A DNA stretch of 64,000 nt from Acinetobacter sp. A2 (lineage in GTDB: Bacteria; Pseudomonadota; Gammaproteobacteria; Pseudomonadales; Moraxellaceae), in the NCBI RefSeq assembly GCF_012371325.1, contig NZ_JAAZQX010000001.1, positions 127,700 through 191,699 of the forward strand, written 5' to 3'. A model generated the notes under the pieces. It had not been told where the DNA came from, did not search any database, and saw nothing but the letters and a program-made list of their open reading frames with translations. Below, piece by piece: positions 1 to 64,000 of this stretch. The position numbers and the translations under genes were made by a program. Positions within the stretch are counted from its first letter, which is position 1. Every line of letters starts with the position of its first letter.

Positions 1-1
1 A

Positions 2-77
2 TGGTGGGTCGTCCGCGATTCGAACGCGGGACCAACGGATTAAAAGTCCGCTGCTCTACCGACTGAGCTAACGACCC
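2..77 (-). tRNA. tRNA-Lys (anticodon TTT)
   Basis: Read on the minus strand, the 76 nt fold into a complete cloverleaf: a 7-bp acceptor stem (GGGTCGT/ACGACCC), a D arm with AGTCGGTA, an anticodon stem GCGGA/TCCGT around the loop CTTTTAA (anticodon TTT), a T arm with TTCGAAT, and an encoded 3' CCA. It decodes AAA/AAG lysine codons. It lies at the window edge, so further tRNA genes could follow outside the window. Confidence 0.97.
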
Positions 78-189
78 TGAACCAGCAACCAAGCAGGCTT
101 GATTGTGAAGTGCAAGAAAAACCAGAGGGTTTTAAGCACCACTTCGTTTGATGGAGCGTATTGTAGCAAGATATGAAGCGAGCGCAAGC

Positions 190-263
190 AAAAAATAAAA
201 AAGTTGCCTATGTTTGATTATAAATGCAACAAATTTGTCGTATCTAGTCAAAAAATAGGCAAC
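190..263 (-). terminator. Probable terminator of the acyl-CoA synthetase gene
   Basis: On the minus strand GTTGCCTAT (263-255) can pair with ATAGGCAAC (211-203), followed at once by a T-rich tail, TTTTTTATTTTTT (202-190). It sits 9 nt after the stop codon of the acyl-CoA synthetase gene. The loop of about 43 nt is long for an intrinsic terminator, so the confidence is moderate. Confidence 0.55.
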
Positions 264-271
264 CAATTGGC

Positions 272-2113
272 TTAGAAGCGATATTGATAGGCTTGAATAT
301 TGTCGTAAATTTCTGGGGTCAGTTCGCAATATGCAGTTTGACTTGGCAATAACACCAGAATTTTTTCATCACACTGTTTTAAATCAAAGCCTTGGGTTTT
401 CAGGGTGTTTTTCTGATACTTAAAAGTGCCTGTGGTTTGCACTTGCTTTTGCAGACGCAGAAATACAGGTACAGCATAGGCAGGTAAGTTTTGTTTAAAC
501 TGCAGCAGCATTTGGCTTAAGTCCTGTTCATCGAGCTGACAGCCATCTGCCAAAGTAATTGCCGCCATACCCGCACGTCCATTGGTATGTGGGATTTCGA
601 CACCATACACCACGGCTTCAGCAATTTTGCTGTAGTCACTGAGGATGTTTTCTACTTCGGTGGTGGATACGTTTTCACCTTTCCAGCGGAAGGTATCGCC
701 TAAGCGGTCAACAAACTGGGCATGTCGGAAACCGATGTCACGGACTAAATCGCCTGTGTTGAAGTAGGCATCACCTGATTTAAAGACATTTTGCAAAATC
801 ACAGCTTTATTTTTCTCAGGGTCGGTATAGCCATCGAAGGGTGAGCGGCGGGTAATTTTACCAATGAGCAGACCAACTTCGCCTTTTTTAACTTTTATGC
901 ATTTGCCTTTGGCATCTCGCACAGGCTCATTTTTTTCTTTATCAAATTGAATGACGGCATACGGTGTAGGTGAAAAACCCACGGTATTGTCAAAGTTAAA
1001 GACATTGCTAAAACCGACGTTGCCTTCGCTAGACGCATACAGTTCTAGAATTTCCTGAACACCAAAGCGGGTTTTGAATTTGCTCCAGATGTTTGGGCGC
1101 ATGCCATTGCCAATCATTTTTGTGACACGGTGTCCACGCTCTAAGTCTGAGGCAGGTGCATCCATTAAATAGCGGCATAGTTCCCCCACATAACCAATGG
1201 CTGAAGCATTGAATTTATGCACATCTTGCCAGAAACAAGAGGTGGAATATTTACGTCTAATGGCAAAAGTAGCACTGCTTGCAATCACGCCACACCAGCA
1301 CACCACAATGCCTGTCGCATGGTACAACGGTAGGGTGCAATACATGACATCGTTTTGGTTTAAGCCTAATACGTGCCCATAGGTGCCGTAGGCCAGTGTC
1401 CAGCGACTATTGGTGAAAATAACGGCTTTAGGCAGACCTGTTGTGCCTGAAGTATAAATATAGAACAGCCCATCTTTGCCCTGTACAGACTGCGTGGTCG
1501 CAGGGTTGAAAGCAGGTTGTGTAGCTAAACAGAGGGAGAGGTTACTAAATCCTTCAGGAGCAGTACCTGCATCCAAGTGTGTATTTTGGTCTGCAAACCA
1601 ATACAGACGATTGTCTGGCAGTTGTAATTCAGTACGGATATCGGCAACCGCTTGGCGGCATTCTTCGCCCACAATCACTGCAATGGGTTTAACTAAATTA
1701 ATGCTATGAGCCAAGACTTTAGCCACTTGTGCCGTATTGACGAGGGCAACAGTTACGCCAATTTTAGCCAAGCCAATGATACTGGCAATTAACTCAGGTC
1801 GATTTTCCAGCATAACGGCGATGACATCGCCTTTACGGGCGCCAATGCTTAAATAGTAATGCGCAATTTGGTTGGCCCATTCATTTAGCTGTAAATAGCT
1901 GTATTGCTGATCTTCAAACATGAGGGCGCAGCCCTGTGGATTGCGATGGACAGCCTTTTCAAATGCTAAACCCAAGCCAGCAGGCGTGCGAGGAGTACGT
2001 AAATAGGCTTGCTTTAAACCTGTAATCAGGTGGGGAACTTTTGTCATAAACTGCGGAATTTTTGCCGCAACATCCGTTAAGCCAATTAAATCGCTTTGTG
2101 TCATTTGGTTCAT
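272..2113 (-). CDS. Long-chain/very-long-chain acyl-CoA synthetase (FadD6/FATP type)
   Basis: This 613-residue AMP-forming ligase would activate fatty acids to acyl-CoA for beta-oxidation or lipid synthesis. The ATP/AMP signature YIYTSGTTGLPKA lies near residue 210. The C-terminal half has the adenylate-forming motifs YASSEGN and GDxxxxD-like (TGDLVRD), then DRLGDTFRWKGENVST. The wording of these motifs resembles the FATP/FadD6 branch more than E. coli FadD. The chosen ATG has an AGGAT ribosome site 5 nt upstream. It is transcribed alone, with its own terminator. Substrate chain length cannot be read from the sequence. Confidence 0.85.
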   Translation of the reverse strand: MNQMTQSDLIGLTDVAAKIPQFMTKVPHLITGLKQAYLRTPRTPAGLGLAFEKAVHRNPQGCALMFEDQQYSYLQLNEWANQIAHYYLSIGARKGDVIAVMLENRPELIASIIGLAKIGVTVALVNTAQVAKVLAHSINLVKPIAVIVGEECRQAVADIRTELQLPDNRLYWFADQNTHLDAGTAPEGFSNLSLCLATQPAFNPATTQSVQGKDGLFYIYTSGTTGLPKAVIFTNSRWTLAYGTYGHVLGLNQNDVMYCTLPLYHATGIVVCWCGVIASSATFAIRRKYSTSCFWQDVHKFNASAIGYVGELCRYLMDAPASDLERGHRVTKMIGNGMRPNIWSKFKTRFGVQEILELYASSEGNVGFSNVFNFDNTVGFSPTPYAVIQFDKEKNEPVRDAKGKCIKVKKGEVGLLIGKITRRSPFDGYTDPEKNKAVILQNVFKSGDAYFNTGDLVRDIGFRHAQFVDRLGDTFRWKGENVSTTEVENILSDYSKIAEAVVYGVEIPHTNGRAGMAAITLADGCQLDEQDLSQMLLQFKQNLPAYAVPVFLRLQKQVQTTGTFKYQKNTLKTQGFDLKQCDEKILVLLPSQTAYCELTPEIYDNIQAYQYRF

Positions 2114-2301
2114 AAGAATCCTATTTTTGTCGTCATCCGTTGCATCTGTTGCAAAGCATCAAGTCTTGTTGTTTTTTAATCCCTAAAGGCTAGTGCAATC
2201 AACCTAATTTTTCAGCTTTATACTGGATTTTATAAAATCATGGAGTAAATCTAAATTGTCGCATGATTTAAATTCAGGTCGATGCGCTAAGTTTTACGTT
2301 A

Positions 2302-2339
2302 CAAAAAAAATCCAGTCATCGAAATGACTGGATTTTTTT
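2302..2339. terminator. Bidirectional intrinsic terminator after rne
   Basis: ATCCAGTCAT (2310-2319) and ATGACTGGAT (2324-2333) form a 10-bp stem with a CGAA loop. A runs lie before it and T runs after it, so it can work on either strand. Its placement 21 nt past the rne stop makes rne the obvious user. Confidence 0.9.
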
Positions 2340-2360
2340 ATTCCGCTGCAAAAGTGCGAA

Positions 2361-5300
2361 TTACGACTCAGTTGGCGGCGTAGCTTTCTTTGGTGGACGA
2401 CCACGTGGACGACGCGGACGTACCACTTTTTCTTTGTCTGCTTTTTCTTGCTCAGACTCAGCTGTTTCGGCTGGATCATCTACAGCCAATTCTGCTTGTA
2501 CTGGTTCCGCAGCGACTGGCGTAGATGCTTCAGCAGTTTCTGCTTCGGCAGAGGCAGTCTGTTGTTCTACTTGCTCAGTTTGAGCTGTTACAGCAGGTAC
2601 TTCTTCTGGAGTCGCACTGACTTCTGTAGAAACAGCTTCTGCTTCAGCATTAGCAACAGCAGGTTGTTCAACTTCGGTTGCTGGATTTGCTGCTACAGGT
2701 GCAGCTGTGGTTTCAGCTTCTGCTTCAGTTTTCTCAACTACTTGAGCCTGCTTAGCTTGCTCTAACGCTTGTTCTGCGGCCTGTTTTGCTAAACGACGAC
2801 GCTCACGAGGATCGTTGGCCACACGTTTGTCTGACACAGGTTTTGGTGGTGTTAGGTCTAACACAGGTGCAGGTTCTGCTTCAGGAGCAGCTTTGGCAAC
2901 TTCTACGTCACGAGTGACAGGTTTTTTCTCTGCCATAGGCGCAGTGCTAACAAGGCTTGCAGCATACTCGTCAGTGAACTTTTGCAAGGCACGGTTGAAC
3001 GTTGGAATTAAGCCAAACTGTTCAATTAATACCGAGCAATCTTCACCATAGACATGGCGAATTAAGCTACCAATATTGTATTGCCCTAAAGTTGGTACTT
3101 GAGATGGTGTCAACTTCGGTGCAGCTGCTTGTTGAGCCTGCGCTTCACGTTGCTGACGACGACGCTGACGCGGGTCGTTGCTAGCACGTTTTGCTGGTGC
3201 ACTTGGTTGTGGCTGTGCTTCTGCTACAGGAGCAGCTGCTTCCACAACAGCTGTTGCCGCAGGAGCTTCAACTTGCTCTGCTGCAGCTTCCACAACAGGA
3301 GCTGCTGCAACAGTAGGTTCAGTTGCAGGCGCTGCATTCAATGCCACGATTTCAGTTTGTGCTTGATCAACATTAACCACCATGGCTGTAGTGCTTAACT
3401 CATGGCGTGGTGCATCAATTAAGTCTACTTTTGGTTGGTTGTTGGCAACTTCAGCTGTGACAGCTGCTTGTTCGTTCAATACGCTGGCATCACGTTGGCG
3501 ATTTGGGCGTTCTGGACGAGGTTGGTTACGACGGTCACGACGTGGCACGGCATTTTGTTGTTGCTCATTGTTGTGTTGAGCATCTTGCTGCTGCGCTTGG
3601 TCATTGTTGTGCTGACGACGAGAGCTGCGTTTGTTTTCGCGCGCTTCCTGACGTTGCTCCTGACGTGACAACTGAACTACTTCTTCATGCACTTGATGTT
3701 GTTGATTGTCGTGCTGAGTTTGCTGTTCGCGTTGCTCTTTGTGCTTGTTATTGTTGTGACGTGGCTTTTTGTTGTTGTGGCGTGGCGCCGATTTTTCTTC
3801 ACGTTCAGCAGCTTTTTCTGCGCCATCACGTTCAGTTTTTTGTGCCACAGTCGATGGTGCAAGGTACACATTTTGGCTGCTTGCAGCAGGTGCTGCGGCT
3901 GCAGTTGCAATTTGACCAAACTGACCACGGCTAACTGCGCCATTATTTACCATTTGTTCAATGGCTGCTGCAGCGTTGTTGGCAGTACGTGCTTGATCAA
4001 TGGTAGATGCTTGTTTTTGCACAAACAGATTTTCTAACCATGCACATGGGCTGGCTGCTGTAGTTGCTGCCGCAGGTGCAGACTGTTGTGCAGCTGCTTT
4101 ATTTTGCTGTGCTGCTTGTGGTTTTTTCGCTGTAGTTTTTTCAGCTGCAGGTGCGCTATGGCTGTGCGATTGATCTGCTTCTTCCAAATGCCATTCAGAA
4201 GACTCATAACCCAATTCTTTTTCACTTGAACGGGTTGCTTCAGTACGCTCATAGCTCGTTGGCGCAAAACCTTCAGGGTTATACGAAATTTCGTAATGCG
4301 GCGTTTCTAAGTGTGGGTGCGGTAAAACTGTCACACGTACATTTGAGGTTTGCTCAAGGTAAACCAAGCTATGACGTTTTTCATTCAGTAAGAAGGCTGC
4401 AATTTCTACAGGCACTTCAACCTGAACTTCGCCATGACGTTCACGTAGTGCAATTTCTTCCACTTTACGCATAATCGAAAGAGATAGAGAGCGTAAGTCA
4501 CGCACCATACCTGTACCGTGACAGCGTGGGCAAACGTAACCAGTCGCTTCTTCAAGCGATGGACGTAAACGCTGACGGCTCATTTCCATTAAACCAAAAC
4601 GTGATAATTGACCAAACTGGATACGTGCGCGGTCACTTTGAGTGGCTTCACGGAGTTTGGCTTCAACCATGCGTTGGTTACGGTCTTTGGTCATGTCGAT
4701 GAAATCGATAACAACCAAACCACCAATATCACGTAAACGCAATTGGCGTGCAATTTCTTCAGCAGCTTCAAGGTTGGTATTTAACGCTGTATCTTCAACG
4801 TCTTGACCACGGGTCGATTTTGCTGAGTTGATGTCAATTGAAACCAATGCTTCAGTTTGGTCAATGACAATTGAACCGCCTGAAGGCAGTTTTACTTCAC
4901 GCTCATACGCAGTTTGAATTTGGCTTTCAATACCAAAATGTGCAAACAGTGGTTCATTTAAAGTGTAAGTTTTTAGCTTGTCTAACTGACGTGGCATAAC
5001 CGCTTTCACAAAGTTATAAGCTTCGTTATAGGCTTGTTCTGAGTCAATTAAAATTTCTGCAACATCATCACGCAAATAGTCACGAATGGCACGTGTGACG
5101 ACACCTGCTTCTTGGTGTACTAGCATTGGTGATGGGCCTGAACTTGCAGTGCTTTGAATTTGTGCCCAAAGGTCCATTAAGTGTTGAAGGTCAAGCTGCA
5201 ATTCTTCTTGAGAACGACCAATACCCGCAGTACGCACAATCACGCTCATGCCACGAGGAATGTTCAGTGAAGCTAACATCTCTTTCAGTTCTTCACGGAC

Positions 5301-5732
5301 TGAACCCGAAATTTGACGACTGATACCGCCACCTTTCGGGTTGTTTGGCATAAGTACTAAATAACGACCTGCCAAAGAAATGAAGGTGGATAGCGCAGCA
5401 CCTTTGTTGCCACGTTCTTCTTTTTCTACCTGAACCAAAAGCTCAGTACCTTCAGTAATCAGTTCGCGGATATTTGAAGTTTGGCGAGGATCGGCTTTGT
5501 AGTAAGAGTTTGCGATTTCACGCATAGACAGGAAGCCTTGGCGACCTGCACCGTATTCAACAAATACGGCTTCTAAAGAAGGTTCTACACGGGTCACATG
5601 ACCTTTGTAGATATTCGATTTTTTTTGTTCACGGGTACGATTTTCTAAATCAAAATCGTAAAGACGCTGACCAGTGACAAGTGCAACGCGAATTTCTTCG
5701 GCATGTGTTGCATTAATCAACATACGTTTCAT
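2361..5732 (-). CDS. rne: Ribonuclease E
   Basis: This 1123-residue endoribonuclease would be the scaffold of the RNA degradosome and act in mRNA decay, rRNA processing and tRNA processing. The start [13 protein letters not shown] matches E. coli Rne; an in-frame upstream extension to 5792 is rejected on that basis. The N-terminal half contains an S1 domain (about residues 35-120), the two catalytic aspartates in SIDINSAKS (D300) and VIDFIDM (D343), and the zinc-link CPRCHGTG. The C-terminal half is low complexity: Q/N/R-rich ([18 protein letters not shown]), then Ala/Glu-rich, with two NDPRxRRR motifs (about residues 852 and 973) and an AT-hook-like tail RPRGRPPKK. The long untranslated leader suggests autoregulation. 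Confidence 0.97.
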
Positions 5733-6492
5733 GGGTGTAACACCTAATAGTGATACACAGCAAAAAATCGCTAGACACGTAGCGAACATCAAGCATCACG
5801 GATCAACTGCTCAGATCTCAAAAAACCTATTGTGGTCTGAGCTTTTTTTACCGGCCTTATTTAGGTTGGCTGCGGTGTATGATTCACGTATTGATGATGG
5901 CAATACGGCTTTAACCTTTAAACGGATAAAGTCACCTGATCGCTTCACTGGCGGACGAGCGGTGTATTGGATGTGTGTAACTTTCACTGTCACATTGCTC
6001 GAAGATCAGCTCTTCTTTACATAGATAGAGTGTCTTGATACGGAATTATCGTCGTATCTTTACAAATTGTGCAGATCCAATACATCAAACGCTTTAGCCT
6101 GAATGCGACTTCAGGGTGCGACTAATCTGATGTGTATCAGTTTACGTTTAAAAACCAACAAAGTTGGCGACATATTTTTTCAGACAAACTGATTTATGTA
6201 CCTGAGGTACAATTAAACGCAACAGTTTGCTTTTTTGCCGATATAATAAGCCTTCGGCGTCGGCATAATTCTTTTGGGACCTGCTCGTATATGGTGAGGT
6301 ATTCAGTTGAGTGTTGTTTCAGAAAATTCTGAATAGATTCAACCTTAACCCACTAACGATGGTTTCCGTGCGCTGACTATATCAAACCTTGCATCATCTG
6401 CCTATGGGCTAAGCTTATGTTTCTTGTGTAAAGCATAGCCTAAATGATCAGTTTTTAATCAATTTTAGTATTTTATTAGGTCACTTAACTGT
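5733..6492. promoter_or_regulatory. 760-nt divergent gap holding the rne leader and the rluC promoter region
   Basis: No convincing gene lies here. Reading frames in it, such as 5674-6024 on the plus strand, overlap rne and look like chance. By analogy with enterobacterial and Pseudomonas rne, which have long 5' untranslated regions through which RNase E limits its own synthesis, the part next to rne is probably a structured leader. Several inverted repeats occur, including GCTCAGA/TCTGAGC at 5809-5842 and the GCCGA/TCGGC pair near 6237-6264. The transcription start was not located. Confidence 0.5.
5809..5842 (-). promoter_or_regulatory. Candidate structured element in the rne 5' leader
   Basis: In the rne mRNA sense (minus strand) GCUCAGA (5842-5836) pairs with UCUGAGC (5815-5809). 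The loop is 20 nt and contains a U6 run, and a poly-A run lies just 5' of the hairpin. It starts 77 nt upstream of the rne ATG. This would suit a hairpin sensed by RNase E, as with the hp2 element of the E. coli rne leader. The assignment is by position and shape only. Confidence 0.35.
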
Positions 6493-7455
6493 ATGAATTC
6501 TACCCAACAATGGCAAAGTGTCACTTGGTTTGAAGTGGATGAGCATCAAGCGGGTCAACGCATCGATAATTTTTTGTTTAGTCGTTTAAAAGGGGTGCCT
6601 AAAAGTCGCATCTATCGTTTGATTCGCGAAGGGCAGGTACGGGTCAATAAAAAGCGTATTAAAGCAGAAACCAAACTCAATATTGGCGATCAAATTCGTG
6701 TAGCGCCTATTCGCTATGAACAAAAAGACGACAGTGCTGCACCTATTTCAGATAAGGTCGCACAAAGCTTATTAAGCCGTGTGATTTATGAAGATGAAGG
6801 CTTGATGGTGGTGAATAAGCCTTCGGGCATTGCGGTGCATGGCGGTAGTGGTGTCGCTTATGGTTTGATTGAGGGTTTACGTGCCGCCACAGGTAAAAAA
6901 TATTTGGAGCTGATTCACCGTATTGACCGTGATACTTCGGGTTTGGTGATGGTATCTAAAAAGCGTAGCACCTTAAAAACGCTGCAGGACTTATTGCGCG
7001 AACATAAAATTCAAAAAACTTATGCGGCCATTGTCAAAGGGCAGGTGAGTTTAGATCAGCAATTGATTGATGCACCATTGCATCGTTATGAATTGGCCAA
7101 TGGTGAACGTCGAGTACGTGTATCTAAAGAGGGTAAAGAATCCAAAACCCTGTGGAAGGTCGCAGAGCGTTTTATGCATGCCAGTTTGGTGTATGCATCG
7201 CCACTGTCTGGGCGTACCCATCAAATTCGTGTGCATGGTTTAAGTATTGGGCATCCTTTGGTGGGTGATGATAAATACGGACATCAAACTGAATACCGTG
7301 GTCCTGCACCACGTCGTTTGTGCTTACATGCTATGCGTTTGGAAATTCCGGGCTATCCTGTGATTGAAGCTCCTTTACCTGAAGATATGCAGAGTCTGGT
7401 GGCGCAGCTTAGAGCGCAAAAGGCGGATAAGCCGACAGCACCACCTGAGTTTTAA
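6493..7455 (+). CDS. rluC: 23S rRNA pseudouridine(955/2504/2580) synthase
   Basis: This 320-residue RluA-family pseudouridine synthase would isomerise uridines in 23S rRNA. An N-terminal S4 RNA-binding domain (about residues 18-75, GVPKSRIYRLIREGQVRVN) is followed by the catalytic domain, whose HRIDRDTSGLVMVSKK motif contains the catalytic aspartate. The later SGRTHQIRVH motif is also typical. It is divergent from rne, the same rne/rluC arrangement known in E. coli and Pseudomonas, which supports the RluC assignment over RluD or RluA. Confidence 0.93.
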   Translation: MNSTQQWQSVTWFEVDEHQAGQRIDNFLFSRLKGVPKSRIYRLIREGQVRVNKKRIKAETKLNIGDQIRVAPIRYEQKDDSAAPISDKVAQSLLSRVIYEDEGLMVVNKPSGIAVHGGSGVAYGLIEGLRAATGKKYLELIHRIDRDTSGLVMVSKKRSTLKTLQDLLREHKIQKTYAAIVKGQVSLDQQLIDAPLHRYELANGERRVRVSKEGKESKTLWKVAERFMHASLVYASPLSGRTHQIRVHGLSIGHPLVGDDKYGHQTEYRGPAPRRLCLHAMRLEIPGYPVIEAPLPEDMQSLVAQLRAQKADKPTAPPEF

Positions 7456-7604
7456 TTTTTGTCATTCTCTATTGTGTGATAGCAGTTCCCTTCTTTTTAA
7501 AGATGAGGAACATTGTTTCTCAAGACGGAGATTGGGCTTTCAGGGGTAATTCACAGCCACATTTTATAGTTTTTAATTTAAATTCTTGTTGTATAGGCTA
7601 TGCC

Positions 7605-7703
7605 TTACTTTTCAAAGATGAAAAGTAACAAAAATCTTTTGTTTCGCTGATGGAACATCCCTGTGCCACAGCGAAACGGCGACATTCATGTCGCCGTTTC
7701 GCT
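7605..7703. repeat. Two intergenic inverted repeats between rluC and the HAD gene
   Basis: Two perfect hairpins lie in the 353-nt gap 7456-7808. TTACTTTTC/GAAAAGTAA has 9-bp arms (7605-7613 and 7620-7628). AGCGAAACGGCGACAT/ATGTCGCCGTTTCGCT has 16-bp arms separated by TC (7670-7685 and 7688-7703). Neither is followed by a T run, so they are poor terminators. A further copy of the TTTCGCT end lies between them at 7642-7648. They look like a small dispersed repeat unit. I see no gene in this gap. Confidence 0.6.
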
Positions 7704-7808
7704 ATCGAATATTTGTTGTGATATATGTGCTGATTCTTGATCATTTATCCTTTTCAGTTAAGGTAAAGCGAGGGAATTTTAAAGCAGAATCAAATCTAGG
7801 AACCTAAT

Positions 7809-8477
7809 ATGAACAAACCTGTAGAACTCATCATTTTTGATTGGGATGGCACGCTATTTAATTCCGTCGGTCAAATTGTGGCGAGTTTGCAGTTCGCAGC
7901 ACAACAATTTCAGCAACCACTGACCGATGCTGCTGCTAAAAGTATTATTGGTTTGGGCTTGCCAGAAGTGGCGCAGCGCCTGTTTCCGCAGGTGCCTGAA
8001 CTGCATCAGGATATTTTGCAGTGCTATTCAGAACACTATGTGGAACACTCAAAAACCGATGTTTGGTTTGATGGTGTGGCAGAAATGCTAGATGAATTGT
8101 CTGGTTTAGGTTTGAAACTGGCCGTGGCAACAGGTAAAAGCCGTAAAGGTTTAGACCGTGTATTGGCTCAAACCAAAAGTCAGGATTTATTTGTGGCAAC
8201 ACGCGCTGCCAGTGAAACCAAATCTAAACCTGATCCTTTAATGCTGCAGGAAATTTTAAACAGTACTCAGGTGCAGGTTGAGCAGGCTGTTATGGTGGGC
8301 GATACCTCTTATGATTTGGAAATGGCGCAGAATATTGCCATGCCACGTGTGGGTGTGAGCTATGGTGTGCATAGTGTAGAGGTGTTGCAGCGTTATCAGC
8401 CTTTGACTATTGCGCATGATGTACCGAGTTTACATGCATTTTTATTGCAACAGTACCGTTTGCGTCGGGCAGGTTAA
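7809..8477 (+). CDS. HAD-family hydrolase, phosphoglycolate-phosphatase-like
   Basis: This 222-residue HAD phosphatase has the nucleophile motif DWDGTLFNS (residues 11-19), a helical cap domain, motif II in AVATGKSRKG, the motif III lysine region SETKSKPDPLML and motif IV VGDTSYDLEMA. This order and length match Gph/PhnX-type subfamily IA enzymes. A homologue next to rluC is common in related bacteria. The substrate could be 2-phosphoglycolate or another small phosphomonoester; the sequence does not decide. Confidence 0.8.
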   Translation: MNKPVELIIFDWDGTLFNSVGQIVASLQFAAQQFQQPLTDAAAKSIIGLGLPEVAQRLFPQVPELHQDILQCYSEHYVEHSKTDVWFDGVAEMLDELSGLGLKLAVATGKSRKGLDRVLAQTKSQDLFVATRAASETKSKPDPLMLQEILNSTQVQVEQAVMVGDTSYDLEMAQNIAMPRVGVSYGVHSVEVLQRYQPLTIAHDVPSLHAFLLQQYRLRRAG

Positions 8478-8490
8478 TTTACAGCACAAC

Positions 8491-8529
8491 AAAAAGGGCA
8501 GTTTGGTAGCAAGCAAGTTGCCCTTTTTT
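8491..8529 (+). terminator. Terminator after the HAD gene
   Basis: AAAAAGGGCA (8491-8500) pairs with TGCCCTTTTT (8519-8528), with an 18-nt loop that can pair further inside. The T run ends the hairpin. It starts 14 nt after the stop codon. Confidence 0.8.
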
Positions 8530-8892
8530 ATTGAATATATTGTGCTGACAGGAAATGCTTAGCTTTTAGTCTAAAGTAAGGATTAAGACATTTTAAGATT
8601 GCTACAAATAGTCGAGCCATCTACTCGGGAAATAATAGTAAAGCCCACGGGCGGCTGTTTTGATTGATTTTTATAAAAACAGACTAATAGCTAATAGCTA
8701 TTGAAAAAAAGAAAATAAGTATTGGCATAAAAACGCCATTTTTCAGATGCTAAATCAGTTTATACATACCTCTGAGATGGACAGCTTATCACACTGACGG
8801 TCAAGATCAGGGTCATGGTGCCTTTTCTTCTTTTATTACCTTTCCAACACCTCGGGGTATAAGCCCAATTTTTGCAGTTTAAGGAAACATTG
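8530..8892 (+). promoter_or_regulatory. Upstream region of the mhpDFE operon with a palindromic site
   Basis: There is no gene in this 363-nt stretch. AATAGCT-AAT-AGCTATT (8686-8702) is a perfect 7-bp palindrome with a 3-nt spacer, about 190 nt before mhpD, and is a candidate operator. No site matching the hcaR/hcaE palindrome was found here, so regulation by HcaR is not shown. The rest gave nothing I could support. Confidence 0.35.
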
Positions 8893-9690
8893 ATGTCGAA
8901 TTCTGCTGTTGTTGAATCAGTTGCGCAAGCATTACGTACTGCCGAACTCTCTCAAACTGCGATCGCGCCAATCCGCCCAGAGCTTGGTGGTGAAAGTGCT
9001 GACGTAGATATTGCCTATGCCGTTCAAGAAGTGAATACCGAACGTGCCTTGAAAGAAGGCCGTCGTTTGGTGGGGCGTAAAATTGGTTTGACCTCTAAAG
9101 TGGTTCAAGCACAACTGGGTGTAGATCAGCCTGACTTTGGCATGTTGTTTGCCGATATGGCTTATGGCGATGGTGAAGCAATTCCTGCAGGTTTGCTGAT
9201 TCAGCCTAAAGTAGAAGCAGAAATAGCGTTGGTGATTAACCAAGACCTGACCAAAGAAAAACACACCTATGCAGACATTATCAGTGCGACTGAATATGCC
9301 TTACCAGCCATTGAAGTGGTCGATAGCCGTATTGAAAACTGGAAAATTAGTTTGATTGATACCGTGGCAGATAACGCATCTTCTGCTGCATTTGTTTTAG
9401 GTTCACAACCCGTCAAGCTAGAAAATCTAGACTTAGTGAACTGCAAAATGGTTATGACACGTGGTGAAGAAGTTGTTTCTCAAGGCGTGGGTAAAGCATG
9501 TTTGGCAAACCCGCTCAATGCTGCAGTGTGGTTGGCCGATGAAATGGTACGCCGTGGTCGTCCATTGTTAAAAGGCGACATCATCTTAACCGGTGCTTTA
9601 GGCCCTATGGTTGTTGCTCATCCAGGTGAAGAATTCAAAGTTGAAATTGAAGGCTTTGGTTCAGTAACAGCTGCGTTTGCTGCGGAATAA
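8893..9690 (+). CDS. mhpD: 2-keto-4-pentenoate (2-hydroxypentadienoate) hydratase
   Basis: This 265-residue enzyme would add water to 2-hydroxypenta-2,4-dienoate to give 4-hydroxy-2-oxovalerate, the third-last step of meta-cleavage catabolism. Motifs of the MhpD/DmpE family are visible: GRKIGLTSK, QPDFGMLFADM, PKVEAEIALV, ALPAIEVVDSR and a C-terminal LTGALGPMV. The start at 8893 is preferred over an in-frame ATG at 8872 because AAGGA lies 7 nt before it and MSNSAV fits the family length. It is the first gene of mhpD-mhpF-mhpE, 25 nt before the next start. Confidence 0.92.
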   Translation: MSNSAVVESVAQALRTAELSQTAIAPIRPELGGESADVDIAYAVQEVNTERALKEGRRLVGRKIGLTSKVVQAQLGVDQPDFGMLFADMAYGDGEAIPAGLLIQPKVEAEIALVINQDLTKEKHTYADIISATEYALPAIEVVDSRIENWKISLIDTVADNASSAAFVLGSQPVKLENLDLVNCKMVMTRGEEVVSQGVGKACLANPLNAAVWLADEMVRRGRPLLKGDIILTGALGPMVVAHPGEEFKVEIEGFGSVTAAFAAE

Positions 9691-9715
9691 ATCGAGATTC
9701 TAAGAGAGTACATGC

Positions 9716-10612
9716 ATGAAAAAGATTAAATGTGCAATGATCGGTCCGGGTAATATTGGTACGGATTTGCTTTATAAATTGCAACGCAGTGAATGGTTGG
9801 AACCAGTATGGATGGTGGGGATTGACCCAACTTCTGAAGGTTTGGCACGTGCTGCAAAAATGGGTTTAAAAACCACAGCAGAAGGTGTGGATGGTTTATT
9901 GCCACATATTCTTGAAGATGACATTAAAATTGCTTTTGATGCAACGTCTGCATACGTTCACGCTGAAAACAGCCGCAAGTTAAATGAACTTGGTGTGCTG
10001 ATGATTGACTTAACCCCTGCGGCAATTGGTCCATTCTGTGTACCACCAGTAAACTTAGAAGCGTTATTGGCTGCTGGCGAAGTGCCAAACGTGAACATGG
10101 TAACGTGTGGCGGTCAGGCAACAATTCCTATGGTTGCTGCAGTGTCTCGCGTTCAACCTGTGGAATATGGCGAAATCATTGCAACAGTATCAACAAAATC
10201 TGTGGGTCCGGGTACACGTAAAAATATTGATGAATTTACCCGTACGACTGCAGGCGCCATTGAAAAAGTAGGCGGTGCGAAACAAGGTAAAGCCATCATC
10301 ATCATTAACCCTGCAGAGCCACCACTGATGATGCGTGACACTGTTCACTGTCTGGTTGAAGGTGAGCCAGATCAAGCCGCGATTACTGAATCTGTGCATG
10401 CCATGATCAAAGAAGTGCAGAAATATGTACCAGGCTATAAATTGGTGAATGGTCCAATTTTTGATGGTAACCGTGTTTCAATCTTCCTAGAAGTTGAAGG
10501 TTTAGGTGACTTCTTGCCGAAATACGCAGGTAACCTAGACATTATGACTGCAGCCGCTGCTCGTACTGCAGAAATGTTTGCAGAACACGTTTTCAACACT
10601 GCTGAAGCTTAA
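9716..10612 (+). CDS. mhpF: Acetaldehyde dehydrogenase (CoA-acylating)
   Basis: This 298-residue enzyme would oxidise acetaldehyde released by MhpE to acetyl-CoA with NAD+ and CoA. The N-terminal nucleotide-binding signature GPGNIGTDL and the active-site cysteine in [14 protein letters not shown] (about residue 130) are those of the MhpF/DmpF/BphJ family. Its start is 25 nt after mhpD and its stop 11 nt before mhpE. In known systems MhpF and MhpE form a complex that channels the toxic aldehyde; the adjacency here fits that. Confidence 0.95.
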
Positions 10613-10623
10613 GGAATACCAAA

Positions 10624-11643
10624 ATGTCTAAGATTATTGTTCACGATATGACTTTACGTGATGGTATGCACCCGCAGCGCCATCAAACGACTGTAGAGCA
10701 AATGATTGCAATTTCAACTGCATTAGATGATGCAGGTGTACCTTTAATTGAAGTCACGCATGGTGATGGTTTAGGTGGTTCATCAGTAAACTACGGCTTT
10801 GCAGCAGCAACTGACGAAGAATACTTGTCTGCCGTTGTGCCACGTATGAAGAATGCCAAAGTTTCTGCATTGCTTTTACCGGGTATTGGTACGGTTGATC
10901 ATTTGAAAATGGCACATGAAATTGGTGTATCTACCATTCGTGTCGCCACACACTGTACTGAAGCGGATTGTTCGGAACAGCACATCACTGCTGCCCGTAA
11001 ACTAGAAATGGATACTGTGGGTTTCTTGATGTTAGCGCACATGGCTTCACCTGAAAAATTGCTTGAAGAAGCGAAAAAGATGGTGTCTTACGGTGCAAAC
11101 TGTATCTATGTGACGGATTCTGCGGGTTATATGCTTCCTCAAGATGTGATTGATCGTGTAGGTCACTTACGTCAACATTTGGACCCAAGCATCGAGTTAG
11201 GTTTCCACGGTCACCACAACTTAGGTATGGGTGTGTCAAATACTGTTGCCGCAGTTGAAGCAGGCGCAGTACGTGTGGACTTGGCATCTGCTGGTCTTGG
11301 TGCGGGTGCGGGGAATACACCACTTGAACTATTCATTGCTGTCGCTAACCGTATGGGTATGGATACAGGCGTGGACTTGTTTAAAGTGCAAGACGTGGCA
11401 GAAGATTTGGTGATTCCAATGATGCACAACCCAATTCGTGCCGACCGTGATGCGGCAACTTTAGGTTATGCAGGTGTGTATTCATCATTCCTATTGTTTG
11501 CGAAACGTGCTGAAGCGAAATATGGCGTTTCTGCACGTGAAATCCTGATGGAGCTTGGTCGCCGTGGTACAGTGGGCGGTCAAGAAGATATGATTGAAGA
11601 CTTGGCTTTGACTATGTCTAAAGCACGTGAAATGCAAGCCTAA
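10624..11643 (+). CDS. mhpE: 4-hydroxy-2-oxovalerate aldolase
   Basis: This 339-residue divalent-metal-dependent class II aldolase would cleave 4-hydroxy-2-oxovalerate to pyruvate and acetaldehyde. It begins with the DRE-TIM-like motif [11 protein letters not shown]. The metal-binding HxH is in [12 protein letters not shown] (about residues 198-209). The C-terminal communication domain contacts the dehydrogenase in homologues. It is the last gene before a strong terminator, so mhpD-mhpF-mhpE form one transcription unit. Confidence 0.95.
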
Positions 11644-11669
11644 GTTTTAGTTTAAAGCCAGCTTGAATT

Positions 11670-11702
11670 AAGCACCCCAAATGTATTTGGGGTGCTTTTT
11701 TT
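11670..11702 (+). terminator. Terminator of mhpDFE
   Basis: AAGCACCCCAAAT (11670-11682) and ATTTGGGGTGCTT (11685-11697) are perfect 13-nt arms, followed by a T7 run. Confidence 0.93.
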
Positions 11703-12071
11703 ATGGCGAAAAATAGGCAAATTCATGCAGAATTTAGTGGTGGACTAAAATGATTTTCTTATAAGTGTTGTTTATAGAAAATAACGCTAACACATTGACT
11801 TACATCTAAAAAAGATTACTCACTAGCATATTGCAAAAAATAATGACTCTTTTAGGTCAAATTGTGCTTCGAATTCAGAGAGAAAGTCATTTGATGAGGA
11901 TTCATTGCCAAATGTTTTATCGTTAAAAAGAATTAAAAATGTTTAAAAAAAATCATAATGTAAAGAAAGGCTAAAATCTGCTGAAAACCCTAATACTGTG
12001 GTCGGATTTTTTTCAATTACAGAGTTTTGCATGATGCGCTAATTCGCTTATTGGATGAATAGGAAAAACTC
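11703..12071 (+). promoter_or_regulatory. Gene-free upstream region of the porin gene
   Basis: This is 369 nt of very AT-rich DNA with no reading frame worth calling. It presumably holds the promoter of the porin gene. I could not single out a clear -35/-10 pair or an operator, and no copy of the hcaR/hcaE palindrome was seen. Confidence 0.4.
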
Positions 12072-13337
12072 ATGCATCGTCACAACTTATGGATAGCACT
12101 TTTTGCTGCGACAGCAACTTTAGGGACAACTGCCACTCAGGCAGATTTTATCGACGACAGCAATGTTCAGCTTAAATTTAAGAATTTTTATTTAGATCGA
12201 GAATATGCGCATGAGGCAGGCCGTTCGGTAACTCCTAGTTATGGAAATTGGACGCAAGCTGTCACTTTAGATGCGAAATCTGGTTATCATGATATTGGTG
12301 CAGGTATTCAAGTCGGTGCTGATCTATTGGCACAATATGCGATTGGTTTAAAATCACGTGGTGAAGTGAATGACATTCACATGCCATATAGCAATCAGAA
12401 GACCGAACGTGATAACGCCAAGTTGGGCGCAACCTTAAAAGTTAAGGTTTCTGAAACTGAGTTGAAAGTTGGTGATCTATTACCAATGTCCCCAGTGGTA
12501 TTCTTTGATCCATCGCGTCAATTACTCACAACTTATAGTGGTGCATGGTTAGAGTCTAAGGATATTCAGAATACTAAACTAACTTTGGCATATATTGAGG
12601 GCATTAATGCTCGCTATGACAATCAATACCAAGATTTAAGTTTGTTCCCTAATAACGATTTTACTAATACAACTGATGATGGTATGTATATCGCAGGTGT
12701 TGATTACCAATTTACTCCAAAAGTCGGTGGTAGCTACTGGTATGCAGATGTCACCAATATTTATCAACAACATTATGTCGCTGCAAACTACAAAACGACT
12801 GTTGGTGAAAAAACTAAGTTGGACACCCATGTTCGTTATTTTGATAATAGCGAGTCAGGTGATAAGTTGTATGGCAACATCGACAGCCAAGCAGTATCTG
12901 CTGGTGCAAAAATTAACCATGGCATGCATACGGTTCAGTTAGGTTATCAGCAAATGTTTGGTGAACATGGTACAGGTGCACCAATGTTCCCAACATTGGG
13001 TGGTTGGGTACCACAGCCGTATTTAGATAACTGGTCGGTAGCAAGCTTTATTCGTAAAGATGAGCGTTCGTGGAGTTTAGGTTATACCTATAACTTTGCA
13101 GAAGCAGGTATACCAGGTTTGACTACAACCATTCGTCATTTCCGTGGTGATAATATTGATCGTGGTGATGCTCCTGAAGGTAAAGAAAACGAAAACAATG
13201 TGATCGTAAATTACGTTGTGCCTGAAGGTAAGTTGAAAGGCTTAGGCTTCAATTACATGTTTATTGATACCAACTATAATTTTGGTAATGACTTAGAAGA
13301 ACATCGTGTAGCCACCACCTATACCTATAAATTCTAA
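12072..13337 (+). CDS. OprD-family outer-membrane porin
   Basis: This 421-residue protein has an N-terminal signal peptide (basic MHRHN, hydrophobic LWIALFAATATLG, predicted cleavage after TQA near residue 24). The mature part opens with the OprD-family pattern FIDDSNVQLKFKNFYLDREY and is built of alternating amphipathic strands, ending in the aromatic TTYTYKF expected of a beta barrel. OprD/BenP/PhaK-type porins let small carboxylates cross the outer membrane. Lying between mhpDFE and mhpC, this one is inferred to admit phenylpropionate or cinnamate. It has its own terminator. Confidence 0.87.
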   Translation: MHRHNLWIALFAATATLGTTATQADFIDDSNVQLKFKNFYLDREYAHEAGRSVTPSYGNWTQAVTLDAKSGYHDIGAGIQVGADLLAQYAIGLKSRGEVNDIHMPYSNQKTERDNAKLGATLKVKVSETELKVGDLLPMSPVVFFDPSRQLLTTYSGAWLESKDIQNTKLTLAYIEGINARYDNQYQDLSLFPNNDFTNTTDDGMYIAGVDYQFTPKVGGSYWYADVTNIYQQHYVAANYKTTVGEKTKLDTHVRYFDNSESGDKLYGNIDSQAVSAGAKINHGMHTVQLGYQQMFGEHGTGAPMFPTLGGWVPQPYLDNWSVASFIRKDERSWSLGYTYNFAEAGIPGLTTTIRHFRGDNIDRGDAPEGKENENNVIVNYVVPEGKLKGLGFNYMFIDTNYNFGNDLEEHRVATTYTYKF

Positions 13338-13349
13338 ACCTTGTAAAAA

Positions 13350-13379
13350 AGAGCGACTTTATATAGTCGCTCTTTTTTT
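13350..13379. terminator. Terminator after the porin gene
   Basis: AGAGCGACT (13350-13358) pairs with AGTCGCTCT (13365-13373) over a TTATAT loop, followed by a T7 run. An A run precedes it. Confidence 0.92.
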
Positions 13380-13616
13380 AATATTTATGTACTAAATACC
13401 TTATAAAAATTAAGATTTTAATTTTATTAAATTTATAAATTTCAAAGAGTTGTTTAATCGTTTTTTTATGGGTTGTGATCGTAAATTTGTATCAGTTCAT
13501 AAGGCATGAACAGGTAATATAAGCCAGTAAATACGTAATGTTGAATGAGTCCACTTGACGTCAAATTCTATTTTTTTAGAGCTAAACGCAAGCTAAAGAC
13601 TGTACGAGGAGTATAT

Positions 13617-14477
13617 ATGAGCACTGTTCAAATCCCTGACTATACAACAGATCCATTCTTTGGCTTAGAAGATAAATGGATTGAAACTGCCGAAGGCGAA
13701 TTAACGCACTATCACGAAGTGGGTGAAGGTACACCTATTCTATTTTTACACGGTTCAGGCACAGGTGTATCTGCTGCGGCAAACTGGTGGTTAAACTTGC
13801 CACAAATTGGTGAGCAAGCACGTTGTATCGCAATTGATACCATTGGCTATGGTCAGACTGTGGTTGCTCCAAACACTGCTTATGGTATTCGTGCTTGGGT
13901 TGATCATGCAGTGCGTACATTAGATGCATTGGGCATTGAAAAAACATGGTTAGTGGGTAACTCGCTCGGTGGTTGGTTGGCATTCCAATTGGCATTGGAC
14001 TACCCTGAGCGCGTACTTGGTATTGTGTCTATGGGTACAGGTGGTGCAAAACAGACTGCAGCGCTTAAAGCACATGCGAATCCAGTCTTGACTGAAGAAG
14101 GCATCAAAAAAACATTGTCGATGTTTGTAGTTAACAAAGACTTGATCACAGATGAGTTGGTTAAAGTTCGTTTTGCTTCTGCAAAAAATGACTATGCGTC
14201 AGACCGTTTAATGGATGTAGTTGGCGCACGTGACCGTGACCGTTTTGAGTTCCCACTCGATTTTGACAAAATGAAAGACATCACGGTACCTGTTTTACTG
14301 ATTCACGGTACGCAGGATGTAGTGATTCCAGTATCTCGCACATGGGACATTTTAAATGTTGTGCCACATGCCGATGCGCACATTTTCAGCCAATGTGGCC
14401 ACTGGTCACAAGTTGAAAAAGCGGAAGAATTTAACACTGTGATTAAAAACTATTTAACTGCACGTGGCGTAAAATAA
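13617..14477 (+). CDS. mhpC: Meta-cleavage product hydrolase (alpha/beta hydrolase)
   Basis: This 286-residue serine hydrolase would break the C-C bond of the ring-fission product (2-hydroxy-6-oxonona-2,4-dienedioate in the phenylpropionate pathway), giving 2-hydroxypentadienoate and succinate. The oxyanion-hole region LHGSGTG, nucleophile elbow VGNSLGG (serine near residue 114), acid residue in LLIHGTQDVVIP and final histidine in CGHWSQVE are all present. The start at 13617 has GAGGA 6 nt upstream; a 24-codon extension is rejected. It is a single-gene unit, separate from mhpB and mhpDFE, but completes the same pathway. Confidence 0.88.
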   Translation: MSTVQIPDYTTDPFFGLEDKWIETAEGELTHYHEVGEGTPILFLHGSGTGVSAAANWWLNLPQIGEQARCIAIDTIGYGQTVVAPNTAYGIRAWVDHAVRTLDALGIEKTWLVGNSLGGWLAFQLALDYPERVLGIVSMGTGGAKQTAALKAHANPVLTEEGIKKTLSMFVVNKDLITDELVKVRFASAKNDYASDRLMDVVGARDRDRFEFPLDFDKMKDITVPVLLIHGTQDVVIPVSRTWDILNVVPHADAHIFSQCGHWSQVEKAEEFNTVIKNYLTARGVK

Positions 14478-14491
14478 GCAGCATGATGTGA

Positions 14492-14520
14492 AAAAGGATG
14501 GCTTCATGCCATCCTTTTTT
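14492..14520. terminator. Bidirectional terminator between mhpC and the convergent membrane gene
   Basis: AAAAGGATGGC (14492-14502) and GCCATCCTTTT (14508-14518) form an 11-bp stem with a TTCAT loop and T/A tracts on both sides. Confidence 0.92.
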
Positions 14521-14540
14521 ATGAGTAATATTTGGGGCAT

Positions 14541-15218
14541 TTAGTGTTGGATAAAACTGGCCACCAAATTAATGCAAATGGCTAAAATGGTGGTATTGAA
14601 ACTATAAGCCAAAATAATGTGCAGTGTGTTTAGTCCGCGCATAGGTTGTGAGCTAATTGAAACATCTGCAGTTTGTGCTGAAGTACCAATCACATAACTA
14701 AAATACAAAAAATCTGGATAAGTCGGGTAGGGCGTTTTAGGAAAATCCAGCCCACCTTCTTGCTGCTGTTGCAATGCCAAATAGTAGTCATGGGCATAGT
14801 GGATGGCGAAAATGGTGTGCATAAAAAACCAAGCACATAAAATGGTGGTAATAGATAAAATAAAATGTCCCATGCGCACAAATTCACTTTGTGCAAATAA
14901 ATTCACCTCAATAATGATCGCAATAAAGCACATCACCAAAGTTAAAAATACCAAAAATAGAATCAGCCATTTGCTGGCATCTTGCTGTTGGGCACGTTGC
15001 AAAATATGTGCATGATCACTGTGCCACAGATTAAGCATGGTCAGCAGTAAATAGCAGGAAATGGCAATATTCCAGCTTAGTAATAAGCAACTTGACCATG
15101 CCCATGTACTAAAAGTTTGAAATATGGCATACAGCACAATGGTAATCACAAAACTAATAAAGAAATAAGGACGTGACTGAATACCAGATCGCATGCGTGT
15201 AAATGGATTTTTAAGCAT
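14541..15218 (-). CDS. DUF1345-type inner-membrane protein
   Basis: This 225-residue protein has about five hydrophobic segments, beginning with FFISFVITIVLYAIF and ending with FNTTILAICINLVASFI. The pattern TYPDFLYFSYVIGTSAQTADVSISS is characteristic of the DUF1345 family, whose function is unknown to me. The start at 15218 has AAGGA 6 nt upstream; an in-frame ATG at 15248 lacks this. It sits between mhpC and hcaR but shows no sign of a catabolic role. Confidence 0.75.
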   Translation of the reverse strand: MLKNPFTRMRSGIQSRPYFFISFVITIVLYAIFQTFSTWAWSSCLLLSWNIAISCYLLLTMLNLWHSDHAHILQRAQQQDASKWLILFLVFLTLVMCFIAIIIEVNLFAQSEFVRMGHFILSITTILCAWFFMHTIFAIHYAHDYYLALQQQQEGGLDFPKTPYPTYPDFLYFSYVIGTSAQTADVSISSQPMRGLNTLHIILAYSFNTTILAICINLVASFIQH

Positions 15219-15313
15219 TCTTATTCCTTTTAAGGCTTTTGTTCTCACCTGATTGTGCGCTGTTTTATGGCATGAGTCTAAGTAATTCTGGGTATTTCAG
15301 GTAGGTTTACTTG

Positions 15314-15442
15314 TTAGACTTAAGTTGTAATTTAAGGCGCTAGATGGCAGTAATTTTATATAAAAATGCGCTGTGATATTTAAAGTTAATAAGCATTCAT
15401 TTTGCATCATCTTTCAAAAATAAGTTTAGACTTAAGTCTAAA
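15314..15442. promoter_or_regulatory. Repeated TTAGACTTAAG motif upstream of the DUF1345 gene
   Basis: TTAGACTTAAG occurs twice in the same orientation, at 15314-15324 and 15426-15436. The second copy is part of a perfect 18-bp palindrome, TTTAGACTTAAGTCTAAA (15425-15442). The sites lie about 100 and 210 nt before the DUF1345 start and could be an operator pair. Confidence 0.35.
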
Positions 15443-15466
15443 GCTGAGTATTGATGCAGAGGCAAT

Positions 15467-15507
15467 AAAAAAAGTGCTTTTTCCCTTGGTGGAGAAAAAG
15501 CACTTTT
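15467..15507 (-). terminator. Terminator of hcaR
   Basis: AAAAGTGCTTTTTC (15470-15483) pairs with GAAAAAGCACTTTT (15494-15507). Read on the minus strand the hairpin ends in a T run, 26 nt after the hcaR stop. Confidence 0.85.
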
Positions 15508-15533
15508 ATGATTGGGTATTTCAGGTTTGAGTT

Positions 15534-16433
15534 TTATTCGCGGTTTATGTCCAAATAGAACACGCGAGTGAGCAGCTCTAAAAATTTCTGTACAGCAGGT
15601 GAGTTACTGTTTTTGCCATAACTCACATATAAGTCCAAATATGGTAATTCCACATCTAAGGGGCGAATCACAGTATTTTCCATGGTTAGTGGTGCAACAT
15701 AGCCCGGCAAAATGGTGCAACCCAAACCCATACCTACAGAGTTGATATTAAATAAAATGTTGTCTGCTTTTTGCACAACATTCAGTTCAATATTATGTTG
15801 TTTGGAAAAATCGACAATCAAATGGTGCAAGGTATAAGATGCTTCTGCCGCAGGAATAATAAAATCTACGCCATTTAAAGCTTTAACAGGAATACGCTCA
15901 TATTTTGCTAATGGATGATCTTTAGGCAAAATAAAAATCAGCGGCTCACGTAGCACAAACTGACTTTCAATTTCATCACTATTGATATTGTGTCGGGTAA
16001 AGGTGATGTCGAGCTCACCTTTTTTGATCATCTTCATTTGCTCGGTATTGTTCAAGCTGAGCAATTCAATTTTCAAATCTGGATTTTGTACCCGTAAGTT
16101 TGGTAAAACAAAGGGGAAAATTTTCATTTCCGCCACAGGTACAAAGCCAATACGCAGCATTTGCTGTTTGGCTTGTGAAACCTGACGTGCCATGGCAACG
16201 GCTTTGTCGGCTTGGGCAAGGGTCAGGCGAGCCTGTTCCAAAAATACAGCACCTTCTTCGGTCAGTTCAACCTTGCGTTTGGTACGGTTTAACAGTTTAA
16301 CGCCAACATCTTCTTCTAAGTCTTTAATTTGCTGACTCAGCGAAGGTTGAGCCGTATAAAGCTTAAGTGCCGCTTTACTGAAGTTGAGTTCTTCAGCCAC
16401 GGTAATGAAGTAGCGAAGGTGACGTAATTCCAT
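15534..16433 (-). CDS. hcaR: LysR-type regulator of the hca operon
   Basis: This 299-residue LysR protein has an N-terminal winged helix (MELRHLRYFITVAEELNFSK, residues 1-60) and a substrate-binding domain. From memory its sequence follows E. coli HcaR closely (RKVELTEEG, LRIGFVPVAEM, GVDFI, VGMGLG), and less so BenM/CatM. It is divergent from hcaE with a perfect 9-bp palindrome between them, the usual LysR arrangement. It probably activates hcaEFCB-mhpB-hcaD in response to phenylpropionate or cinnamate and represses itself. Confidence 0.85.
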   Translation of the reverse strand: MELRHLRYFITVAEELNFSKAALKLYTAQPSLSQQIKDLEEDVGVKLLNRTKRKVELTEEGAVFLEQARLTLAQADKAVAMARQVSQAKQQMLRIGFVPVAEMKIFPFVLPNLRVQNPDLKIELLSLNNTEQMKMIKKGELDITFTRHNINSDEIESQFVLREPLIFILPKDHPLAKYERIPVKALNGVDFIIPAAEASYTLHHLIVDFSKQHNIELNVVQKADNILFNINSVGMGLGCTILPGYVAPLTMENTVIRPLDVELPYLDLYVSYGKNSNSPAVQKFLELLTRVFYLDINRE

Positions 16434-16470
16434 ACAGCCATTCCAAAGATTAATTCAAAATATGTCTTAC

Positions 16471-16497
16471 TATAGATTAATAAAAGTATAATCTATA
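16471..16497. promoter_or_regulatory. LysR-type operator between hcaR and hcaE
   Basis: TATAGATTA-N9-TAATCTATA is a perfect palindrome, 38-64 nt from the hcaR start and about 220 nt from hcaE. Related half sites occur nearby, AGATTAAT at 16447-16454 and AATCTATTAA near 16601. This matches the T-N11-A logic of LysR sites and is the best candidate for HcaR binding. Confidence 0.65.
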
Positions 16498-16714
16498 AAC
16501 AACCATCAGATGAAAATTATTGTGTCATTTAGGAAATAAATAGGGTTTTATCATTGTGTAATGTTTTAATCGCATAATATAAAGTTTTATTAATCCATAA
16601 AATCTATTAATTGAAACAAAAAAAATATTTCACTAAACGTCCCTAAAAAATCATTATCCATCCAAAGTTGAGTCTATTTACTTTGTGCCGTTGTTGGTCA
16701 CAGGAGAGCTTTTC

Positions 16715-18082
16715 ATGAGTGGAAAAATTGATGTGCGCGAAATCGACGCTTTGGTCGATGCACAAAATGGACGTATCACTCCATCTATTTATACAGATCC
16801 AGATATCTACGAATTAGAACTTGAACGCGTGTTCGGCCGTACGTGGTTGTTCCTGTGTCATGAAAGCCAAATTCCTAAAGCTGGCGACTTTTTCAACACC
16901 TACATGGGTGAAGATCCAATTATTGTGGCACGTCAAAAAGACGGTTCAATCAAAGCATTTTTAAACCAGTGTCGTCACCGCTCAATGCGTGTGAGCTTCG
17001 CAGACTGTGGTAATACGCGTGCATTTACTTGCCCATACCACGGCTGGTCTTACGGTATTGATGGTTCACTCAAAGATATTCCATTAGAAGAACGTGCTTA
17101 TCCTCAAGGTGCTTGTAAAGAGCAATGGGGCTTGGTGGAAGTGAATCGTGTGAAGTCTTACAAAGGCTTGGTATTCGGTTGTTGGGATGAAACGACTCCT
17201 GACCTAGAAGAATACATGGGCGACATCGCTTGGTACTTAGATGGTGTGGTGGATCGTCGTCCGGGTGGTACAGAAATTATTGGTGGTGTACACAAGTGGG
17301 AAATTGACTGTAACTGGAAATTTGCTGCAGAACAGTTTGCCTCTGACCAATACCATGCATTGTTCTCTCACGCATCTGCTATTCAGGTTTTGGGTGCAAA
17401 ACCAGATGATGACAGCAGTAAACAACTGGGTGCTGCACAAACCGCTCGTCCTGTTTGGGAAACTGCGAAAGACGCACTTCAATACGGTTCACGTGGTCAC
17501 GGTTCAGGTTTCTTCTTTACAGAAAAACCAGATGCAAACGTATGGGTAGATGGCGAAGTTGCTAACTATTTCCGTGAAACGTATGACGAAGTTAAAGAGC
17601 GTTTAGGTGAAGTTCGTGCCTTACGTTTGGCTGGTCACAACACTATGTTCCCAACTTTGTCTTGGTTGAACGGTACAGCAACTCTTCGCGTATGGCACCC
17701 ACGTGGCCCGAACAAAACTGAAGTATGGGCATTCTGTATTGCTGATGCTGAAGCTTCTCAAGAAGTGAAAGATGCTTTTGAGCGTTCTGCAACACGTGCA
17801 TTTGGTCCTGCAGGTTTCTTAGAGCAAGACGACTCTGAAAACTGGATTGAAATTCAAAAAGTATTACGTGGTTACAAAGCGCGTCAAAACAAACTGATTG
17901 TTGAGATGGGTAAAGGTAACGAAAAAATCCGTGAAGATGGTATTCCGGGTATTACCAACTACATTTTCTCTGAAACTGCAGCACGTGGTATGTACCGCCG
18001 TTGGGCAGATTTGCTGATCCATGAAAAATGGGAAGATGTTGAAAAAGCAGCTGACGAATACGAGAAGGAGCTAGTGAAATGA
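16715..18082 (+). CDS. hcaE: 3-phenylpropionate/cinnamate dioxygenase, alpha subunit
   Basis: This 455-residue large subunit of a ring-hydroxylating dioxygenase would convert phenylpropionate or cinnamate to the cis-dihydrodiol with O2 and NADH. The Rieske [2Fe-2S] ligands are C86/H88 and C106/H109 (CRHR and CPYHG). The catalytic non-heme iron site is in DQYHALFSH (about residues 211-219). Long stretches such as [15 protein letters not shown] appear nearly identical to E. coli HcaE. ATG 16715 has AGGAGA 7 nt upstream; the earlier GTG at 16685 is not preferred. It overlaps hcaF by 4 nt. Confidence 0.95.
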
Positions 18083-18597
18083 GTCAAATCAGTTTAGAAC
18101 TTCAACACGAAGTTAGCCAATTCTTGTATCGCGAAGCAAAGTTGCTGGACGACTGGAAATTCCGTGAGTGGTTAGACCTCATGGCAGAAGATATTTCTTA
18201 TACCTTGCGTACTACACCAAATGCGCAAACCCGTGACCGTCGTCGTTCAGTTGAGCCACCAACCACTTGGGTGTTCAACGACAACAAACACTTGCTTGAG
18301 CGCCGTGTAGCACGTTTAGAAACGGGTATGGCGTGGGCAGAAGAGCCTCCATCACGTACAACGCACATGGTTAGCAACGTGATTGTTGAAGCAACAGATG
18401 TTGAAGGTGAATACGATGTACACGTAACTTACTTACTGTACCGTACTCAAAAAGAGAAAGACGTGACGATTTACTGTGGTAAGCGTAATGACAAAATCCG
18501 TCGTGTTGAAGGTGGCTTAGGCTTCCAAATTTTCAACCGTAAGATTGTGCTTGACCAAGTAACGTATAACTCACACAACCTGAGTGTATTCTTCTAA
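18079..18597 (+). CDS. hcaF: 3-phenylpropionate/cinnamate dioxygenase, beta subunit
   Basis: This 172-residue small subunit of the ring-hydroxylating dioxygenase forms the alpha3beta3 core with HcaE. Family features include the N-terminal [18 protein letters not shown], the [10 protein letters not shown] segment, [12 protein letters not shown], and the C-terminal SHNLSVFF. It starts within the last codons of hcaE (ATGA overlap), and its stop shares a base with the hcaC start (TAATG), indicating translational coupling. Confidence 0.94.
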
Positions 18598-18923
18598 TGA
18601 ATAAGATTTTTGTTTGCCAAGTTGACGAATTAGACGAAGGCGAAGCGTTAAAAGTGGACTGCGGTGTCAACGGCATCGAAGCACTAGCAGTATTCAACAA
18701 CGGTGGTGAGTTCTTTGCCATGAACGACCGTTGTTCACACGGTAATGCGTCTATGTCTGAAGGTTATCTTGAAGATGATGGCACGGTTGAATGTCCACTA
18801 CATTCTGCACGTTTCTGTTTAAAAACTGGTCAAGCTTTATGCTTGCCAGCAACTGACCCAATTCAAACCTTCCCTGTGGTGGTTGAAGATGGTGCGTTAT
18901 ACGTAGAAATGGCAGGAGAGTAA
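18597..18923 (+). CDS. hcaC: 3-phenylpropionate/cinnamate dioxygenase, Rieske ferredoxin
   Basis: This 108-residue Rieske-type ferredoxin would pass electrons from HcaD to HcaE. The cluster ligands are C46/H48 (CSHG) and C66/H69 (CPLH), separated as in BphF/HcaC ferredoxins. It overlaps the hcaF stop by one base and ends 2 nt before hcaB. Confidence 0.94.
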   Translation: MNKIFVCQVDELDEGEALKVDCGVNGIEALAVFNNGGEFFAMNDRCSHGNASMSEGYLEDDGTVECPLHSARFCLKTGQALCLPATDPIQTFPVVVEDGALYVEMAGE

Positions 18924-18925
18924 GC

Positions 18926-19741
18926 ATGGGTTGGCTAAAAGGCGAAGTGGCACTGATTACAGGTGGCGGTTCTGGTTTGGGTTGGGCTTTGGTAGAACGC
19001 TTCCTTGAAGAAGGTGCGCATGTGGGCGTATTACAGCGCTCACAATCTAAAGTCGATGCCTTAAAAGAACGTTTTGGTGATCAAATTGTGGCCGTCGCTG
19101 GTGATGTTGCCAACTATGCAGACAATGTCCGTGCTGTACAGGCCACTGTGGAGCGTTTTGGAAAACTGGATTGTTTTATTGGCAATGCAGGGATTTGGGA
19201 TCACTACGCAGATATCGTCAATACTTCGGGTGAGCAGCTTGAAAAAGCCTTTGATGAAATCATGGGCATTAATACCAAGGCATTGATCTTGGGTGCAAAA
19301 GCGGCACTAGATGAATTGGTGAAATCTGAAGGTTCCATCATCTTAACCTTATCCAATTCTGCGCTGTATTCTTCAGGCGGTGGCCCTGTTTACACTGCAT
19401 CTAAACATGCAGGTGTTGGCATCATGAAAGAGTTGGCTTATGAGTTGGCACCCAAAGTACGTGTCAATGCCGTTGCGCCATCAGCAATGAATGTCAATAT
19501 TAAGGGAGCAGCCTCTTTGGGGCAGGAAAACCTTGGCTTACTTGATGCGCGTGACCCTGAAAAAATTGCACGCGGTATGCCGCTTAACTTCTTGCCTGAG
19601 CCAGAAGATATGACAGGTTCTTATGTGCTCTTAGCATCTCGTCAAAATAACCGTCCACTGACTGGCGTTCTGATCAATGCAGAATGTGGTCTGGGTATTC
19701 GTGGTTTACGTCAACCACGCGCAGGTTTCTTTGACGAATAA
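18926..19741 (+). CDS. hcaB: cis-3-phenylpropionate dihydrodiol dehydrogenase
   Basis: This 271-residue short-chain dehydrogenase would oxidise the dihydrodiol to 2,3-dihydroxyphenylpropionate (or -cinnamate) and return NADH. The nucleotide-binding TGGGSGLG is at residues 12-19, NAG in CFIGNAGIWDH, and the catalytic Tyr-Lys in YTASK. The C-terminal GIRGLRQPRAG is typical of the BphB/HcaB branch. Confidence 0.92.
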   Translation: MGWLKGEVALITGGGSGLGWALVERFLEEGAHVGVLQRSQSKVDALKERFGDQIVAVAGDVANYADNVRAVQATVERFGKLDCFIGNAGIWDHYADIVNTSGEQLEKAFDEIMGINTKALILGAKAALDELVKSEGSIILTLSNSALYSSGGGPVYTASKHAGVGIMKELAYELAPKVRVNAVAPSAMNVNIKGAASLGQENLGLLDARDPEKIARGMPLNFLPEPEDMTGSYVLLASRQNNRPLTGVLINAECGLGIRGLRQPRAGFFDE

Positions 19742-19769
19742 AATTGAGTCTAAATTCAATAGACGAATC

Positions 19770-19791
19770 GGCAGCCTTTCTCTGGGCTGCC
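19770..19791 (+). other. Intra-operon hairpin between hcaB and mhpB
   Basis: GGCAGCC (19770-19776) and GGCTGCC (19785-19791) form a 7-bp stem with an 8-nt loop in the 71-nt gap. The following TTCCTTATTT is only weakly T-rich, so it may be a partial terminator or an mRNA-end stabiliser that sets the mhpB-hcaD level. Confidence 0.45.
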
Positions 19792-19812
19792 TTCCTTATT
19801 TAGGAGTCTCTC

Positions 19813-20778
19813 ATGGCCGTTAAACTCATTTGTGCATCGCACAGTCCTTTAATGGAATTTGCAACACCGCAAGATCAATCCAAAGAACAAAAAGTTCGTG
19901 CTGCCTTTGAGCAACTTGCTGCAGAAGTCAAAGCTTACGATCCAACCTTAATCATCACGTTTGGTCCAGACCATTTTAATGGTTTCTTTTACGATTTGAT
20001 GCCAAGTTTCTGTGTGGGTATTCGTGCAACGGCTGCGGGTGACTGGGATTACGGCAAAGACAATGACCGTATTGATGTGCCTGAAGACAAAGCTTTGGCT
20101 ATGGTACGTCGTGTATTGGATGAAGGCGTAGATGTGGCGTACTCGTATCGTATGCAGGCCGATCATGGAGTGACTCAACCTTTACACTTCTTGTGCGATG
20201 GTCAGTTAGACCGTTACCCAACCATTCCTGTATTTATCAATGGTGCTGCTGCACCAATGCCAACCACGAAGCGTACCATTGCTTTGGGTCGTGCAGTGGG
20301 GCAGTTTATCAAGTCTTTAAATCTTGAAAATGAACGTGTTCTTGTTTTAGGTACAGGTGGTTTGTCGCACGATCCACCAACACCGCAAATGGGTTCAGTA
20401 CCACCTGAAGTTGAAGAGTTTTTAATTGCAGGGCGTAACCCAAGTGCTGAAGCACGTCATGCACGCCAAGCCAAGATTATTGCTGTTGGGCAAAAACTTG
20501 CAGCGGGTGATACATCGGTCGCAGTACCACTTAGCCCAGAGTGGGATATAGCCTTACTTGAGAAATTCAAGCATGCAGATTTTGCGGCAATGGAAGCCAT
20601 GACTGAAGCTGAAATTCGTCGTGATGGTGGCCGTGGTGGTCAGGAAGTTCGTTCATGGATGGCTGCTTTTGCGGCATTGGATGAGCTGGGTGCGTATGAC
20701 ATGACCACACATTGCTATGAAGATATTAGTGAGTGGATTGCGGGCTTTGGCATCGTATCTGCCGAGTTAAAAGGTTAA
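19813..20778 (+). CDS. mhpB: 2,3-dihydroxyphenylpropionate 1,2-dioxygenase (extradiol, LigB type)
   Basis: This 321-residue type III extradiol dioxygenase would open the catechol ring of 2,3-dihydroxyphenylpropionate by meta cleavage using Fe(II). Family motifs include SHSPLMEF near the N terminus, FGPDHFNGFFYDLMPSFCVG, the QADHGVTQPLHFL histidine region, PVFINGAA and GTGGLSHDPPTPQ. AGGAG lies 6 nt before the ATG. In E. coli this gene belongs to the mhp cluster; here it lies between hcaB and hcaD, linking the two pathway halves in one transcript. Confidence 0.92.
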   Translation: MAVKLICASHSPLMEFATPQDQSKEQKVRAAFEQLAAEVKAYDPTLIITFGPDHFNGFFYDLMPSFCVGIRATAAGDWDYGKDNDRIDVPEDKALAMVRRVLDEGVDVAYSYRMQADHGVTQPLHFLCDGQLDRYPTIPVFINGAAAPMPTTKRTIALGRAVGQFIKSLNLENERVLVLGTGGLSHDPPTPQMGSVPPEVEEFLIAGRNPSAEARHARQAKIIAVGQKLAAGDTSVAVPLSPEWDIALLEKFKHADFAAMEAMTEAEIRRDGGRGGQEVRSWMAAFAALDELGAYDMTTHCYEDISEWIAGFGIVSAELKG

Positions 20779-20782
20779 GTCC

Positions 20783-22009
20783 ATGAGCGTTGAAACAATT
20801 GTAATTGTGGGAGCAGGTCAGGCAGGGGCAAGTGCCATTCTTGAGCTGCGTGGCAATCAATATGCAGGCAAAATCATCCTCATTGGTGATGAAACACATT
20901 TGCCTTATGAGCGTCCACCGCTGTCTAAAGATGTAATTTTACGTCCTGAAGAAACCAAAATCGAAATTCTGTCTGAAGAAAAATTGGCAGAATTGGGTGT
21001 GGAAACCATCCGTGGCAATGGTGTGAGCAAAATCAATGCCGAAGCAAAAACCGTCGAACTTTTCAACGGAGAGGTTGTTGCTTACGACAAGCTTTTGCTT
21101 GCTACAGGTGGTGCAGCACGTCGTTTGCCAAATTTTGATGCTTTGGGTAAACACGTTTACACGCTGCGTAACCTTGAAGACTCACAAGCTTTGGTTCCTG
21201 TACTGCAAGCGGGTCGCCGTATCATTTTAATTGGTGGCGGTGTGATTGGTCTGGAGTTGGCATCTTCTGCACGTTTCAAAGACTGTCAAGTAACAGTCAT
21301 TGAAATGGGGCCAATGGTGATGGGGCGCTCATCACCACGTATTTTAAGTGAATTCTTGCTTGAGCAGCAGCAACTGGCAGGTGTCGATGTACGTCTGTCC
21401 ACACAAATTGCAGATTGTAAGTTGGATGGTGAAGAAATTGTTGTCACCCTTGAGGGCGGCGAAGAACTTCGTGCTGATGCTGTGATTTACGGTATTGGTA
21501 TTATTCCAAATGCACAACTAGCAGTTGAGGCAGGTCTGGATGCAGATTTTGCGGTGCATGTGAATGAAAACTGTCAAACCTCAAACCCATACATTTATGC
21601 TGCGGGCGATGTTGCTTCACAACTTCGTGAATGTGGTAACCATCGTCGTGTAGAAACTTGGGAAAATGCTAACTTGCAAGCAGGCATTTTTGCACGTCAT
21701 GTCATGGGCGTAGCGCATCCTGTTGCAAATCCAGCTTGGTTCTGGACTGATCAGCTCGACATCAACTACCAATTCGTTGGTGATATGTCAGCAGCAGAAT
21801 GGCATGTACGTGGTGAGATGGATGCGACTAAACGCAGCGATTCCTCATTCGTACTGTTTGGTGTGACTGATGGCGTGATTGTAGGTGGAATTACCGTGAA
21901 CGCTGCCAAAGACATGCGTCATCTGAAAAAGCTGATTAGTAAACAGGCCGTATTTGAAGCAGACAAGTATTTAGATGTGAGCCAAGACCTTCGCAAACTG
22001 GTGAAGTGA
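20783..22009 (+). CDS. hcaD: 3-phenylpropionate/cinnamate dioxygenase, ferredoxin-NAD+ reductase
   Basis: This 408-residue flavoprotein would take electrons from NADH and reduce HcaC. The FAD-binding GAGQAGASA is at residues 9-17, the NADH-binding GGGVIGLELA near 150, and the second FAD motif IYAAGDVAS near 270. It starts 4 nt after mhpB and is closed by a strong terminator, so it ends the operon. Confidence 0.93.
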   Translation: MSVETIVIVGAGQAGASAILELRGNQYAGKIILIGDETHLPYERPPLSKDVILRPEETKIEILSEEKLAELGVETIRGNGVSKINAEAKTVELFNGEVVAYDKLLLATGGAARRLPNFDALGKHVYTLRNLEDSQALVPVLQAGRRIILIGGGVIGLELASSARFKDCQVTVIEMGPMVMGRSSPRILSEFLLEQQQLAGVDVRLSTQIADCKLDGEEIVVTLEGGEELRADAVIYGIGIIPNAQLAVEAGLDADFAVHVNENCQTSNPYIYAAGDVASQLRECGNHRRVETWENANLQAGIFARHVMGVAHPVANPAWFWTDQLDINYQFVGDMSAAEWHVRGEMDATKRSDSSFVLFGVTDGVIVGGITVNAAKDMRHLKKLISKQAVFEADKYLDVSQDLRKLVK

Positions 22010-22025
22010 TCTTGAGTAAATGAAA

Positions 22026-22055
22026 CAGACCTGAGGCAACTCAGGTCTGTTTTTT
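22026..22055 (+). terminator. Terminator of the hca-mhpB operon
   Basis: CAGACCTGAG (22026-22035) and CTCAGGTCTG (22040-22049) form a perfect 10-bp stem with a GCAA tetraloop, followed by T6. Confidence 0.95.
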
Positions 22056-22093
22056 ATGTGCTTAAAAAAGTTAGATTTCATGTTGAGTCAAGT

Positions 22094-23002
22094 ATGAACG
22101 CCAATACATCTCCGCTTGTTGTGACCGCTAGTATTTATGCGCTCTTGGTGCTGATCTGGGCCACTACGCCATTGGCGATTGTTTGGAGTGTGCAAGAAGT
22201 CCATCCGATGTGGGTGCTGATTATCCGCTACTTTGGTGCTTCTGTGATTGCGCTGTGTTTACTCAAATTGATGCGTGGCCCACTGCCTTTTGATAGCACT
22301 TCTATGAAAAGCTATTTGGCAGGGAGTCTGAACTTAATTGGCGCGCAACTGTTTATCTATTTGGCGGCAAATTATTTAACGTCAGGTTTAATGGCGCTGA
22401 TTTTTGGTTTCTCGCCATTGATTGCAGGCTTGATCGGTCATGTGATTCTGCGTACACAAAAACTGATAGCGTTACAGTGGATTGGTATGGCAATTGCCAT
22501 TTCAGGGCTAAGTTTTGTTTTTGCCGATTCTGCCGATAGCAAAGTCAATCCTTGGGGTGTGGTGCTCATGTTGATTAGCATGGTGTCTTATATCAGCTCA
22601 ATTTTTTGGGTCAAACAAATCAATGCACCTTTAAGTCCTATGTCTCAGGCTACAGGTTCATTAATGGTTTCGGCACTGGGTTCATTGTTATTAATTCCGT
22701 TTATTTGGCAGCATGTTCCAACCGTCATGCCTGGGGTGAAAACCATGATTGGTTTCATCTTTACTATGATCATGTCGTCTATTGTGGCGATGCTTTGCTA
22801 TTTCTGGCTGATTCGCCGTTTAACTGCGTCTACAGTTTCTTTAAGCAATGTGATGACGCCTATTATTGCGCTGATTTTAGGTGCAACGCTAAACAATGAA
22901 CACATCAGCATGAATGCATTTATTGGTATTGCTGTGGTGATGCTGGGTATTGTGATGTATTTCTGGAAAGAATGGCGCGAACAGTATTTCTGCAAAGGCT
23001 AA
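22094..23002 (+). CDS. EamA/DMT-family transporter
   Basis: This 302-residue protein has ten predicted transmembrane segments in two EamA repeats, with the typical opening YALLVLIWATTPLAIVWSV. The start at 22094 is preferred over a GTG at 22058 that lies just beyond the hca terminator, although its ribosome site is weak. DMT transporters move amino acids, nucleotide sugars or drugs; the substrate here is unknown. It follows the hca operon but is separated from it by the terminator. Confidence 0.82.
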   Translation: MNANTSPLVVTASIYALLVLIWATTPLAIVWSVQEVHPMWVLIIRYFGASVIALCLLKLMRGPLPFDSTSMKSYLAGSLNLIGAQLFIYLAANYLTSGLMALIFGFSPLIAGLIGHVILRTQKLIALQWIGMAIAISGLSFVFADSADSKVNPWGVVLMLISMVSYISSIFWVKQINAPLSPMSQATGSLMVSALGSLLLIPFIWQHVPTVMPGVKTMIGFIFTMIMSSIVAMLCYFWLIRRLTASTVSLSNVMTPIIALILGATLNNEHISMNAFIGIAVVMLGIVMYFWKEWREQYFCKG

Positions 23003-23190
23003 CTTTGCCGTGCTGAGTTGTTGCCCGATACGACTTTTTTCTCAAAACAACAAAAACATAAAGGAAATTGCCCGCTTGATTTCGCTACTATGCGTGATAG
23101 AGTCAACACATGAACCAAAGCTGTGTTTATTTCTGAACAGATCAGGATTAAAAGCATCATGGCAGATGCGCTATATATTATTGGGCTTAC

Positions 23191-24243
23191 ATGAACAACG
23201 TGGAACAAAAGCATTTTCAACTGCCAACGGAAGCCTGTTGGTCACATACTTGGCGTAAACCCAAGCTACAGTTTTTGCCTTCAAATCATTATGATGGCAC
23301 GCAGTTTTTTAATCCTGTGGCGTGTCCTGAGGGGCGCAGCCAAACTGATTTACTGAAATGGTTGCTAAAACGTAAATCTAACAGTTGGAAGGTCAATCCC
23401 CAACAAGAGGCACAACAGTTCTTTGCAACGCCGCGTGTGGTTCCACAATTACGTCCACAGGCCAGTTTGGATGATTGGCAAGTTTGGTTTGTGGGGCATG
23501 CCACTGTATTGATTCAAATTGGTCCCTATAACATTTTGACCGATCCAGTCTGGGCTGAGCATGTGAGCCCGAAACAGGGTAGAGGGCCTAAACGAGCCTG
23601 TCCTGCGGGTATTGCATTGGAAGATTTACCCACCATTCATGCCGTGCTGCTTAGTCACAACCACTATGACCACATGGATTTAGCCACCTTAAAATGGTTG
23701 AACCATCAATTTGCCATGCCTATTTATACAGGTTTGGGCAATAGCTGGTATTTACCACCAGACTTGCATGTGATTGAAATGGATTGGTGGCAGTCGGCTT
23801 TGTTTAAAGAGCTTAAAATTGTGTACACCCCTGCACAACATGGTTCGGGGCGTGGTGCACGTGATCAGAACATGGCGTTGTGGGGCGGTTTTTCCATTTT
23901 GCATGGGCAAGACCATTGTTTCTTTGCGGGGGATACAGGTTATTCTCCACATTTTAAGGAAATACAAACCCGTATTGGCGCACCACGTGTGGCACTTTTG
24001 CCTATTGGTTCTTATGAGCCACGTAATCTGATGCGTTATATGCACATGAACCCTGAAGATGCCTTTCAGGCGCATAAAGATTTGCATTCCAAATGTTCTT
24101 TGGCCATTCATTACCGCACTTTTGAGTTGACCGATGAAGGGCGTGAGCAACCAGAGGCAGACTTGCATCATGCCATGAAACGTTCATCTAAATTGATGAA
24201 TCCGTTTTATTGTATTCGTGAAGGTAAGAAGCTGATTGTGTAG
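23191..24243 (+). CDS. Metallo-beta-lactamase-fold hydrolase, NAPE-PLD/UlaG-like
   Basis: This 350-residue protein has the metal-binding SHNHYDHMD motif (about residues 153-161), the downstream histidine in QHGSGRG, and the FAGDTGYSPHF aspartate loop. WFVGHATVLIQIGPYNILTDPVW is characteristic of the NAPE-PLD-like branch, which includes phosphodiesterases acting on lipids. The N-terminal 90 residues lack the fold. The bacterial substrate is unknown. It is convergent with the catalase gene across a shared terminator. Confidence 0.82.
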   Translation: MNNVEQKHFQLPTEACWSHTWRKPKLQFLPSNHYDGTQFFNPVACPEGRSQTDLLKWLLKRKSNSWKVNPQQEAQQFFATPRVVPQLRPQASLDDWQVWFVGHATVLIQIGPYNILTDPVWAEHVSPKQGRGPKRACPAGIALEDLPTIHAVLLSHNHYDHMDLATLKWLNHQFAMPIYTGLGNSWYLPPDLHVIEMDWWQSALFKELKIVYTPAQHGSGRGARDQNMALWGGFSILHGQDHCFFAGDTGYSPHFKEIQTRIGAPRVALLPIGSYEPRNLMRYMHMNPEDAFQAHKDLHSKCSLAIHYRTFELTDEGREQPEADLHHAMKRSSKLMNPFYCIREGKKLIV

Positions 24244-24309
24244 TCGTTAACAAGCCAAAAGTAGTTTTCTACTTGCTGAAAAGCGTTAGTTGCTAACGAC
24301 ACAATAAAA

Positions 24310-24336
24310 AGCCCCTATCGAATAGGGGCTTTTTTA
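24310..24336. terminator. Bidirectional terminator between the MBL and catalase genes
   Basis: AGCCCCTAT (24310-24318) and ATAGGGGCT (24322-24330) form a stem with a 3-nt loop, flanked by A5 and T6 runs. A further imperfect repeat, GTCGTTA/TAACGAC, surrounds 24243-24299. Confidence 0.92.
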
Positions 24337-24373
24337 TGGGTTTATATTTTTAGTGAATCTTTAAGTATCAAGA

Positions 24374-25894
24374 TTACAGTACACCTGGCTGACCAAGTGC
24401 AGGATCCGTTGCACGAGCAGCTTGTGCATCTGCAACAGTCATGCCCAACGCAGCAGCAACACCTTCACCATAAGCAGGGTCACATGCGTAACAATTACGA
24501 ATATGGCGGTACTTAATGAAGTCTAGCGCATCGCCCATTGCACGTGCAGTGTTATCAAACAGTGCCTGTTTTTGCTCAGGGTTCATTAGATTGAACAATG
24601 CGCGTGGTTGGCTGAAATAGTTGCTGTCGTCTTCACGATAATCCCAGAAATCTGCATCGCCACGGATTTTTAATGCAGGTTCGCGGTATTGTGGTTGCTC
24701 TTGCCATTGGTGGAAGCTGTTTGGCTCGTAGTGTGGCAAGCTGCCATAGTTGCCATCCATACGACCTTGACCATCACGACGGTTTGAGTGCACAGGACAA
24801 CGTGCTGCATTCACAGGAATTTGTGAATGATTCACGCCTACACGGTAACGAGCAGCATCGGCATAGTTAACCAAACGTGCTTGTAGCATGCGGTCTGGTG
24901 AATAGCTGATTCCTGGAACAAGGTTGCTTGGCGCAAAGGCGGCTTGTTCAACATCTTGGAAGTAGTTTTCTGGGTTGCGGTTCAGCTCAAACTCACCCAC
25001 TTGAATGAGTGGGTAGTCACCTTTAGGCCAAACTTTGGTCAGGTCAAATGGATGATATGGTACTTGTTCTGCCTCAAGTTCAGGCATGATTTGTACGAAC
25101 AGCGTCCATTTAGGGAAATCACCACGTTCAATGGCGTTATATAGGTCAGTCTGGCTGCTTTCACGGTCACGACCAACTAATTCTGCTGCTTCTGCATCGG
25201 TCAGGTTTTTGATGCCTTGTTGCGTGCGGAAGTGGAATTTTACCCAGAAGCGTTCATTGTTGGCATTAATGAAGCTATAGGTATGGCTACCAAAACCATG
25301 CATGTGACGATAACCGACTGGAATACCACGGTCAGACATCACAATGGTGACTTGGTGTAATGCTTCTGGCAGTAATGTCCAGAAATCCCAGTTGTTGGTT
25401 GCATCACGTAGGTTGGTGCGCGGGTCACGCTTTACGGCTTTGTTCAGGTCTGGGAATTGGCGAGGGTCGCGGAAGAAGAATACTGGTGTGTTGTTACCAA
25501 CTAAATCCCAGTTACCTTCTTCGGTATAGAATTTCAGTGCAAAACCACGAATATCACGTTCTGCATCGGCAGCACCACGCTCACCTGCAACGGTAGAGAA
25601 GCGCGCAAACATTTCAGTTTTTTTGCCCACTTCAGAGAAGATTTTAGCGCGAGTATATTGGCTAATGTCATGGGTCACTGTAAATGTACCAAAAGCACCT
25701 GAACCTTTGGCATGCATACGACGCTCAGGAATCACTTCGCGAACAAAGTTAGCTAGTTTTTCATTGAGCCATAAATCTTGCGCAAGCAATGGACCACGAG
25801 CACCTGCGGTCATACTGTTTTGGTTATCAACAACGGGTGCGCCCGCGTCAGTGGTTAAATGCGTCACAGGACATTTTTTAATATCTTGGCTCAT
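24374..25894 (-). CDS. katA: Monofunctional heme catalase
   Basis: This 506-residue clade-3 catalase would convert H2O2 to water and oxygen. The distal histidine is in [16 protein letters not shown] (about residue 62). The active-site region is [19 protein letters not shown], and the proximal heme tyrosine lies in [14 protein letters not shown]. The length matches Haemophilus/Neisseria-type catalases. Two ATGs are adjacent; the second (25894) is better spaced from GGAGA. No OxyR site could be identified with confidence in the 270-nt upstream gap. Confidence 0.95.
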
Positions 25895-26167
25895 CATTGT
25901 TCTCCATTATTGTGATCATCATGTAGGGGGCTGCATTAGAAACTTATCTTCATAAAGCAAGCTGCCATGAACCGTTTTGTTCGTTTAAAAAATCAACTAC
26001 AACACCACAATATCATGCTGAAATGTCATGCATAGCTGAAAGCATCTAAATCTTACCATTTTAATGTAAAACGATTTTATTGATTTTACAAATAGATAAA
26101 TTTGTTGCTGATGATTGGCATTAACGATGCTAAAACTGAGTGCTTGGCTGACGTAAATTGGAAGCTA

Positions 26168-26800
26168 TTAAAGGCTTTTCAGGTTGTTGTAAAAAGGCTG
26201 CATGGCTTGCAACATATCACTACGTAATTGCGGCCAATCCTGAAAATTAGGCTCCATTAATAAACTTTGTGCGACAAAACCATAGCAAATACGCTGCATA
26301 TTTAAAGCAAGGGCGTAGCACTGGCTTGTATTGGCAATAAATGGGCCAAGAATATTCAGCCACATCTGCACCATCATGGCATAACTTTTTCTATAAATTT
26401 CAATGCTAGAAATTTGCCGCTCTAATAAAAAACTATGCGCCCATAAAAATTGTTGAGCCTGAATCTGTTCGAGCTGAAAGCCTACAATTAGCTGCAAATA
26501 ATCCTCAAAAGCCAGATTTGTGGATAACTCCAGTTGCCGATGTGCATAAGTTTGTAGGCGTTCTGCATTGGTTTTCACGTGTAGGTGAATGGTGAGTGCA
26601 ATTAAATCTTCTTTTTTAGAAAAATATTCATAAAACGTGCCTAAACCCACGCCTGCCAAGTCTGTAATTTCACGAATGGTAATTTGATCTGCAGGGCGTT
26701 CATGTAAAAGCCGAACAAAACTTTCCTGTAAGGCCTCTTGGGTCAGTTTAGCCCTTGATTGGCGCGGTTTACGACGTACTTGTATCTCAGATTTTTTCAT
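26168..26800 (-). CDS. TetR-family regulator
   Basis: This 210-residue protein has an N-terminal TetR helix-turn-helix (residues 20-66, ITIREITDLAGVGLGTFYEYFSKKEDLI), preceded by a basic stretch RRKPRQSRAK. The C-terminal ligand domain is helical and unassigned. It is divergent from an acyl-CoA dehydrogenase gene across 82 nt, so control of that gene by an acyl-CoA-type ligand is likely. I found no clear palindrome in the gap. Confidence 0.85.
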   Translation of the reverse strand: MKKSEIQVRRKPRQSRAKLTQEALQESFVRLLHERPADQITIREITDLAGVGLGTFYEYFSKKEDLIALTIHLHVKTNAERLQTYAHRQLELSTNLAFEDYLQLIVGFQLEQIQAQQFLWAHSFLLERQISSIEIYRKSYAMMVQMWLNILGPFIANTSQCYALALNMQRICYGFVAQSLLMEPNFQDWPQLRSDMLQAMQPFYNNLKSL

Positions 26801-26882
26801 AAATAAAGCCGAACACCTTGCTGCTTATTATTTTCTATACTGAAAAGCATCATCAGGAAAAAATCATCAGGGATCTAACACA

Positions 26883-28535
26883 TTGCAAACATGGGCGACC
26901 CATCAAATTCAAAATCAGTTTGACGAACTACAAGACTATAACTTATTTGAAAGTGACATTGTTTTACAAGAAATTTTATCTCGTTATGGTAGTACGGATC
27001 AGACACAGCTCAATGAAATGGGGCAAATTGCGGCTTCGGCAGAATATTATCACTATGCAGATTTAGCCAATCGGCATACCCCTATTTTACATGCCTTTGA
27101 TGCTCGTGGACGTCGTCAGGATATGGTTGAGTTTCATCCCGCATGGCATCACTGGATGGCGCTGAATCGTGAATTTGACACCCATGCGCATCCATTTAAA
27201 CAGCTTCAATCTACAGCAAAGTGGGTGGATTGGGCCAGTCGGTTTTATCTGGCAGGACAAGTTGAATGTGGTAATTTATGCCCGAATTCTATGACTTTGG
27301 GCAGTATTCCGCTGATTCAGCGTGAACCTGAATTGTGGGCCAAAATTGGCGAAAAGCTGCTAAGCAATGAATATGATCCGCGTGATGTGCCAATTTCACA
27401 AAAGAAATCTATTTGGCTCGGCATGGGGATGACAGAAAAGCAGGGTGGTTCAGATGTGCGTGCCAACCAAACACTTGCCGTTCCAGTCGCAGAAACAGGA
27501 CGAGGCCAAGCTTATTTACTGACAGGGCATAAATGGTTTTTCTCGGCCCCGATGTGTGATGCGCATTTGGTGGTGGCCAATACCGAGCAAGATGGTTTGG
27601 CTTGTTTCTTTGTACCGCGCTGGTTGGAAGATGGCAGCAAAAATCATGTTCAGGTACAGCGCTTAAAAGACAAAGTCGGAAACCGCAGCAACTCCAGTTC
27701 AGAAGTCGAATTTCAGAAGGCTTGGGGCATTATGATTGGAGAAGCGGGGCGTGGTATTCCCACGATTATTGAAATGGCGAATTACACCCGTTTAACTTGT
27801 GCTGTGGGCAGTAGTGCCATGTTGCGCCAAGCCCTTGTGCAGTGCCTTGCCTATACCCGACAGCGTCAGGCTTTTGGGCAGACGCTGGCTAATCAGCCAT
27901 TAATGCAGGCGGTTTTGACAGATTTAGCACTGGAAACTGAAGCTGCAGTACAACTCAGTTTTCATTTGGCAAATTGTTATGAAAGCGATGATGCTGTGTC
28001 TTTGGCATGGAAGCGTTTAATGACACCTGCAGCGAAGTTTTGGGTATGCAAACGAGCTGTGGAGCTTACAGGCGAGATGATGGAAGTCTTTGGTGGCAAT
28101 GGTTATGTCGATAACGGCATCATGGCACGTATTTTCAAAGAAGCGCCTGTGAATACCATTTGGGAAGGTTCAGGCAATGTGATGTGCTTAGATGTGCTAC
28201 GCGCCATGCAGCGAGAACCTGAGCTAATTCAGGTGTTATTACAAGACTTGGCGGGTACTGCCATTACAGATGCTATTTTGGGCAGTGAATTAGATCGTTT
28301 GCAGCAGTTATTGAAGAGCACGAACAGCAATGATTTGCAATTTATGGCACGTTCTTTAGTCAGCCGTTTAGTGATCTTGGCACAAGCGGTATTGTTGCTG
28401 CGTTATGCCCCAGACTTTGTTGCACAGGGTTTTATCCAGTCACGTTATAGTGAGTCGCATGGGCAAGTGGTAGGTATGCTGAAACCTGAACAGGTAGATG
28501 TTGCAGCCATTTTACAGCGTGCATTTGCGGCATAA
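26883..28535 (+). CDS. Acyl-CoA dehydrogenase, AidB-like
   Basis: This 550-residue flavoprotein of the acyl-CoA dehydrogenase superfamily has the FAD/substrate segments MGMTEKQGGSDVRANQT, GHKWFFSAPMCDAHLV and EVFGGNGYVDNGIMARIFKEAPVNTIWEGSGNV. These and the long N-terminal domain match the AidB branch. The start codon appears to be TTG, 8 nt after AGGGAT; there is no better ATG. E. coli AidB is linked to alkylation stress, but close homologues elsewhere are catabolic. The natural substrate is unknown. Confidence 0.82.
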   Translation: MQTWATHQIQNQFDELQDYNLFESDIVLQEILSRYGSTDQTQLNEMGQIAASAEYYHYADLANRHTPILHAFDARGRRQDMVEFHPAWHHWMALNREFDTHAHPFKQLQSTAKWVDWASRFYLAGQVECGNLCPNSMTLGSIPLIQREPELWAKIGEKLLSNEYDPRDVPISQKKSIWLGMGMTEKQGGSDVRANQTLAVPVAETGRGQAYLLTGHKWFFSAPMCDAHLVVANTEQDGLACFFVPRWLEDGSKNHVQVQRLKDKVGNRSNSSSEVEFQKAWGIMIGEAGRGIPTIIEMANYTRLTCAVGSSAMLRQALVQCLAYTRQRQAFGQTLANQPLMQAVLTDLALETEAAVQLSFHLANCYESDDAVSLAWKRLMTPAAKFWVCKRAVELTGEMMEVFGGNGYVDNGIMARIFKEAPVNTIWEGSGNVMCLDVLRAMQREPELIQVLLQDLAGTAITDAILGSELDRLQQLLKSTNSNDLQFMARSLVSRLVILAQAVLLLRYAPDFVAQGFIQSRYSESHGQVVGMLKPEQVDVAAILQRAFAA

Positions 28536-28569
28536 AACTCAATACTCGCTCGCTGTGTTCAGAACACCA

Positions 28570-28606
28570 AAAAATTCACCCGTTTGGCAAACACCAAACG
28601 GGTGAA
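28570..28606 (-). terminator. Terminator of the macro-domain gene
   Basis: TTCACCCGTTTGG (28575-28587) and CCAAACGGGTGAA (28594-28606) are perfect 13-nt arms with a CAAACA loop. The T run follows on the minus strand. It may also stop the convergent acyl-CoA dehydrogenase transcript. Confidence 0.88.
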
Positions 28607-28679
28607 TCGAACCGTCTCTTTCAGTTAAGTGTTGAATAATCACACTCAATAGATCGAGTCAAAGCTGATCTGGTAATAC

Positions 28680-29171
28680 TTATTTCGCAGGCTCTTCAGC
28701 TTTTACACCTTTTTGATAAAGCGTGTAAATGTAGATCGGAATATCCAAATCTTCTAAGTGTTTGTAGATCAGTGGACGTACATCTTCCCAATCTAAACCG
28801 CCTACACCTGTTGCAAGACGTGGTAATGCCAAGCTTTCAATTTTCTCTTCTTCAATCAACTGTTTTAAGTTTTTCAAAGTACGGTTTACGTATTCTGTTG
28901 ATGCTTTACCTGGTTTTGAACCGTTGTCATAAGCGGCTTCCTGAGTCATCAGGTTTACAATGCGTTGACCTTCAGCATTAACCCAAGTCCATTGCTCGCC
29001 CGCTTTCGGGTGGTAAATATGGCAATAGTTACGGAAGTCTTTATACAATGCAGGCCAGTGCTCGCGCAGACTTAAAGCCAAACCTGTAGCAAAGTTATCG
29101 TTAGGGGCAACACCGTGAGCAATTGCACGTGCTTCGCTCAGTAAAATATCTCCAGATACTTCATAAATCAT
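28680..29171 (-). CDS. Macro-domain (ADP-ribose-binding) protein
   Basis: This 163-residue protein consists of a single macro domain. The opening VSGDILLSEARAIAHGVAPNDNFATGLALSLREHWP corresponds to the ADP-ribose-binding loop 1. LPRLATGVGGLDWEDVRPLI is the second binding loop of the Poa1p/DarG-like group. Such proteins remove ADP-ribose or its 1''-phosphate. No DarT-like ADP-ribosyltransferase is next to it, so it looks like an orphan hydrolase rather than an antitoxin. Confidence 0.82.
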   Translation of the reverse strand: MIYEVSGDILLSEARAIAHGVAPNDNFATGLALSLREHWPALYKDFRNYCHIYHPKAGEQWTWVNAEGQRIVNLMTQEAAYDNGSKPGKASTEYVNRTLKNLKQLIEEEKIESLALPRLATGVGGLDWEDVRPLIYKHLEDLDIPIYIYTLYQKGVKAEEPAK

Positions 29172-29614
29172 AGATTTGACTCCTGTTTTTAATGGTCTTG
29201 TTTAACTGATCTTCTATATTCATATTAGCCAATCATTGCCGTTTTTCTAGTGGATTTTATAACTACTAAGTCTTTGCAAAGTAATAAAATTTTTTAGAAT
29301 TTCGTGCTATAATTGTATGGGTAAAGCAGCTGAATATTCTTTAAAATAGCTTTCAAAAATAACCGTTAGAAAAATCCAGTAAAACTGCTTTTAGTAAGTT
29401 TTTCACCCTTATTTTTATCTTAGCACTATTTAGGGTAAATCGCTTGTAAATTGTACAAAAAAGCGTATGATCGGCTGCCCAATTTGTGTGGAAGGGTGAA
29501 GGAAGATTAACCATATTTTGCAGATATTATCGGCTTGAATTTTACGCCAACACCTCCATTTATATAGAGCAGGCATACTGCTCATTTCAATGATCAACTG
29601 AAAGGAACAGCATC
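29172..29614 (+). promoter_or_regulatory. 443-nt gap upstream of the small basic protein gene
   Basis: There is no gene here. TGCTATAAT (29305-29313) is a good extended -10 hexamer on the plus strand, though no matching -35 is visible. If used, the small-protein mRNA would have a leader of about 300 nt. Another weak candidate, TATGAT at 29466-29471, lacks proper spacing to a -35. Confidence 0.35.
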
Positions 29615-29806
29615 ATGGCAAAGAAAAAACAGCCAGAACTTATTCAGCATAACTTTGTGGCAAAGCACATGCATGAGGTCAACAAAAGTCAGGTTTTTGT
29701 AGACCGTAAGAAAAATGCCAAACGAGGCTATAGCAAACACAAACAAGGGCGATATTCCGATGATTATCGCCCTTGTTGTTTTTGGGATGTATTGCGTGCT
29801 GCTTGA
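29615..29806 (+). CDS. Small basic protein with a terminator inside its frame (ArfA-like arrangement)
   Basis: This 63-residue lysine-rich protein starts MAKKKQPELIQHNFVAKHMH. AAAGGA lies 8 nt before the ATG, which supports translation. The core NKSQVFVDRKKNAKRGYSKH resembles small uncharacterised proteins of Pseudomonas and Acinetobacter (possibly the family called DUF7230) and loosely recalls the basic C-terminal half of ArfA. A strong intrinsic-terminator hairpin begins at codon 43, so transcripts may end near codon 56-57 without a stop codon. The residues beyond are hydrophobic (CCFWDVLRAA). Function is not established; ArfA-like ribosome rescue is a hypothesis. Confidence 0.65.
   Translation: MAKKKQPELIQHNFVAKHMHEVNKSQVFVDRKKNAKRGYSKHKQGRYSDDYRPCCFWDVLRAA
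29742..29783. terminator. Intrinsic terminator within the small basic gene
   Basis: AACAAGGGCGATA (29742-29754) and TATCGCCCTTGTT (29765-29777) form a perfect 13-bp stem with a 10-nt loop, followed on the plus strand by GTTTTT. All of it precedes the stop codon at 29804-29806. The minus-strand tail (TTGTTTGTG) is weaker, but it could also end ptsP transcripts, whose stop lies 43 nt away. Confidence 0.8.
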
Positions 29807-29819
29807 GCTTTAGCAATGT

Positions 29820-32117
29820 TTATGGCGCTACGATGCGTGTTGCCAGTTTCACCATATCGCCCAAGCCATGGGTTTTAAAATAATATTCAAGCAAACTTTT
29901 TACCATAAGTGGGTTATTCATTTTTAAGGCTTGTTCTAGTAGATTTTGTGCATCACTCATTGGTACATGACAAATCGCTTTACGCACCCGCAGAATATTA
30001 CTTGAACTCATCGACAGGGTATTAAAGCCCATAGCCATCAAGAGCACCGCAGACAGCGGGTCTCCCGCCATTTCACCACAGACACTCACTGGCTTATCAT
30101 ATTTATGACATTCTTTTACCAAGCGGGTTAAGGCGCGTAGTACTGCGGGGTGAAAGTGTGAATAGACGTTGGCCACGCGCGGATTGTTACGGTCAACTGC
30201 CAATAAATATTGGGTTAAATCGTTTGATCCCACCGAGAAGAAATCCACCAACGGGGCAAATTCATCAATTTGTAGCAGTACACTCGGCACTTCTACCATA
30301 ATGCCAATTTTAGGCTTGTTAATTTTAACCTGTTCTTCTTCCTGTACCGCTTGCCAGTCACGATCGAGCAAATATAAGGCTTCTTCTACCTCGCTGACAC
30401 TGGTAATCATAGGCAGTAAAATATGCAGATTATTCAGACCAATGCTGGCTTTGAGCATGGCGCGAATTTGCGAAGAAAAAATTTCAGGGTGATCCAGTGT
30501 GAAGCGAATTCCACGCCAGCCTAAGGCTGAGTTTTCTTCCTCAATCGAGAAGTATGGCAAGTCCTTGTCAGCACCAATATCCAGCGTACGCATCACCACC
30601 GGTTTATTGGCAAAATGGCTAAGCTGTTGGCGGTAAATGGCACGTTGTTCTTCTTCACCTGGGAAGCGATCACGCAGCATGAACGGAATTTCAGAACGGT
30701 ATAAACCGACCCCTTTAGCGCCACGTTGCACGCCACGTACAACATCAATCATCAAGCCTGTATTGACGTACAATTTTACCGCAACGCCGTCAGGGGTAAT
30801 CGCGTCTTTGGTTTCATATTGCTTCAGGTCTTTGGCAATTTGCTCTTCTTCTTTTTGAATCTCTTTATAGCGTGTGCGCATACGTCGTGGCGGGTTGATG
30901 AAGACCCGGCCTTGGTGCGCATCTACAATCATTTCTACATCGTCTAGACTGTTGATTGGCAGCTCAGTCACACCCACTACAGTTGGAATGCCGAGGGCAC
31001 GTGCCACAATCACCATGTGTGAGTTCATCGCCCCTTCGGTGGTGACAATCGCTGCAATTTTATCGACAGGCAGTTCCACCAAAGCTGCGGTGGAAATTTC
31101 TTCGCCAATTAAAATGCTTTCATCGGTCAGTTCACGGTGACTGGCATCGGCTTCTTGCAAAGAGGCTAAAATACGACGGCCTAAATCTTTCAGATCAGAC
31201 ACACGCTCACGTAAATAGTCATCTTCCATTTGCGAAAATAAGGCAATGTGATTGTCAATCACAATACGCACCGCACCTTGTGCCCAGTTCCCTTCGCGAA
31301 TCAGTTCTTTAATTTCGGCAGGTAGGGCATTTTCATCCAACATGCGCAGGAATACGCTAAACAGTGCACGTTCCTCCGCCATTAAGGCATCCTGCATTTT
31401 GTCATCGAGCGCCTGAATTTCCTGACGTACTGTATCGAGTGCGTTGTCCAGTAATGTCAGTTCTTCGCTAATGTCATCGGCTTCACGGTCTGGCACAGCA
31501 GCCAAGTCCGCAGGAGGATACAAAATGACCGCACGACCTAAAGCAATCCCGCCTGAACCCGAAACCCCCTGAAAGGTTTTGTAGGCAGGCAGGTTGTTCG
31601 GTTTGCGGAATACATCAATATTGCCCACGGCATGCGCATGTGCAATCACGCCTGAGAGCTGGGCGCAGAGCGTCACTAAAAAGGACTCTGCCGCTTCAGA
31701 AAAGTCTTGTTTGTCCTTGTTTTGCACCACAAGAACCCCCATTACTTTACGACGGTACATGACTGGTACGCCAAGGAAGGAGTTATAAATTTCCTCGCCT
31801 GTTTCGGCTAAATACATGAAGCGTTCATGTTTAGGCGCATCGTCTAGGTTGACGATTTCTTCACGCTGTCCAACCAGTCCGACTAGACCTTCGCTGGTAT
31901 GTAAAGATACATGTCCTACAGATTCAGGGTTTAAACCTTTTGAAGCCATGAGGAGGTAGCGCTGATTACGTTCATCCAACAGGTAAATCGAGCAGACATC
32001 CACATGCATGGCTTCTGCGACCTGATTCACCATAATGTCGAGTGATTCATGCAAACTGGTGGACGCATTAATTTCTTGCACAATGCGTCTAAGGGTATCC
32101 AGTTGCATGTTTGACAT
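29820..32117 (-). CDS. ptsP: Nitrogen-PTS enzyme I (PEP-protein phosphotransferase with GAF domain)
   Basis: This 765-residue EI-Ntr would take phosphate from PEP and pass it to NPr in the regulatory nitrogen PTS. A GAF domain (about residues 1-170) is followed by the enzyme I N domain, the swivelling domain with the phosphorylated histidine in NSHMVIVARALG, and the PEP-binding barrel with PFMLRDRFPGEEEQ, SVGSNDLTQY and VCGEMAGDP. It lies downstream of rppH, as in most gammaproteobacteria. Confidence 0.96.
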   Translation of the reverse strand: MSNMQLDTLRRIVQEINASTSLHESLDIMVNQVAEAMHVDVCSIYLLDERNQRYLLMASKGLNPESVGHVSLHTSEGLVGLVGQREEIVNLDDAPKHERFMYLAETGEEIYNSFLGVPVMYRRKVMGVLVVQNKDKQDFSEAAESFLVTLCAQLSGVIAHAHAVGNIDVFRKPNNLPAYKTFQGVSGSGGIALGRAVILYPPADLAAVPDREADDISEELTLLDNALDTVRQEIQALDDKMQDALMAEERALFSVFLRMLDENALPAEIKELIREGNWAQGAVRIVIDNHIALFSQMEDDYLRERVSDLKDLGRRILASLQEADASHRELTDESILIGEEISTAALVELPVDKIAAIVTTEGAMNSHMVIVARALGIPTVVGVTELPINSLDDVEMIVDAHQGRVFINPPRRMRTRYKEIQKEEEQIAKDLKQYETKDAITPDGVAVKLYVNTGLMIDVVRGVQRGAKGVGLYRSEIPFMLRDRFPGEEEQRAIYRQQLSHFANKPVVMRTLDIGADKDLPYFSIEEENSALGWRGIRFTLDHPEIFSSQIRAMLKASIGLNNLHILLPMITSVSEVEEALYLLDRDWQAVQEEEQVKINKPKIGIMVEVPSVLLQIDEFAPLVDFFSVGSNDLTQYLLAVDRNNPRVANVYSHFHPAVLRALTRLVKECHKYDKPVSVCGEMAGDPLSAVLLMAMGFNTLSMSSSNILRVRKAICHVPMSDAQNLLEQALKMNNPLMVKSLLEYYFKTHGLGDMVKLATRIVAP

Positions 32118-32211
32118 ACGCGCTACTCCATATTTAGATGGGTTATTTTTAGGTCAGTTGTTACACAGCTCATGACCCTAAGTTATCACAACTGCGTCTA
32201 TAACATTAAGT

Positions 32212-32243
32212 TTAAAAACCTACATTTTTTTGCAGGTTTTTAA
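32212..32243 (-). other. Inverted repeat between rppH and ptsP
   Basis: TTAAAAACCT (32212-32221) and AGGTTTTTAA (32234-32243) form a hairpin overlapping the rppH stop, with a T5 run inside the 3' arm. It may be a weak attenuator between the two co-oriented genes. Confidence 0.35.
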
Positions 32244-32722
32244 GGTTTTTTGAGCGGTAATTGATTGCACAATTCCACCATCGCTTTACGGTAGACGTCA
32301 CGTTTAAAATTGACGACCTGACCGAGCGGATACCAATAACTGACCCATTGCCATTGATCAAATTCAGGTGGGTCGGACAAATTCAGCCGAATATGATGGG
32401 CTGAAGCCGTCAGTTGCAATAAAAACCACTTCTGTTTTTGACCAATACATACTGGGTCTGAATCCGTGCGTATGTACCGATGTGGCAAACGATAACGCAG
32501 CCAACCTTTAGTTTGCGCGATAACTTGGACGTGTTCGGGCAGTAAGCCAACTTCTTCTCTCAGCTCACGATAAAGTGCCTGTTCAGGGGTTTCTCCATAT
32601 TGGATACCTCCTTGTGGAAATTGCCATGCATTGTGACCAATGCGTTTTGCCCATAGAACTTGTCCAAACTCGTTTGCCAAAATGATCCCGACATTGGGTC
32701 GGAAACCTTCTGAGTCGATCAT
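32240..32722 (-). CDS. rppH: RNA 5'-pyrophosphohydrolase
   Basis: This 160-residue Nudix hydrolase would remove pyrophosphate from mRNA 5' ends and so trigger RNase E decay. The Nudix box is complete, starting [17 protein letters not shown] and continuing REEVG (about residues 38-60). The opening [16 protein letters not shown] is diagnostic of RppH. It is co-oriented with ptsP and divergent from the HAD gene. Confidence 0.96.
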
Positions 32723-32905
32723 TTGGCTACCTAAATATTGTTTAATTTATGACTTTGCACTCGGGGATGATGATTTCTTTTCTCCAACTCGAAAACGCAA
32801 AGTGTAAATAATGTTAAAATTGCTATGATCTTAACGAATTTCTATCGACTAGCGGAGATAGATTTACAATTTTTTTCTTAAATTTCAGTTTTTACGAGTA
32901 TTTTC

Positions 32906-33556
32906 ATGAAATTGGCGCTATTTGATCTCGATCACACCTTGTTAAATACTGATTCAGATCATTCTTGGGGTGAGTTTTTGGTAAATGAAGGTTTGGTCGA
33001 TCCAGTCCGTCACCGCGCCATGAACGACAAGTTTTATGAAGACTACAAAGCAGGGCAGCTCGACCCAATTGCATATAACGAATTTGTATTTGAATTTTTA
33101 ACTCAGCACGACAATCAATACCTGACCGAATTGCATGAACTATTTATGCAAAAGGTGATTCGTCCGCAAATGCGTCCCGAAGGCTTTAAAGCGATTCAGC
33201 GTCATCAGGCTTTAGGACATGAATTGGTAGGCATCACTGCAACTTCTGACTTTATTACGGCACCTATTTTTCGTGAATTTGGCATTACTGAAATTATTGC
33301 CACCAATGCGGAAGTGGTCGATGGAAAATATACAGGTAAGGTCATTAACACTGCATGTTACCAAAAAGGCAAATTGGTACGTTTGGAGCAATGGCTAGAA
33401 GGCCGCGATGTGACCGAGTCTTGGGCATATTCAGATTCCATTAACGACCGTTTCTTGCTGGAATATGCCGATCATGCGATTGCGGTAAACCCCGATGCAC
33501 GTTTACAGGCTTTGGCGGAAGAGCAAGGTTGGGATGTGCAGGACTGGTCAATTTAA
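32906..33556 (+). CDS. HAD-IB phosphatase (SerB/histidinol-phosphatase-like)
   Basis: This 216-residue protein has the nucleophile motif FDLDHTLLNTDSDHSWGEF (residues 5-23), motif II in GITATSDFI, the lysine in CYQKGKLVRL and motif IV AYSDSINDRFLLE. This is the SerB-like IB subfamily. A homologue is next to rppH-ptsP in Pseudomonas, where I recall it being reported as a histidinol-phosphate phosphatase; that activity is possible here but not shown. Confidence 0.8.
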   Translation: MKLALFDLDHTLLNTDSDHSWGEFLVNEGLVDPVRHRAMNDKFYEDYKAGQLDPIAYNEFVFEFLTQHDNQYLTELHELFMQKVIRPQMRPEGFKAIQRHQALGHELVGITATSDFITAPIFREFGITEIIATNAEVVDGKYTGKVINTACYQKGKLVRLEQWLEGRDVTESWAYSDSINDRFLLEYADHAIAVNPDARLQALAEEQGWDVQDWSI

Positions 33557-33709
33557 AGCTTAGATTAGCGCAATTGTCGCTGTATCAGGTGTAACTAGTC
33601 GCTTGTTTCTGTTTTGTTTTTATTTGCTGTAATGTTGGATTATGTCATTCATTTTTAGAATAGGCGTGCTAAGGTAAGGCAAGAATTAAAAAACAGCAGG
33701 AGTGAAAAA

Positions 33710-33955
33710 ATGAGCGGTGTACGCCCAAGAATGACACATTTATTTGAACAATTAGGTTTAGATGCCAGTGAAGAAGCGATTCAGCAATTTATTGTGACAC
33801 ATCAACTTAGCGCAGAAACCAATATTGCCGATGCTGATTTTTGGACAGACGCACAACGTCAGTTTATTGTTGAAAAAATAAAATCGGATGGTTCATGGGC
33901 GATTGTGGTGGATCAATTGAATGAATCTTTACATGAAGATTCGGTCAATCGTTAA
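33710..33955 (+). CDS. DUF2789-family small protein
   Basis: This 81-residue soluble acidic protein starts with MSGVRPRMTHLFEQLGLDASEEAIQ-like helices and contains FWTDAQRQFIVEKIKSDGSW, the signature of DUF2789. It has a good ribosome site (GCAGGAGTG) 7-12 nt upstream and its own terminator. The function is unknown. Confidence 0.8.
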   Translation: MSGVRPRMTHLFEQLGLDASEEAIQQFIVTHQLSAETNIADADFWTDAQRQFIVEKIKSDGSWAIVVDQLNESLHEDSVNR

Positions 33956-33990
33956 GAAATAGACCACGCAGCATTTTGAAATTCTGATAA

Positions 33991-34029
33991 AAATAGCCCT
34001 CAAGTGATGAATCACTTGAGGGCTATTTT
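33991..34029. terminator. Bidirectional terminator between DUF2789 and LysR genes
   Basis: Perfect 18-bp arms (33991-34008 and 34011-34028) share the core GCCCTCAAGTGAT. A/T-rich edges follow on both strands. It separates convergent genes. Confidence 0.92.
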
Positions 34030-34083
34030 GTTGAGTCTAGAAAAGTAAGCTTGATAGATAAAAATGTTTTTGAGTTGTAATGC

Positions 34084-34944
34084 TTAATGCTTCATCATCT
34101 CAATCAATTCTAAAACTGCACGTGATTGTGTCCGTCCAGGATGCCATACCATACCGAGTTGACGGTTCATTTCTAAATCAATATCTAACTGTTGCAAGTC
34201 CTGATTGACCAAAGTTTTGGGTAGAACAGACCAGCCCAAACCAATAGACACCAACATCCGAATTGATTCTAACGGGTTGTTGCTCATGGTGACTTTAGGT
34301 TTTACCCCTTGCTTTTCAAACTCTGCTAAGGTGATTTGACTGGTATAGGTTTGCGCAGCGGGTAACAAACTTGGGTAGCTAAGTAAGTCGGACAATTGTA
34401 GGTTTTTTTGACCTGCTAGAGGATGAAATGGCGCCACGACAAAGACCAAAGGATCATTCCAAATGGTGACATAAGCCAAGCGCTCATCCAGTTTAGGTGG
34501 AAGGGTCAGAAAAGCCAGTTCTAAATCTCCAGCCAAAACCTGCTCATGTGCCTGTTCAGAATCGACAAAATGCACATCTAGCGTGACATTGGGAAATTCC
34601 TGTACGTATTCACGTAAATGATTGGGTAAATGGTGCAAACCAATATGGTGACTGGTGCCAATTTTTAGTTTGCCTTGAACTTGCCCTTGTTCATGGCTGA
34701 GGGTGTGATGAATATCGCCCAGCTCATTCAGCCAGTTTTTAACTTTAGGTAACAATGAATGTGCCGCATGTGTGGCTTGTACGCCACGTCCTGCCGATTC
34801 AAACAGTTTTACACCAAAATAATCTTCCAAACTGTGAATGCGTTTGGTCACTGCCGGCTGGGTAATAAACAGTTGATCTGCGGCCAAAGAAATAGAGCCC
34901 GTTTCCATGACTTTTACAAAAGCTTCGAAGGCTGCAAGATTCAT
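34084..34944 (-). CDS. LysR-type transcriptional regulator
   Basis: This 286-residue protein has an N-terminal helix-turn-helix (MNLAAFEAFVKVMETGSIS, residues 1-60) and a LysR substrate domain with GKLKIGTSHHIGLHHLPN and SIGLGWSVLPKTL. It is not divergent from leuC; the DUF2061 gene lies between. Its target is not evident. It may control the leucine genes nearby, but nothing in the sequence shows that. Confidence 0.85.
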   Translation of the reverse strand: MNLAAFEAFVKVMETGSISLAADQLFITQPAVTKRIHSLEDYFGVKLFESAGRGVQATHAAHSLLPKVKNWLNELGDIHHTLSHEQGQVQGKLKIGTSHHIGLHHLPNHLREYVQEFPNVTLDVHFVDSEQAHEQVLAGDLELAFLTLPPKLDERLAYVTIWNDPLVFVVAPFHPLAGQKNLQLSDLLSYPSLLPAAQTYTSQITLAEFEKQGVKPKVTMSNNPLESIRMLVSIGLGWSVLPKTLVNQDLQQLDIDLEMNRQLGMVWHPGRTQSRAVLELIEMMKH

Positions 34945-35078
34945 CTGAACTACCTATAAGTATTTTTTATCACTGTGTTTATTATTTAGAAAAAATTAGA
35001 ATTAATCAAAACAAATTCTACATATTTTGAAACTGTAGGCAGAAACATCCTCAAAGGAGTAGGTTTAAAAAAGGGCAT

Positions 35079-35114
35079 AAAAAAAGATCATCGTCGCTTG
35101 CGCTACGATGATCT
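35079..35114 (-). terminator. Terminator of the DUF2061 gene
   Basis: AGATCATCGT (35085-35094) pairs with ACGATGATCT (35105-35114). On the minus strand the hairpin is followed by T7. Confidence 0.88.
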
Positions 35115-35181
35115 AAGAGGAAGAAATAGAACAGCAGTATTCACTTGAGAAGAGGATAACTAGAGCATAACGATATGTTAA

Positions 35182-35418
35182 CTAGGCGATAATATTGGTC
35201 TCTTCAGCTTGTGTTTTCTTTTCCCAAATACGTTCGTGAATGAAATAAGCCACCGCTTGAACCGTTGGTTCGACCAAACTTAAGGTAATAGCCATCCAAA
35301 TATTACCCGTGACCACATAACCAACCACCATTGCCACGGTGATGTGCATAATGTAGTAGCTCAAGGTCTTTTTGAACATGCGTTGATTGTTAGCAACAAA
35401 TTTTTGAATATGACTCAT
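35182..35418 (-). CDS. DUF2061-family small membrane protein
   Basis: This 78-residue protein has two hydrophobic segments, YIMHITVAMVVGYVVTG and IWMAITLSLVEPTVQAVAYF, followed by HERIW. That pattern is the DUF2061 signature. The function is unknown. The start has GGAGT 6-10 nt upstream (AGGAGTATCAC). It is divergent from leuC. Confidence 0.8.
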   Translation of the reverse strand: MSHIQKFVANNQRMFKKTLSYYIMHITVAMVVGYVVTGNIWMAITLSLVEPTVQAVAYFIHERIWEKKTQAEETNIIA

Positions 35419-35743
35419 GTGATACTCCTGTGCTGCTTTGGTGTTTCTCTGTGTGATAGCTAAAGGATAATCATTCTTGCTTGATTTGTAAAAACGAATA
35501 TTTTTGTGTTTTTGATTGGAAAATTAGATTTTAGTCGTAATTATTTTTTAGATGAAACGATGTTGATTGAACTCAACTTGAAAACAAAACAGGTTTGAAC
35601 CAATAAAAAATATTTTGCTTGGAGATAAATATTAATTCCCAAAAGTTTTTAAATTAATAAAAATGATAAATTAGATTTATACAAATTCGCGGTTATAATC
35701 GAAAGAATGAAAAAATTACCCAGTCCAGTGGAGTAGATCTGAC
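35419..35743 (+). promoter_or_regulatory. DUF2061-leuC divergent region with a leuC promoter
   Basis: This is 325 nt of very AT-rich DNA without a gene. TTAGAT (35671-35676), a 17-nt spacer and TATAAT (35694-35699) form a good sigma-70 promoter for leuC, giving a leader of about 37 nt. No leucine-rich leader peptide or attenuator was seen. Confidence 0.6.
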
Positions 35744-37192
35744 ATGGCAGGCGAAAACCAACAAGCACAAAATCCAACAGCAAAAACTTTGTATGACAAA
35801 TTGTGGGATGATCACTTGGTCACCCAACGTGACGATGGCTCAGCTTTATTGTATATCGACCGTCATTTATTGCATGAGGTGACTTCTCCACAAGCGTTTG
35901 AGGGCTTACAACTTGCAGGTCGTCAACCGTGGCGTTTAAGTGCCAATGTGGCAACGCCTGACCACAACGTACCAACCTCTAAAAAAGAGCGTGCAGACGG
36001 CATTGCAGGTATTGAAGATGATACTTCTCGTATTCAGGTGCAAACCTTGGATGACAACTGTAAAACCTTTAACGTGGTGCAGTTTGACATCAATGACATC
36101 CGTCAGGGTATTGCGCACGTGGTTGGGCCTGAGCAAGGTTTAACTTTACCAGGCATGACGGTTGTGTGTGGTGACTCACATACAGCGACACATGGTGCAT
36201 TTGGTTGTTTGGCACACGGTATTGGTACTTCTGAAGTTGAACACGTATTGGCAACCCAATGCTTAGTTCAAAAGAAAATGAAAAACATGCTGGTGCGTGT
36301 AGATGGCAAATTAGGTCAGGGCGTTACCCCAAAAGACGTCGTATTGGCCATTATTGGTAAAATCGGTACGGCTGGTGGTACAGGTCACGCGATTGAATTT
36401 GGTGGTCAAGTTTTCCGTGATATGTCTATTGAAGGCCGTATGACTGTATGTAACATGGCCATTGAAGCGGGTGCACGTGTAGGTATGGTGGCTGTCGATG
36501 ACAAAACCATTGAATACGTGAAAGATCGTAACTACGCACCGAAAGGCGAGCAATGGGATGCTGCAGTTGCTTATTGGAATACCTTACATTCAGATGAAGG
36601 CGCACACTTTGACACCGTTGTTGTGTTGCAAGGTGAAGAGATTGAGCCACAAGTGTCTTGGGGGACTTCTCCAGAAATGGTGATTCCAGTGTCACAAGCC
36701 GTACCGACTTTAGAACAAGCTAAAGATGACGTACAGCGCAATGACTGGACACGTGCTTATCAATATATGGGTTTAACTGCAGGTCAGTCTTTGGCAGACA
36801 TTCAATTAGACCGTGTATTTATTGGTTCATGTACCAACTCGCGTATTGAAGATATTCGTGCCGCAGCTGAAGTCATTAAAGGTCGTAAAGTTGCTGAAAG
36901 CATTAAACAAGCGATGGTCGTTCCTGGTTCTGGCTTAGTGAAGCAACAAGCAGAACAAGAAGGCTTAGACAAAATTTTTGTAGAAGCAGGTTTTGAATGG
37001 CGTGAGCCAGGTTGTTCAATGTGCTTGGCCATGAATGCAGACAAGTTACAACCAGGTGAGCACTGTGCATCGACATCAAACCGTAACTTTGAAGGTCGTC
37101 AGGGTAACGGTGGTCGTACTCACTTGGTGAGTCCAGCAATGGCTGCTGCAGCTGCAATTGCAGGTCATTTTGTAGACGTACGTTCATTCTAA
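35744..37192 (+). CDS. leuC: 3-isopropylmalate dehydratase, large subunit
   Basis: This 482-residue aconitase-family subunit would isomerise 2- to 3-isopropylmalate in leucine synthesis together with LeuD. The [4Fe-4S] ligands are the cysteine in IGSCTNSR (about residue 364) and the pair in GCSMCLAMN (about 425 and 428). [14 protein letters not shown] and [10 protein letters not shown] are family signatures. Start: ATG with TGGAG upstream. It is the first gene of leuC-leuD-lipoprotein-leuB. Confidence 0.97.
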
Positions 37193-37210
37193 GTTATTCC
37201 CTCATCCCAA

Positions 37211-37259
37211 CCTTCTCCTAAGAGGGAGAAGGAGTTCTCTCTCGTAATAGAAGAGAGAG
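37211..37259. repeat. Purine/pyrimidine palindromic repeat between leuC and leuD
   Basis: Two adjacent hairpins lie in the 98-nt gap: CCTTCTCC/GGAGAAGG (37211-37218, 37225-37232) and CTCTCTC/GAGAGAG (37237-37243, 37253-37259). The CTCATCCCAACCTTCTCC wording is like a repeat found between genes in many proteobacteria. It may reduce or stabilise downstream mRNA; its effect is unknown. Confidence 0.65.
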
Positions 37260-37290
37260 GGAGAGGTTACGGATTCAGTGAGAATTAAAC

Positions 37291-37941
37291 ATGAAAAAAT
37301 ATACCGTTGAACAAGGTATCGTTGCACCATTAGACCGTGCCAATGTCGATACTGACTTAATCATTCCAAAACAGTTCTTGAAATCAATTAAGCGCACAGG
37401 CTTTGGTGATAACTTATTTGATGAATTACGTTATTTGGATGAAGGCTATCCAGGACAGGACAATTCAAAACGTCCGTTGAATACTGAGTTCGTATTGAAT
37501 CAGCCACGTTATCAGGGCGCTTCAATTTTGATTTCACGTGCTAACTTTGGTTGTGGTTCAAGCCGTGAGCATGCGCCATGGGCATTGAATGAATATGGTT
37601 TCCGTACTGTGATTGCGCCAAGCTTTGCTGACATCTTCTTTAATAACTGCTTTAAAAATGGCATGTTACCTGTAATTTTAACTGAAGATCAGGTGGAGCA
37701 GTTATTTAAGGAATGTGCTGCGACAGAAGGTTATCAATTAACCATTGACCTAGAAGCGCAAGAAGTACGCACACCAAACGGTACTGCATTTAAGTTTGAG
37801 GTCGATCCATTCCGTAAACATTGTTTGTTGAATGGTTTAGATGATATTGGTCTAACTTTGCAAGCGGCAGATGATATTCGTGCTTATGAAGAGAAAACCA
37901 AGCAATCTCGTCCATGGGTTTTTGCTGAAATTCAGGCTTAA
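37291..37941 (+). CDS. leuD: 3-isopropylmalate dehydratase, small subunit
   Basis: This 216-residue swivelling subunit partners LeuC. Signatures are [45 protein letters not shown] and [17 protein letters not shown]. Its length is close to that of E. coli LeuD (201). It lies 98 nt after leuC, with the palindromic repeat in between. Confidence 0.97.
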
Positions 37942-38043
37942 GTCCAGTCAAATTAGTCATAGCATCGTGGCCTAACTCTTGCTAACATCGGCACATAATA
38001 ATTTTTATATTTTGTATCTAACAAGTGAGGTTGGGCGCGAACA

Positions 38044-38607
38044 ATGAGTAAGATTTTCGGTCAGCTTGCTGTAATTGGATTTTGTGTGACTGCGTTAAGT
38101 GCATGCCAAACGTGGGATACAGCACGGCTTAAACAGGTAAAAGAAACTGCGCAAACTAAATCCAATGCATTAATTTACTGTACAGGTACGGATGATTGTG
38201 AATTTGAACGGTTAAATAAAGTCACCATTGTAGATGCAGAAAATCATCGTGTGACACGTACTGCCATCAAACAAGGTTTGGTGCGTTTACAGGAATCTTC
38301 CTTAAATAAATCGAATGCCTTGTATTTGTCTGTGCCTCCTGCACAGCATGAGTTGGTAATACGTTTTTATCCGATTTCTAAAGATCGTGCAGAAAAATTG
38401 CATGTCATTCATAAGTTTAATGCCAAGCAAAAATATACCTTTAGAATGTATCGAGACCGCATTCGTACTAAAGGTAGCTTATTAAATGTATCTGCACCCG
38501 ATCCACTCTGCGTGGAGCTGATGCAAAACAACAAACCCATTCGTCGTTTTTGCAAACCCTACAATGTCCTGAATGGCTTAGGCGAGTTTGTGGAACAAAA
38601 AATTTAG
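38044..38607 (+). CDS. Putative lipoprotein within the leu cluster
   Basis: This 187-residue protein has a lipoprotein signal, MSKIFGQLAVIGFCVTALSAC, with lipobox LSAC and the lipidated cysteine at residue 21. The mature part is basic (pairs of arginine/lysine, KAKQKYTFRM-like strands) and has no recognised domain. A mature beta-rich fold is likely. It sits between leuD and leuB, co-oriented, 40 nt before leuB. A link to leucine synthesis is not suggested by the sequence. Confidence 0.75.
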   Translation: MSKIFGQLAVIGFCVTALSACQTWDTARLKQVKETAQTKSNALIYCTGTDDCEFERLNKVTIVDAENHRVTRTAIKQGLVRLQESSLNKSNALYLSVPPAQHELVIRFYPISKDRAEKLHVIHKFNAKQKYTFRMYRDRIRTKGSLLNVSAPDPLCVELMQNNKPIRRFCKPYNVLNGLGEFVEQKI

Positions 38608-38647
38608 TCTCTACAGTCGTTGACTGTTATTAACAATGGAAATTTTC

Positions 38648-39727
38648 ATGTCAAAACATATTTTGATTTTAGCTGGTGACGGCATTGGTCCAGAAATTGT
38701 GAAAGCTGCTGAACAAGTGCTGACACGTGTCAATGAAAAATTCAATTTGGGTTTGACTTGGGAACAAGGTTTATTGGGTGGTTCAGCAATTGATGCACAT
38801 GGCGAACCGTACCCTGCAGTAACATCTGAACAGGCTAAAAAAGCCGATGCAATTTTATTAGGCGCTGTTGGTGGTCCAAAGTGGGACAACATTGAGCGTT
38901 CAATTCGTCCAGAGCGTGGCTTATTAAAACTACGCAGTGAATTGAACTTGTTTGCTAACTTACGTCCAGCGATTTTGTACCCACAATTGGCAGATGCTTC
39001 TAGCTTGAAAGCTGAGATTGTAGCAGGTTTGGACATTCTGATTGTACGTGAATTAACAGGTGGTATTTACTTCGGTCAGCCACGTGGTATTCGTGAATTA
39101 GAAAATGGTGAAAAACAAGGTTATAACACCGACGTTTATTCAGAGTCTGAAATTAAGCGTATTGCCAAAGTTGCATTTGAGTTGGCTGGCTTACGTGGTG
39201 GTAAAGTATGTTCTGTCGATAAAGCCAACGTACTTGAAGTGACAGAGTTGTGGAAGCAAACAGTCACTGCAATGCAGCAAGCAGATTATCCAAACATCAA
39301 TTTATCGCACATGTATGTAGATAATGCAGCGATGCAATTGGTACGTGCACCAAAACAGTTTGACGTGATTGTAACCTCTAACTTGTTCGGTGATATTTTG
39401 TCTGATGAAGCGGCAATGTTGACGGGTTCTATTGGTATGTTGCCATCTGCTTCTTTAGATGAAAATGGTAAAGGTATGTATGAGCCATGTCATGGTTCAG
39501 CGCCAGACATCGCAGGTCAAAACTTAGCGAATCCATTGGCGACTATTCTTTCTGTAGCAATGATGTTGCGTTATACCTTCCGTGAAGAAGCTGCAGCAAA
39601 AGCCATTGAAGATGCAGTAGGCAATGTATTGGATCAAGGTTTACGTACTGCCGATATTATGTCTGAAGGCATGAATAAAGTTGGTACGGTTGAAATGGGT
39701 CAAGCAGTCGTTACTGCACTTAACTAA
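38648..39727 (+). CDS. leuB: 3-isopropylmalate dehydrogenase
   Basis: This 359-residue NAD-dependent decarboxylating dehydrogenase performs the third step of leucine synthesis. The opening [24 protein letters not shown], the metal-binding [18 protein letters not shown] and [13 protein letters not shown] are standard. The start at 38648 is chosen over 38636 because [12 protein letters not shown] fits the family. Confidence 0.97.
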
Positions 39728-39775
39728 AAATTTAAGCGATTTAACCTATCGCTTACAGCGCTAAATCAAATCATC

Positions 39776-39803
39776 AAACGCAGTCTTCGGGCTGCGTTTT
39801 TTA
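39776..39803 (+). terminator. Terminator of the leu operon
   Basis: AAACGCAGTC (39776-39785) pairs with GGCTGCGTTT (39790-39799) closing a TTCG tetraloop, followed by a T run. Confidence 0.93.
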
Positions 39804-39840
39804 TTGGTTTTGTACTTTTAGAGTGTTTTAGCTAGGAGAA

Positions 39841-40248
39841 TTAACAGCGTTGTCCTGAAACATACACTGCGGTAGCAATACCCTGCTGTAGGCGAAAATA
39901 CAAATCACAAGCCAGTGCAACATCGTAACTTTCATGACTCGGGATACCAATATTTAATGGAACAGCACCAATACCTGTAGTGGGATGCTGCGCCATAGGG
40001 ATCGGAACACGCATAGGACGAATGATACGGTAATGTAGCAATTGAGGGGTAGCTTGAGCTGTACCAAGCTGTTGATAGCCAATTTGGCTTAATTGCAGAT
40101 GGGTCAGGATATATTGGCTAGATTGACCAATAAATTGCTGTAAATAAGTATCGCGGTTTAAAGTGGAATGCGGTGGATTGCTACTACACGCCACAAAACT
40201 GAGTGCAAAAAGACCTGTTATACAAGCAACGCAAGATCGAAAAAACAT
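39841..40248 (-). CDS. Putative lipoprotein
   Basis: This 135-residue protein has a signal MFFRSCVACITGLFALSFVAC with lipobox FVAC; the lipidated cysteine is residue 21. The mature region (DTYLQQFIGQSSQYILTHLQLSQIGYQ) resembles small lipoproteins that anchor cell-envelope complexes, but no domain can be named. The start at 40248 has GGAGA upstream; an in-frame extension to 40377 is rejected because it buries the signal peptide. Confidence 0.75.
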   Translation of the reverse strand: MFFRSCVACITGLFALSFVACSSNPPHSTLNRDTYLQQFIGQSSQYILTHLQLSQIGYQQLGTAQATPQLLHYRIIRPMRVPIPMAQHPTTGIGAVPLNIGIPSHESYDVALACDLYFRLQQGIATAVYVSGQRC

Positions 40249-40366
40249 AAACTTTTCTCCATTGCTCAAAATTTTATTGTAGCGAGCAACGCTGGAAGAA
40301 ATGTTGTGATTCGATAGGCGGTAGCTAGAAAAGGTTTGAGAATGGAGGATTTTTAAAAAATAACGT

Positions 40367-40392
40367 AAAAAAGCCACTCCGAAAGTGGCTTT
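40367..40392 (-). terminator. Terminator of infA
   Basis: AAAGCCACT (40370-40378) and AGTGGCTTT (40384-40392) close a 5-nt loop. The minus-strand T6 run follows, 16 nt after the infA stop. Confidence 0.9.
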
Positions 40393-40407
40393 AGCTTACT
40401 CTAAAAC

Positions 40408-40629
40408 TTAGCGTGCGCGGTAAGTGATGCGACCCTTGGTTAAGTCGTAAGGTGTCATTTCAACCTTCACACTGTCGCCTGTTAAAATACGAATATAGTG
40501 TTTACGCATTTTACCAGAAATGTGAGCAATCACTTCATGACCGTTTTCTAAACGTACACGAAACATAGTATTAGGAAGCGTTTCGGTGACAACGCCTTCG
40601 AACTCGATGAGTTCCTCTTTATTGGCCAT
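40408..40629 (-). CDS. infA: Translation initiation factor IF-1
   Basis: This 73-residue OB-fold protein binds the 30S A site during initiation. The sequence [53 protein letters not shown] with KGRITYR at the end is the standard family. It is a single-gene unit. Confidence 0.98.
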
Positions 40630-40859
40630 GGCCTACCTGAGTATCAAATTGGAAAGGCGCAAATTATAGGCAATTTTTCTGAAAAAATCAAGACGCTTTA
40701 CCCTATACACCGCGCATCTGTTAGTAAAATAAGCGAATCATCGGTTTATACTTTTTCTGTAAAAAGGGGCTTGGGTAGGTTGTCAGTTTGGTCAATCGCA
40801 GTTAATCTAATTTCAATCTTTTTGGGTATAAATGAAGTACATACAAGGAAGGTTTTTGC

Positions 40860-41867
40860 GTGGGTCAGCTAACTGATGCATCGGTTGTATTGCGATTAGG
40901 CTACCAAGCGATTCGTCGTGCGGGGTTGCCAACCGAAGAAATTTTAACAAAAGCAGGCGTGGCCTTAAATCAGGTCGATGCCAATCAACGTACGCCTTTA
41001 AATGCACAATATGCGTTTTGGGTTGCAGCTGAAGAAGTCAGCAAAGACCCAGATATCGGTTTACACTTGGGTGAGCATTTGCCATTGTACCGAGGGCAAG
41101 TGATTGAGCACTTGTTTATTTCTTCAGAAAACTTTGGAGAAGGCTTAAAGCGTGCCTTGGCCTATCAACGTCTAATTAGTGATGCTTTTGATGCCAAACT
41201 GGTGGTTGAGGATGACCGTTGTTATTTGACTAACGGGGTGCAGCCGTGGTCTGAAAATATTGTCAATCGCCACTTTTCTGAATGTGCTATGTCGGGTGTA
41301 CTGCGCTTTTTTAAATTTATTACCGAAGGCAGATTTCAGCCCATTTATATCGACTTCAATTTTAGTGAAGGGGCAATGGATGATGAATACTTTCGGGTGT
41401 TTGAATGTCCAGTAAGCTTGGGGCAAAAAGAAACTCGTTTGTACTTTGATCCAAGTATTTTAGAGTATCCGCTTTGGCAGGCTGAACCTGAGCTGCTGCA
41501 GTTACATGAGCAACTGGCATTGGAAAAGCTGCAGGAATTGGCACGTTATGATTTGGTGGGTGAGGTACGACGTGCCATTGGCTCTACCTTGGAAAGTGGT
41601 GAAACTACACTGGAAACAGTAGCGGCACAATTGAATATCACACCACGTCGCTTACGTACGCAATTGAGTGAAGCCAATACCAGTTTTCAGCAGATTTTGT
41701 CAGATTATCGCTGTCGTTTGGCGAAACGCTTACTTTCTAATACCAATGAAAGTGTGGAGCGAATTGTGTACTTAACGGGTTTCTCTGAGCCAAGCACGTT
41801 TTACCGTGCATTTAAGCGCTGGACCAATGAAACCCCTGTGGAATATAGAAAGCGCAAACAGCGTTAA
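40860..41867 (+). CDS. AraC-family regulator with arabinose-binding-like N domain
   Basis: This 335-residue protein has an N-terminal ligand/dimerisation domain of the type in OruR-like regulators (LRLGYQAIRRAGLPTEEIL onwards) and a C-terminal double helix-turn-helix ending GFSEPSTFYRAFKRWTNETPVEYRKRK. The start is GTG with AGGAAGG 7 nt before. It is divergent from infA. The target is unknown. Confidence 0.85.
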   Translation: MGQLTDASVVLRLGYQAIRRAGLPTEEILTKAGVALNQVDANQRTPLNAQYAFWVAAEEVSKDPDIGLHLGEHLPLYRGQVIEHLFISSENFGEGLKRALAYQRLISDAFDAKLVVEDDRCYLTNGVQPWSENIVNRHFSECAMSGVLRFFKFITEGRFQPIYIDFNFSEGAMDDEYFRVFECPVSLGQKETRLYFDPSILEYPLWQAEPELLQLHEQLALEKLQELARYDLVGEVRRAIGSTLESGETTLETVAAQLNITPRRLRTQLSEANTSFQQILSDYRCRLAKRLLSNTNESVERIVYLTGFSEPSTFYRAFKRWTNETPVEYRKRKQR

Positions 41868-41881
41868 GTTGCCTGTTCAAG

Positions 41882-41905
41882 TCCCTCCTAAATGGAGGGA
41901 TTTTT
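41882..41905 (+). terminator. Terminator of the AraC-family gene
   Basis: TCCCTCC (41882-41888) and GGAGGGA (41894-41900) form a 7-bp stem with a 5-nt loop, followed by T5. Confidence 0.88.
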
Positions 41906-41981
41906 CATTGCTGCACTTTTTCAGGGAATTTAGTTCTTCTCTGATCAGGAGGTTAGGGGGACTAAAATTTTGAAAAAGAAA

Positions 41982-42779
41982 TTATTCAGGCATGTTTAAC
42001 CAATGAGGCCCTAAAGGAACTTTGGGTAAATCAAACTGTTCCGGATAATGCGCCTGAATAAAATATAAGCCGTCAGGTGGGGCGGTAATGCCTGCAGCCT
42101 TACGATCTTGTGCTGCAAAAATTTGGTCAATATGGTCAATTTCATACAGCCCTTGCCCAATCTCTAATAAGCACCCCATGATATTGCGAACCATGTGATG
42201 CAAAAAGCCATCAGCTTGAATATCCAGCACCAAATAATTGCCGTGACGAATCAGGCGGCAATGGCTGACATGGCGTACAGGTTGATTGGACTGACATGCA
42301 GCAGCGCGAAAACTCTCAAAATTATGCGTACCTTCAAATTTCTGTGCAGCCGCAATCATTTTGTCGACATCTAAGGGATAATAAGCATGCGTAACTTGCT
42401 TGTGCAATAAGGCAGGACGTTGCGGATTATTGTAAACCACATAGCGATAGCGGCGTGCCTGTGCCTTAAAACGGGCATGAAAATCCATGTCCATAGCCTT
42501 AATCCATTGAATCGCAATATCTTTAGGTAGTTGGCTGTTGGCACCCATTAACCAGCCACGTTCAGGGCGAATGGCCTGAGTATCAAAATGCGCCACCATA
42601 TTGGTTGCGTGCACGCCAGCATCGGTACGTCCTGCACCGTGTAAAATAATTCGTTCATCAGCAATTTTGCTCAGGACTTTTTCCATGGTTTCCTGCACAC
42701 TCGGCACGCCTGCTTGCTGGGTTTGCCAGCCGCGATAACGAATGCCACAAAATTCAATTCCGACTGCAAAACGCTGCAT
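41982..42779 (-). CDS. truA: tRNA pseudouridine(38-40) synthase
   Basis: This 265-residue TruA would modify the tRNA anticodon stem-loop. The catalytic aspartate is in GAGRTDAGVHATNMVAHF (residues 50-67). RRYRYVVYNN and DGFLHHMVRNIMG are further signatures. It lies 12 nt after the asparaginase gene on the same strand, in the asd-fimV-truA neighbourhood known from Pseudomonas. Confidence 0.96.
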   Translation of the reverse strand: MQRFAVGIEFCGIRYRGWQTQQAGVPSVQETMEKVLSKIADERIILHGAGRTDAGVHATNMVAHFDTQAIRPERGWLMGANSQLPKDIAIQWIKAMDMDFHARFKAQARRYRYVVYNNPQRPALLHKQVTHAYYPLDVDKMIAAAQKFEGTHNFESFRAAACQSNQPVRHVSHCRLIRHGNYLVLDIQADGFLHHMVRNIMGCLLEIGQGLYEIDHIDQIFAAQDRKAAGITAPPDGLYFIQAHYPEQFDLPKVPLGPHWLNMPE

Positions 42780-42791
42780 AATGACCTCAAA

Positions 42792-43769
42792 TTACACTGA
42801 AGAATGCCAATGCGCATACCACTGTGCAAGGCTGTCGTATTGTAAATGCATTTTTAAGGCTTTTGCATACAGATCTGCATGGCTGTGGCAATTGCTGATA
42901 AAAATTTTACTGTCCTGCAACCATTGGCTGATGGCATAGCGTTGTTCTATTGCTCCAAAGGTGACTTGTGTGGTGAGAATCACTGTACATTGCTGGCTTT
43001 GCAGGGCATGAATCAGGGCGATGACCTCGGCATTGACTGCCATATTGCCTGTGCCATAACTTTGTAAAATCAGACAGTGGGGTGGATGTTGTTGTAAGGC
43101 TTTTAAATTCTGTATCAAGGCTGAAAGTGCAATCGGTTGTAGCATCCAATTGAGGCAGTTAAAGTGCTGAGCTTTTTCAATATGCTGAGCTGTGATGCTT
43201 AACGGTGGCTCATCGTAAGGTTGAATTCCACTGCAGGCTAAAGCAGATTGCCCTGTAAACGCATTTAGCTCCGTGGTGTGTTGTTTCAGGGCTGTTGCAG
43301 CGTGAATGAGTTGGTGATGAAAAGCTAGATACACGCCCAGATTCACTTGATGAATCTGTGCTAAAGCAAAATTTAGGTTGTCGAGTGCATCACTAAATTC
43401 ACGGGTGTCTGTGCCTTGTGTATTTAAAAGCGGATATTGGCTACCGGTTAAAATGACGTGAGCAGAATGCGTTAAAAAACGTGCCAATACCGCACTGGCA
43501 TAGCTGAGAGTGTCAGTGCCATGCAGAATCACAAAATGCTGAAAATCTTGTTGTTGTAATTTTTGAATATATTGAATCAGCAATAGCCAGTCTGCTGCGG
43601 TACAGGCGCTACTGTCTTTAATAACAGGTGCAACAAAACATTCAATATCTAAATTTAGGGGGAGGACTTGTGCTAAGCGAGGTAGAAATTGCTCAGCAGG
43701 CATTGGACTTAGGGGTTCGCCGACACAGCCAAAGGTGCCGCCCATATAAATCAAAGCAATTTTTTTCAT
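42792..43769 (-). CDS. L-asparaginase (type I family)
   Basis: This 325-residue protein would hydrolyse asparagine to aspartate. The catalytic threonines are in YMGGTFG (residues 7-13) and HGTDTLSYAS (about 85-94), with GSQYPL and the later IQPYDEPPL. No signal peptide is seen, suggesting the cytoplasm. The start is uncertain: ATGs at 43772 and 43769 follow immediately after the terminator hairpin of the preceding gene, leaving no normal ribosome site. Confidence 0.85.
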   Translation of the reverse strand: MKKIALIYMGGTFGCVGEPLSPMPAEQFLPRLAQVLPLNLDIECFVAPVIKDSSACTAADWLLLIQYIQKLQQQDFQHFVILHGTDTLSYASAVLARFLTHSAHVILTGSQYPLLNTQGTDTREFSDALDNLNFALAQIHQVNLGVYLAFHHQLIHAATALKQHTTELNAFTGQSALACSGIQPYDEPPLSITAQHIEKAQHFNCLNWMLQPIALSALIQNLKALQQHPPHCLILQSYGTGNMAVNAEVIALIHALQSQQCTVILTTQVTFGAIEQRYAISQWLQDSKIFISNCHSHADLYAKALKMHLQYDSLAQWYAHWHSSV

Positions 43770-43770
43770 C

Positions 43771-43800
43771 ATAAAAAAAGCAGTCAAGGATGACTGCTTT
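43771..43800 (-). terminator. Terminator of the FimV C-terminal gene, abutting the asparaginase start
   Basis: AAAGCAGTCA (43777-43786) and TGACTGCTTT (43791-43800) form a 10-bp stem with an AGGA loop (TCCT on the minus strand). The T7 run is followed at once by ATGATG of the asparaginase gene. Confidence 0.88.
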
Positions 43801-43818
43801 ATCTTAATTGGATTTGCT

Positions 43819-45138
43819 TCAAGAAGCGATTTGATTCAGTAACTGATCGGCACGTTGGCGTTGTTCAGTTGAGTAATCTGCATCTTGCTCGCTGAGTAAG
43901 GCCTTGGCAGCATCAAAAGCACCTAATTCGATATATTGAGCAGCCAAGTCTAAATTTAATTGAATTTCATCAACCTGAGCTAAATCAGGGAATGATTTAA
44001 CCAACGGGTCATTCAGGTCAACGGTTGCAGCAACAGGAGCAGTTGTCGTTTCTTGCTCTAGAGTTGGAGTAGCTATGACCTCAGCTGGGGCTTCTGCTTC
44101 AGTTGTTGTTTCTGGAGCAGGTGCGCTGTCAAATGTGAAATTGAATTCAGATGTAGCAGGTTCAGTTTTTGCTTCAACAGCCGCAGGGGTTTCTGTTGTT
44201 GAAAAGTCAAAGTCTAAACTTGGGGCTTCAGTTGTAGCAGGTGCACTTGCTGGTGTTTCAGTTTTATTCGGTTCTAAATCAAAAGAAAACTCAAGTGGTT
44301 GGGCTGCTTCTGTAGCACTTGTACTTGACTCAGATGTAATTGTGGGTGTTTCAGTTTTCTCTGTTGCAGTATCTACAGAAAAACTAAAGTCTAAAGCAGC
44401 AGGTTCTGCTTTTACTTCAGGCTCAGCCACTTTTTCTACAGGTGCAGCAGGGCTTAAGTTTAATGATGAGGTATCAAATTCTAAGCCAGCTGCAGTATCT
44501 GTAGTTTTATTTGAGGTTAATTCGTGTTGTAACTGGTCAAATGATGATGTACTTTCCGAATGTATTTCATTCTTGGTCTCTATAAGCGCATCAAAATCAG
44601 CTGTTGATTTTTGTTCAGTAATAACTGTATCTACTGTTGTAGGTTCAAAATCAATTCCATCAATTGCTTTATTATTTTGCTCATCAAATAATTGCTTTTT
44701 AGCTTCAGCTTGCACCAAAATATCATCAAGGCCTAAAGCTTGTATGTGATTAAGTAACTGATTAATCGCAAACTCATCTTTTTGCTGTAAATGAATGTCG
44801 AGCAAGAATAAATACAGACCGTGTAAAGAATTATCGCGTTTTAAGGCCTGATTGATCTGTGCTTCTGCAGCAAAGAAATTACGTTCCTTAATCAGATTTT
44901 CAATATTCGTCTGAATTTTAACAGGTACAGGGGTAGAGTGCTGTGCTGCAGGTACCACATCTTCAACAGCAACTGATTTTTGTGCCGTTTTTTTTGTAGT
45001 CGTGGTTTTTTTTGCACTACTTTTTGCTGGCGTTGCTGCTTTTTTGGTGGTTGGTTCAGCTTCTTTACTTGCTTCACGCTTTTTCAAGAAAATTGCGATC
45101 ACCAGTAGCAAAATAAACGGAATCACATAAATCAGCAT
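43819..45138 (-). CDS. fimV: FimV-like protein, cytoplasmic half (TM anchor + FimV C-terminal domain)
   Basis: This 439-residue protein begins with one membrane segment (YVIPFILLLVIAIFLKKRE), then a basic Lys/Thr stretch, a TPR-like segment (about residues 75-135), and a long acidic low-complexity region rich in Glu, Thr, Ala and Ser-Phe. It ends with the FimV C-terminal TPR motif NLDLAAQYIELGAFDAAKALL. This is the inner-face part of Pseudomonas FimV, a polar hub for type IV pili and twitching. It has its own AAGGGG ribosome site, 68 nt after the partner gene. Confidence 0.85.
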   Translation of the reverse strand: MLIYVIPFILLLVIAIFLKKREASKEAEPTTKKAATPAKSSAKKTTTTKKTAQKSVAVEDVVPAAQHSTPVPVKIQTNIENLIKERNFFAAEAQINQALKRDNSLHGLYLFLLDIHLQQKDEFAINQLLNHIQALGLDDILVQAEAKKQLFDEQNNKAIDGIDFEPTTVDTVITEQKSTADFDALIETKNEIHSESTSSFDQLQHELTSNKTTDTAAGLEFDTSSLNLSPAAPVEKVAEPEVKAEPAALDFSFSVDTATEKTETPTITSESSTSATEAAQPLEFSFDLEPNKTETPASAPATTEAPSLDFDFSTTETPAAVEAKTEPATSEFNFTFDSAPAPETTTEAEAPAEVIATPTLEQETTTAPVAATVDLNDPLVKSFPDLAQVDEIQLNLDLAAQYIELGAFDAAKALLSEQDADYSTEQRQRADQLLNQIAS

Positions 45139-45206
45139 GTTTATACCCCTTGAGGATGTGGTGCGTGTTTGACCTTATATCCCAAAAAAATCATTGTAAG
45201 TAACAT

Positions 45207-46613
45207 TTAGTGTTTTGGCTTATTTGCTGCTTGTTGCTTTTGCAATTGTTGTTGCAGTTCAGCCAAGCGCGCATTGAGTAATTGAATTCTGTGATCCTTC
45301 TGACGTAATGCCAATTCTAATTCTGTTACGTTCTTTTGTAATTTAACGGTTTTCTCGCGGGATGTCATAACTTTTAATGACAAGTCACCCGAAGTTTGTG
45401 TGGATTGTGTGTTCTTTTTCGCAGAACCATGGGTGGAGTCTTGTTGATTTTCAGCGACAAGGCTCATTTCAGCCTGATTCAAACGATATTTAGCTTTGCC
45501 AGATTGTGCTGCAGTGGCTTGTTCAGGCACTGGAATCGTTGCTTTTTTCTGGGCTTTTGTACCTGCTTGTGTCTGTAGGTTTAGGGTTGCACCACGACGT
45601 AAACGATTGGCATCTCCCTGAATAAAAGCATGCTCATTATTGGCTTTAATTTGTTGCATGACTTTTGCAACAGGCTGGTTATTTTCACCCGCAATACGTG
45701 AGGCAATTGCCCATAAAGACTCATTTGATTGCACCACATGTTGAGTCTTGTTTGGTGTTGTCACGCTTGGTTTTGCTTTGGTTGTTGCCGTTTGAGCAGC
45801 TTTGCTGGCTGGTGATTCGGGTTTAGCTTGAGCTGCTTGTTTTGCACGCTGTTCGGCAGCAAATTTTTGAACCAAAGGATCAGCCGATTGTTGTGCCACA
45901 GTCACAGATGATGTTGTGGTCGTCGTTTTAGGTGTTGTGGGATTGCTGACTTGTTGCTCTGGTGTTGTGTTAACCACGGTGTTACTTGGTGTTGTGCTGC
46001 GGCTTGGTGCTGTTTGTACTACAGTCACTTGCTGCTGATTGAGCGTAGGAGGAGCACTGCGTTGAATGGTAAGTGGTGCTTCAAATGCATTGCGCTCAAT
46101 GGCTTTTGGTGTTTCAACTTGGTAATGAGTACTTACAGGTAAATTTAAGGCAATATCTTGCTCATTCACGATCATCACAGGGGTTAAAGCCTGTTCATTA
46201 CTGCGCTGCGTTGTGGCGAGCGGGGCAGGTGTGCTGCGCTTTAATGGTGTACGAATATGCTGTAAACGAGTTGCATTGCCTTCTTTAATTTTAACCACAA
46301 TATTAAGCTCAGACTCTGTCAAAGGTCGAGAGGAGGTAATGGTAATGACCCCTGTACCATTGCTATTGCGGCGGGTAAAAAAGTTAAGATGGCCCGGTGG
46401 ACGATGGCTTGCACCAATAGACATTAAATCTTCTGCTGTAGCCAAACTTACATCAATCGGTTCATTAATATTGGATTGACGAAAGTTGATTTCAGCATAA
46501 AGCAATTCCCCAGCTGTTGACTGAATTTGAATTGGGTCAACATTCATTGCATACATTTGCTGCGAAGCCAAAATAGATAAAATGGCGATCTTTAATTTGT
46601 TATATACAGTCAT
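45207..46613 (-). CDS. fimV: FimV-like protein, periplasmic half (FimV N domain + LysM)
   Basis: This 468-residue protein starts with a signal-like stretch (MTVYNKLKIAILSILASQQMYA) and a FimV N-terminal domain (IQSTAGELLYAEINFRQ, ITITSSRPLTESELNIVVKI). A Thr/Ala/Gln-rich linker follows, then a LysM peptidoglycan-binding domain (QSNESLWAIASRIAGENNQ, about residues 290-345) and a C-terminal coiled coil. There is no transmembrane segment after the coiled coil, unlike Pseudomonas FimV. Another start at 46634 is possible. It is downstream of asd. Confidence 0.85.
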   Translation of the reverse strand: MTVYNKLKIAILSILASQQMYAMNVDPIQIQSTAGELLYAEINFRQSNINEPIDVSLATAEDLMSIGASHRPPGHLNFFTRRNSNGTGVITITSSRPLTESELNIVVKIKEGNATRLQHIRTPLKRSTPAPLATTQRSNEQALTPVMIVNEQDIALNLPVSTHYQVETPKAIERNAFEAPLTIQRSAPPTLNQQQVTVVQTAPSRSTTPSNTVVNTTPEQQVSNPTTPKTTTTTSSVTVAQQSADPLVQKFAAEQRAKQAAQAKPESPASKAAQTATTKAKPSVTTPNKTQHVVQSNESLWAIASRIAGENNQPVAKVMQQIKANNEHAFIQGDANRLRRGATLNLQTQAGTKAQKKATIPVPEQATAAQSGKAKYRLNQAEMSLVAENQQDSTHGSAKKNTQSTQTSGDLSLKVMTSREKTVKLQKNVTELELALRQKDHRIQLLNARLAELQQQLQKQQAANKPKH

Positions 46614-46705
46614 CTTAATTGTTAGCTCGGTCATTTATCGCAAGGCGAAAAGGATAGAGTAGCGAGTTGTAGGTCGATTGTAAAATATTAACACACCGAT
46701 TACAT

Positions 46706-46737
46706 AAAAAAGCCAGTCAAAATTTGACTGGCTTTTT
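46706..46737. terminator. Terminator of asd
   Basis: AAAAAGCCAGTCAAA (46707-46721) and TTTGACTGGCTTTTT (46723-46737) are near-perfect arms with A/T runs on both sides. Confidence 0.92.
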
Positions 46738-46783
46738 AGTGCTAGATCACAACATCAAAATGATTGAGTGATCAAGCGAGTGT

Positions 46784-47902
46784 TTAGGCGTTTTTGTAAT
46801 CAATTAAGATGCGTAACATGCGGCGTAATGGCTCAGCAGCACCCCAAAGTAATTGGTCACCTACAGTGAATGCACCTAAGTACTCTTTGCCCATGTTCAT
46901 TTTACGCAAACGACCCACAGGAACTGTTAAAGTACCAGTCACAGCTACAGGTGTCAGATCAGTCATAGATGCTTCACGAGTATTTGGAACAACTTTAGCC
47001 CATTGGCTTGATTGACGAATCATATCTTCAATTTCGTTCAATGGTACGTCTTTTTTCAGCTTCAAGGTGATCGCCTGAGAGTGACAACGCATTGCACCAA
47101 TACGAACACAGTGACCATCAATTGGAACGATCTGCTGATTGCCTAAGATCTTGTTCGTTTCAACTTGACCTTTCCATTCTTCTTTCGATTGGCCGCTTTC
47201 AAGCTGCTTGTCGATGTATGGAATTAAAGAACCCGCTAAAGGCACACCAAAGTTTGCTGATGGGAAACCTTCGCCACGTTGTAATGCTGCAATTTTAGAG
47301 TCAATGTCTAAAATTGGTGAGCGTGGATCATCCAACAAGTCTTTGGTGTTGTTGTAGAGGTAGCCCATGCCTGTAATCAGCTCACGCATGTTTTGCGCAC
47401 CTGCACCAGAAGCTGCCTGATAAGTCATTGACGTCGCCCATTCCACTAAATTGTTTTGGAACAGTGAGCCCAAGCCCATCAACATGAGTGAAACAGTACA
47501 GTTTCCGCCCACGAAAGTTTTAGTGCCATTCACCAAGCCATCTTTAATGACATTCATGTTGACAGGGTCAAGCACGATAATGGCTTCATCATCCATACGT
47601 AGGGTAGATGCTGCGTCAATCCAGTAGCCATTCCAGCCTTCAGCTTTAAGCTTTGGAAAAACTTCAGAAGTATAGTCACCACCTTGACAGGTAATAATGA
47701 CATCCATTTGCTTCAGACTGTTTAGGTCTGTTGCATCCATAAGTGCTGGAGCAGTCTTACCACCAAACGCTGGTGCTTCACCGCCAGCATTACTGGTAGA
47801 GAAATAGAATGGCTCAAAATGAGCAAAATCATTTTCTTCAACCATACGTTGCATAAGGACGGAACCGACCATCCCGCGCCAACCGACCAGACCTACTTTC
47901 AT
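46784..47902 (-). CDS. asd: Aspartate-semialdehyde dehydrogenase
   Basis: This 372-residue NADPH enzyme would reduce aspartyl phosphate to the semialdehyde, the branch to lysine, threonine, methionine and diaminopimelate. The opening [19 protein letters not shown], active cysteine in [15 protein letters not shown] (about residue 135), and the histidine in [10 protein letters not shown] are the standard proteobacterial form. The start at 47902 fits the family; an upstream extension is rejected. Confidence 0.97.
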
Positions 47903-48089
47903 GTCACTTTGCCTCGGTGCGTTAAAAAACAAAAAGGAGTATGAGTTTATCAAAAGGGGGCGCAACTGCAAGCATTACATGAACAAAACATGAGTATTAT
48001 TGAGTGAAATCTCTAGTTTATGTTACATACAAATTGATAACATTTGTTTCAAGCAAGAAAAATCAAAAAATACAAGTGAGTTAGACAAC

Positions 48090-49217
48090 ATGATTTGGGT
48101 GGAGATACTGGCAATATTGGTGATTTGGCTCAGTTTTTGGTCGCTGATTCCGCGTGATGAGTGGTGGATTCGGGGCGCAGATTTTCCGCGTTTGCAAATT
48201 TTAGCACTGGGGATTATTGCCTTTATTTTATTGCTAGTTTGGGAACATCCATGGGATATGTCACGCCAAGTGATCTTGATTGGCGTGATTGCTGCTTTGG
48301 CTTATCAACTCAAAATGGTCTTGCCGTACACTTTATTGTGGAAAAAACAGGTGAAGCAAGTTCGTCCTGAACAATTGAACCCTGAAAAACAAATTTCTTT
48401 AATTGTATCCAATGTGCTGACGCCCAACCAAAAGCATCATTTGCTGATTGAACAAATTCAGCAACTGAAACCCGATTTGGTTTTGACCTTGGAGTCTGAC
48501 CAAATTTGGCAACAGGCTTTGACTGAAATTGAGGTGGATTATCCATATCGGGTCGCAGTTCCTTTAGATAATTTGTACGGGATGCATTTGTATAGCCGTT
48601 TGCCACTCAAAGATACAGAAATTAAATTTATTCTCAGTGATGAAATTCCGTCCATTCATACCACTGTATTTTTACCTTCAGGACAACCTGTGCAGCTATA
48701 TTGCTTGCATCCGAAACCACCAAGCCCAACCGAAGCCAAAGACTCAACTTTGCGTGATGCAGAGCTACTTATTGTGGGCGATCAAATCAAAGATTTAGAT
48801 GAAAGTTGCATTGTTATGGGAGATTTAAACGATGTGGCATGGTCACGAACGACACGACTGTTTCAGCGGATTAGTGGCTTGCTTGATCCACGGGTAGGGC
48901 GTCATTACATCAATACCTTTCATGCAGATTATCCCTTGCTGCGTTGGTCGTTAGACCATGTTTTTCATAGCACAGACTTTGCTTTGGTCAAGATGAAACG
49001 CTTAGCACATATCGGCTCGGATCATTTTCCTGTGTATGTGGTTTTGCAGACAGGGCGTATTTTTGATCGGATTCAAGAAGAGTTGCCTCAAACTGATGCC
49101 GATGAGCAAGAAGCACAGGACGCAATTCAGGAAGGCATTGAAAAAGCTGAGCTAGAAGAAAAGATTGTGACAGATGAAATTGCGCAGCCGTATAAAGAGC
49201 AGGGTAAATCGGTTTAG
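48090..49217 (+). CDS. Endonuclease/exonuclease/phosphatase-family membrane protein
   Basis: This 375-residue protein has three N-terminal hydrophobic segments (VEILAILVIWLSFWSLI, LQILALGIIAFILLLVW, VILIGVIAALAYQL) and an EEP catalytic domain. EEP motifs are seen in SNVLTPNQ, VLTLESDQ, MGDLNDVAWS (metal site) and the catalytic IGSDHFPVYV. The start at 48090 has GTGAG 9 nt upstream. The C terminus is very acidic and charged. The substrate is unknown. Confidence 0.82.
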   Translation: MIWVEILAILVIWLSFWSLIPRDEWWIRGADFPRLQILALGIIAFILLLVWEHPWDMSRQVILIGVIAALAYQLKMVLPYTLLWKKQVKQVRPEQLNPEKQISLIVSNVLTPNQKHHLLIEQIQQLKPDLVLTLESDQIWQQALTEIEVDYPYRVAVPLDNLYGMHLYSRLPLKDTEIKFILSDEIPSIHTTVFLPSGQPVQLYCLHPKPPSPTEAKDSTLRDAELLIVGDQIKDLDESCIVMGDLNDVAWSRTTRLFQRISGLLDPRVGRHYINTFHADYPLLRWSLDHVFHSTDFALVKMKRLAHIGSDHFPVYVVLQTGRIFDRIQEELPQTDADEQEAQDAIQEGIEKAELEEKIVTDEIAQPYKEQGKSV

Positions 49218-49232
49218 AAATCAATCGAAAAG

Positions 49233-49250
49233 TGTACGAAATAGCTTACA
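49233..49250 (+). promoter_or_regulatory. GacA-type upstream activating sequence
   Basis: TGTACG-N6-CTTACA differs at one base from the Pseudomonas GacA site TGTAAG-N6-CTTACA. It is centred about 65 nt before the inferred start of the downstream small RNA. The flanking G and C extend the palindrome. Confidence 0.7.
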
Positions 49251-49306
49251 CGGATTTAGGCACATGGCGCATAGTTTATTCTGACTGATCTGGTTAAGAT
49301 TACTTC

Positions 49307-49481
49307 ATCGGCACAAGGACTCGGGAACGGAATATCCCATTAAGGAAGACGACGCCGATGGATGAACATCAAGGATATGATGTAGGTAAGGAATGCCACA
49401 TAATAAAATAACAATAAGTTTTGAAAGCACAACCTCATGAGCCCGAGTTTTACAGGAAGTAGAACTCGGGCGATGATTTTT
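49307..49481 (+). ncRNA. Probable CsrA/RsmA-sequestering small RNA (CsrB/RsmYZ type)
   Basis: No gene lies in 49218-49556. A -10-like TAAGAT is at 49295-49300, with a weak TAGTTT (49272-49277) 17 nt upstream. The predicted RNA holds eight GGA motifs (starting 49317, 49324, 49329, 49344, 49360, 49373, 49390, 49455). Three are shown in loops: GGGA/TCCC at 49323-49338, ACATC/GATGT at 49366-49383, and the terminator loop AGGAA at 49454-49458, in the context TTACAGGAAGTAG like the CsrA site RUACARGGAUGU. CATCGGC (49306-49312) pairs with GCCGATG (49354-49360). The terminator stem (49441-49471) extends to UCAU/AUGA and then T5. Confidence 0.75.
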
Positions 49482-49556
49482 AGGGATTGTTTTTTTTCAC
49501 TTTCATTGTTTTTTAAACGAATTAAATTTCAATCAGCTTGATTTAGTTCTAAGGCT

Positions 49557-50669
49557 TTAGGTGCGTTTTGACTGCAAAACTTGCTGATATAAATCTAAGG
49601 TTTGGTGGCACATATCTGCCAAACTGAATACCTCCACAGGTGCTACGCTTTGCTTTTGCTGTATGTGTAACTCTACAGTTTTCGATAAAGCAGACTGATC
49701 ATCGACTTTTATTAGCCCTTGCGGATACAATTGCGATAAAATTTCTGCTACGCCCCCACGGTTCCAGCCAATTACAGGTGTACCTACAGATAAAGATTCA
49801 AGTGCGGTACGCCCAAAGGTTTCTGCCTGATTAGAAAGAGAAAGTACAATATCGCTAAAAGCAAGCCATTCACGAATATCAGAACGGTGTCCAACAAATG
49901 TTATGACTTCAGTCAAATGTTTATCCTGAATATTTTGTTTTAGTTCTTGCAGGTAAGCTATTTTTTTCGCATCTGCACCGCCTACAACTACAGCATGGAT
50001 ATGTGGATACTGGTTTTTTAATTTCGCAATTAGATCAATTAATGTTTCATGACCTTTTAAACGTGTGATACGTCCTGGCAAACAAATTAAAAACTTATGT
50101 TCAAGTTCAGGAAAATCTTGATAGGTCTGTTGAATCCATTGTGTAGAAGGTTGATAGCCATGTGGAAATGCCGCAGGGTCAATTCCACGATAAATACGGA
50201 CAATATCTTCGGCTGGGCAATTTTTATAATGATCGTGAATGTAGGTGACCACACTGTCTGAAACGGCAATCACTTTTTCAGCTTGGGTCATAATTTGGCT
50301 GTAGCGGTTAATTGAATAAAAACCGTGCACGGTTGAAATTAAGTGAGGACGTTTTTCTGCTGGAATACCTTTTAGAGCAAAATGGGTCAGCCAAGCAGGT
50401 ACACGAGAACGCACATGCACAATGTCTGGTTGATGTTGCAGAATCAGTTGGCGTAAAGGACGGATTTGCCACAAGCTTGATAATGATTTTTTGTGGATGG
50501 CCAACTTTAAATGTATAGAACCTTCAGTTTCAAGTTGGTTCACCATCCGCCCGCCATTCGACACCACCAATGAGGTATGCCCTTGAGCGACTAAGGCACG
50601 GGCAATTTCTAGGGTGCCACGTTCTACACCGCCACTGTTTAATTCGGGTAATAGCTGCATGACTTTCAT
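49557..50669 (-). CDS. Glycosyltransferase family 4 (GT-B)
   Basis: This 370-residue protein has the GT-B opening MKVMQLLPELNSGGVERG and a C-terminal nucleotide-sugar site, LPGRITRLKGHETLIDL, with E(x7)E in QAETFGRTALESLSVGTPVIG. It is 24 nt downstream of the lipid A acyltransferase gene and likely transfers a sugar in LPS/LOS core synthesis. The sugar cannot be named. Confidence 0.88.
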   Translation of the reverse strand: MKVMQLLPELNSGGVERGTLEIARALVAQGHTSLVVSNGGRMVNQLETEGSIHLKLAIHKKSLSSLWQIRPLRQLILQHQPDIVHVRSRVPAWLTHFALKGIPAEKRPHLISTVHGFYSINRYSQIMTQAEKVIAVSDSVVTYIHDHYKNCPAEDIVRIYRGIDPAAFPHGYQPSTQWIQQTYQDFPELEHKFLICLPGRITRLKGHETLIDLIAKLKNQYPHIHAVVVGGADAKKIAYLQELKQNIQDKHLTEVITFVGHRSDIREWLAFSDIVLSLSNQAETFGRTALESLSVGTPVIGWNRGGVAEILSQLYPQGLIKVDDQSALSKTVELHIQQKQSVAPVEVFSLADMCHQTLDLYQQVLQSKRT

Positions 50670-50693
50670 GAATCTTTCCTTTTACCGTACAGA

Positions 50694-51629
50694 TTAGTAA
50701 ATACTGTCATAACCTTCGGGACGGCTCTTAAACCGACGATGAAACCACATATATTGGGTAGGAGCGATGCGTAGTTGCTGCTCAATAATAAAATTGGTGC
50801 GCGTTGCATCTGCGACTTCATCTGCACTTGGAAAATCTAACAGTTCAGGCTCAATCAGCACTTTATATTGAGGGTTGGCAAGCTCACCTGTACGGTAAAA
50901 ATATAACGGAATTGCAGCGGCTTTGGTCATTTTTAACAGACGACGATGCGCCGTGACTGTTGCTGCAGGCACGCCAAAAAATGGCGCCATCACCCCTTGT
51001 TTTAAACCAAAATCCTGATCTGGGCTATACCAAATCGCACGCCCGTTTTTTAATTGTCGGATTAAGCCACGCATATCATCGTGGTCAATTTGATGACCAT
51101 AAATGGTGGCGCGACAACGGTAAATGAGCATGTCCAATAACGGATTGTTTTGTGGGCGATAGACCACGTCAGGGTCAAAATATTGGGCACAGACATAACC
51201 GCCCGCATCGAGTAAAGTAGAATGAGTGCCCAAAAGCAAAACACCACGACCTGCACTCTGTGCCTGCTGAATATGCTCTAAACCTTCAACTTGGGTACGA
51301 CCTTTAAACCACTGTGGGTTGTACCATGCGTTAAGCGTTTCAAATACACCGAGCATTTGATCTACAAATACTTGTCGTGCATTTTCATGCAGTTGCGCTT
51401 CATTCCATTCAGGGAAACACACTTCTAAATTGCGTAAGGTGGTCAACCGACGCGACTTCATGCTTTTAAAGGCTAAATTGCCCAAAAACTGTGCCAAACG
51501 ATACTGAATTGCCCATGGTAAAATGGCTAAAATCATGAGAAAAACGATGCCAATCCATACCCCCCAGTATTTGGGTAACAGGAAAGACCATTGAAATTCA
51601 CCAGGTTGAAATTCAGTGCGTTGACTCAT
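50694..51629 (-). CDS. Lysophospholipid/lipid A acyltransferase (LpxL/LpxM family)
   Basis: This 311-residue inner-membrane protein has one N-terminal hydrophobic anchor (VWIGIVFLMILAILPWAI) and the HxxxxD catalytic motif in GTHSTLLDAG, followed by YRPQNNPLLD and PDQDFGLKQGVMAPFFG. These define HtrB-type secondary acyltransferases of lipid A. The start at 51629 is preferred to 51668. Which of LpxL or LpxM it represents cannot be settled here. Confidence 0.85.
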   Translation of the reverse strand: MSQRTEFQPGEFQWSFLLPKYWGVWIGIVFLMILAILPWAIQYRLAQFLGNLAFKSMKSRRLTTLRNLEVCFPEWNEAQLHENARQVFVDQMLGVFETLNAWYNPQWFKGRTQVEGLEHIQQAQSAGRGVLLLGTHSTLLDAGGYVCAQYFDPDVVYRPQNNPLLDMLIYRCRATIYGHQIDHDDMRGLIRQLKNGRAIWYSPDQDFGLKQGVMAPFFGVPAATVTAHRRLLKMTKAAAIPLYFYRTGELANPQYKVLIEPELLDFPSADEVADATRTNFIIEQQLRIAPTQYMWFHRRFKSRPEGYDSIY

Positions 51630-51685
51630 AATATCCAGATCGCTTGTTGCATCGTTGCAGTGTAGCATGAACCGATTTTAAAATT

Positions 51686-51717
51686 AAAAAGCATCCGTCC
51701 AATGGGAAAGATGCTTT
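51686..51717 (-). terminator. Terminator of uup
   Basis: AAAGCATC (51688-51695) pairs with GATGCTTT (51710-51717). On the minus strand the hairpin is followed by a T run. Confidence 0.75.
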
Positions 51718-51788
51718 AAGAGGTCTGATTTTAGAGGATTTATGCCTAGCGCTTAAACACGTTTGACATATCCCTCGAGCTTATTTAC

Positions 51789-53696
51789 CTAGTTACCATT
51801 GGCCAGATTTTCTAACTCATCCCAGCGTTCTAGTTTTTCCAATAGCTCTTCATCAATTTCTGCCAAACGCTGTGAGGCTTTGGTGGCGGCTTCAGCATCC
51901 GTTACAAACCAAGAGCCATCTGCCAGTTTTTCAGACAATTCTGCTTGTTCCTGCTCCAATGCTTCAATTTCGCCTGGTAATTGCTCCAAAGCACGTTGAT
52001 CTTTGTAGCTTAATTTGACTTTTTTCGCTTGTGGCGCGGCAGCTGCAGCCTCGGCTTTGGCAACAGCTTTTTTTACATCACTTTTTTGATCAACCACAGT
52101 TTGGTCTGGACGCTGCTGCAAATAGTCCTGATAGCCGCCAATATATTCATCAATATTGCCTTTGCCATCAAACACCCAAGTTGAAGTCACTACGTTGTCC
52201 ATAAAGGCACGGTCGTGTGAAATCAGTAATAAAGTTCCTTTATAGTCGCTGAGCATTTCCTCAAGCAATTCTAAAGTGACCATATCCAAGTCATTTGTTG
52301 GCTCATCCATCACAATTAAGTTAGATGGTTTAAGTAATAATTTTGCCAGTAAGATGCGGTTGCGTTCACCGCCAGACAAGGCTTTAACAGGCGTACGTGC
52401 ACGTTCAGGTGAAAATAAAAAGTCTTGCAAATAACTATAGATATGACGACGTTGTCCGTTTACATCTACAAAATCTGAACCTTCAGATACGTTATCTTTA
52501 ACTGATTTTTCCAAATCCAAGACGTTACGCAATTGGTCAAAATAGGCAATTTCGAGCTGTGTTCCTGTTTTGACAGAACCGCCATGCTCAATTTCACCCA
52601 AAATGGCTTTAATCAGTGTAGTTTTACCCACACCGTTGTCACCCACTAAACCAATACGGTCGCCACGTAAAACCAATGCCGAAAAGTCTTTAATAATTGG
52701 TGCTTGATTGCCAAAAGCAACTTGTAAATGTTCAATTTCAAACACAAGTTTGCCTGAGCGGTTGGCTTCCTGTGCAGCCATATTGACTTTGCCTTGTTGG
52801 AAGCGACGAGCCTTCGATTCTTCACGTAAGGCTTTTAAGGCACGCACACGTCCTTCGTTACGGGTACGACGTGCTTTAATGCCTTGGCGAATCCATGCTT
52901 CTTCTTCGGCCAGTTTTTTATCAAATAGTGCGTTTTGTTTTTCTTCAGCTTCAAGTTGCTGTGCTTTTAAATCTAAATAGCGTGAATAGTTGCCTTCATA
53001 GCTGCGTAACACACCACGATCTAGCTCGACAATACGAGTGGCAATACTGTCTACAAAAGCACGGTCATGCGAAATAAACAGCAGGGTTAAATTGTTTTGA
53101 TCGAGTAAGAATTTTTCTAACCATTCAATACTTTCTACATCCAAGTGGTTAGTTGGCTCATCTAATAACAACACATCAGGCTGTGTGAGCAGGGCACGTG
53201 CCAACAACACACGACGTTTACGTCCGCCCGATAAATCGGCCAAGTCTGCATTCGGATCCAGTCCCATTTTACTTAAAATGGCATTGACCTTATTTTCTAG
53301 CGCCCAGCCATCCAGCTGATCCAACTTGTGTTGCAGGTTCCCCATGCGATCACAGGCATCCATATCGCCCAATACACAGGCATCGCTGGCTTCATGGTAG
53401 GCTTTGAGCACCGCAGCTGCTTCACCTGCACCATCGGCCACAATATCAGCCACTTTACCAGATGACATCGGTACATCTTGTGCCAGCATAGAAATAGTGA
53501 TGCCATTTTGCAGCGATACTTCACCGGCATCGGGTAGTAAACTTCCTTCAATCAGTTTAAGTAGAGTAGACTTACCTTCCCCATTACGGCCAATCAAACA
53601 CACTCGTTCGCCACGTTCTAGGTTAAAATTCGCGCCGTCGAGCAAGGCAGGTCCACCAAATGCAAGTTGGACATCCCTTAAAGTAATATAGGCCAT
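51789..53696 (-). CDS. uup: ABC-F protein Uup
   Basis: This 635-residue cytoplasmic twin-ATPase has Walker A motifs GRNGEGKST and GDNGVGKTT, linkers LSGGRKRR and LSGGERNR, and Walker B LLDEPTNHLD and VMDEPTNDLD. The 80-residue interdomain arm and the C-terminal coiled coil (LEQLPGEIEALEQEQAELSE) match Uup. Uup acts on ribosomes and on branched DNA. It is divergent from slyX. Confidence 0.93.
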   Translation of the reverse strand: MAYITLRDVQLAFGGPALLDGANFNLERGERVCLIGRNGEGKSTLLKLIEGSLLPDAGEVSLQNGITISMLAQDVPMSSGKVADIVADGAGEAAAVLKAYHEASDACVLGDMDACDRMGNLQHKLDQLDGWALENKVNAILSKMGLDPNADLADLSGGRKRRVLLARALLTQPDVLLLDEPTNHLDVESIEWLEKFLLDQNNLTLLFISHDRAFVDSIATRIVELDRGVLRSYEGNYSRYLDLKAQQLEAEEKQNALFDKKLAEEEAWIRQGIKARRTRNEGRVRALKALREESKARRFQQGKVNMAAQEANRSGKLVFEIEHLQVAFGNQAPIIKDFSALVLRGDRIGLVGDNGVGKTTLIKAILGEIEHGGSVKTGTQLEIAYFDQLRNVLDLEKSVKDNVSEGSDFVDVNGQRRHIYSYLQDFLFSPERARTPVKALSGGERNRILLAKLLLKPSNLIVMDEPTNDLDMVTLELLEEMLSDYKGTLLLISHDRAFMDNVVTSTWVFDGKGNIDEYIGGYQDYLQQRPDQTVVDQKSDVKKAVAKAEAAAAAPQAKKVKLSYKDQRALEQLPGEIEALEQEQAELSEKLADGSWFVTDAEAATKASQRLAEIDEELLEKLERWDELENLANGN

Positions 53697-53731
53697 AGTG
53701 TTTCCTAAAAAATCTCAAATGAGGATTTGAA

Positions 53732-53974
53732 ATGACTAAACAAAGTATAGATGATCAGGCGTCATTTTCCGCACCCATTGAAGATTTGCAAGTGCGAATT
53801 GCATTTTTGGACGATTTAGTTGAACAATTGAATGAACAAGTGGTACGCCAAAGTCTGGAAATTGCGGATTTAAAGCAACAAATGCAATTGTTGTATCAGC
53901 GGGTTGAGTCTGCCGATTTGTCGGAAGGCATTGCGCCATTTGACCCACTGACTAACCGTCCACCGCATTATTAA
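53732..53974 (+). CDS. slyX: SlyX family protein
   Basis: This 80-residue acidic coiled-coil protein (IEDLQVRIAFLDDLVEQLNEQVVRQSLEIADLKQQMQ) ends with the SlyX tail PPHY. The function is unknown. It lies 35 nt from the divergent uup start. Confidence 0.9.
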   Translation: MTKQSIDDQASFSAPIEDLQVRIAFLDDLVEQLNEQVVRQSLEIADLKQQMQLLYQRVESADLSEGIAPFDPLTNRPPHY

Positions 53975-54120
53975 GGCTCGAAGATGCGTAAATACAGGGA
54001 AGGTAGTTCAGATCAAAACAATGTCAGACATGAATTTTATTTGACCTTTACGATACTTCCCGTTGTAATGCTCGGCTGCTGCGCCAAAATCTTAAAATCT
54101 ACCCGTGTTCGCTAAAATTT

Positions 54121-55086
54121 ATGTCTTCTAAAGTTGTGTTACTTGATCTTGAAAACAACATGCCTACCGCGACCTTGTTGCGAGAGATTGTTGAGCATCA
54201 TCCTAGTGTGTATCTGTTTAATTGTGCAGGAAAATTTGAATACAGCCTGCAAGATTTAACCGAGTTCGCAGGCTGGGTTAGCACAGGTCAGCTCATTATT
54301 TTAGATAGCCCTCGTGCTGAATTTAAAGAGTTTGAATATGCTGTGGTGGTGGGGCAACTGATGGCGCTGCTTGAGCCCGATACACAGGTTGAAGTCATTT
54401 CTGCCGCAGACAGTATTCAGATTTTATTGGAAATGTTGCAGGCTTCAGAAATCGCTTGTCACCTGATTCATATTCAGCCTGAAGTTCAGGCTGCGAAAAG
54501 TAAACATCAATTACCGAGCCCTGCAGCAATTCGCAGTAAGCCTGAATTGCTGTTGGTGAAAAAGTACTGTGAGGCGTTGGCAAAAATGTCAGGTAAACCG
54601 ACGAATCAAGACGCTTTAAAAAACTCGATCGCCAATATTTTGCAGCTTGAAGCAGATAAGGCACAGCATGTGTTGGGCATGTTGATTAACCTAAAAATTG
54701 TTAAACGTGTAGATGAGCAGATCAGTTTCCGTAAAAAAGTACTGAAACAATGGGTGCAGTTAGATTTAGATGCTGTAGCAGAGCCCATTCAAGAGGTGAC
54801 AGAAAAGTCTACGCTAGCGGAGCAAGCAGAAGTTGCAGAATTGCATCCTCAGCATGCGTTGTTTAAAAACTTTAGCCAAATTGACCCTGTGCAATGGGAA
54901 GTGGCAAAAAAACTACGTGAGCTAAAAGGTGATAAGCCTAAAGATATTTATGAGTTGCGTGATTTATTGGAACGACTTTTTCCAAAATCTGACATTCGCT
55001 TATTGCTCAAAGAACTGATTGAAAAAGGCTATATTTATTGGAATGGGCATGAAGTGCTGTATAGCCATGAAATGTTTTTGAGTTGA
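54121..55086 (+). CDS. PIN/NYN-like protein with C-terminal winged-helix-like repeats (paralogue A)
   Basis: This 321-residue protein was not recognised by name. Residues 1-120 look like a PIN/NYN nuclease-type fold: VVLLDLENN (D8/E10 equivalents), FEYAVVVGQL and EVISAADS. The second acidic position, aspartate in paralogue B (ADFGLA), is glutamate here. Residues 155-240 (PELLLVKKYCEALAKM, KNSIANIL, VLGMLINLKIVKRV) recur in the next gene, and another such segment lies at 265-320. There is no visible ribosome site. It forms a unit with the next gene, 15 nt away. Confidence 0.6.
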   Translation: MSSKVVLLDLENNMPTATLLREIVEHHPSVYLFNCAGKFEYSLQDLTEFAGWVSTGQLIILDSPRAEFKEFEYAVVVGQLMALLEPDTQVEVISAADSIQILLEMLQASEIACHLIHIQPEVQAAKSKHQLPSPAAIRSKPELLLVKKYCEALAKMSGKPTNQDALKNSIANILQLEADKAQHVLGMLINLKIVKRVDEQISFRKKVLKQWVQLDLDAVAEPIQEVTEKSTLAEQAEVAELHPQHALFKNFSQIDPVQWEVAKKLRELKGDKPKDIYELRDLLERLFPKSDIRLLLKELIEKGYIYWNGHEVLYSHEMFLS

Positions 55087-55101
55087 TAAGACTGAGGGTA
55101 T

Positions 55102-56109
55102 ATGAAAAAAATATTATTAGTAGACATCGAAAATATTCAAAAAACTGAAAAAGAGCTTTTGAAATACTTAGCTCAATATCAATATGTGTATTTGGTGTAT
55201 GCAAAATCACCTATAAATTTAAGCTTGGACGGTTTGCAGATGCTTTCTGATTTTGTGACTAAGAAAAAGCTTGTTCTTATTAAAATGCCTAAGATAGGAC
55301 CAGATGCTGCAGACTTTGGGTTGGCTTTCTTAGCTGGTCAGTTGTCTATTCAAATGGATAAATCAAATATTGAATTTGATGTTATGTCGAATGATAAGAA
55401 AATTGAATATATTGTTGATTTATTGACAGTAATGGGTTTTAAGTCTCAACAGTTAAAAAAGGATATCTCATCTTCACCTAGTAAAGAGTTTAAATTAATA
55501 AATCAGGAAATTGATTTAAGCTCTGATGAGATGAAACCTTTACTGTTTGCAATTCAATTACTCTTAAAAAATCAACCAAAACAATTTAATTCATTAAACA
55601 ATGCTTTAAAGTCTTGGTTAAAAGGATATACAAGCAATACTAGAAAAATTATTGAGCAGTTAAAAGATTATCAATTAATTCAGATTAAAGATCAGACTGT
55701 AAGTTATGAGCTATCTAGGATGAAAGAAGCTCTTAAAATTAGAAAAAAAGGTGAGGTACAGGCTTTAAGTAAAGCTTTACCATCAGTTGATGAAATTCAG
55801 ATTAAGCCGCATTTACAAAGAGTGAAACAGTATTGTGATTATCTAAGTAAAATTAGAAATAATAAACCTGCAAAATTAAATAGTTTACTGAATTCGATTC
55901 AATCTGTATTAAAGTTAAACACTCAGCAATCGGCTCAAGATTTTACCAATATTTTAATAAAGCAAAATATTGTTAAACAAGAGAGTACCAAACTAACATA
56001 TAACGATTCCTTGATTGAGGCTTGGGCTAGTCTAGACAAAACTTGTTTGAATACAATAATAATTCAGGCAAATTTAATGGGGCAGCCTAATACCGAAGTT
56101 TTGTCATAA
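55102..56109 (+). CDS. PIN/NYN-like protein with C-terminal winged-helix-like repeats (paralogue B)
   Basis: This 335-residue paralogue of the preceding gene has the fuller acidic set: LLVDIENI, PDAADFGLAFLAGQL and DVMSNDKKIEY. This is close to the Dxn/xDxxLaxxLGxL/SxD pattern of PIN-like nucleases. Two helical repeats follow, the second (KPHLQRVKQYCDYLSKI, LNSIQSVLKL, IVKQE) clearly matching paralogue A. Codon use is far AT-richer than its neighbours. GAGGG lies about 5 nt before the ATG. RNA cleavage is an inference. Confidence 0.6.
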   Translation: MKKILLVDIENIQKTEKELLKYLAQYQYVYLVYAKSPINLSLDGLQMLSDFVTKKKLVLIKMPKIGPDAADFGLAFLAGQLSIQMDKSNIEFDVMSNDKKIEYIVDLLTVMGFKSQQLKKDISSSPSKEFKLINQEIDLSSDEMKPLLFAIQLLLKNQPKQFNSLNNALKSWLKGYTSNTRKIIEQLKDYQLIQIKDQTVSYELSRMKEALKIRKKGEVQALSKALPSVDEIQIKPHLQRVKQYCDYLSKIRNNKPAKLNSLLNSIQSVLKLNTQQSAQDFTNILIKQNIVKQESTKLTYNDSLIEAWASLDKTCLNTIIIQANLMGQPNTEVLS

Positions 56110-56209
56110 AGAGCATAAGCTTCGGATAAAGCCTATGATTTTAGTCGTCGGTACTTGCGTTTTATATTGTGCTTATGCAACTCTAATATAAGAATAGAAA
56201 GGTTGTACT

Positions 56210-56659
56210 ATGGAAAATACTGGAATTTGGGTTGCCGTTGCCGTCATTGTATTTGTGATGGGCTCTATTTTTGGTCTGCGTGTAAGCCCAAGAGAAAAAG
56301 CTTTGGGACTAATGCGTGAGAAAGCCCGAAAAATGGGACTACACCCACGTTTGGTGGTTGCACCCGACTGGACCAAAATCCCGAAAGCAACGGAATCACG
56401 TGCCAGTATGGTGGCGTATTATAGCGTCTTAATCGCCGATGCTCGTTTACCATTGATGCGTGCTTTAGTGACAGATCAAAAGCTTAATGTGCTGCATGGC
56501 GATGAGAAATTTCAGGGCTTACCCATTGCATTAAAGGGCATTTATGCTATTGATATGCAGGCAAACTGTGTAGGAATCTATTGGGATGAAGAAGCCGACC
56601 TTCGTGCTACTCAGTTAGATGAAATGAAAGCCTTTTTACATGGCTTGGCAGAACATTAA
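56210..56659 (+). CDS. Conserved hypothetical protein with N-terminal membrane anchor
   Basis: This 149-residue protein has one transmembrane segment (IWVAVAVIVFVMGSIFGL, residues 6-23), then a basic cytoplasmic region (SPREKALGLMREKARKMGLHPRL). The remainder is mixed alpha/beta with WDEEADLRATQLDEMKAFL at the end. I do not recognise a domain. It has GAAAGG 8 nt upstream and lies 34 nt before topA. Confidence 0.7.
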   Translation: MENTGIWVAVAVIVFVMGSIFGLRVSPREKALGLMREKARKMGLHPRLVVAPDWTKIPKATESRASMVAYYSVLIADARLPLMRALVTDQKLNVLHGDEKFQGLPIALKGIYAIDMQANCVGIYWDEEADLRATQLDEMKAFLHGLAEH

Positions 56660-56693
56660 TTTTTAAACCATTAAATAGGAAATACGGTTACTT

Positions 56694-59333
56694 ATGGCGA
56701 ACGCTCCTCGGTCCACATCCAAAAGCACAGCAGCCAAATCTGAAGCTGGTCACAAACGTGCCTTAGTGATTGTGGAGTCGCCTGCAAAAGCGAAAACAAT
56801 CAATAAATATCTTGGTTCGGACTACATTGTGAAGTCTTCGGTAGGTCACGTGCGTGATTTACCAACCAGTGGCGGTGCTAAAACCACAGAAAAGAAAACC
56901 ACCACCCGAACCAAGCTGACCGAGGCTCAGAAAGCTGAAAAAGCTCAATCAGCATTAGTCAACCGTATGGGCGTCGACCCTGAACATGACTGGAAAGCAC
57001 ATTATGAAGTGCTACCAGGCAAGGAAAATGTCGTTGCGGAATTAAAAAAACTGGCATCGCAGGTCGATGAAGTCTATCTCGCAACGGACTTGGACCGTGA
57101 AGGGGAAGCCATTGCATGGCATTTAAAAGAAGTCATTGGTGGCGATGACTCTCGTTATCAGCGTGTGGTGTTTAACGAAATTACCAAAAATGCCATTCAG
57201 GAAGCGTTTAAGCACCCTGCGCGTTTAGATACCAATAAAGTCAATGCACAACAAGCGCGTCGTTTCTTAGACCGTGTGGTTGGCTTTATGATTTCTCCGC
57301 TGTTATGGGAAAAAATTGCCCGTGGTTTATCGGCAGGGCGTGTACAGTCGGTTGCGGTTAAATTAGTGGTAGAGCGTGAGCGTGAAATTCGTGCTTTCGT
57401 CCCTGAAGAATACTGGCAAGTGTTTGCAGATACCAAATCTGCAAAAGATGACATTCGTCTAGAAGCGGTGAAGCAAGCGGGTAAAACCCTCAAGTTACGC
57501 AACAAAGCCGAAACTGATGCTTTACTGAACTTGATTAAAGATGCGCAATACACCGTATCTGCACGTGAAGATAAACCGACCAAAGTTAATCCGAGTGCAC
57601 CGTATATCACCTCAACGCTACAACAAGCAGCCAGTACTCGTCTTGGTTTTTCAGTCAAGAAAACCATGATGTTGGCACAGCGTCTGTATGAAGCAGGTTT
57701 TATTACCTATATGCGTACGGACTCGACGTTCTTGAGTGATGATGCCGTAAATATGGTACGCACACATATTGAATCCGAGTTTGGTCAAAAATATTTACCT
57801 GCAAAACCTAACCGTTATGGCAATAAAGCAGGCGCACAAGAAGCGCACGAAGCAATTCGTCCATCTAATGTTGCGCTGAAAGGTGACAGTTTGGTGGGGG
57901 TAGAGCGTGATGCACAGCGTTTGTATGACTTAATTTGGCGTCAGTTCGTTGCCTGTCAAATGACACCTGCAGAATATTTATCATCAACCATTTTGGTTGA
58001 TGCCAATGGCGTAGAGTTAAAAGCCAAAGGCCGTACACTGGTTTTTGATGGTTTTACCAAAGTGCGCGGCCAAAACAAATCGGATGATGATGTGCTGTTG
58101 CCAGCCGTTAAAGTGGGTGAAATTCTTAAATTAGAGAAGCTTGATCCATCGCAACACTTTACCAAACCGCCTGCACGTTTTACCGAAGCGTCTTTGGTCA
58201 AAGAGCTTGAGAAAAAAGGTATTGGGCGTCCATCGACCTATGCTGCAATTATCTCAACCATTCAAGACCGTGGTTATGTGAAACTAGAAAATCGTCGCTT
58301 ATTTGCAGAAAAAATGGGTGAGATTGTCACCGACCGTTTGGATGAAAGCTTTAATAACTTGATGAACTATGACTTTACTGCAGACCTTGAAGGTCAGCTA
58401 GATAAAGTTGCAGATGGTGAGCGTAACTGGAAAGATTTGCTGAACAGTTTTTATGGTGATTTCAAACAGCGTTTGACCAATGCACAGGGTGAACAGGGCA
58501 TGCGCCGTAACTTGCCTGTAGAGGTCGATGCAGTACATTGTAAAGAATGTTCACGCCCAATGCAGATTCGTACAGGTACAACAGGCGTATTCTTAGGCTG
58601 CTCAGGCTATAACTTGCCACCGAAAGAGCGTTGTAAGGGAACGCTGAACCTAACACCTGTAGAATCACTTGCAGCCTTATCCGATGATGATGCCGCTGAA
58701 ACTGCAGATTTAATGTCTAAAAAGCGCTGTCCAATTTGTGAAACAGCCATGGACAGCTACGTAATTGATGGCGGTCGTAAGCTGCACATTTGTGGGAATA
58801 ACCCAGACTGTTCAGGTTTTGAGCTTGAAGAAGGCGAGTTCAAAATTAAGGGCTATGATGGTCCAACCATTCCGTGCGACAAGTGTGATGGCGAAATGCA
58901 GCTGAAAACAGGTCGCTTTGGCCCTTACTTTGCCTGCACCAGTTGTGAAAACACACGTAAAGTGCTCAAGAATGGTCAGCCAGCGCCACCGCGTGTTGAT
59001 CCAATTAAAATGGAGCATTTGCGCTCGACCAAACACGATGACTTTTTTGTACTGCGTGATGGTGCAGCAGGTTTATTCTTGGCAGCTAGCAAGTTCCCGA
59101 AAGTGCGAGAAACCCGTGCCCCGAAAGTGGCAGAGTTACGTACGGTGGCAGAACAGCTTGATCCAAAATATCAGTTTATTTTGCAAGCACCCGATGCAGA
59201 CCCAGAAGGTAATCCAACTTTGGTGAAATTTAGCCGTAAGAACCAAGCGCAATATATTGGTTCAGAAACGCCTGAAGGCAAACAAACCAAATGGTCACTG
59301 CTTTACCAAGATGGTAAATGGGTTGAGGCTTAG
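56694..59333 (+). CDS. topA: DNA topoisomerase I
   Basis: This 879-residue type IA topoisomerase would relax negative supercoils. The Toprim domain holds [15 protein letters not shown] (residues 27-41) and [13 protein letters not shown]. The active-site tyrosine is in [14 protein letters not shown]. Three zinc-ribbon-like units follow in the C-terminal 270 residues, with cysteines in [16 protein letters not shown] and CDKCDGEM. Compared with the E. coli form, a basic Lys/Thr insert follows [10 protein letters not shown]. Confidence 0.97.
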
Positions 59334-59344
59334 CACGGTCTGTT

Positions 59345-60313
59345 ATGGAATTGAAGCCAAAAAAATTCGCCATCTTAATTGATGCAGATAATTCCTCAGT
59401 CAATTCGATTGAGTCTGTGTTGGAAGAAGTGGCGAAATATGGCATCGCCAGTGTGAAGCGCGTGTATGGTGACTGGAGTAGCGAAAGTCTGAAAAATTGG
59501 CGTGATGTACTTTTACCGCACGCCATTACCCCTGTGCAACAATTTGCTTATACCAAAAGCAAAGATGCCACCGATATGATTTTAATTATCGATGCAATGG
59601 ACTTGTTGTATAGCGGGGCTTTAGATGGCTTTTGTATTGTATCTAGTGACAGTGATTTTACTCCTTTGGCATCTAGGATTCGTGAAAGTGGTCTAATCGT
59701 TTATGGTTTTGGACGTAGTAATACACCTGAAGCTTTTCGCAAAGCTTGCGATAAATTTATTTATGTAGAGAACTTGGTTTCTGAAGCGGAAAAAGCTACG
59801 GCTACAGAAGAGCCTGATCAGAAAGAAAAAAATAATAAAGTTGCAGATATTGCACAGAGTATTGATAAATATACTTTAAATCTGATTTATAAAGCGGTTA
59901 AAGAAAATGCCGATGACAGTGGTTGGGCTTATTTAGGTGCGATTGGTACTTATATCAGCTCGGTTAAACCTGATTTTGATACCCGAAATTATGGTTACGA
60001 TAAGCTCTCTGGTTTAATTAAAGCCTTAGGTCTATTTGAAACCAAATTACAGGGGAGTCAAATGTACCTAAGAAAGCGTAGCTTTAGTACTTTCGTCAAG
60101 CTTGTCCAAAAAACAATTCAACAGCTTGCTGATCAGGCGGGGTGGGCTAAAGTTTCAGAGATTATTCAGCATATTGAGCAAAATGATCCCTACTTTAATA
60201 TTCAAAATCAGGGTTTTGAAAACACACAAGCAGCTATACTTTCAATACATAGTGGTTGGTTGGAATTTTCCGGTGATGCTAGTCGTGTTAAAGTCGGCAA
60301 ACTGATGTCTTAG
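59345..60313 (+). CDS. NYN-domain protein with two LOTUS/OST-HTH-like domains
   Basis: This 322-residue protein has an N-terminal LabA-like NYN domain with the acidic residues of LIDADNSS, DATDMILIIDAMDLL and SSDSDFTPLASRI. The middle (about 180-240, LNLIYKAVKENADDSGWAYLGAIGTYIS) and the C terminus (about 245-322, IQQLADQAGWAKVSEIIQHIEQ) look like OST-HTH/LOTUS domains. That combination suggests RNA binding and cleavage, as in eukaryotic MARF1/limkain. It starts 11 nt after topA. Confidence 0.75.
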   Translation: MELKPKKFAILIDADNSSVNSIESVLEEVAKYGIASVKRVYGDWSSESLKNWRDVLLPHAITPVQQFAYTKSKDATDMILIIDAMDLLYSGALDGFCIVSSDSDFTPLASRIRESGLIVYGFGRSNTPEAFRKACDKFIYVENLVSEAEKATATEEPDQKEKNNKVADIAQSIDKYTLNLIYKAVKENADDSGWAYLGAIGTYISSVKPDFDTRNYGYDKLSGLIKALGLFETKLQGSQMYLRKRSFSTFVKLVQKTIQQLADQAGWAKVSEIIQHIEQNDPYFNIQNQGFENTQAAILSIHSGWLEFSGDASRVKVGKLMS

Positions 60314-60327
60314 TGTTGCTGTAACTC

Positions 60328-61083
60328 ATGTGGAAAAAAATCCGAATTTTATGCTTATTGTTGGTTTTACTGGTTGTTGCAGTTAATGCATGGCGTGATC
60401 AGAATCAAGACTGGACTAAGCCGATCATCGTATTATTACACCCCATTAATGCCGATGGACGGACAAACACACAAAATTATATCAATACCTTAAATATTGC
60501 CAATTTAAACACAGCACAAGACTATCTTAAACAAGCATCACAGCAGTATCGCGGGCAACCAGTTGCATTGTATTTTAAGTTAGGCCGTGAACTTAAACAG
60601 ATGCCGCCTAAAGTCCCAACGGATGCCTCTTTACTCAGTACCGTGCTCTGGAGTTTAAAGTTTCGTTTTTATGCTTGGCAGCAAAGACAGGGGAGTGATG
60701 GTGCTGCAACTGTAACGCTGTATCTGAATTATTATGATCCAAGCCAAACCCAAATTTTAAAACACTCTACCGCACTGCAAAAAGGCAAAATTGGCTCGGT
60801 AAATTTATTTGCCTCCAATGCGCACAGCCAGCGCAATACCATGGTGATGGTGCATGAATTACTACATGCCTTTGGTGCAACAGACAAATATGACTTGGCT
60901 ACAGGTCAGCCAATTTATCCGATTGGCTATGCAGCACCGAATCAACAGCCTTTATATCCACAGCACCAAGCCGAGTTGATGGCAGGTTATATCCCGCTTT
61001 CACAAAGTAAAAGCAAAATGCCTGAGTCGTTGGAGCAAACACGCATCAACGAAATTACCGCTATTGAACTGGGCTGGAAATAA
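60328..61083 (+). CDS. Membrane-anchored metzincin-like metalloprotease
   Basis: This 251-residue protein has an N-terminal signal-anchor (IRILCLLLVLLVVAVNAW, residues 4-21). Near residue 176, HELLHAFGATD follows the HExxHxxGxxD metal motif, with aspartate as third ligand, and AELMAG downstream could be the Met-turn. It would act outside the cytoplasm, probably in the periplasm. The substrate is unknown. It is 14 nt after the NYN gene, with no clear ribosome site. Confidence 0.65.
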   Translation: MWKKIRILCLLLVLLVVAVNAWRDQNQDWTKPIIVLLHPINADGRTNTQNYINTLNIANLNTAQDYLKQASQQYRGQPVALYFKLGRELKQMPPKVPTDASLLSTVLWSLKFRFYAWQQRQGSDGAATVTLYLNYYDPSQTQILKHSTALQKGKIGSVNLFASNAHSQRNTMVMVHELLHAFGATDKYDLATGQPIYPIGYAAPNQQPLYPQHQAELMAGYIPLSQSKSKMPESLEQTRINEITAIELGWK

Positions 61084-61231
61084 GCCTGAGGATAAACCTG
61101 TACTTATCCACAACTCACGATACAGCCTGTGCAAAAGTATGCTGAGTGTATGAAATGTGCTATTGATATTCGTGGGCTTATTCTCAAACCGATCTGTTAA
61201 ACTATTCATCCACCTAGCACGATGAGTCACT

Positions 61232-63220
61232 ATGAGTTTAGCCAGCCTAATTGATGAATTGAACCCCCAACAAAAACAAGCAGCCACCACAGCACATCAA
61301 CATAGTCTGGTTTTGGCAGGGGCAGGCTGTGGCAAAACCAAAACCATTGTGGCACGTGCAGCGTATTTAATTGATCAGGGTATTCCTGCTAATCAGATTC
61401 AAATTTTAACCTTTACCCGTCGTGCAGCCAGTGAAATTGTGGCGCGGGTTGAGTTAGCACTGGGTGAGCAAGCCAAGGGCTTACGTGCTTCGACTTTCCA
61501 TACTTTTTGTATGTATTTGCTGCGCCGTATCCCCAAAGCATTTGGCTTAGAGCAGTTTTCAATTATTGATCGTGATGATCAGTTAATGATGTTCCGTTTA
61601 ATTCGCGGCAAAGATGATAAGAAAAACCCAAGTCAGTTGCCTAAGCCTCAAGAATTATGTGACTTATATTCTTTTGCACGAAATACTCGCCAAAAATTGA
61701 GTGTGGCATTAGAAAAACAACAGCCAGAATATTTGGCAATGAAAGACCAAATTGCCGAGATCATGCAGGAATATGAAAGCCGTAAACGTGCGCGAGGTTT
61801 TTTAGATTATGACGATATTTTGGCTGTGGTGGCATCGGCATTGGCACAATCTGAAGGTCTGGTCGATTATGTCGCATCCATTTGTCAGCACTTGCTGGTC
61901 GATGAAATGCAGGACACCAATCCTTTGCAATGGGCGTTGCTTGAACCCTTAAAAGATCGGGTCAACCTGTTTTGCGTGGGTGATGATGCGCAGTCGATTT
62001 ATGGTTTCCGTGGTGCGGATTTTGAAAATATTCATCATTTCACTGAACGTGTGCCGAATGCTCAAATTTTTAAACTGGAACAAAATTATCGCTCCACACA
62101 GGAAATATTAGACCTGTCTAACTGGTTGCTGGAGCAAAGTGAAATTCGCTATAACAAACGATTGCAGGCGTATCGTGGTGATGGCATCAAGCCGAAAATA
62201 CATATTTTCCCAAATGAGTTTGATGAAGCCAAATGGATCGCCATTGATATTAAAGAGCGACATTTCTTGGAAGGTGCACCGTGGTCAGATCACATGGTGT
62301 TGGTACGCTCCAGTTTTGCCGCACGGCATATTGAAGCAGCATGTATTGCGGCAAGTGTGCCGTATCGTTTTATTGGTGGCATGAAGTTATTGGAAACCGC
62401 GCATGTGAAAGACTTGCTCAGTTTATTGCGGGTCATTGCCAATCCTCTAGATGATATTGCATGGATGCGTTTTCTGACCTTATGGAATGGCGTGGGTGAT
62501 GTCGGTGCAAGTAAGTTGGCCCAACAACTATTGCTTGAACCGAGCATGGATAAAATTATTGAAAAGTTGGAAAAGTTTGGAAAATTGCCTGAAAAAACTT
62601 TACTGATTATGAAGCAGATGGACGTTTTACGGCATGAAGTTGCTGCTTGTGTCGGTTTGGGGATTGAAGCTATTCAGGAACAATTGGCAGAAAATTATAA
62701 AAAAGACTGGAATCGTCGTCAGGGCGATTTTCAGTTGGTGCAACAATTGGCGGCTAAGCATGCGCAGTTAAGTGAATTTTTAGAAGAGTATGTACTCGAT
62801 CCTGTATCTATTTCAGAAATTGAACGTCAGTCTGATACCGATGTGGTCACTTTGATTACGATTCACTCTGCCAAGGGTACAGAGCAAAAAGTGTGCTATG
62901 TGGCCAATGTGACACCGGGGCAGTACCCACACGCACGGGCGCAGGGCAGTTTTGATGATATTGAAGAAGAACGTCGCGTGTTGTATGTGGCCTTGACCCG
63001 TGCCCAAAATGAACTGATTTTAACCAAACAAAATCTGAATTTGTGGGCGCGAGACACGGTAGACGAACAGGGGCGCAAGCTAGACAGTTATTTTTTGAAT
63101 GATTTGACCCGTCAATTGTGTAGCATGGAAACTCATCACCGTACCCGCCAGCAAACAGTTAAAAGCGCCTTGGTGGAACGTCAAGCGATTAATTTAGATT
63201 TTGGCATTGATCTCGATTAA
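61232..63220 (+). CDS. UvrD/Rep-family SF1A DNA helicase
   Basis: This 662-residue superfamily-1A helicase has motif Q/I in LNPQQKQAA and LAGAGCGKTKT (residues 28-38), motif Ia FTRRAASE, Walker B VDEMQDTNPLQW, motif III VGDDAQSIYGFRGAD, motif IV EQNYRST, and motif V/VI in TIHSAKGTEQKV and RRVLYVALTRAQ. Lengths match Rep/UvrD. It is shorter at the C terminus than E. coli UvrD. Whether it acts as Rep or as another paralogue cannot be settled. Confidence 0.9.
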   Translation: MSLASLIDELNPQQKQAATTAHQHSLVLAGAGCGKTKTIVARAAYLIDQGIPANQIQILTFTRRAASEIVARVELALGEQAKGLRASTFHTFCMYLLRRIPKAFGLEQFSIIDRDDQLMMFRLIRGKDDKKNPSQLPKPQELCDLYSFARNTRQKLSVALEKQQPEYLAMKDQIAEIMQEYESRKRARGFLDYDDILAVVASALAQSEGLVDYVASICQHLLVDEMQDTNPLQWALLEPLKDRVNLFCVGDDAQSIYGFRGADFENIHHFTERVPNAQIFKLEQNYRSTQEILDLSNWLLEQSEIRYNKRLQAYRGDGIKPKIHIFPNEFDEAKWIAIDIKERHFLEGAPWSDHMVLVRSSFAARHIEAACIAASVPYRFIGGMKLLETAHVKDLLSLLRVIANPLDDIAWMRFLTLWNGVGDVGASKLAQQLLLEPSMDKIIEKLEKFGKLPEKTLLIMKQMDVLRHEVAACVGLGIEAIQEQLAENYKKDWNRRQGDFQLVQQLAAKHAQLSEFLEEYVLDPVSISEIERQSDTDVVTLITIHSAKGTEQKVCYVANVTPGQYPHARAQGSFDDIEEERRVLYVALTRAQNELILTKQNLNLWARDTVDEQGRKLDSYFLNDLTRQLCSMETHHRTRQQTVKSALVERQAINLDFGIDLD

Positions 63221-63299
63221 ACTATGTCACATGGTTTCCTGCAAAAAGTAGAGTAGGCGAGTGCTTTTTGATGTTTTTTGCCTATTTTAAGGTTGTAAG

Positions 63300-63554
63300 A
63301 TGAAAATTTTAGTTCGTAGTTTAGAGCGTACGGTTACTGAAGAAGAATTATTAAAACTTTTTCAGGAATACGGCACAGTCGAATCTTGTACGTTGGTGCT
63401 GGATGCGGCAACAGGAAAATCGAAAGGATTTGCATTTGTAGAAATGCCGCATGCACGTGAAGCTGTGAAAGCCATTAAAGGCTTGAACACATTGCGTCTG
63501 CATGGCCATGGTATTCGAGTCAAAGCGGCGGAAGATAAGCCTGCCTCAAAATAG
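63300..63554 (+). CDS. RRM-domain RNA-binding protein
   Basis: This 84-residue protein is a single RNA recognition motif. RNP2 is at ILVRSLERTV (residues 3-12) and RNP1 at KGFAFVEM (about 43-50), with conserved aromatics. Small RRM proteins of this kind in bacteria are often cold-induced. AAGG lies 7 nt before the ATG. It has its own terminator. Confidence 0.88.
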   Translation: MKILVRSLERTVTEEELLKLFQEYGTVESCTLVLDAATGKSKGFAFVEMPHAREAVKAIKGLNTLRLHGHGIRVKAAEDKPASK

Positions 63555-63561
63555 TTCAAAG

Positions 63562-63584
63562 GGAGCAAAAAATGCTCCTTTTTT
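63562..63584 (+). terminator. Terminator of the RRM gene
   Basis: GGAGCA (63562-63567) and TGCTCC (63573-63578) form a short stem with an AAAAA loop, followed by T6. Confidence 0.8.
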
Positions 63585-63730
63585 ATGCGTATTTTTTAAT
63601 GTAAATTCTGATGTATGCATTGTATTGGTGCGCATTTTAGGTTGTATAAAAACAGTCTATTTTTTATTGGGAATCGTGTAAAAATCGGTTTAATCTAAAG
63701 CTCTTAGACCGCTAAATTGAGGAAAGGCTC

Positions 63731-64000
63731 ATGTCTCGTGTTGCTCGTTTTCATGCAGATCGTACCAATCAGAAATTATATTTCGCACGCCTTTCGTGCC
63801 AACAGGCAGAACAAACCGAACACGTTCAGCAAGCACAGGCGCATCGTGAAGCTGCGGTATTTCATTTGCATGGTGCAGTACTGGCTTTTTTGCAGGAATT
63901 GGTACGCTATTATCGCCTGAATGACAGCAATCCGACCCTTAAATCGATTGAAGAATTAATGGCCGCAAAAGGGCAGATTTCCCCTGAAGTGGCTCTTTTA
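63731..64000 (+). CDS. DUF6586-family protein (truncated by the window end)
   Basis: Ninety codons are visible before the window ends. The start MSRVARFHADRTNQKLYFARLSCQQAE is the signature of DUF6586, a family found near topA in Pseudomonas. GGAAAGG lies 4-10 nt upstream. The function is unknown. Confidence 0.8.
   Translation, partial: MSRVARFHADRTNQKLYFARLSCQQAEQTEHVQQAQAHREAAVFHLHGAVLAFLQELVRYYRLNDSNPTLKSIEELMAAKGQISPEVALL

Follow-up and report, generated by a model that had tools for sequence, protein, structure and literature searches.

A 63-codon gene of Acinetobacter sp. A2 encodes a protein of the DUF7230 family that is likely to be made from a non-stop mRNA and to act, most probably, as a separate ribosome rescue factor under the control of tmRNA. 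The non-stop design of the gene, in which a hairpin lies inside the reading frame close behind a conserved Lys-His pair, is well supported by the comparisons below. The rescue activity is inferred, without expression, tmRNA or rescue data, and the mRNA ends and the control by tmRNA are likewise inferred. The window, that is, the whole stretch of 64,000 nucleotides that was analysed, contains the gene next to ptsP, and the features of the locus are listed in Table 1.

Table 1. Features of the DUF7230 locus, with positions in the window and the basis for each assignment.
Feature	Position	Strand	Basis and remarks
DUF7230 gene	29615..29806	+	ORF, 63 codons plus TGA; Pfam PF23876, E 2.3e-16, residues 11-50
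Shine-Dalgarno core AGGA	29603..29606	+	From sequence; 8 nt 5' of ATG
ATG start codon of DUF7230 gene	29615	+	From sequence
TGA stop codon of DUF7230 gene	29804..29806	+	From sequence; 3' of the putative terminator
Conserved core, codons 13-42	29651..29740	+	N13, V15-A16-K17, N23, F28, D30, basic stretch to K41-H42
In-ORF hairpin	29742..29777	+	Stem 29742-29754 / 29765-29777, loop 29755-29764; fold, covariation
U run	29779..29783	+	Sequence; 3' end of non-stop mRNA inferred nearby, at about codon 56
Tail codons 3' of hairpin	29784..29803	+	Inferred from terminator position to be missing from most mRNAs
ptsP, convergent neighbour	29820..32117	-	NCBIfam NF008283, 783.6 bits, cut-off 583
Promoter-like site TTGTAA-16-TATGAT (tentative)	29444..29471	+	Consensus scan, 9/12 matches

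The product is small (63 residues) and basic, and it matches DUF7230 with 60.1 bits against a gathering score of 27. Pfam describes the function of this family as unknown. In a Pfam search at E <= 10, DUF7230 was the only family found, with no match to ArfA (PF03889), and no NCBIfam family was matched. The nearest named loci, those of A. towneri, encode a protein identical to the present one over residues 1-57 (as in strain DSM 14962) and carry the same hairpin stem. Over the 31 codons that lead up to and include the Lys-His pair (KH), 65 distinct Acinetobacter sequences gave an uncorrected pN of 0.071 and a pS of 0.644, a ratio of 0.11. Considering the DUF7230 score and this ratio, the ORF is a real gene, and the core of its protein is under purifying selection. 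The residues N, VAK, N, F, D and K-H are each conserved in at least 91% of 144 unique family members (K 97% and H 91% for the pair preceding the truncation point), and these near-invariant columns, together with alignments A2 and A3, were the basis for the core limits in Table 1. Structure prediction was of low confidence (mean pLDDT 61.2, pTM 0.19) and placed a helix at residues 14-25. The good ribosome site claimed by the first-pass annotation was found as an AGGA core. The promoter-like site is no evidence by itself, since the consensus scan of the region returned four such sites compared with 3.4 expected by chance.

The same annotation, made from the sequence alone, had described a perfect 13-bp hairpin and a T run occupying codons 43-56 of the gene, and this description held, the stem enclosing a loop of 10 nt. 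Folding of the RNA from 29730 to 29800 yielded -27.5 kcal/mol, compared with -14.28 kcal/mol (sd 2.33) in 200 dinucleotide shuffles, none of which was as good (z -5.67). A generic terminator scan gave no site at this hairpin; its rule takes loops of 3-8 nt. The arrangement known from BrfA, a stem and a T run within a coding region, is thus present in this gene as a structure, and termination itself is inferred.

Hairpin conservation was assessed in a sample of 177 loci with a DUF7230 ORF, in which some genomes occur twice; two loci (L109 and L215) were left out of this assessment. The Acinetobacter set (n=69) joined 68 loci of named Acinetobacter to the present gene (L029), and a further set came from a second gammaproteobacterial family, here called f169. 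Using a region anchored on the profile, which opens six codons 5' of the end of the profile match, and a stem score threshold of >=10, we detected a stem in 67 of the 69 Acinetobacter loci, starting 0-13 nt into the region and lying wholly 5' of the stop codon. It was also detected in 66 of 70 f169 loci, starting 4-37 nt into the region (52 wholly 5' of the stop codon and 14 across it), and in four of seven other loci. Scores below 10 were obtained for L099, L100, L128, L135 and L177; of these, L128 and L135 nevertheless reach folding energies of -29.1 and -20.3 kcal/mol. The hairpins of f169 and of the small clades are unrelated in sequence to those of Acinetobacter and occupy the same place in the gene.

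For comparison with controls, a fixed region was used, made up of the final 110 nt of the ORF and a further 30 nt. Stems were present there in 98/100 Acinetobacter loci (some genomes twice), 62/70 f169 loci and 4/7 others, compared with 28/236, 1/35 and 3/11 control ORFs, respectively, from the same loci, and in all 33 real arfA genes taken as a positive control. The control ORFs are open frames of >= 600 nt, unverified as genes, and their counts were back-calculated from printed fractions. A control based on energy alone was dropped as too lax, the threshold of -15 kcal/mol being passed as well by 40% of the controls in Acinetobacter and 51% of those in f169, and it was replaced by stem scoring. 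An in-ORF hairpin near the conserved KH is a trait of the family, found in Acinetobacter, f169 and two small clades. The conservation of the hairpin supports the earlier claim that transcription stopping there gives an mRNA without a stop codon, with the mRNA ends themselves inferred.

Some members of the family depart from this layout. No hairpin was found in L104, L105, L108, L183 and L214. L183 is a second, short copy in G408, one of some f169 genomes with two DUF7230 genes (double hits were also obtained for G389 and G438), and its expression may not involve the non-stop switch. The other four come from other lineages and could represent a stop-codon-bearing form of the DUF7230 family.

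Selection on the RNA was examined in a gapless alignment of 46 distinct Acinetobacter sequences, with 500 shuffles that ignore relatedness. In total, 95.2% of 598 cells were paired, and five pairs had changed on both sides, a number reached in 3 of the 500 shuffles. The covariation score was 0.198, compared with 0.090 (sd 0.009) in the shuffles, none of which scored as high, and it was at most 0.063 when the arms were slid. The number of further pair types was unexceptional (12 versus 10.6; 90/500 shuffles as high), and the pair of columns 4-35 was unpaired in 14 of the 46 sequences.

The commonest arms, in 31 of 68 loci, are GGG-CGA with CGC-CCT (G R ... R P), and 19 loci have GGG-AGA with CTC-CCT (G R ... 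L P). The silent change of CGA to AGA in one arm is therefore paired with an amino-acid change (Arg to Leu) in the other. In one further locus, GAG occurs with TCT, so that G>E and P>S come together and the pair is kept. Moreover, in the 12 hairpin codons pS is halved (0.33 versus 0.64 in the core) and pN doubled (0.14 versus 0.07). The arms of the Acinetobacter hairpin covary, including by amino-acid changes that keep the pairing, and in the arms the RNA outranks the protein. In an arm-swap comparison, f169 arms paired at 0.966 with their own partner and at 0.735 with foreign arms at best register (62 distinct sequences), compared with 0.941 and 0.857 in Acinetobacter; 89% of f169 arm pairs and 18% of those of Acinetobacter beat 95% of foreign partners. 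The contrast is small in Acinetobacter because its arms are alike. Outward-anchored figures were depressed by misregister, and the best-register version was used instead.

A possible objection is that the hairpin is merely the terminator of the convergent ptsP gene, into which a small ORF reads by accident. In favour of this explanation, 65 of the 68 named Acinetobacter loci have a convergent ORF as their nearest long one downstream, and the A-rich 5' flank of the hairpin would supply a U tract for ptsP. Of 30 Acinetobacter genomes lacking DUF7230 that were searched, 29 had a true ptsP locus, and the 3' side of ptsP was inspected in all 29. Three of them (L236, L238 and L239) carry, after ptsP and between A and T runs, a hairpin with GGGCGA/TCGCCC arms.

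Several observations speak against this explanation. The other 26 gene-less ptsP 3' ends have mostly different hairpins or none obvious. Frame 0 stays open for 13 codons past KH in all 68 loci, versus 56 and 22 for the other two frames. The arm pair GGGCGA/TCGCCC is not a repeated element of these loci, since all 30 of its occurrences across 411,157 bp from the named loci lie within the gene; the window contains it once. The closest long ORF on the downstream side runs in the same direction in 14 loci, which removes the need for a convergent terminator there, and a stem scoring >=10 is kept in 11 of them, with scores from 11.5 to 25.5 (L048, L102, L106, L107, L114, L120, L124, L129, L133, L134 and L136; the exceptions are L099, L100 and L128). 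Finally, f169 and the small clades have their unrelated hairpins at the same position in the gene. We therefore regard an accidental overlap as very improbable, and the check for the hairpin in homologues that the first-pass annotation had proposed, which found it at the same place in nearly all Acinetobacter and f169 loci, disfavours the ptsP-terminator-only reading. Since L236, L238 and L239 keep the same arms without the gene, it remains possible that the Acinetobacter hairpin also doubles as, or derives from, the ptsP terminator.

Regarding the gene-less loci themselves, the hairpin of L236, L238 and L239 (position 1914) adjoins a different convergent ORF and might be a relic of a lost gene or a shared older terminator. 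A look by eye at 14 of the 29 gene-less ptsP loci and at the 3' side of ptsP in the other 15, which was not systematic, revealed no replacement small gene of the DUF7230 kind.

Another explanation is that the protein works at full length, with the hairpin serving as a regulatory element that is translated and that stabilises the mRNA, for instance, or gives rise to a small RNA. Its support comes from E. coli arfA, in whose 3' part an arfA-derived small RNA (yrdG) is annotated. Against it, the residues 3' of the hairpin vary in sequence and length, with 15-28 codons between KH and the stop codon in 68 loci, and purifying selection is evident in the core (pN/pS as given above). We consider this explanation very unlikely too.

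The unread tail had also been described as hydrophobic, and this was true only in a loose sense. With the tail taken to start at the middle of the hairpin loop, the Kyte-Doolittle value in 67 Acinetobacter loci was +0.30 for the tail versus -1.53 for the core, and the other two frames of the same DNA reached +1.77 and +1.16; in 52 f169 loci, the tail had +0.27 and the other frames +0.18 and -0.10. The tail in Acinetobacter is not hydrophobic beyond what base composition gives, being less so than the other frames, and tail hydrophobicity as a selected feature is unsupported there. Set against the hydrophobic, destabilising tail that ArfA has beyond its hairpin, the result is mixed, the tail being more hydrophobic than the core, less so than the other frames in Acinetobacter and slightly more so than them in f169. 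In the present gene, the tail includes D58 and R61.

The shape of the hairpins points to two truncation devices. In Acinetobacter, at least five T follow within 8 nt of the GC core in all 68 named loci, as in an intrinsic terminator, and L106 and L107 resemble them in the T run after the stem. The f169 hairpins have a 5' arm with a median of 23 nt, and 11 of 66 have at least four T in the next 8 nt. Descriptions of the arfA stem loop present it either as a terminator or as a target of RNase III (PMC8012679), and the f169 hairpin is closer to that stem loop, whereas the Acinetobacter form resembles an intrinsic terminator. Inferring from shape, Acinetobacter and G210/G327 would use an intrinsic terminator, and f169 and G209/G326 a long hairpin of the RNase III type.

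This layout is shared with known rescue factors. ArfA of E. coli and its f170 homologues are likewise small and basic, with a hairpin in the reading frame shortly after the basic tail in 33/33 arfA genes, and E. coli arfA has a convergent neighbour, mscL, as the DUF7230 gene has ptsP. BrfA (YqkK) of Bacillus subtilis also has a Rho-independent terminator in its coding region, a non-stop mRNA and a Lys-His motif (PMC6881298). Non-stop mRNAs are the source of both ArfA and BrfA, and the two proteins build up if trans-translation fails (PMC8012679, PMC6881298). The Lys-His pair common to the two contacts 16S rRNA (PMC6881298), and the C-terminal part of ArfA, in which nearly half of the residues are basic, sits in the mRNA channel (PMC5378476). 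Thus, the claim of an ArfA-like non-stop design is supported as regards the layout, and the protein itself is DUF7230, not ArfA.

Membership in the ArfA family was ruled out, as PF03889 matched neither the protein nor anything in 99 Acinetobacter genomes. The DPLFRxRVE segment of ArfA (YhdL) is absent from DUF7230, and so is the KGKG(SY) motif of the ArfA tail that enters the mRNA channel; alignment A2 shows KRGYSKH or YxRKxKH instead. The YxRKxKH tail of f169-type members resembles SYQRKAKH of ArfA. When the whole-family profile was compared with ArfA, a local match of 12 columns had a probability of 15% and a P of 0.0018, with one of 300 column shuffles as good and a score of 18.5, versus 13.7 for reversed ArfA; over the whole length, the comparison was not significant (global P 0.18). 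The f169-type subset (with L102 and L103) matched ArfA over 13 columns with an hhalign P of 3.9e-5, a value that lacks a shuffle control and comes from a subset picked after the whole-family result. The Acinetobacter-type subset (with L106 and L107) gave no significant match (P 0.075). The likeness to ArfA therefore amounts to one short motif without full-length similarity, and whether the two families share ancestry is undecided.

The other known rescue factors differ in further respects. BrfA is reported in a subset of Bacillaceae (PMC6881298), unlike the carriers of DUF7230. BrfA chains are present in the PDB, and the A2 profile had no match among PDB chains at E <= 10, no direct alignment with BrfA having been made. 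ArfT of Francisella is, like DUF7230, a short protein of gammaproteobacteria without ArfA and ArfB (PMC6299226); it has 40 aa and a KGKGS-like stretch, and no in-ORF hairpin was noted for it. Given that ArfT is one member of a broad family (PMC6514570), a possible overlap of DUF7230 with this wider family cannot be excluded. ArfB (YaeJ) and PrfH rescue non-stop ribosomes without tmRNA, the role proposed here for DUF7230 as well, yet they carry their own GGQ domain, none of which was detected in the 63-aa DUF7230 protein by Pfam or NCBIfam.

DUF7230 was detected in 60/99 Acinetobacter genomes (60/97 of good quality), being missing from 39/99 (37/97), and in 68/81 f169 genomes, as well as in 10/274 genomes of the class and 3/397 of the phylum, both of the latter counts including the present genome. 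The ArfA profile search gave no hit in the 99 Acinetobacter or the 81 f169 genomes, and the three genomes of the class with ArfA (3/274) do not overlap with the ten DUF7230 carriers. ArfB was not found over the cut-off in any of the 99 Acinetobacter genomes. In f169, ArfB exceeded the cut-off in 13/81 genomes, 11 of the 68 with DUF7230 and two of the 13 without it; ArfB is no rarer among the carriers there, and as 11 of the 13 ArfB genomes also carry DUF7230, the two are not mutually exclusive. In a survey of 2,704 Gammaproteobacteria, ssrA was found in 2,588, arfB in 2,027 and arfA in 699 (PMC11633108). The same survey did not detect RqcH in Proteobacteria and states that the members studied so far depend on trans-translation or on an Arf factor (PMC11633108).

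The 39 Acinetobacter genomes without DUF7230 also lack ArfA and over-cut-off ArfB; they may rely on trans-translation as the sole rescue system or possess another unrecognised factor. In A. baumannii AB5075, smpB was not essential in the input pool and was essential in spleen, liver and kidney (PMC12604733, Table 1). If AB5075 lacks DUF7230, which has not been established, another backup exists.

The weak ArfB matches inspected in Acinetobacter lie mainly in frames of some 350-400 residues, the length to be expected of RF1 and RF2. A few frames of about 200 residues have a partial release-factor-like match of 36-40 bits (L139 in G073, and G044, G051 and G079); that of G073 has an internal stop. 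These shorter frames, noted in some Acinetobacter, are perhaps of the PrfH type.

In the mechanism that we propose, the DUF7230 protein would consist of an N-terminal segment (with a helix predicted at low confidence), a basic stretch ending in KH and then the truncation. An in-ORF terminator or an RNase III-type hairpin would strip the stop codon from the message, both the mRNA ends and the enzyme being inferred, and ribosomes would stall at the 3' end of the resulting non-stop mRNA. By analogy with arfA and brfA, the product of about 56 residues would be tagged and destroyed as long as trans-translation works, and it would be released untagged and accumulate once tmRNA-SmpB is overwhelmed. 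The freed protein would then probably bind the A site of non-stop ribosomes, with its basic tail ending in KH in the empty mRNA channel, and bring in a release factor that frees the peptide, in the manner of ArfA and BrfA. These last steps are inferred. The suggestion in the first-pass annotation of a tmRNA backup, or of another product controlled by trans-translation, is supported in this sense, tmRNA dependence and rescue activity being inferred.

It could be argued that only the non-stop switch is real and that DUF7230, controlled by trans-translation, has another job on or near the ribosome, such as in hibernation, as a nuclease cofactor or as a stress regulator. Indeed, the hairpin evidence speaks to expression rather than activity, there is no established full-length homology to ArfA, and the PDB search returned no solved relative. 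However, rescue is the role of ArfA and BrfA, two well-described families with the same layout. In addition, the DUF7230 protein combines small size and basic character with a conserved KH ahead of the truncation point, and its carriers are mostly without ArfA and ArfB. We thus consider this alternative unlikely and prefer the rescue factor reading. Points that count against rescue are the members without a hairpin, the 39/99 Acinetobacter genomes without the gene and the restriction of the ArfA similarity to one short motif.

A bolder reading, towards which we incline by a narrow margin, is that DUF7230 constitutes an unrecognised family of rescue factors that recruit release factors, independent of ArfA or remotely related to it, with two lineage-specific truncation devices and a role as a backup to tmRNA where ArfA and ArfB are mostly missing. 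The authors of the BrfA study expected further unidentified systems (PMC6881298). In the open-access literature searched, no paper contained the term DUF7230, and no title or opening of an abstract presented the family as a rescue factor; most subscription papers were outside the search. A rescue factor encoded by a non-stop mRNA is of a known kind, and what appears new is the DUF7230 family with its two truncation devices, the wider ArfT family members (PMC6514570) not having been compared.

If the rescue reading is true, it would assign a role to a Pfam family whose function is unknown and explain how many Acinetobacter species and most f169 genomes, without ArfA or ArfB, could survive when trans-translation is lost. 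It would also mean that a further protein family has kept, or re-evolved, the non-stop, self-sensing mode of expression. Inhibitors of trans-translation would then meet a backup in the carriers, and DUF7230 would be essential in ssrA or smpB mutants.

Elsewhere in the window, the minus-strand gene at 28680-29171 encodes a Macro-domain protein (Pfam Macro, 31.7 bits). Its product resembles the macro domain of the DarG antitoxin with 81.6 bits, far under the NCBIfam cut-off of 250.
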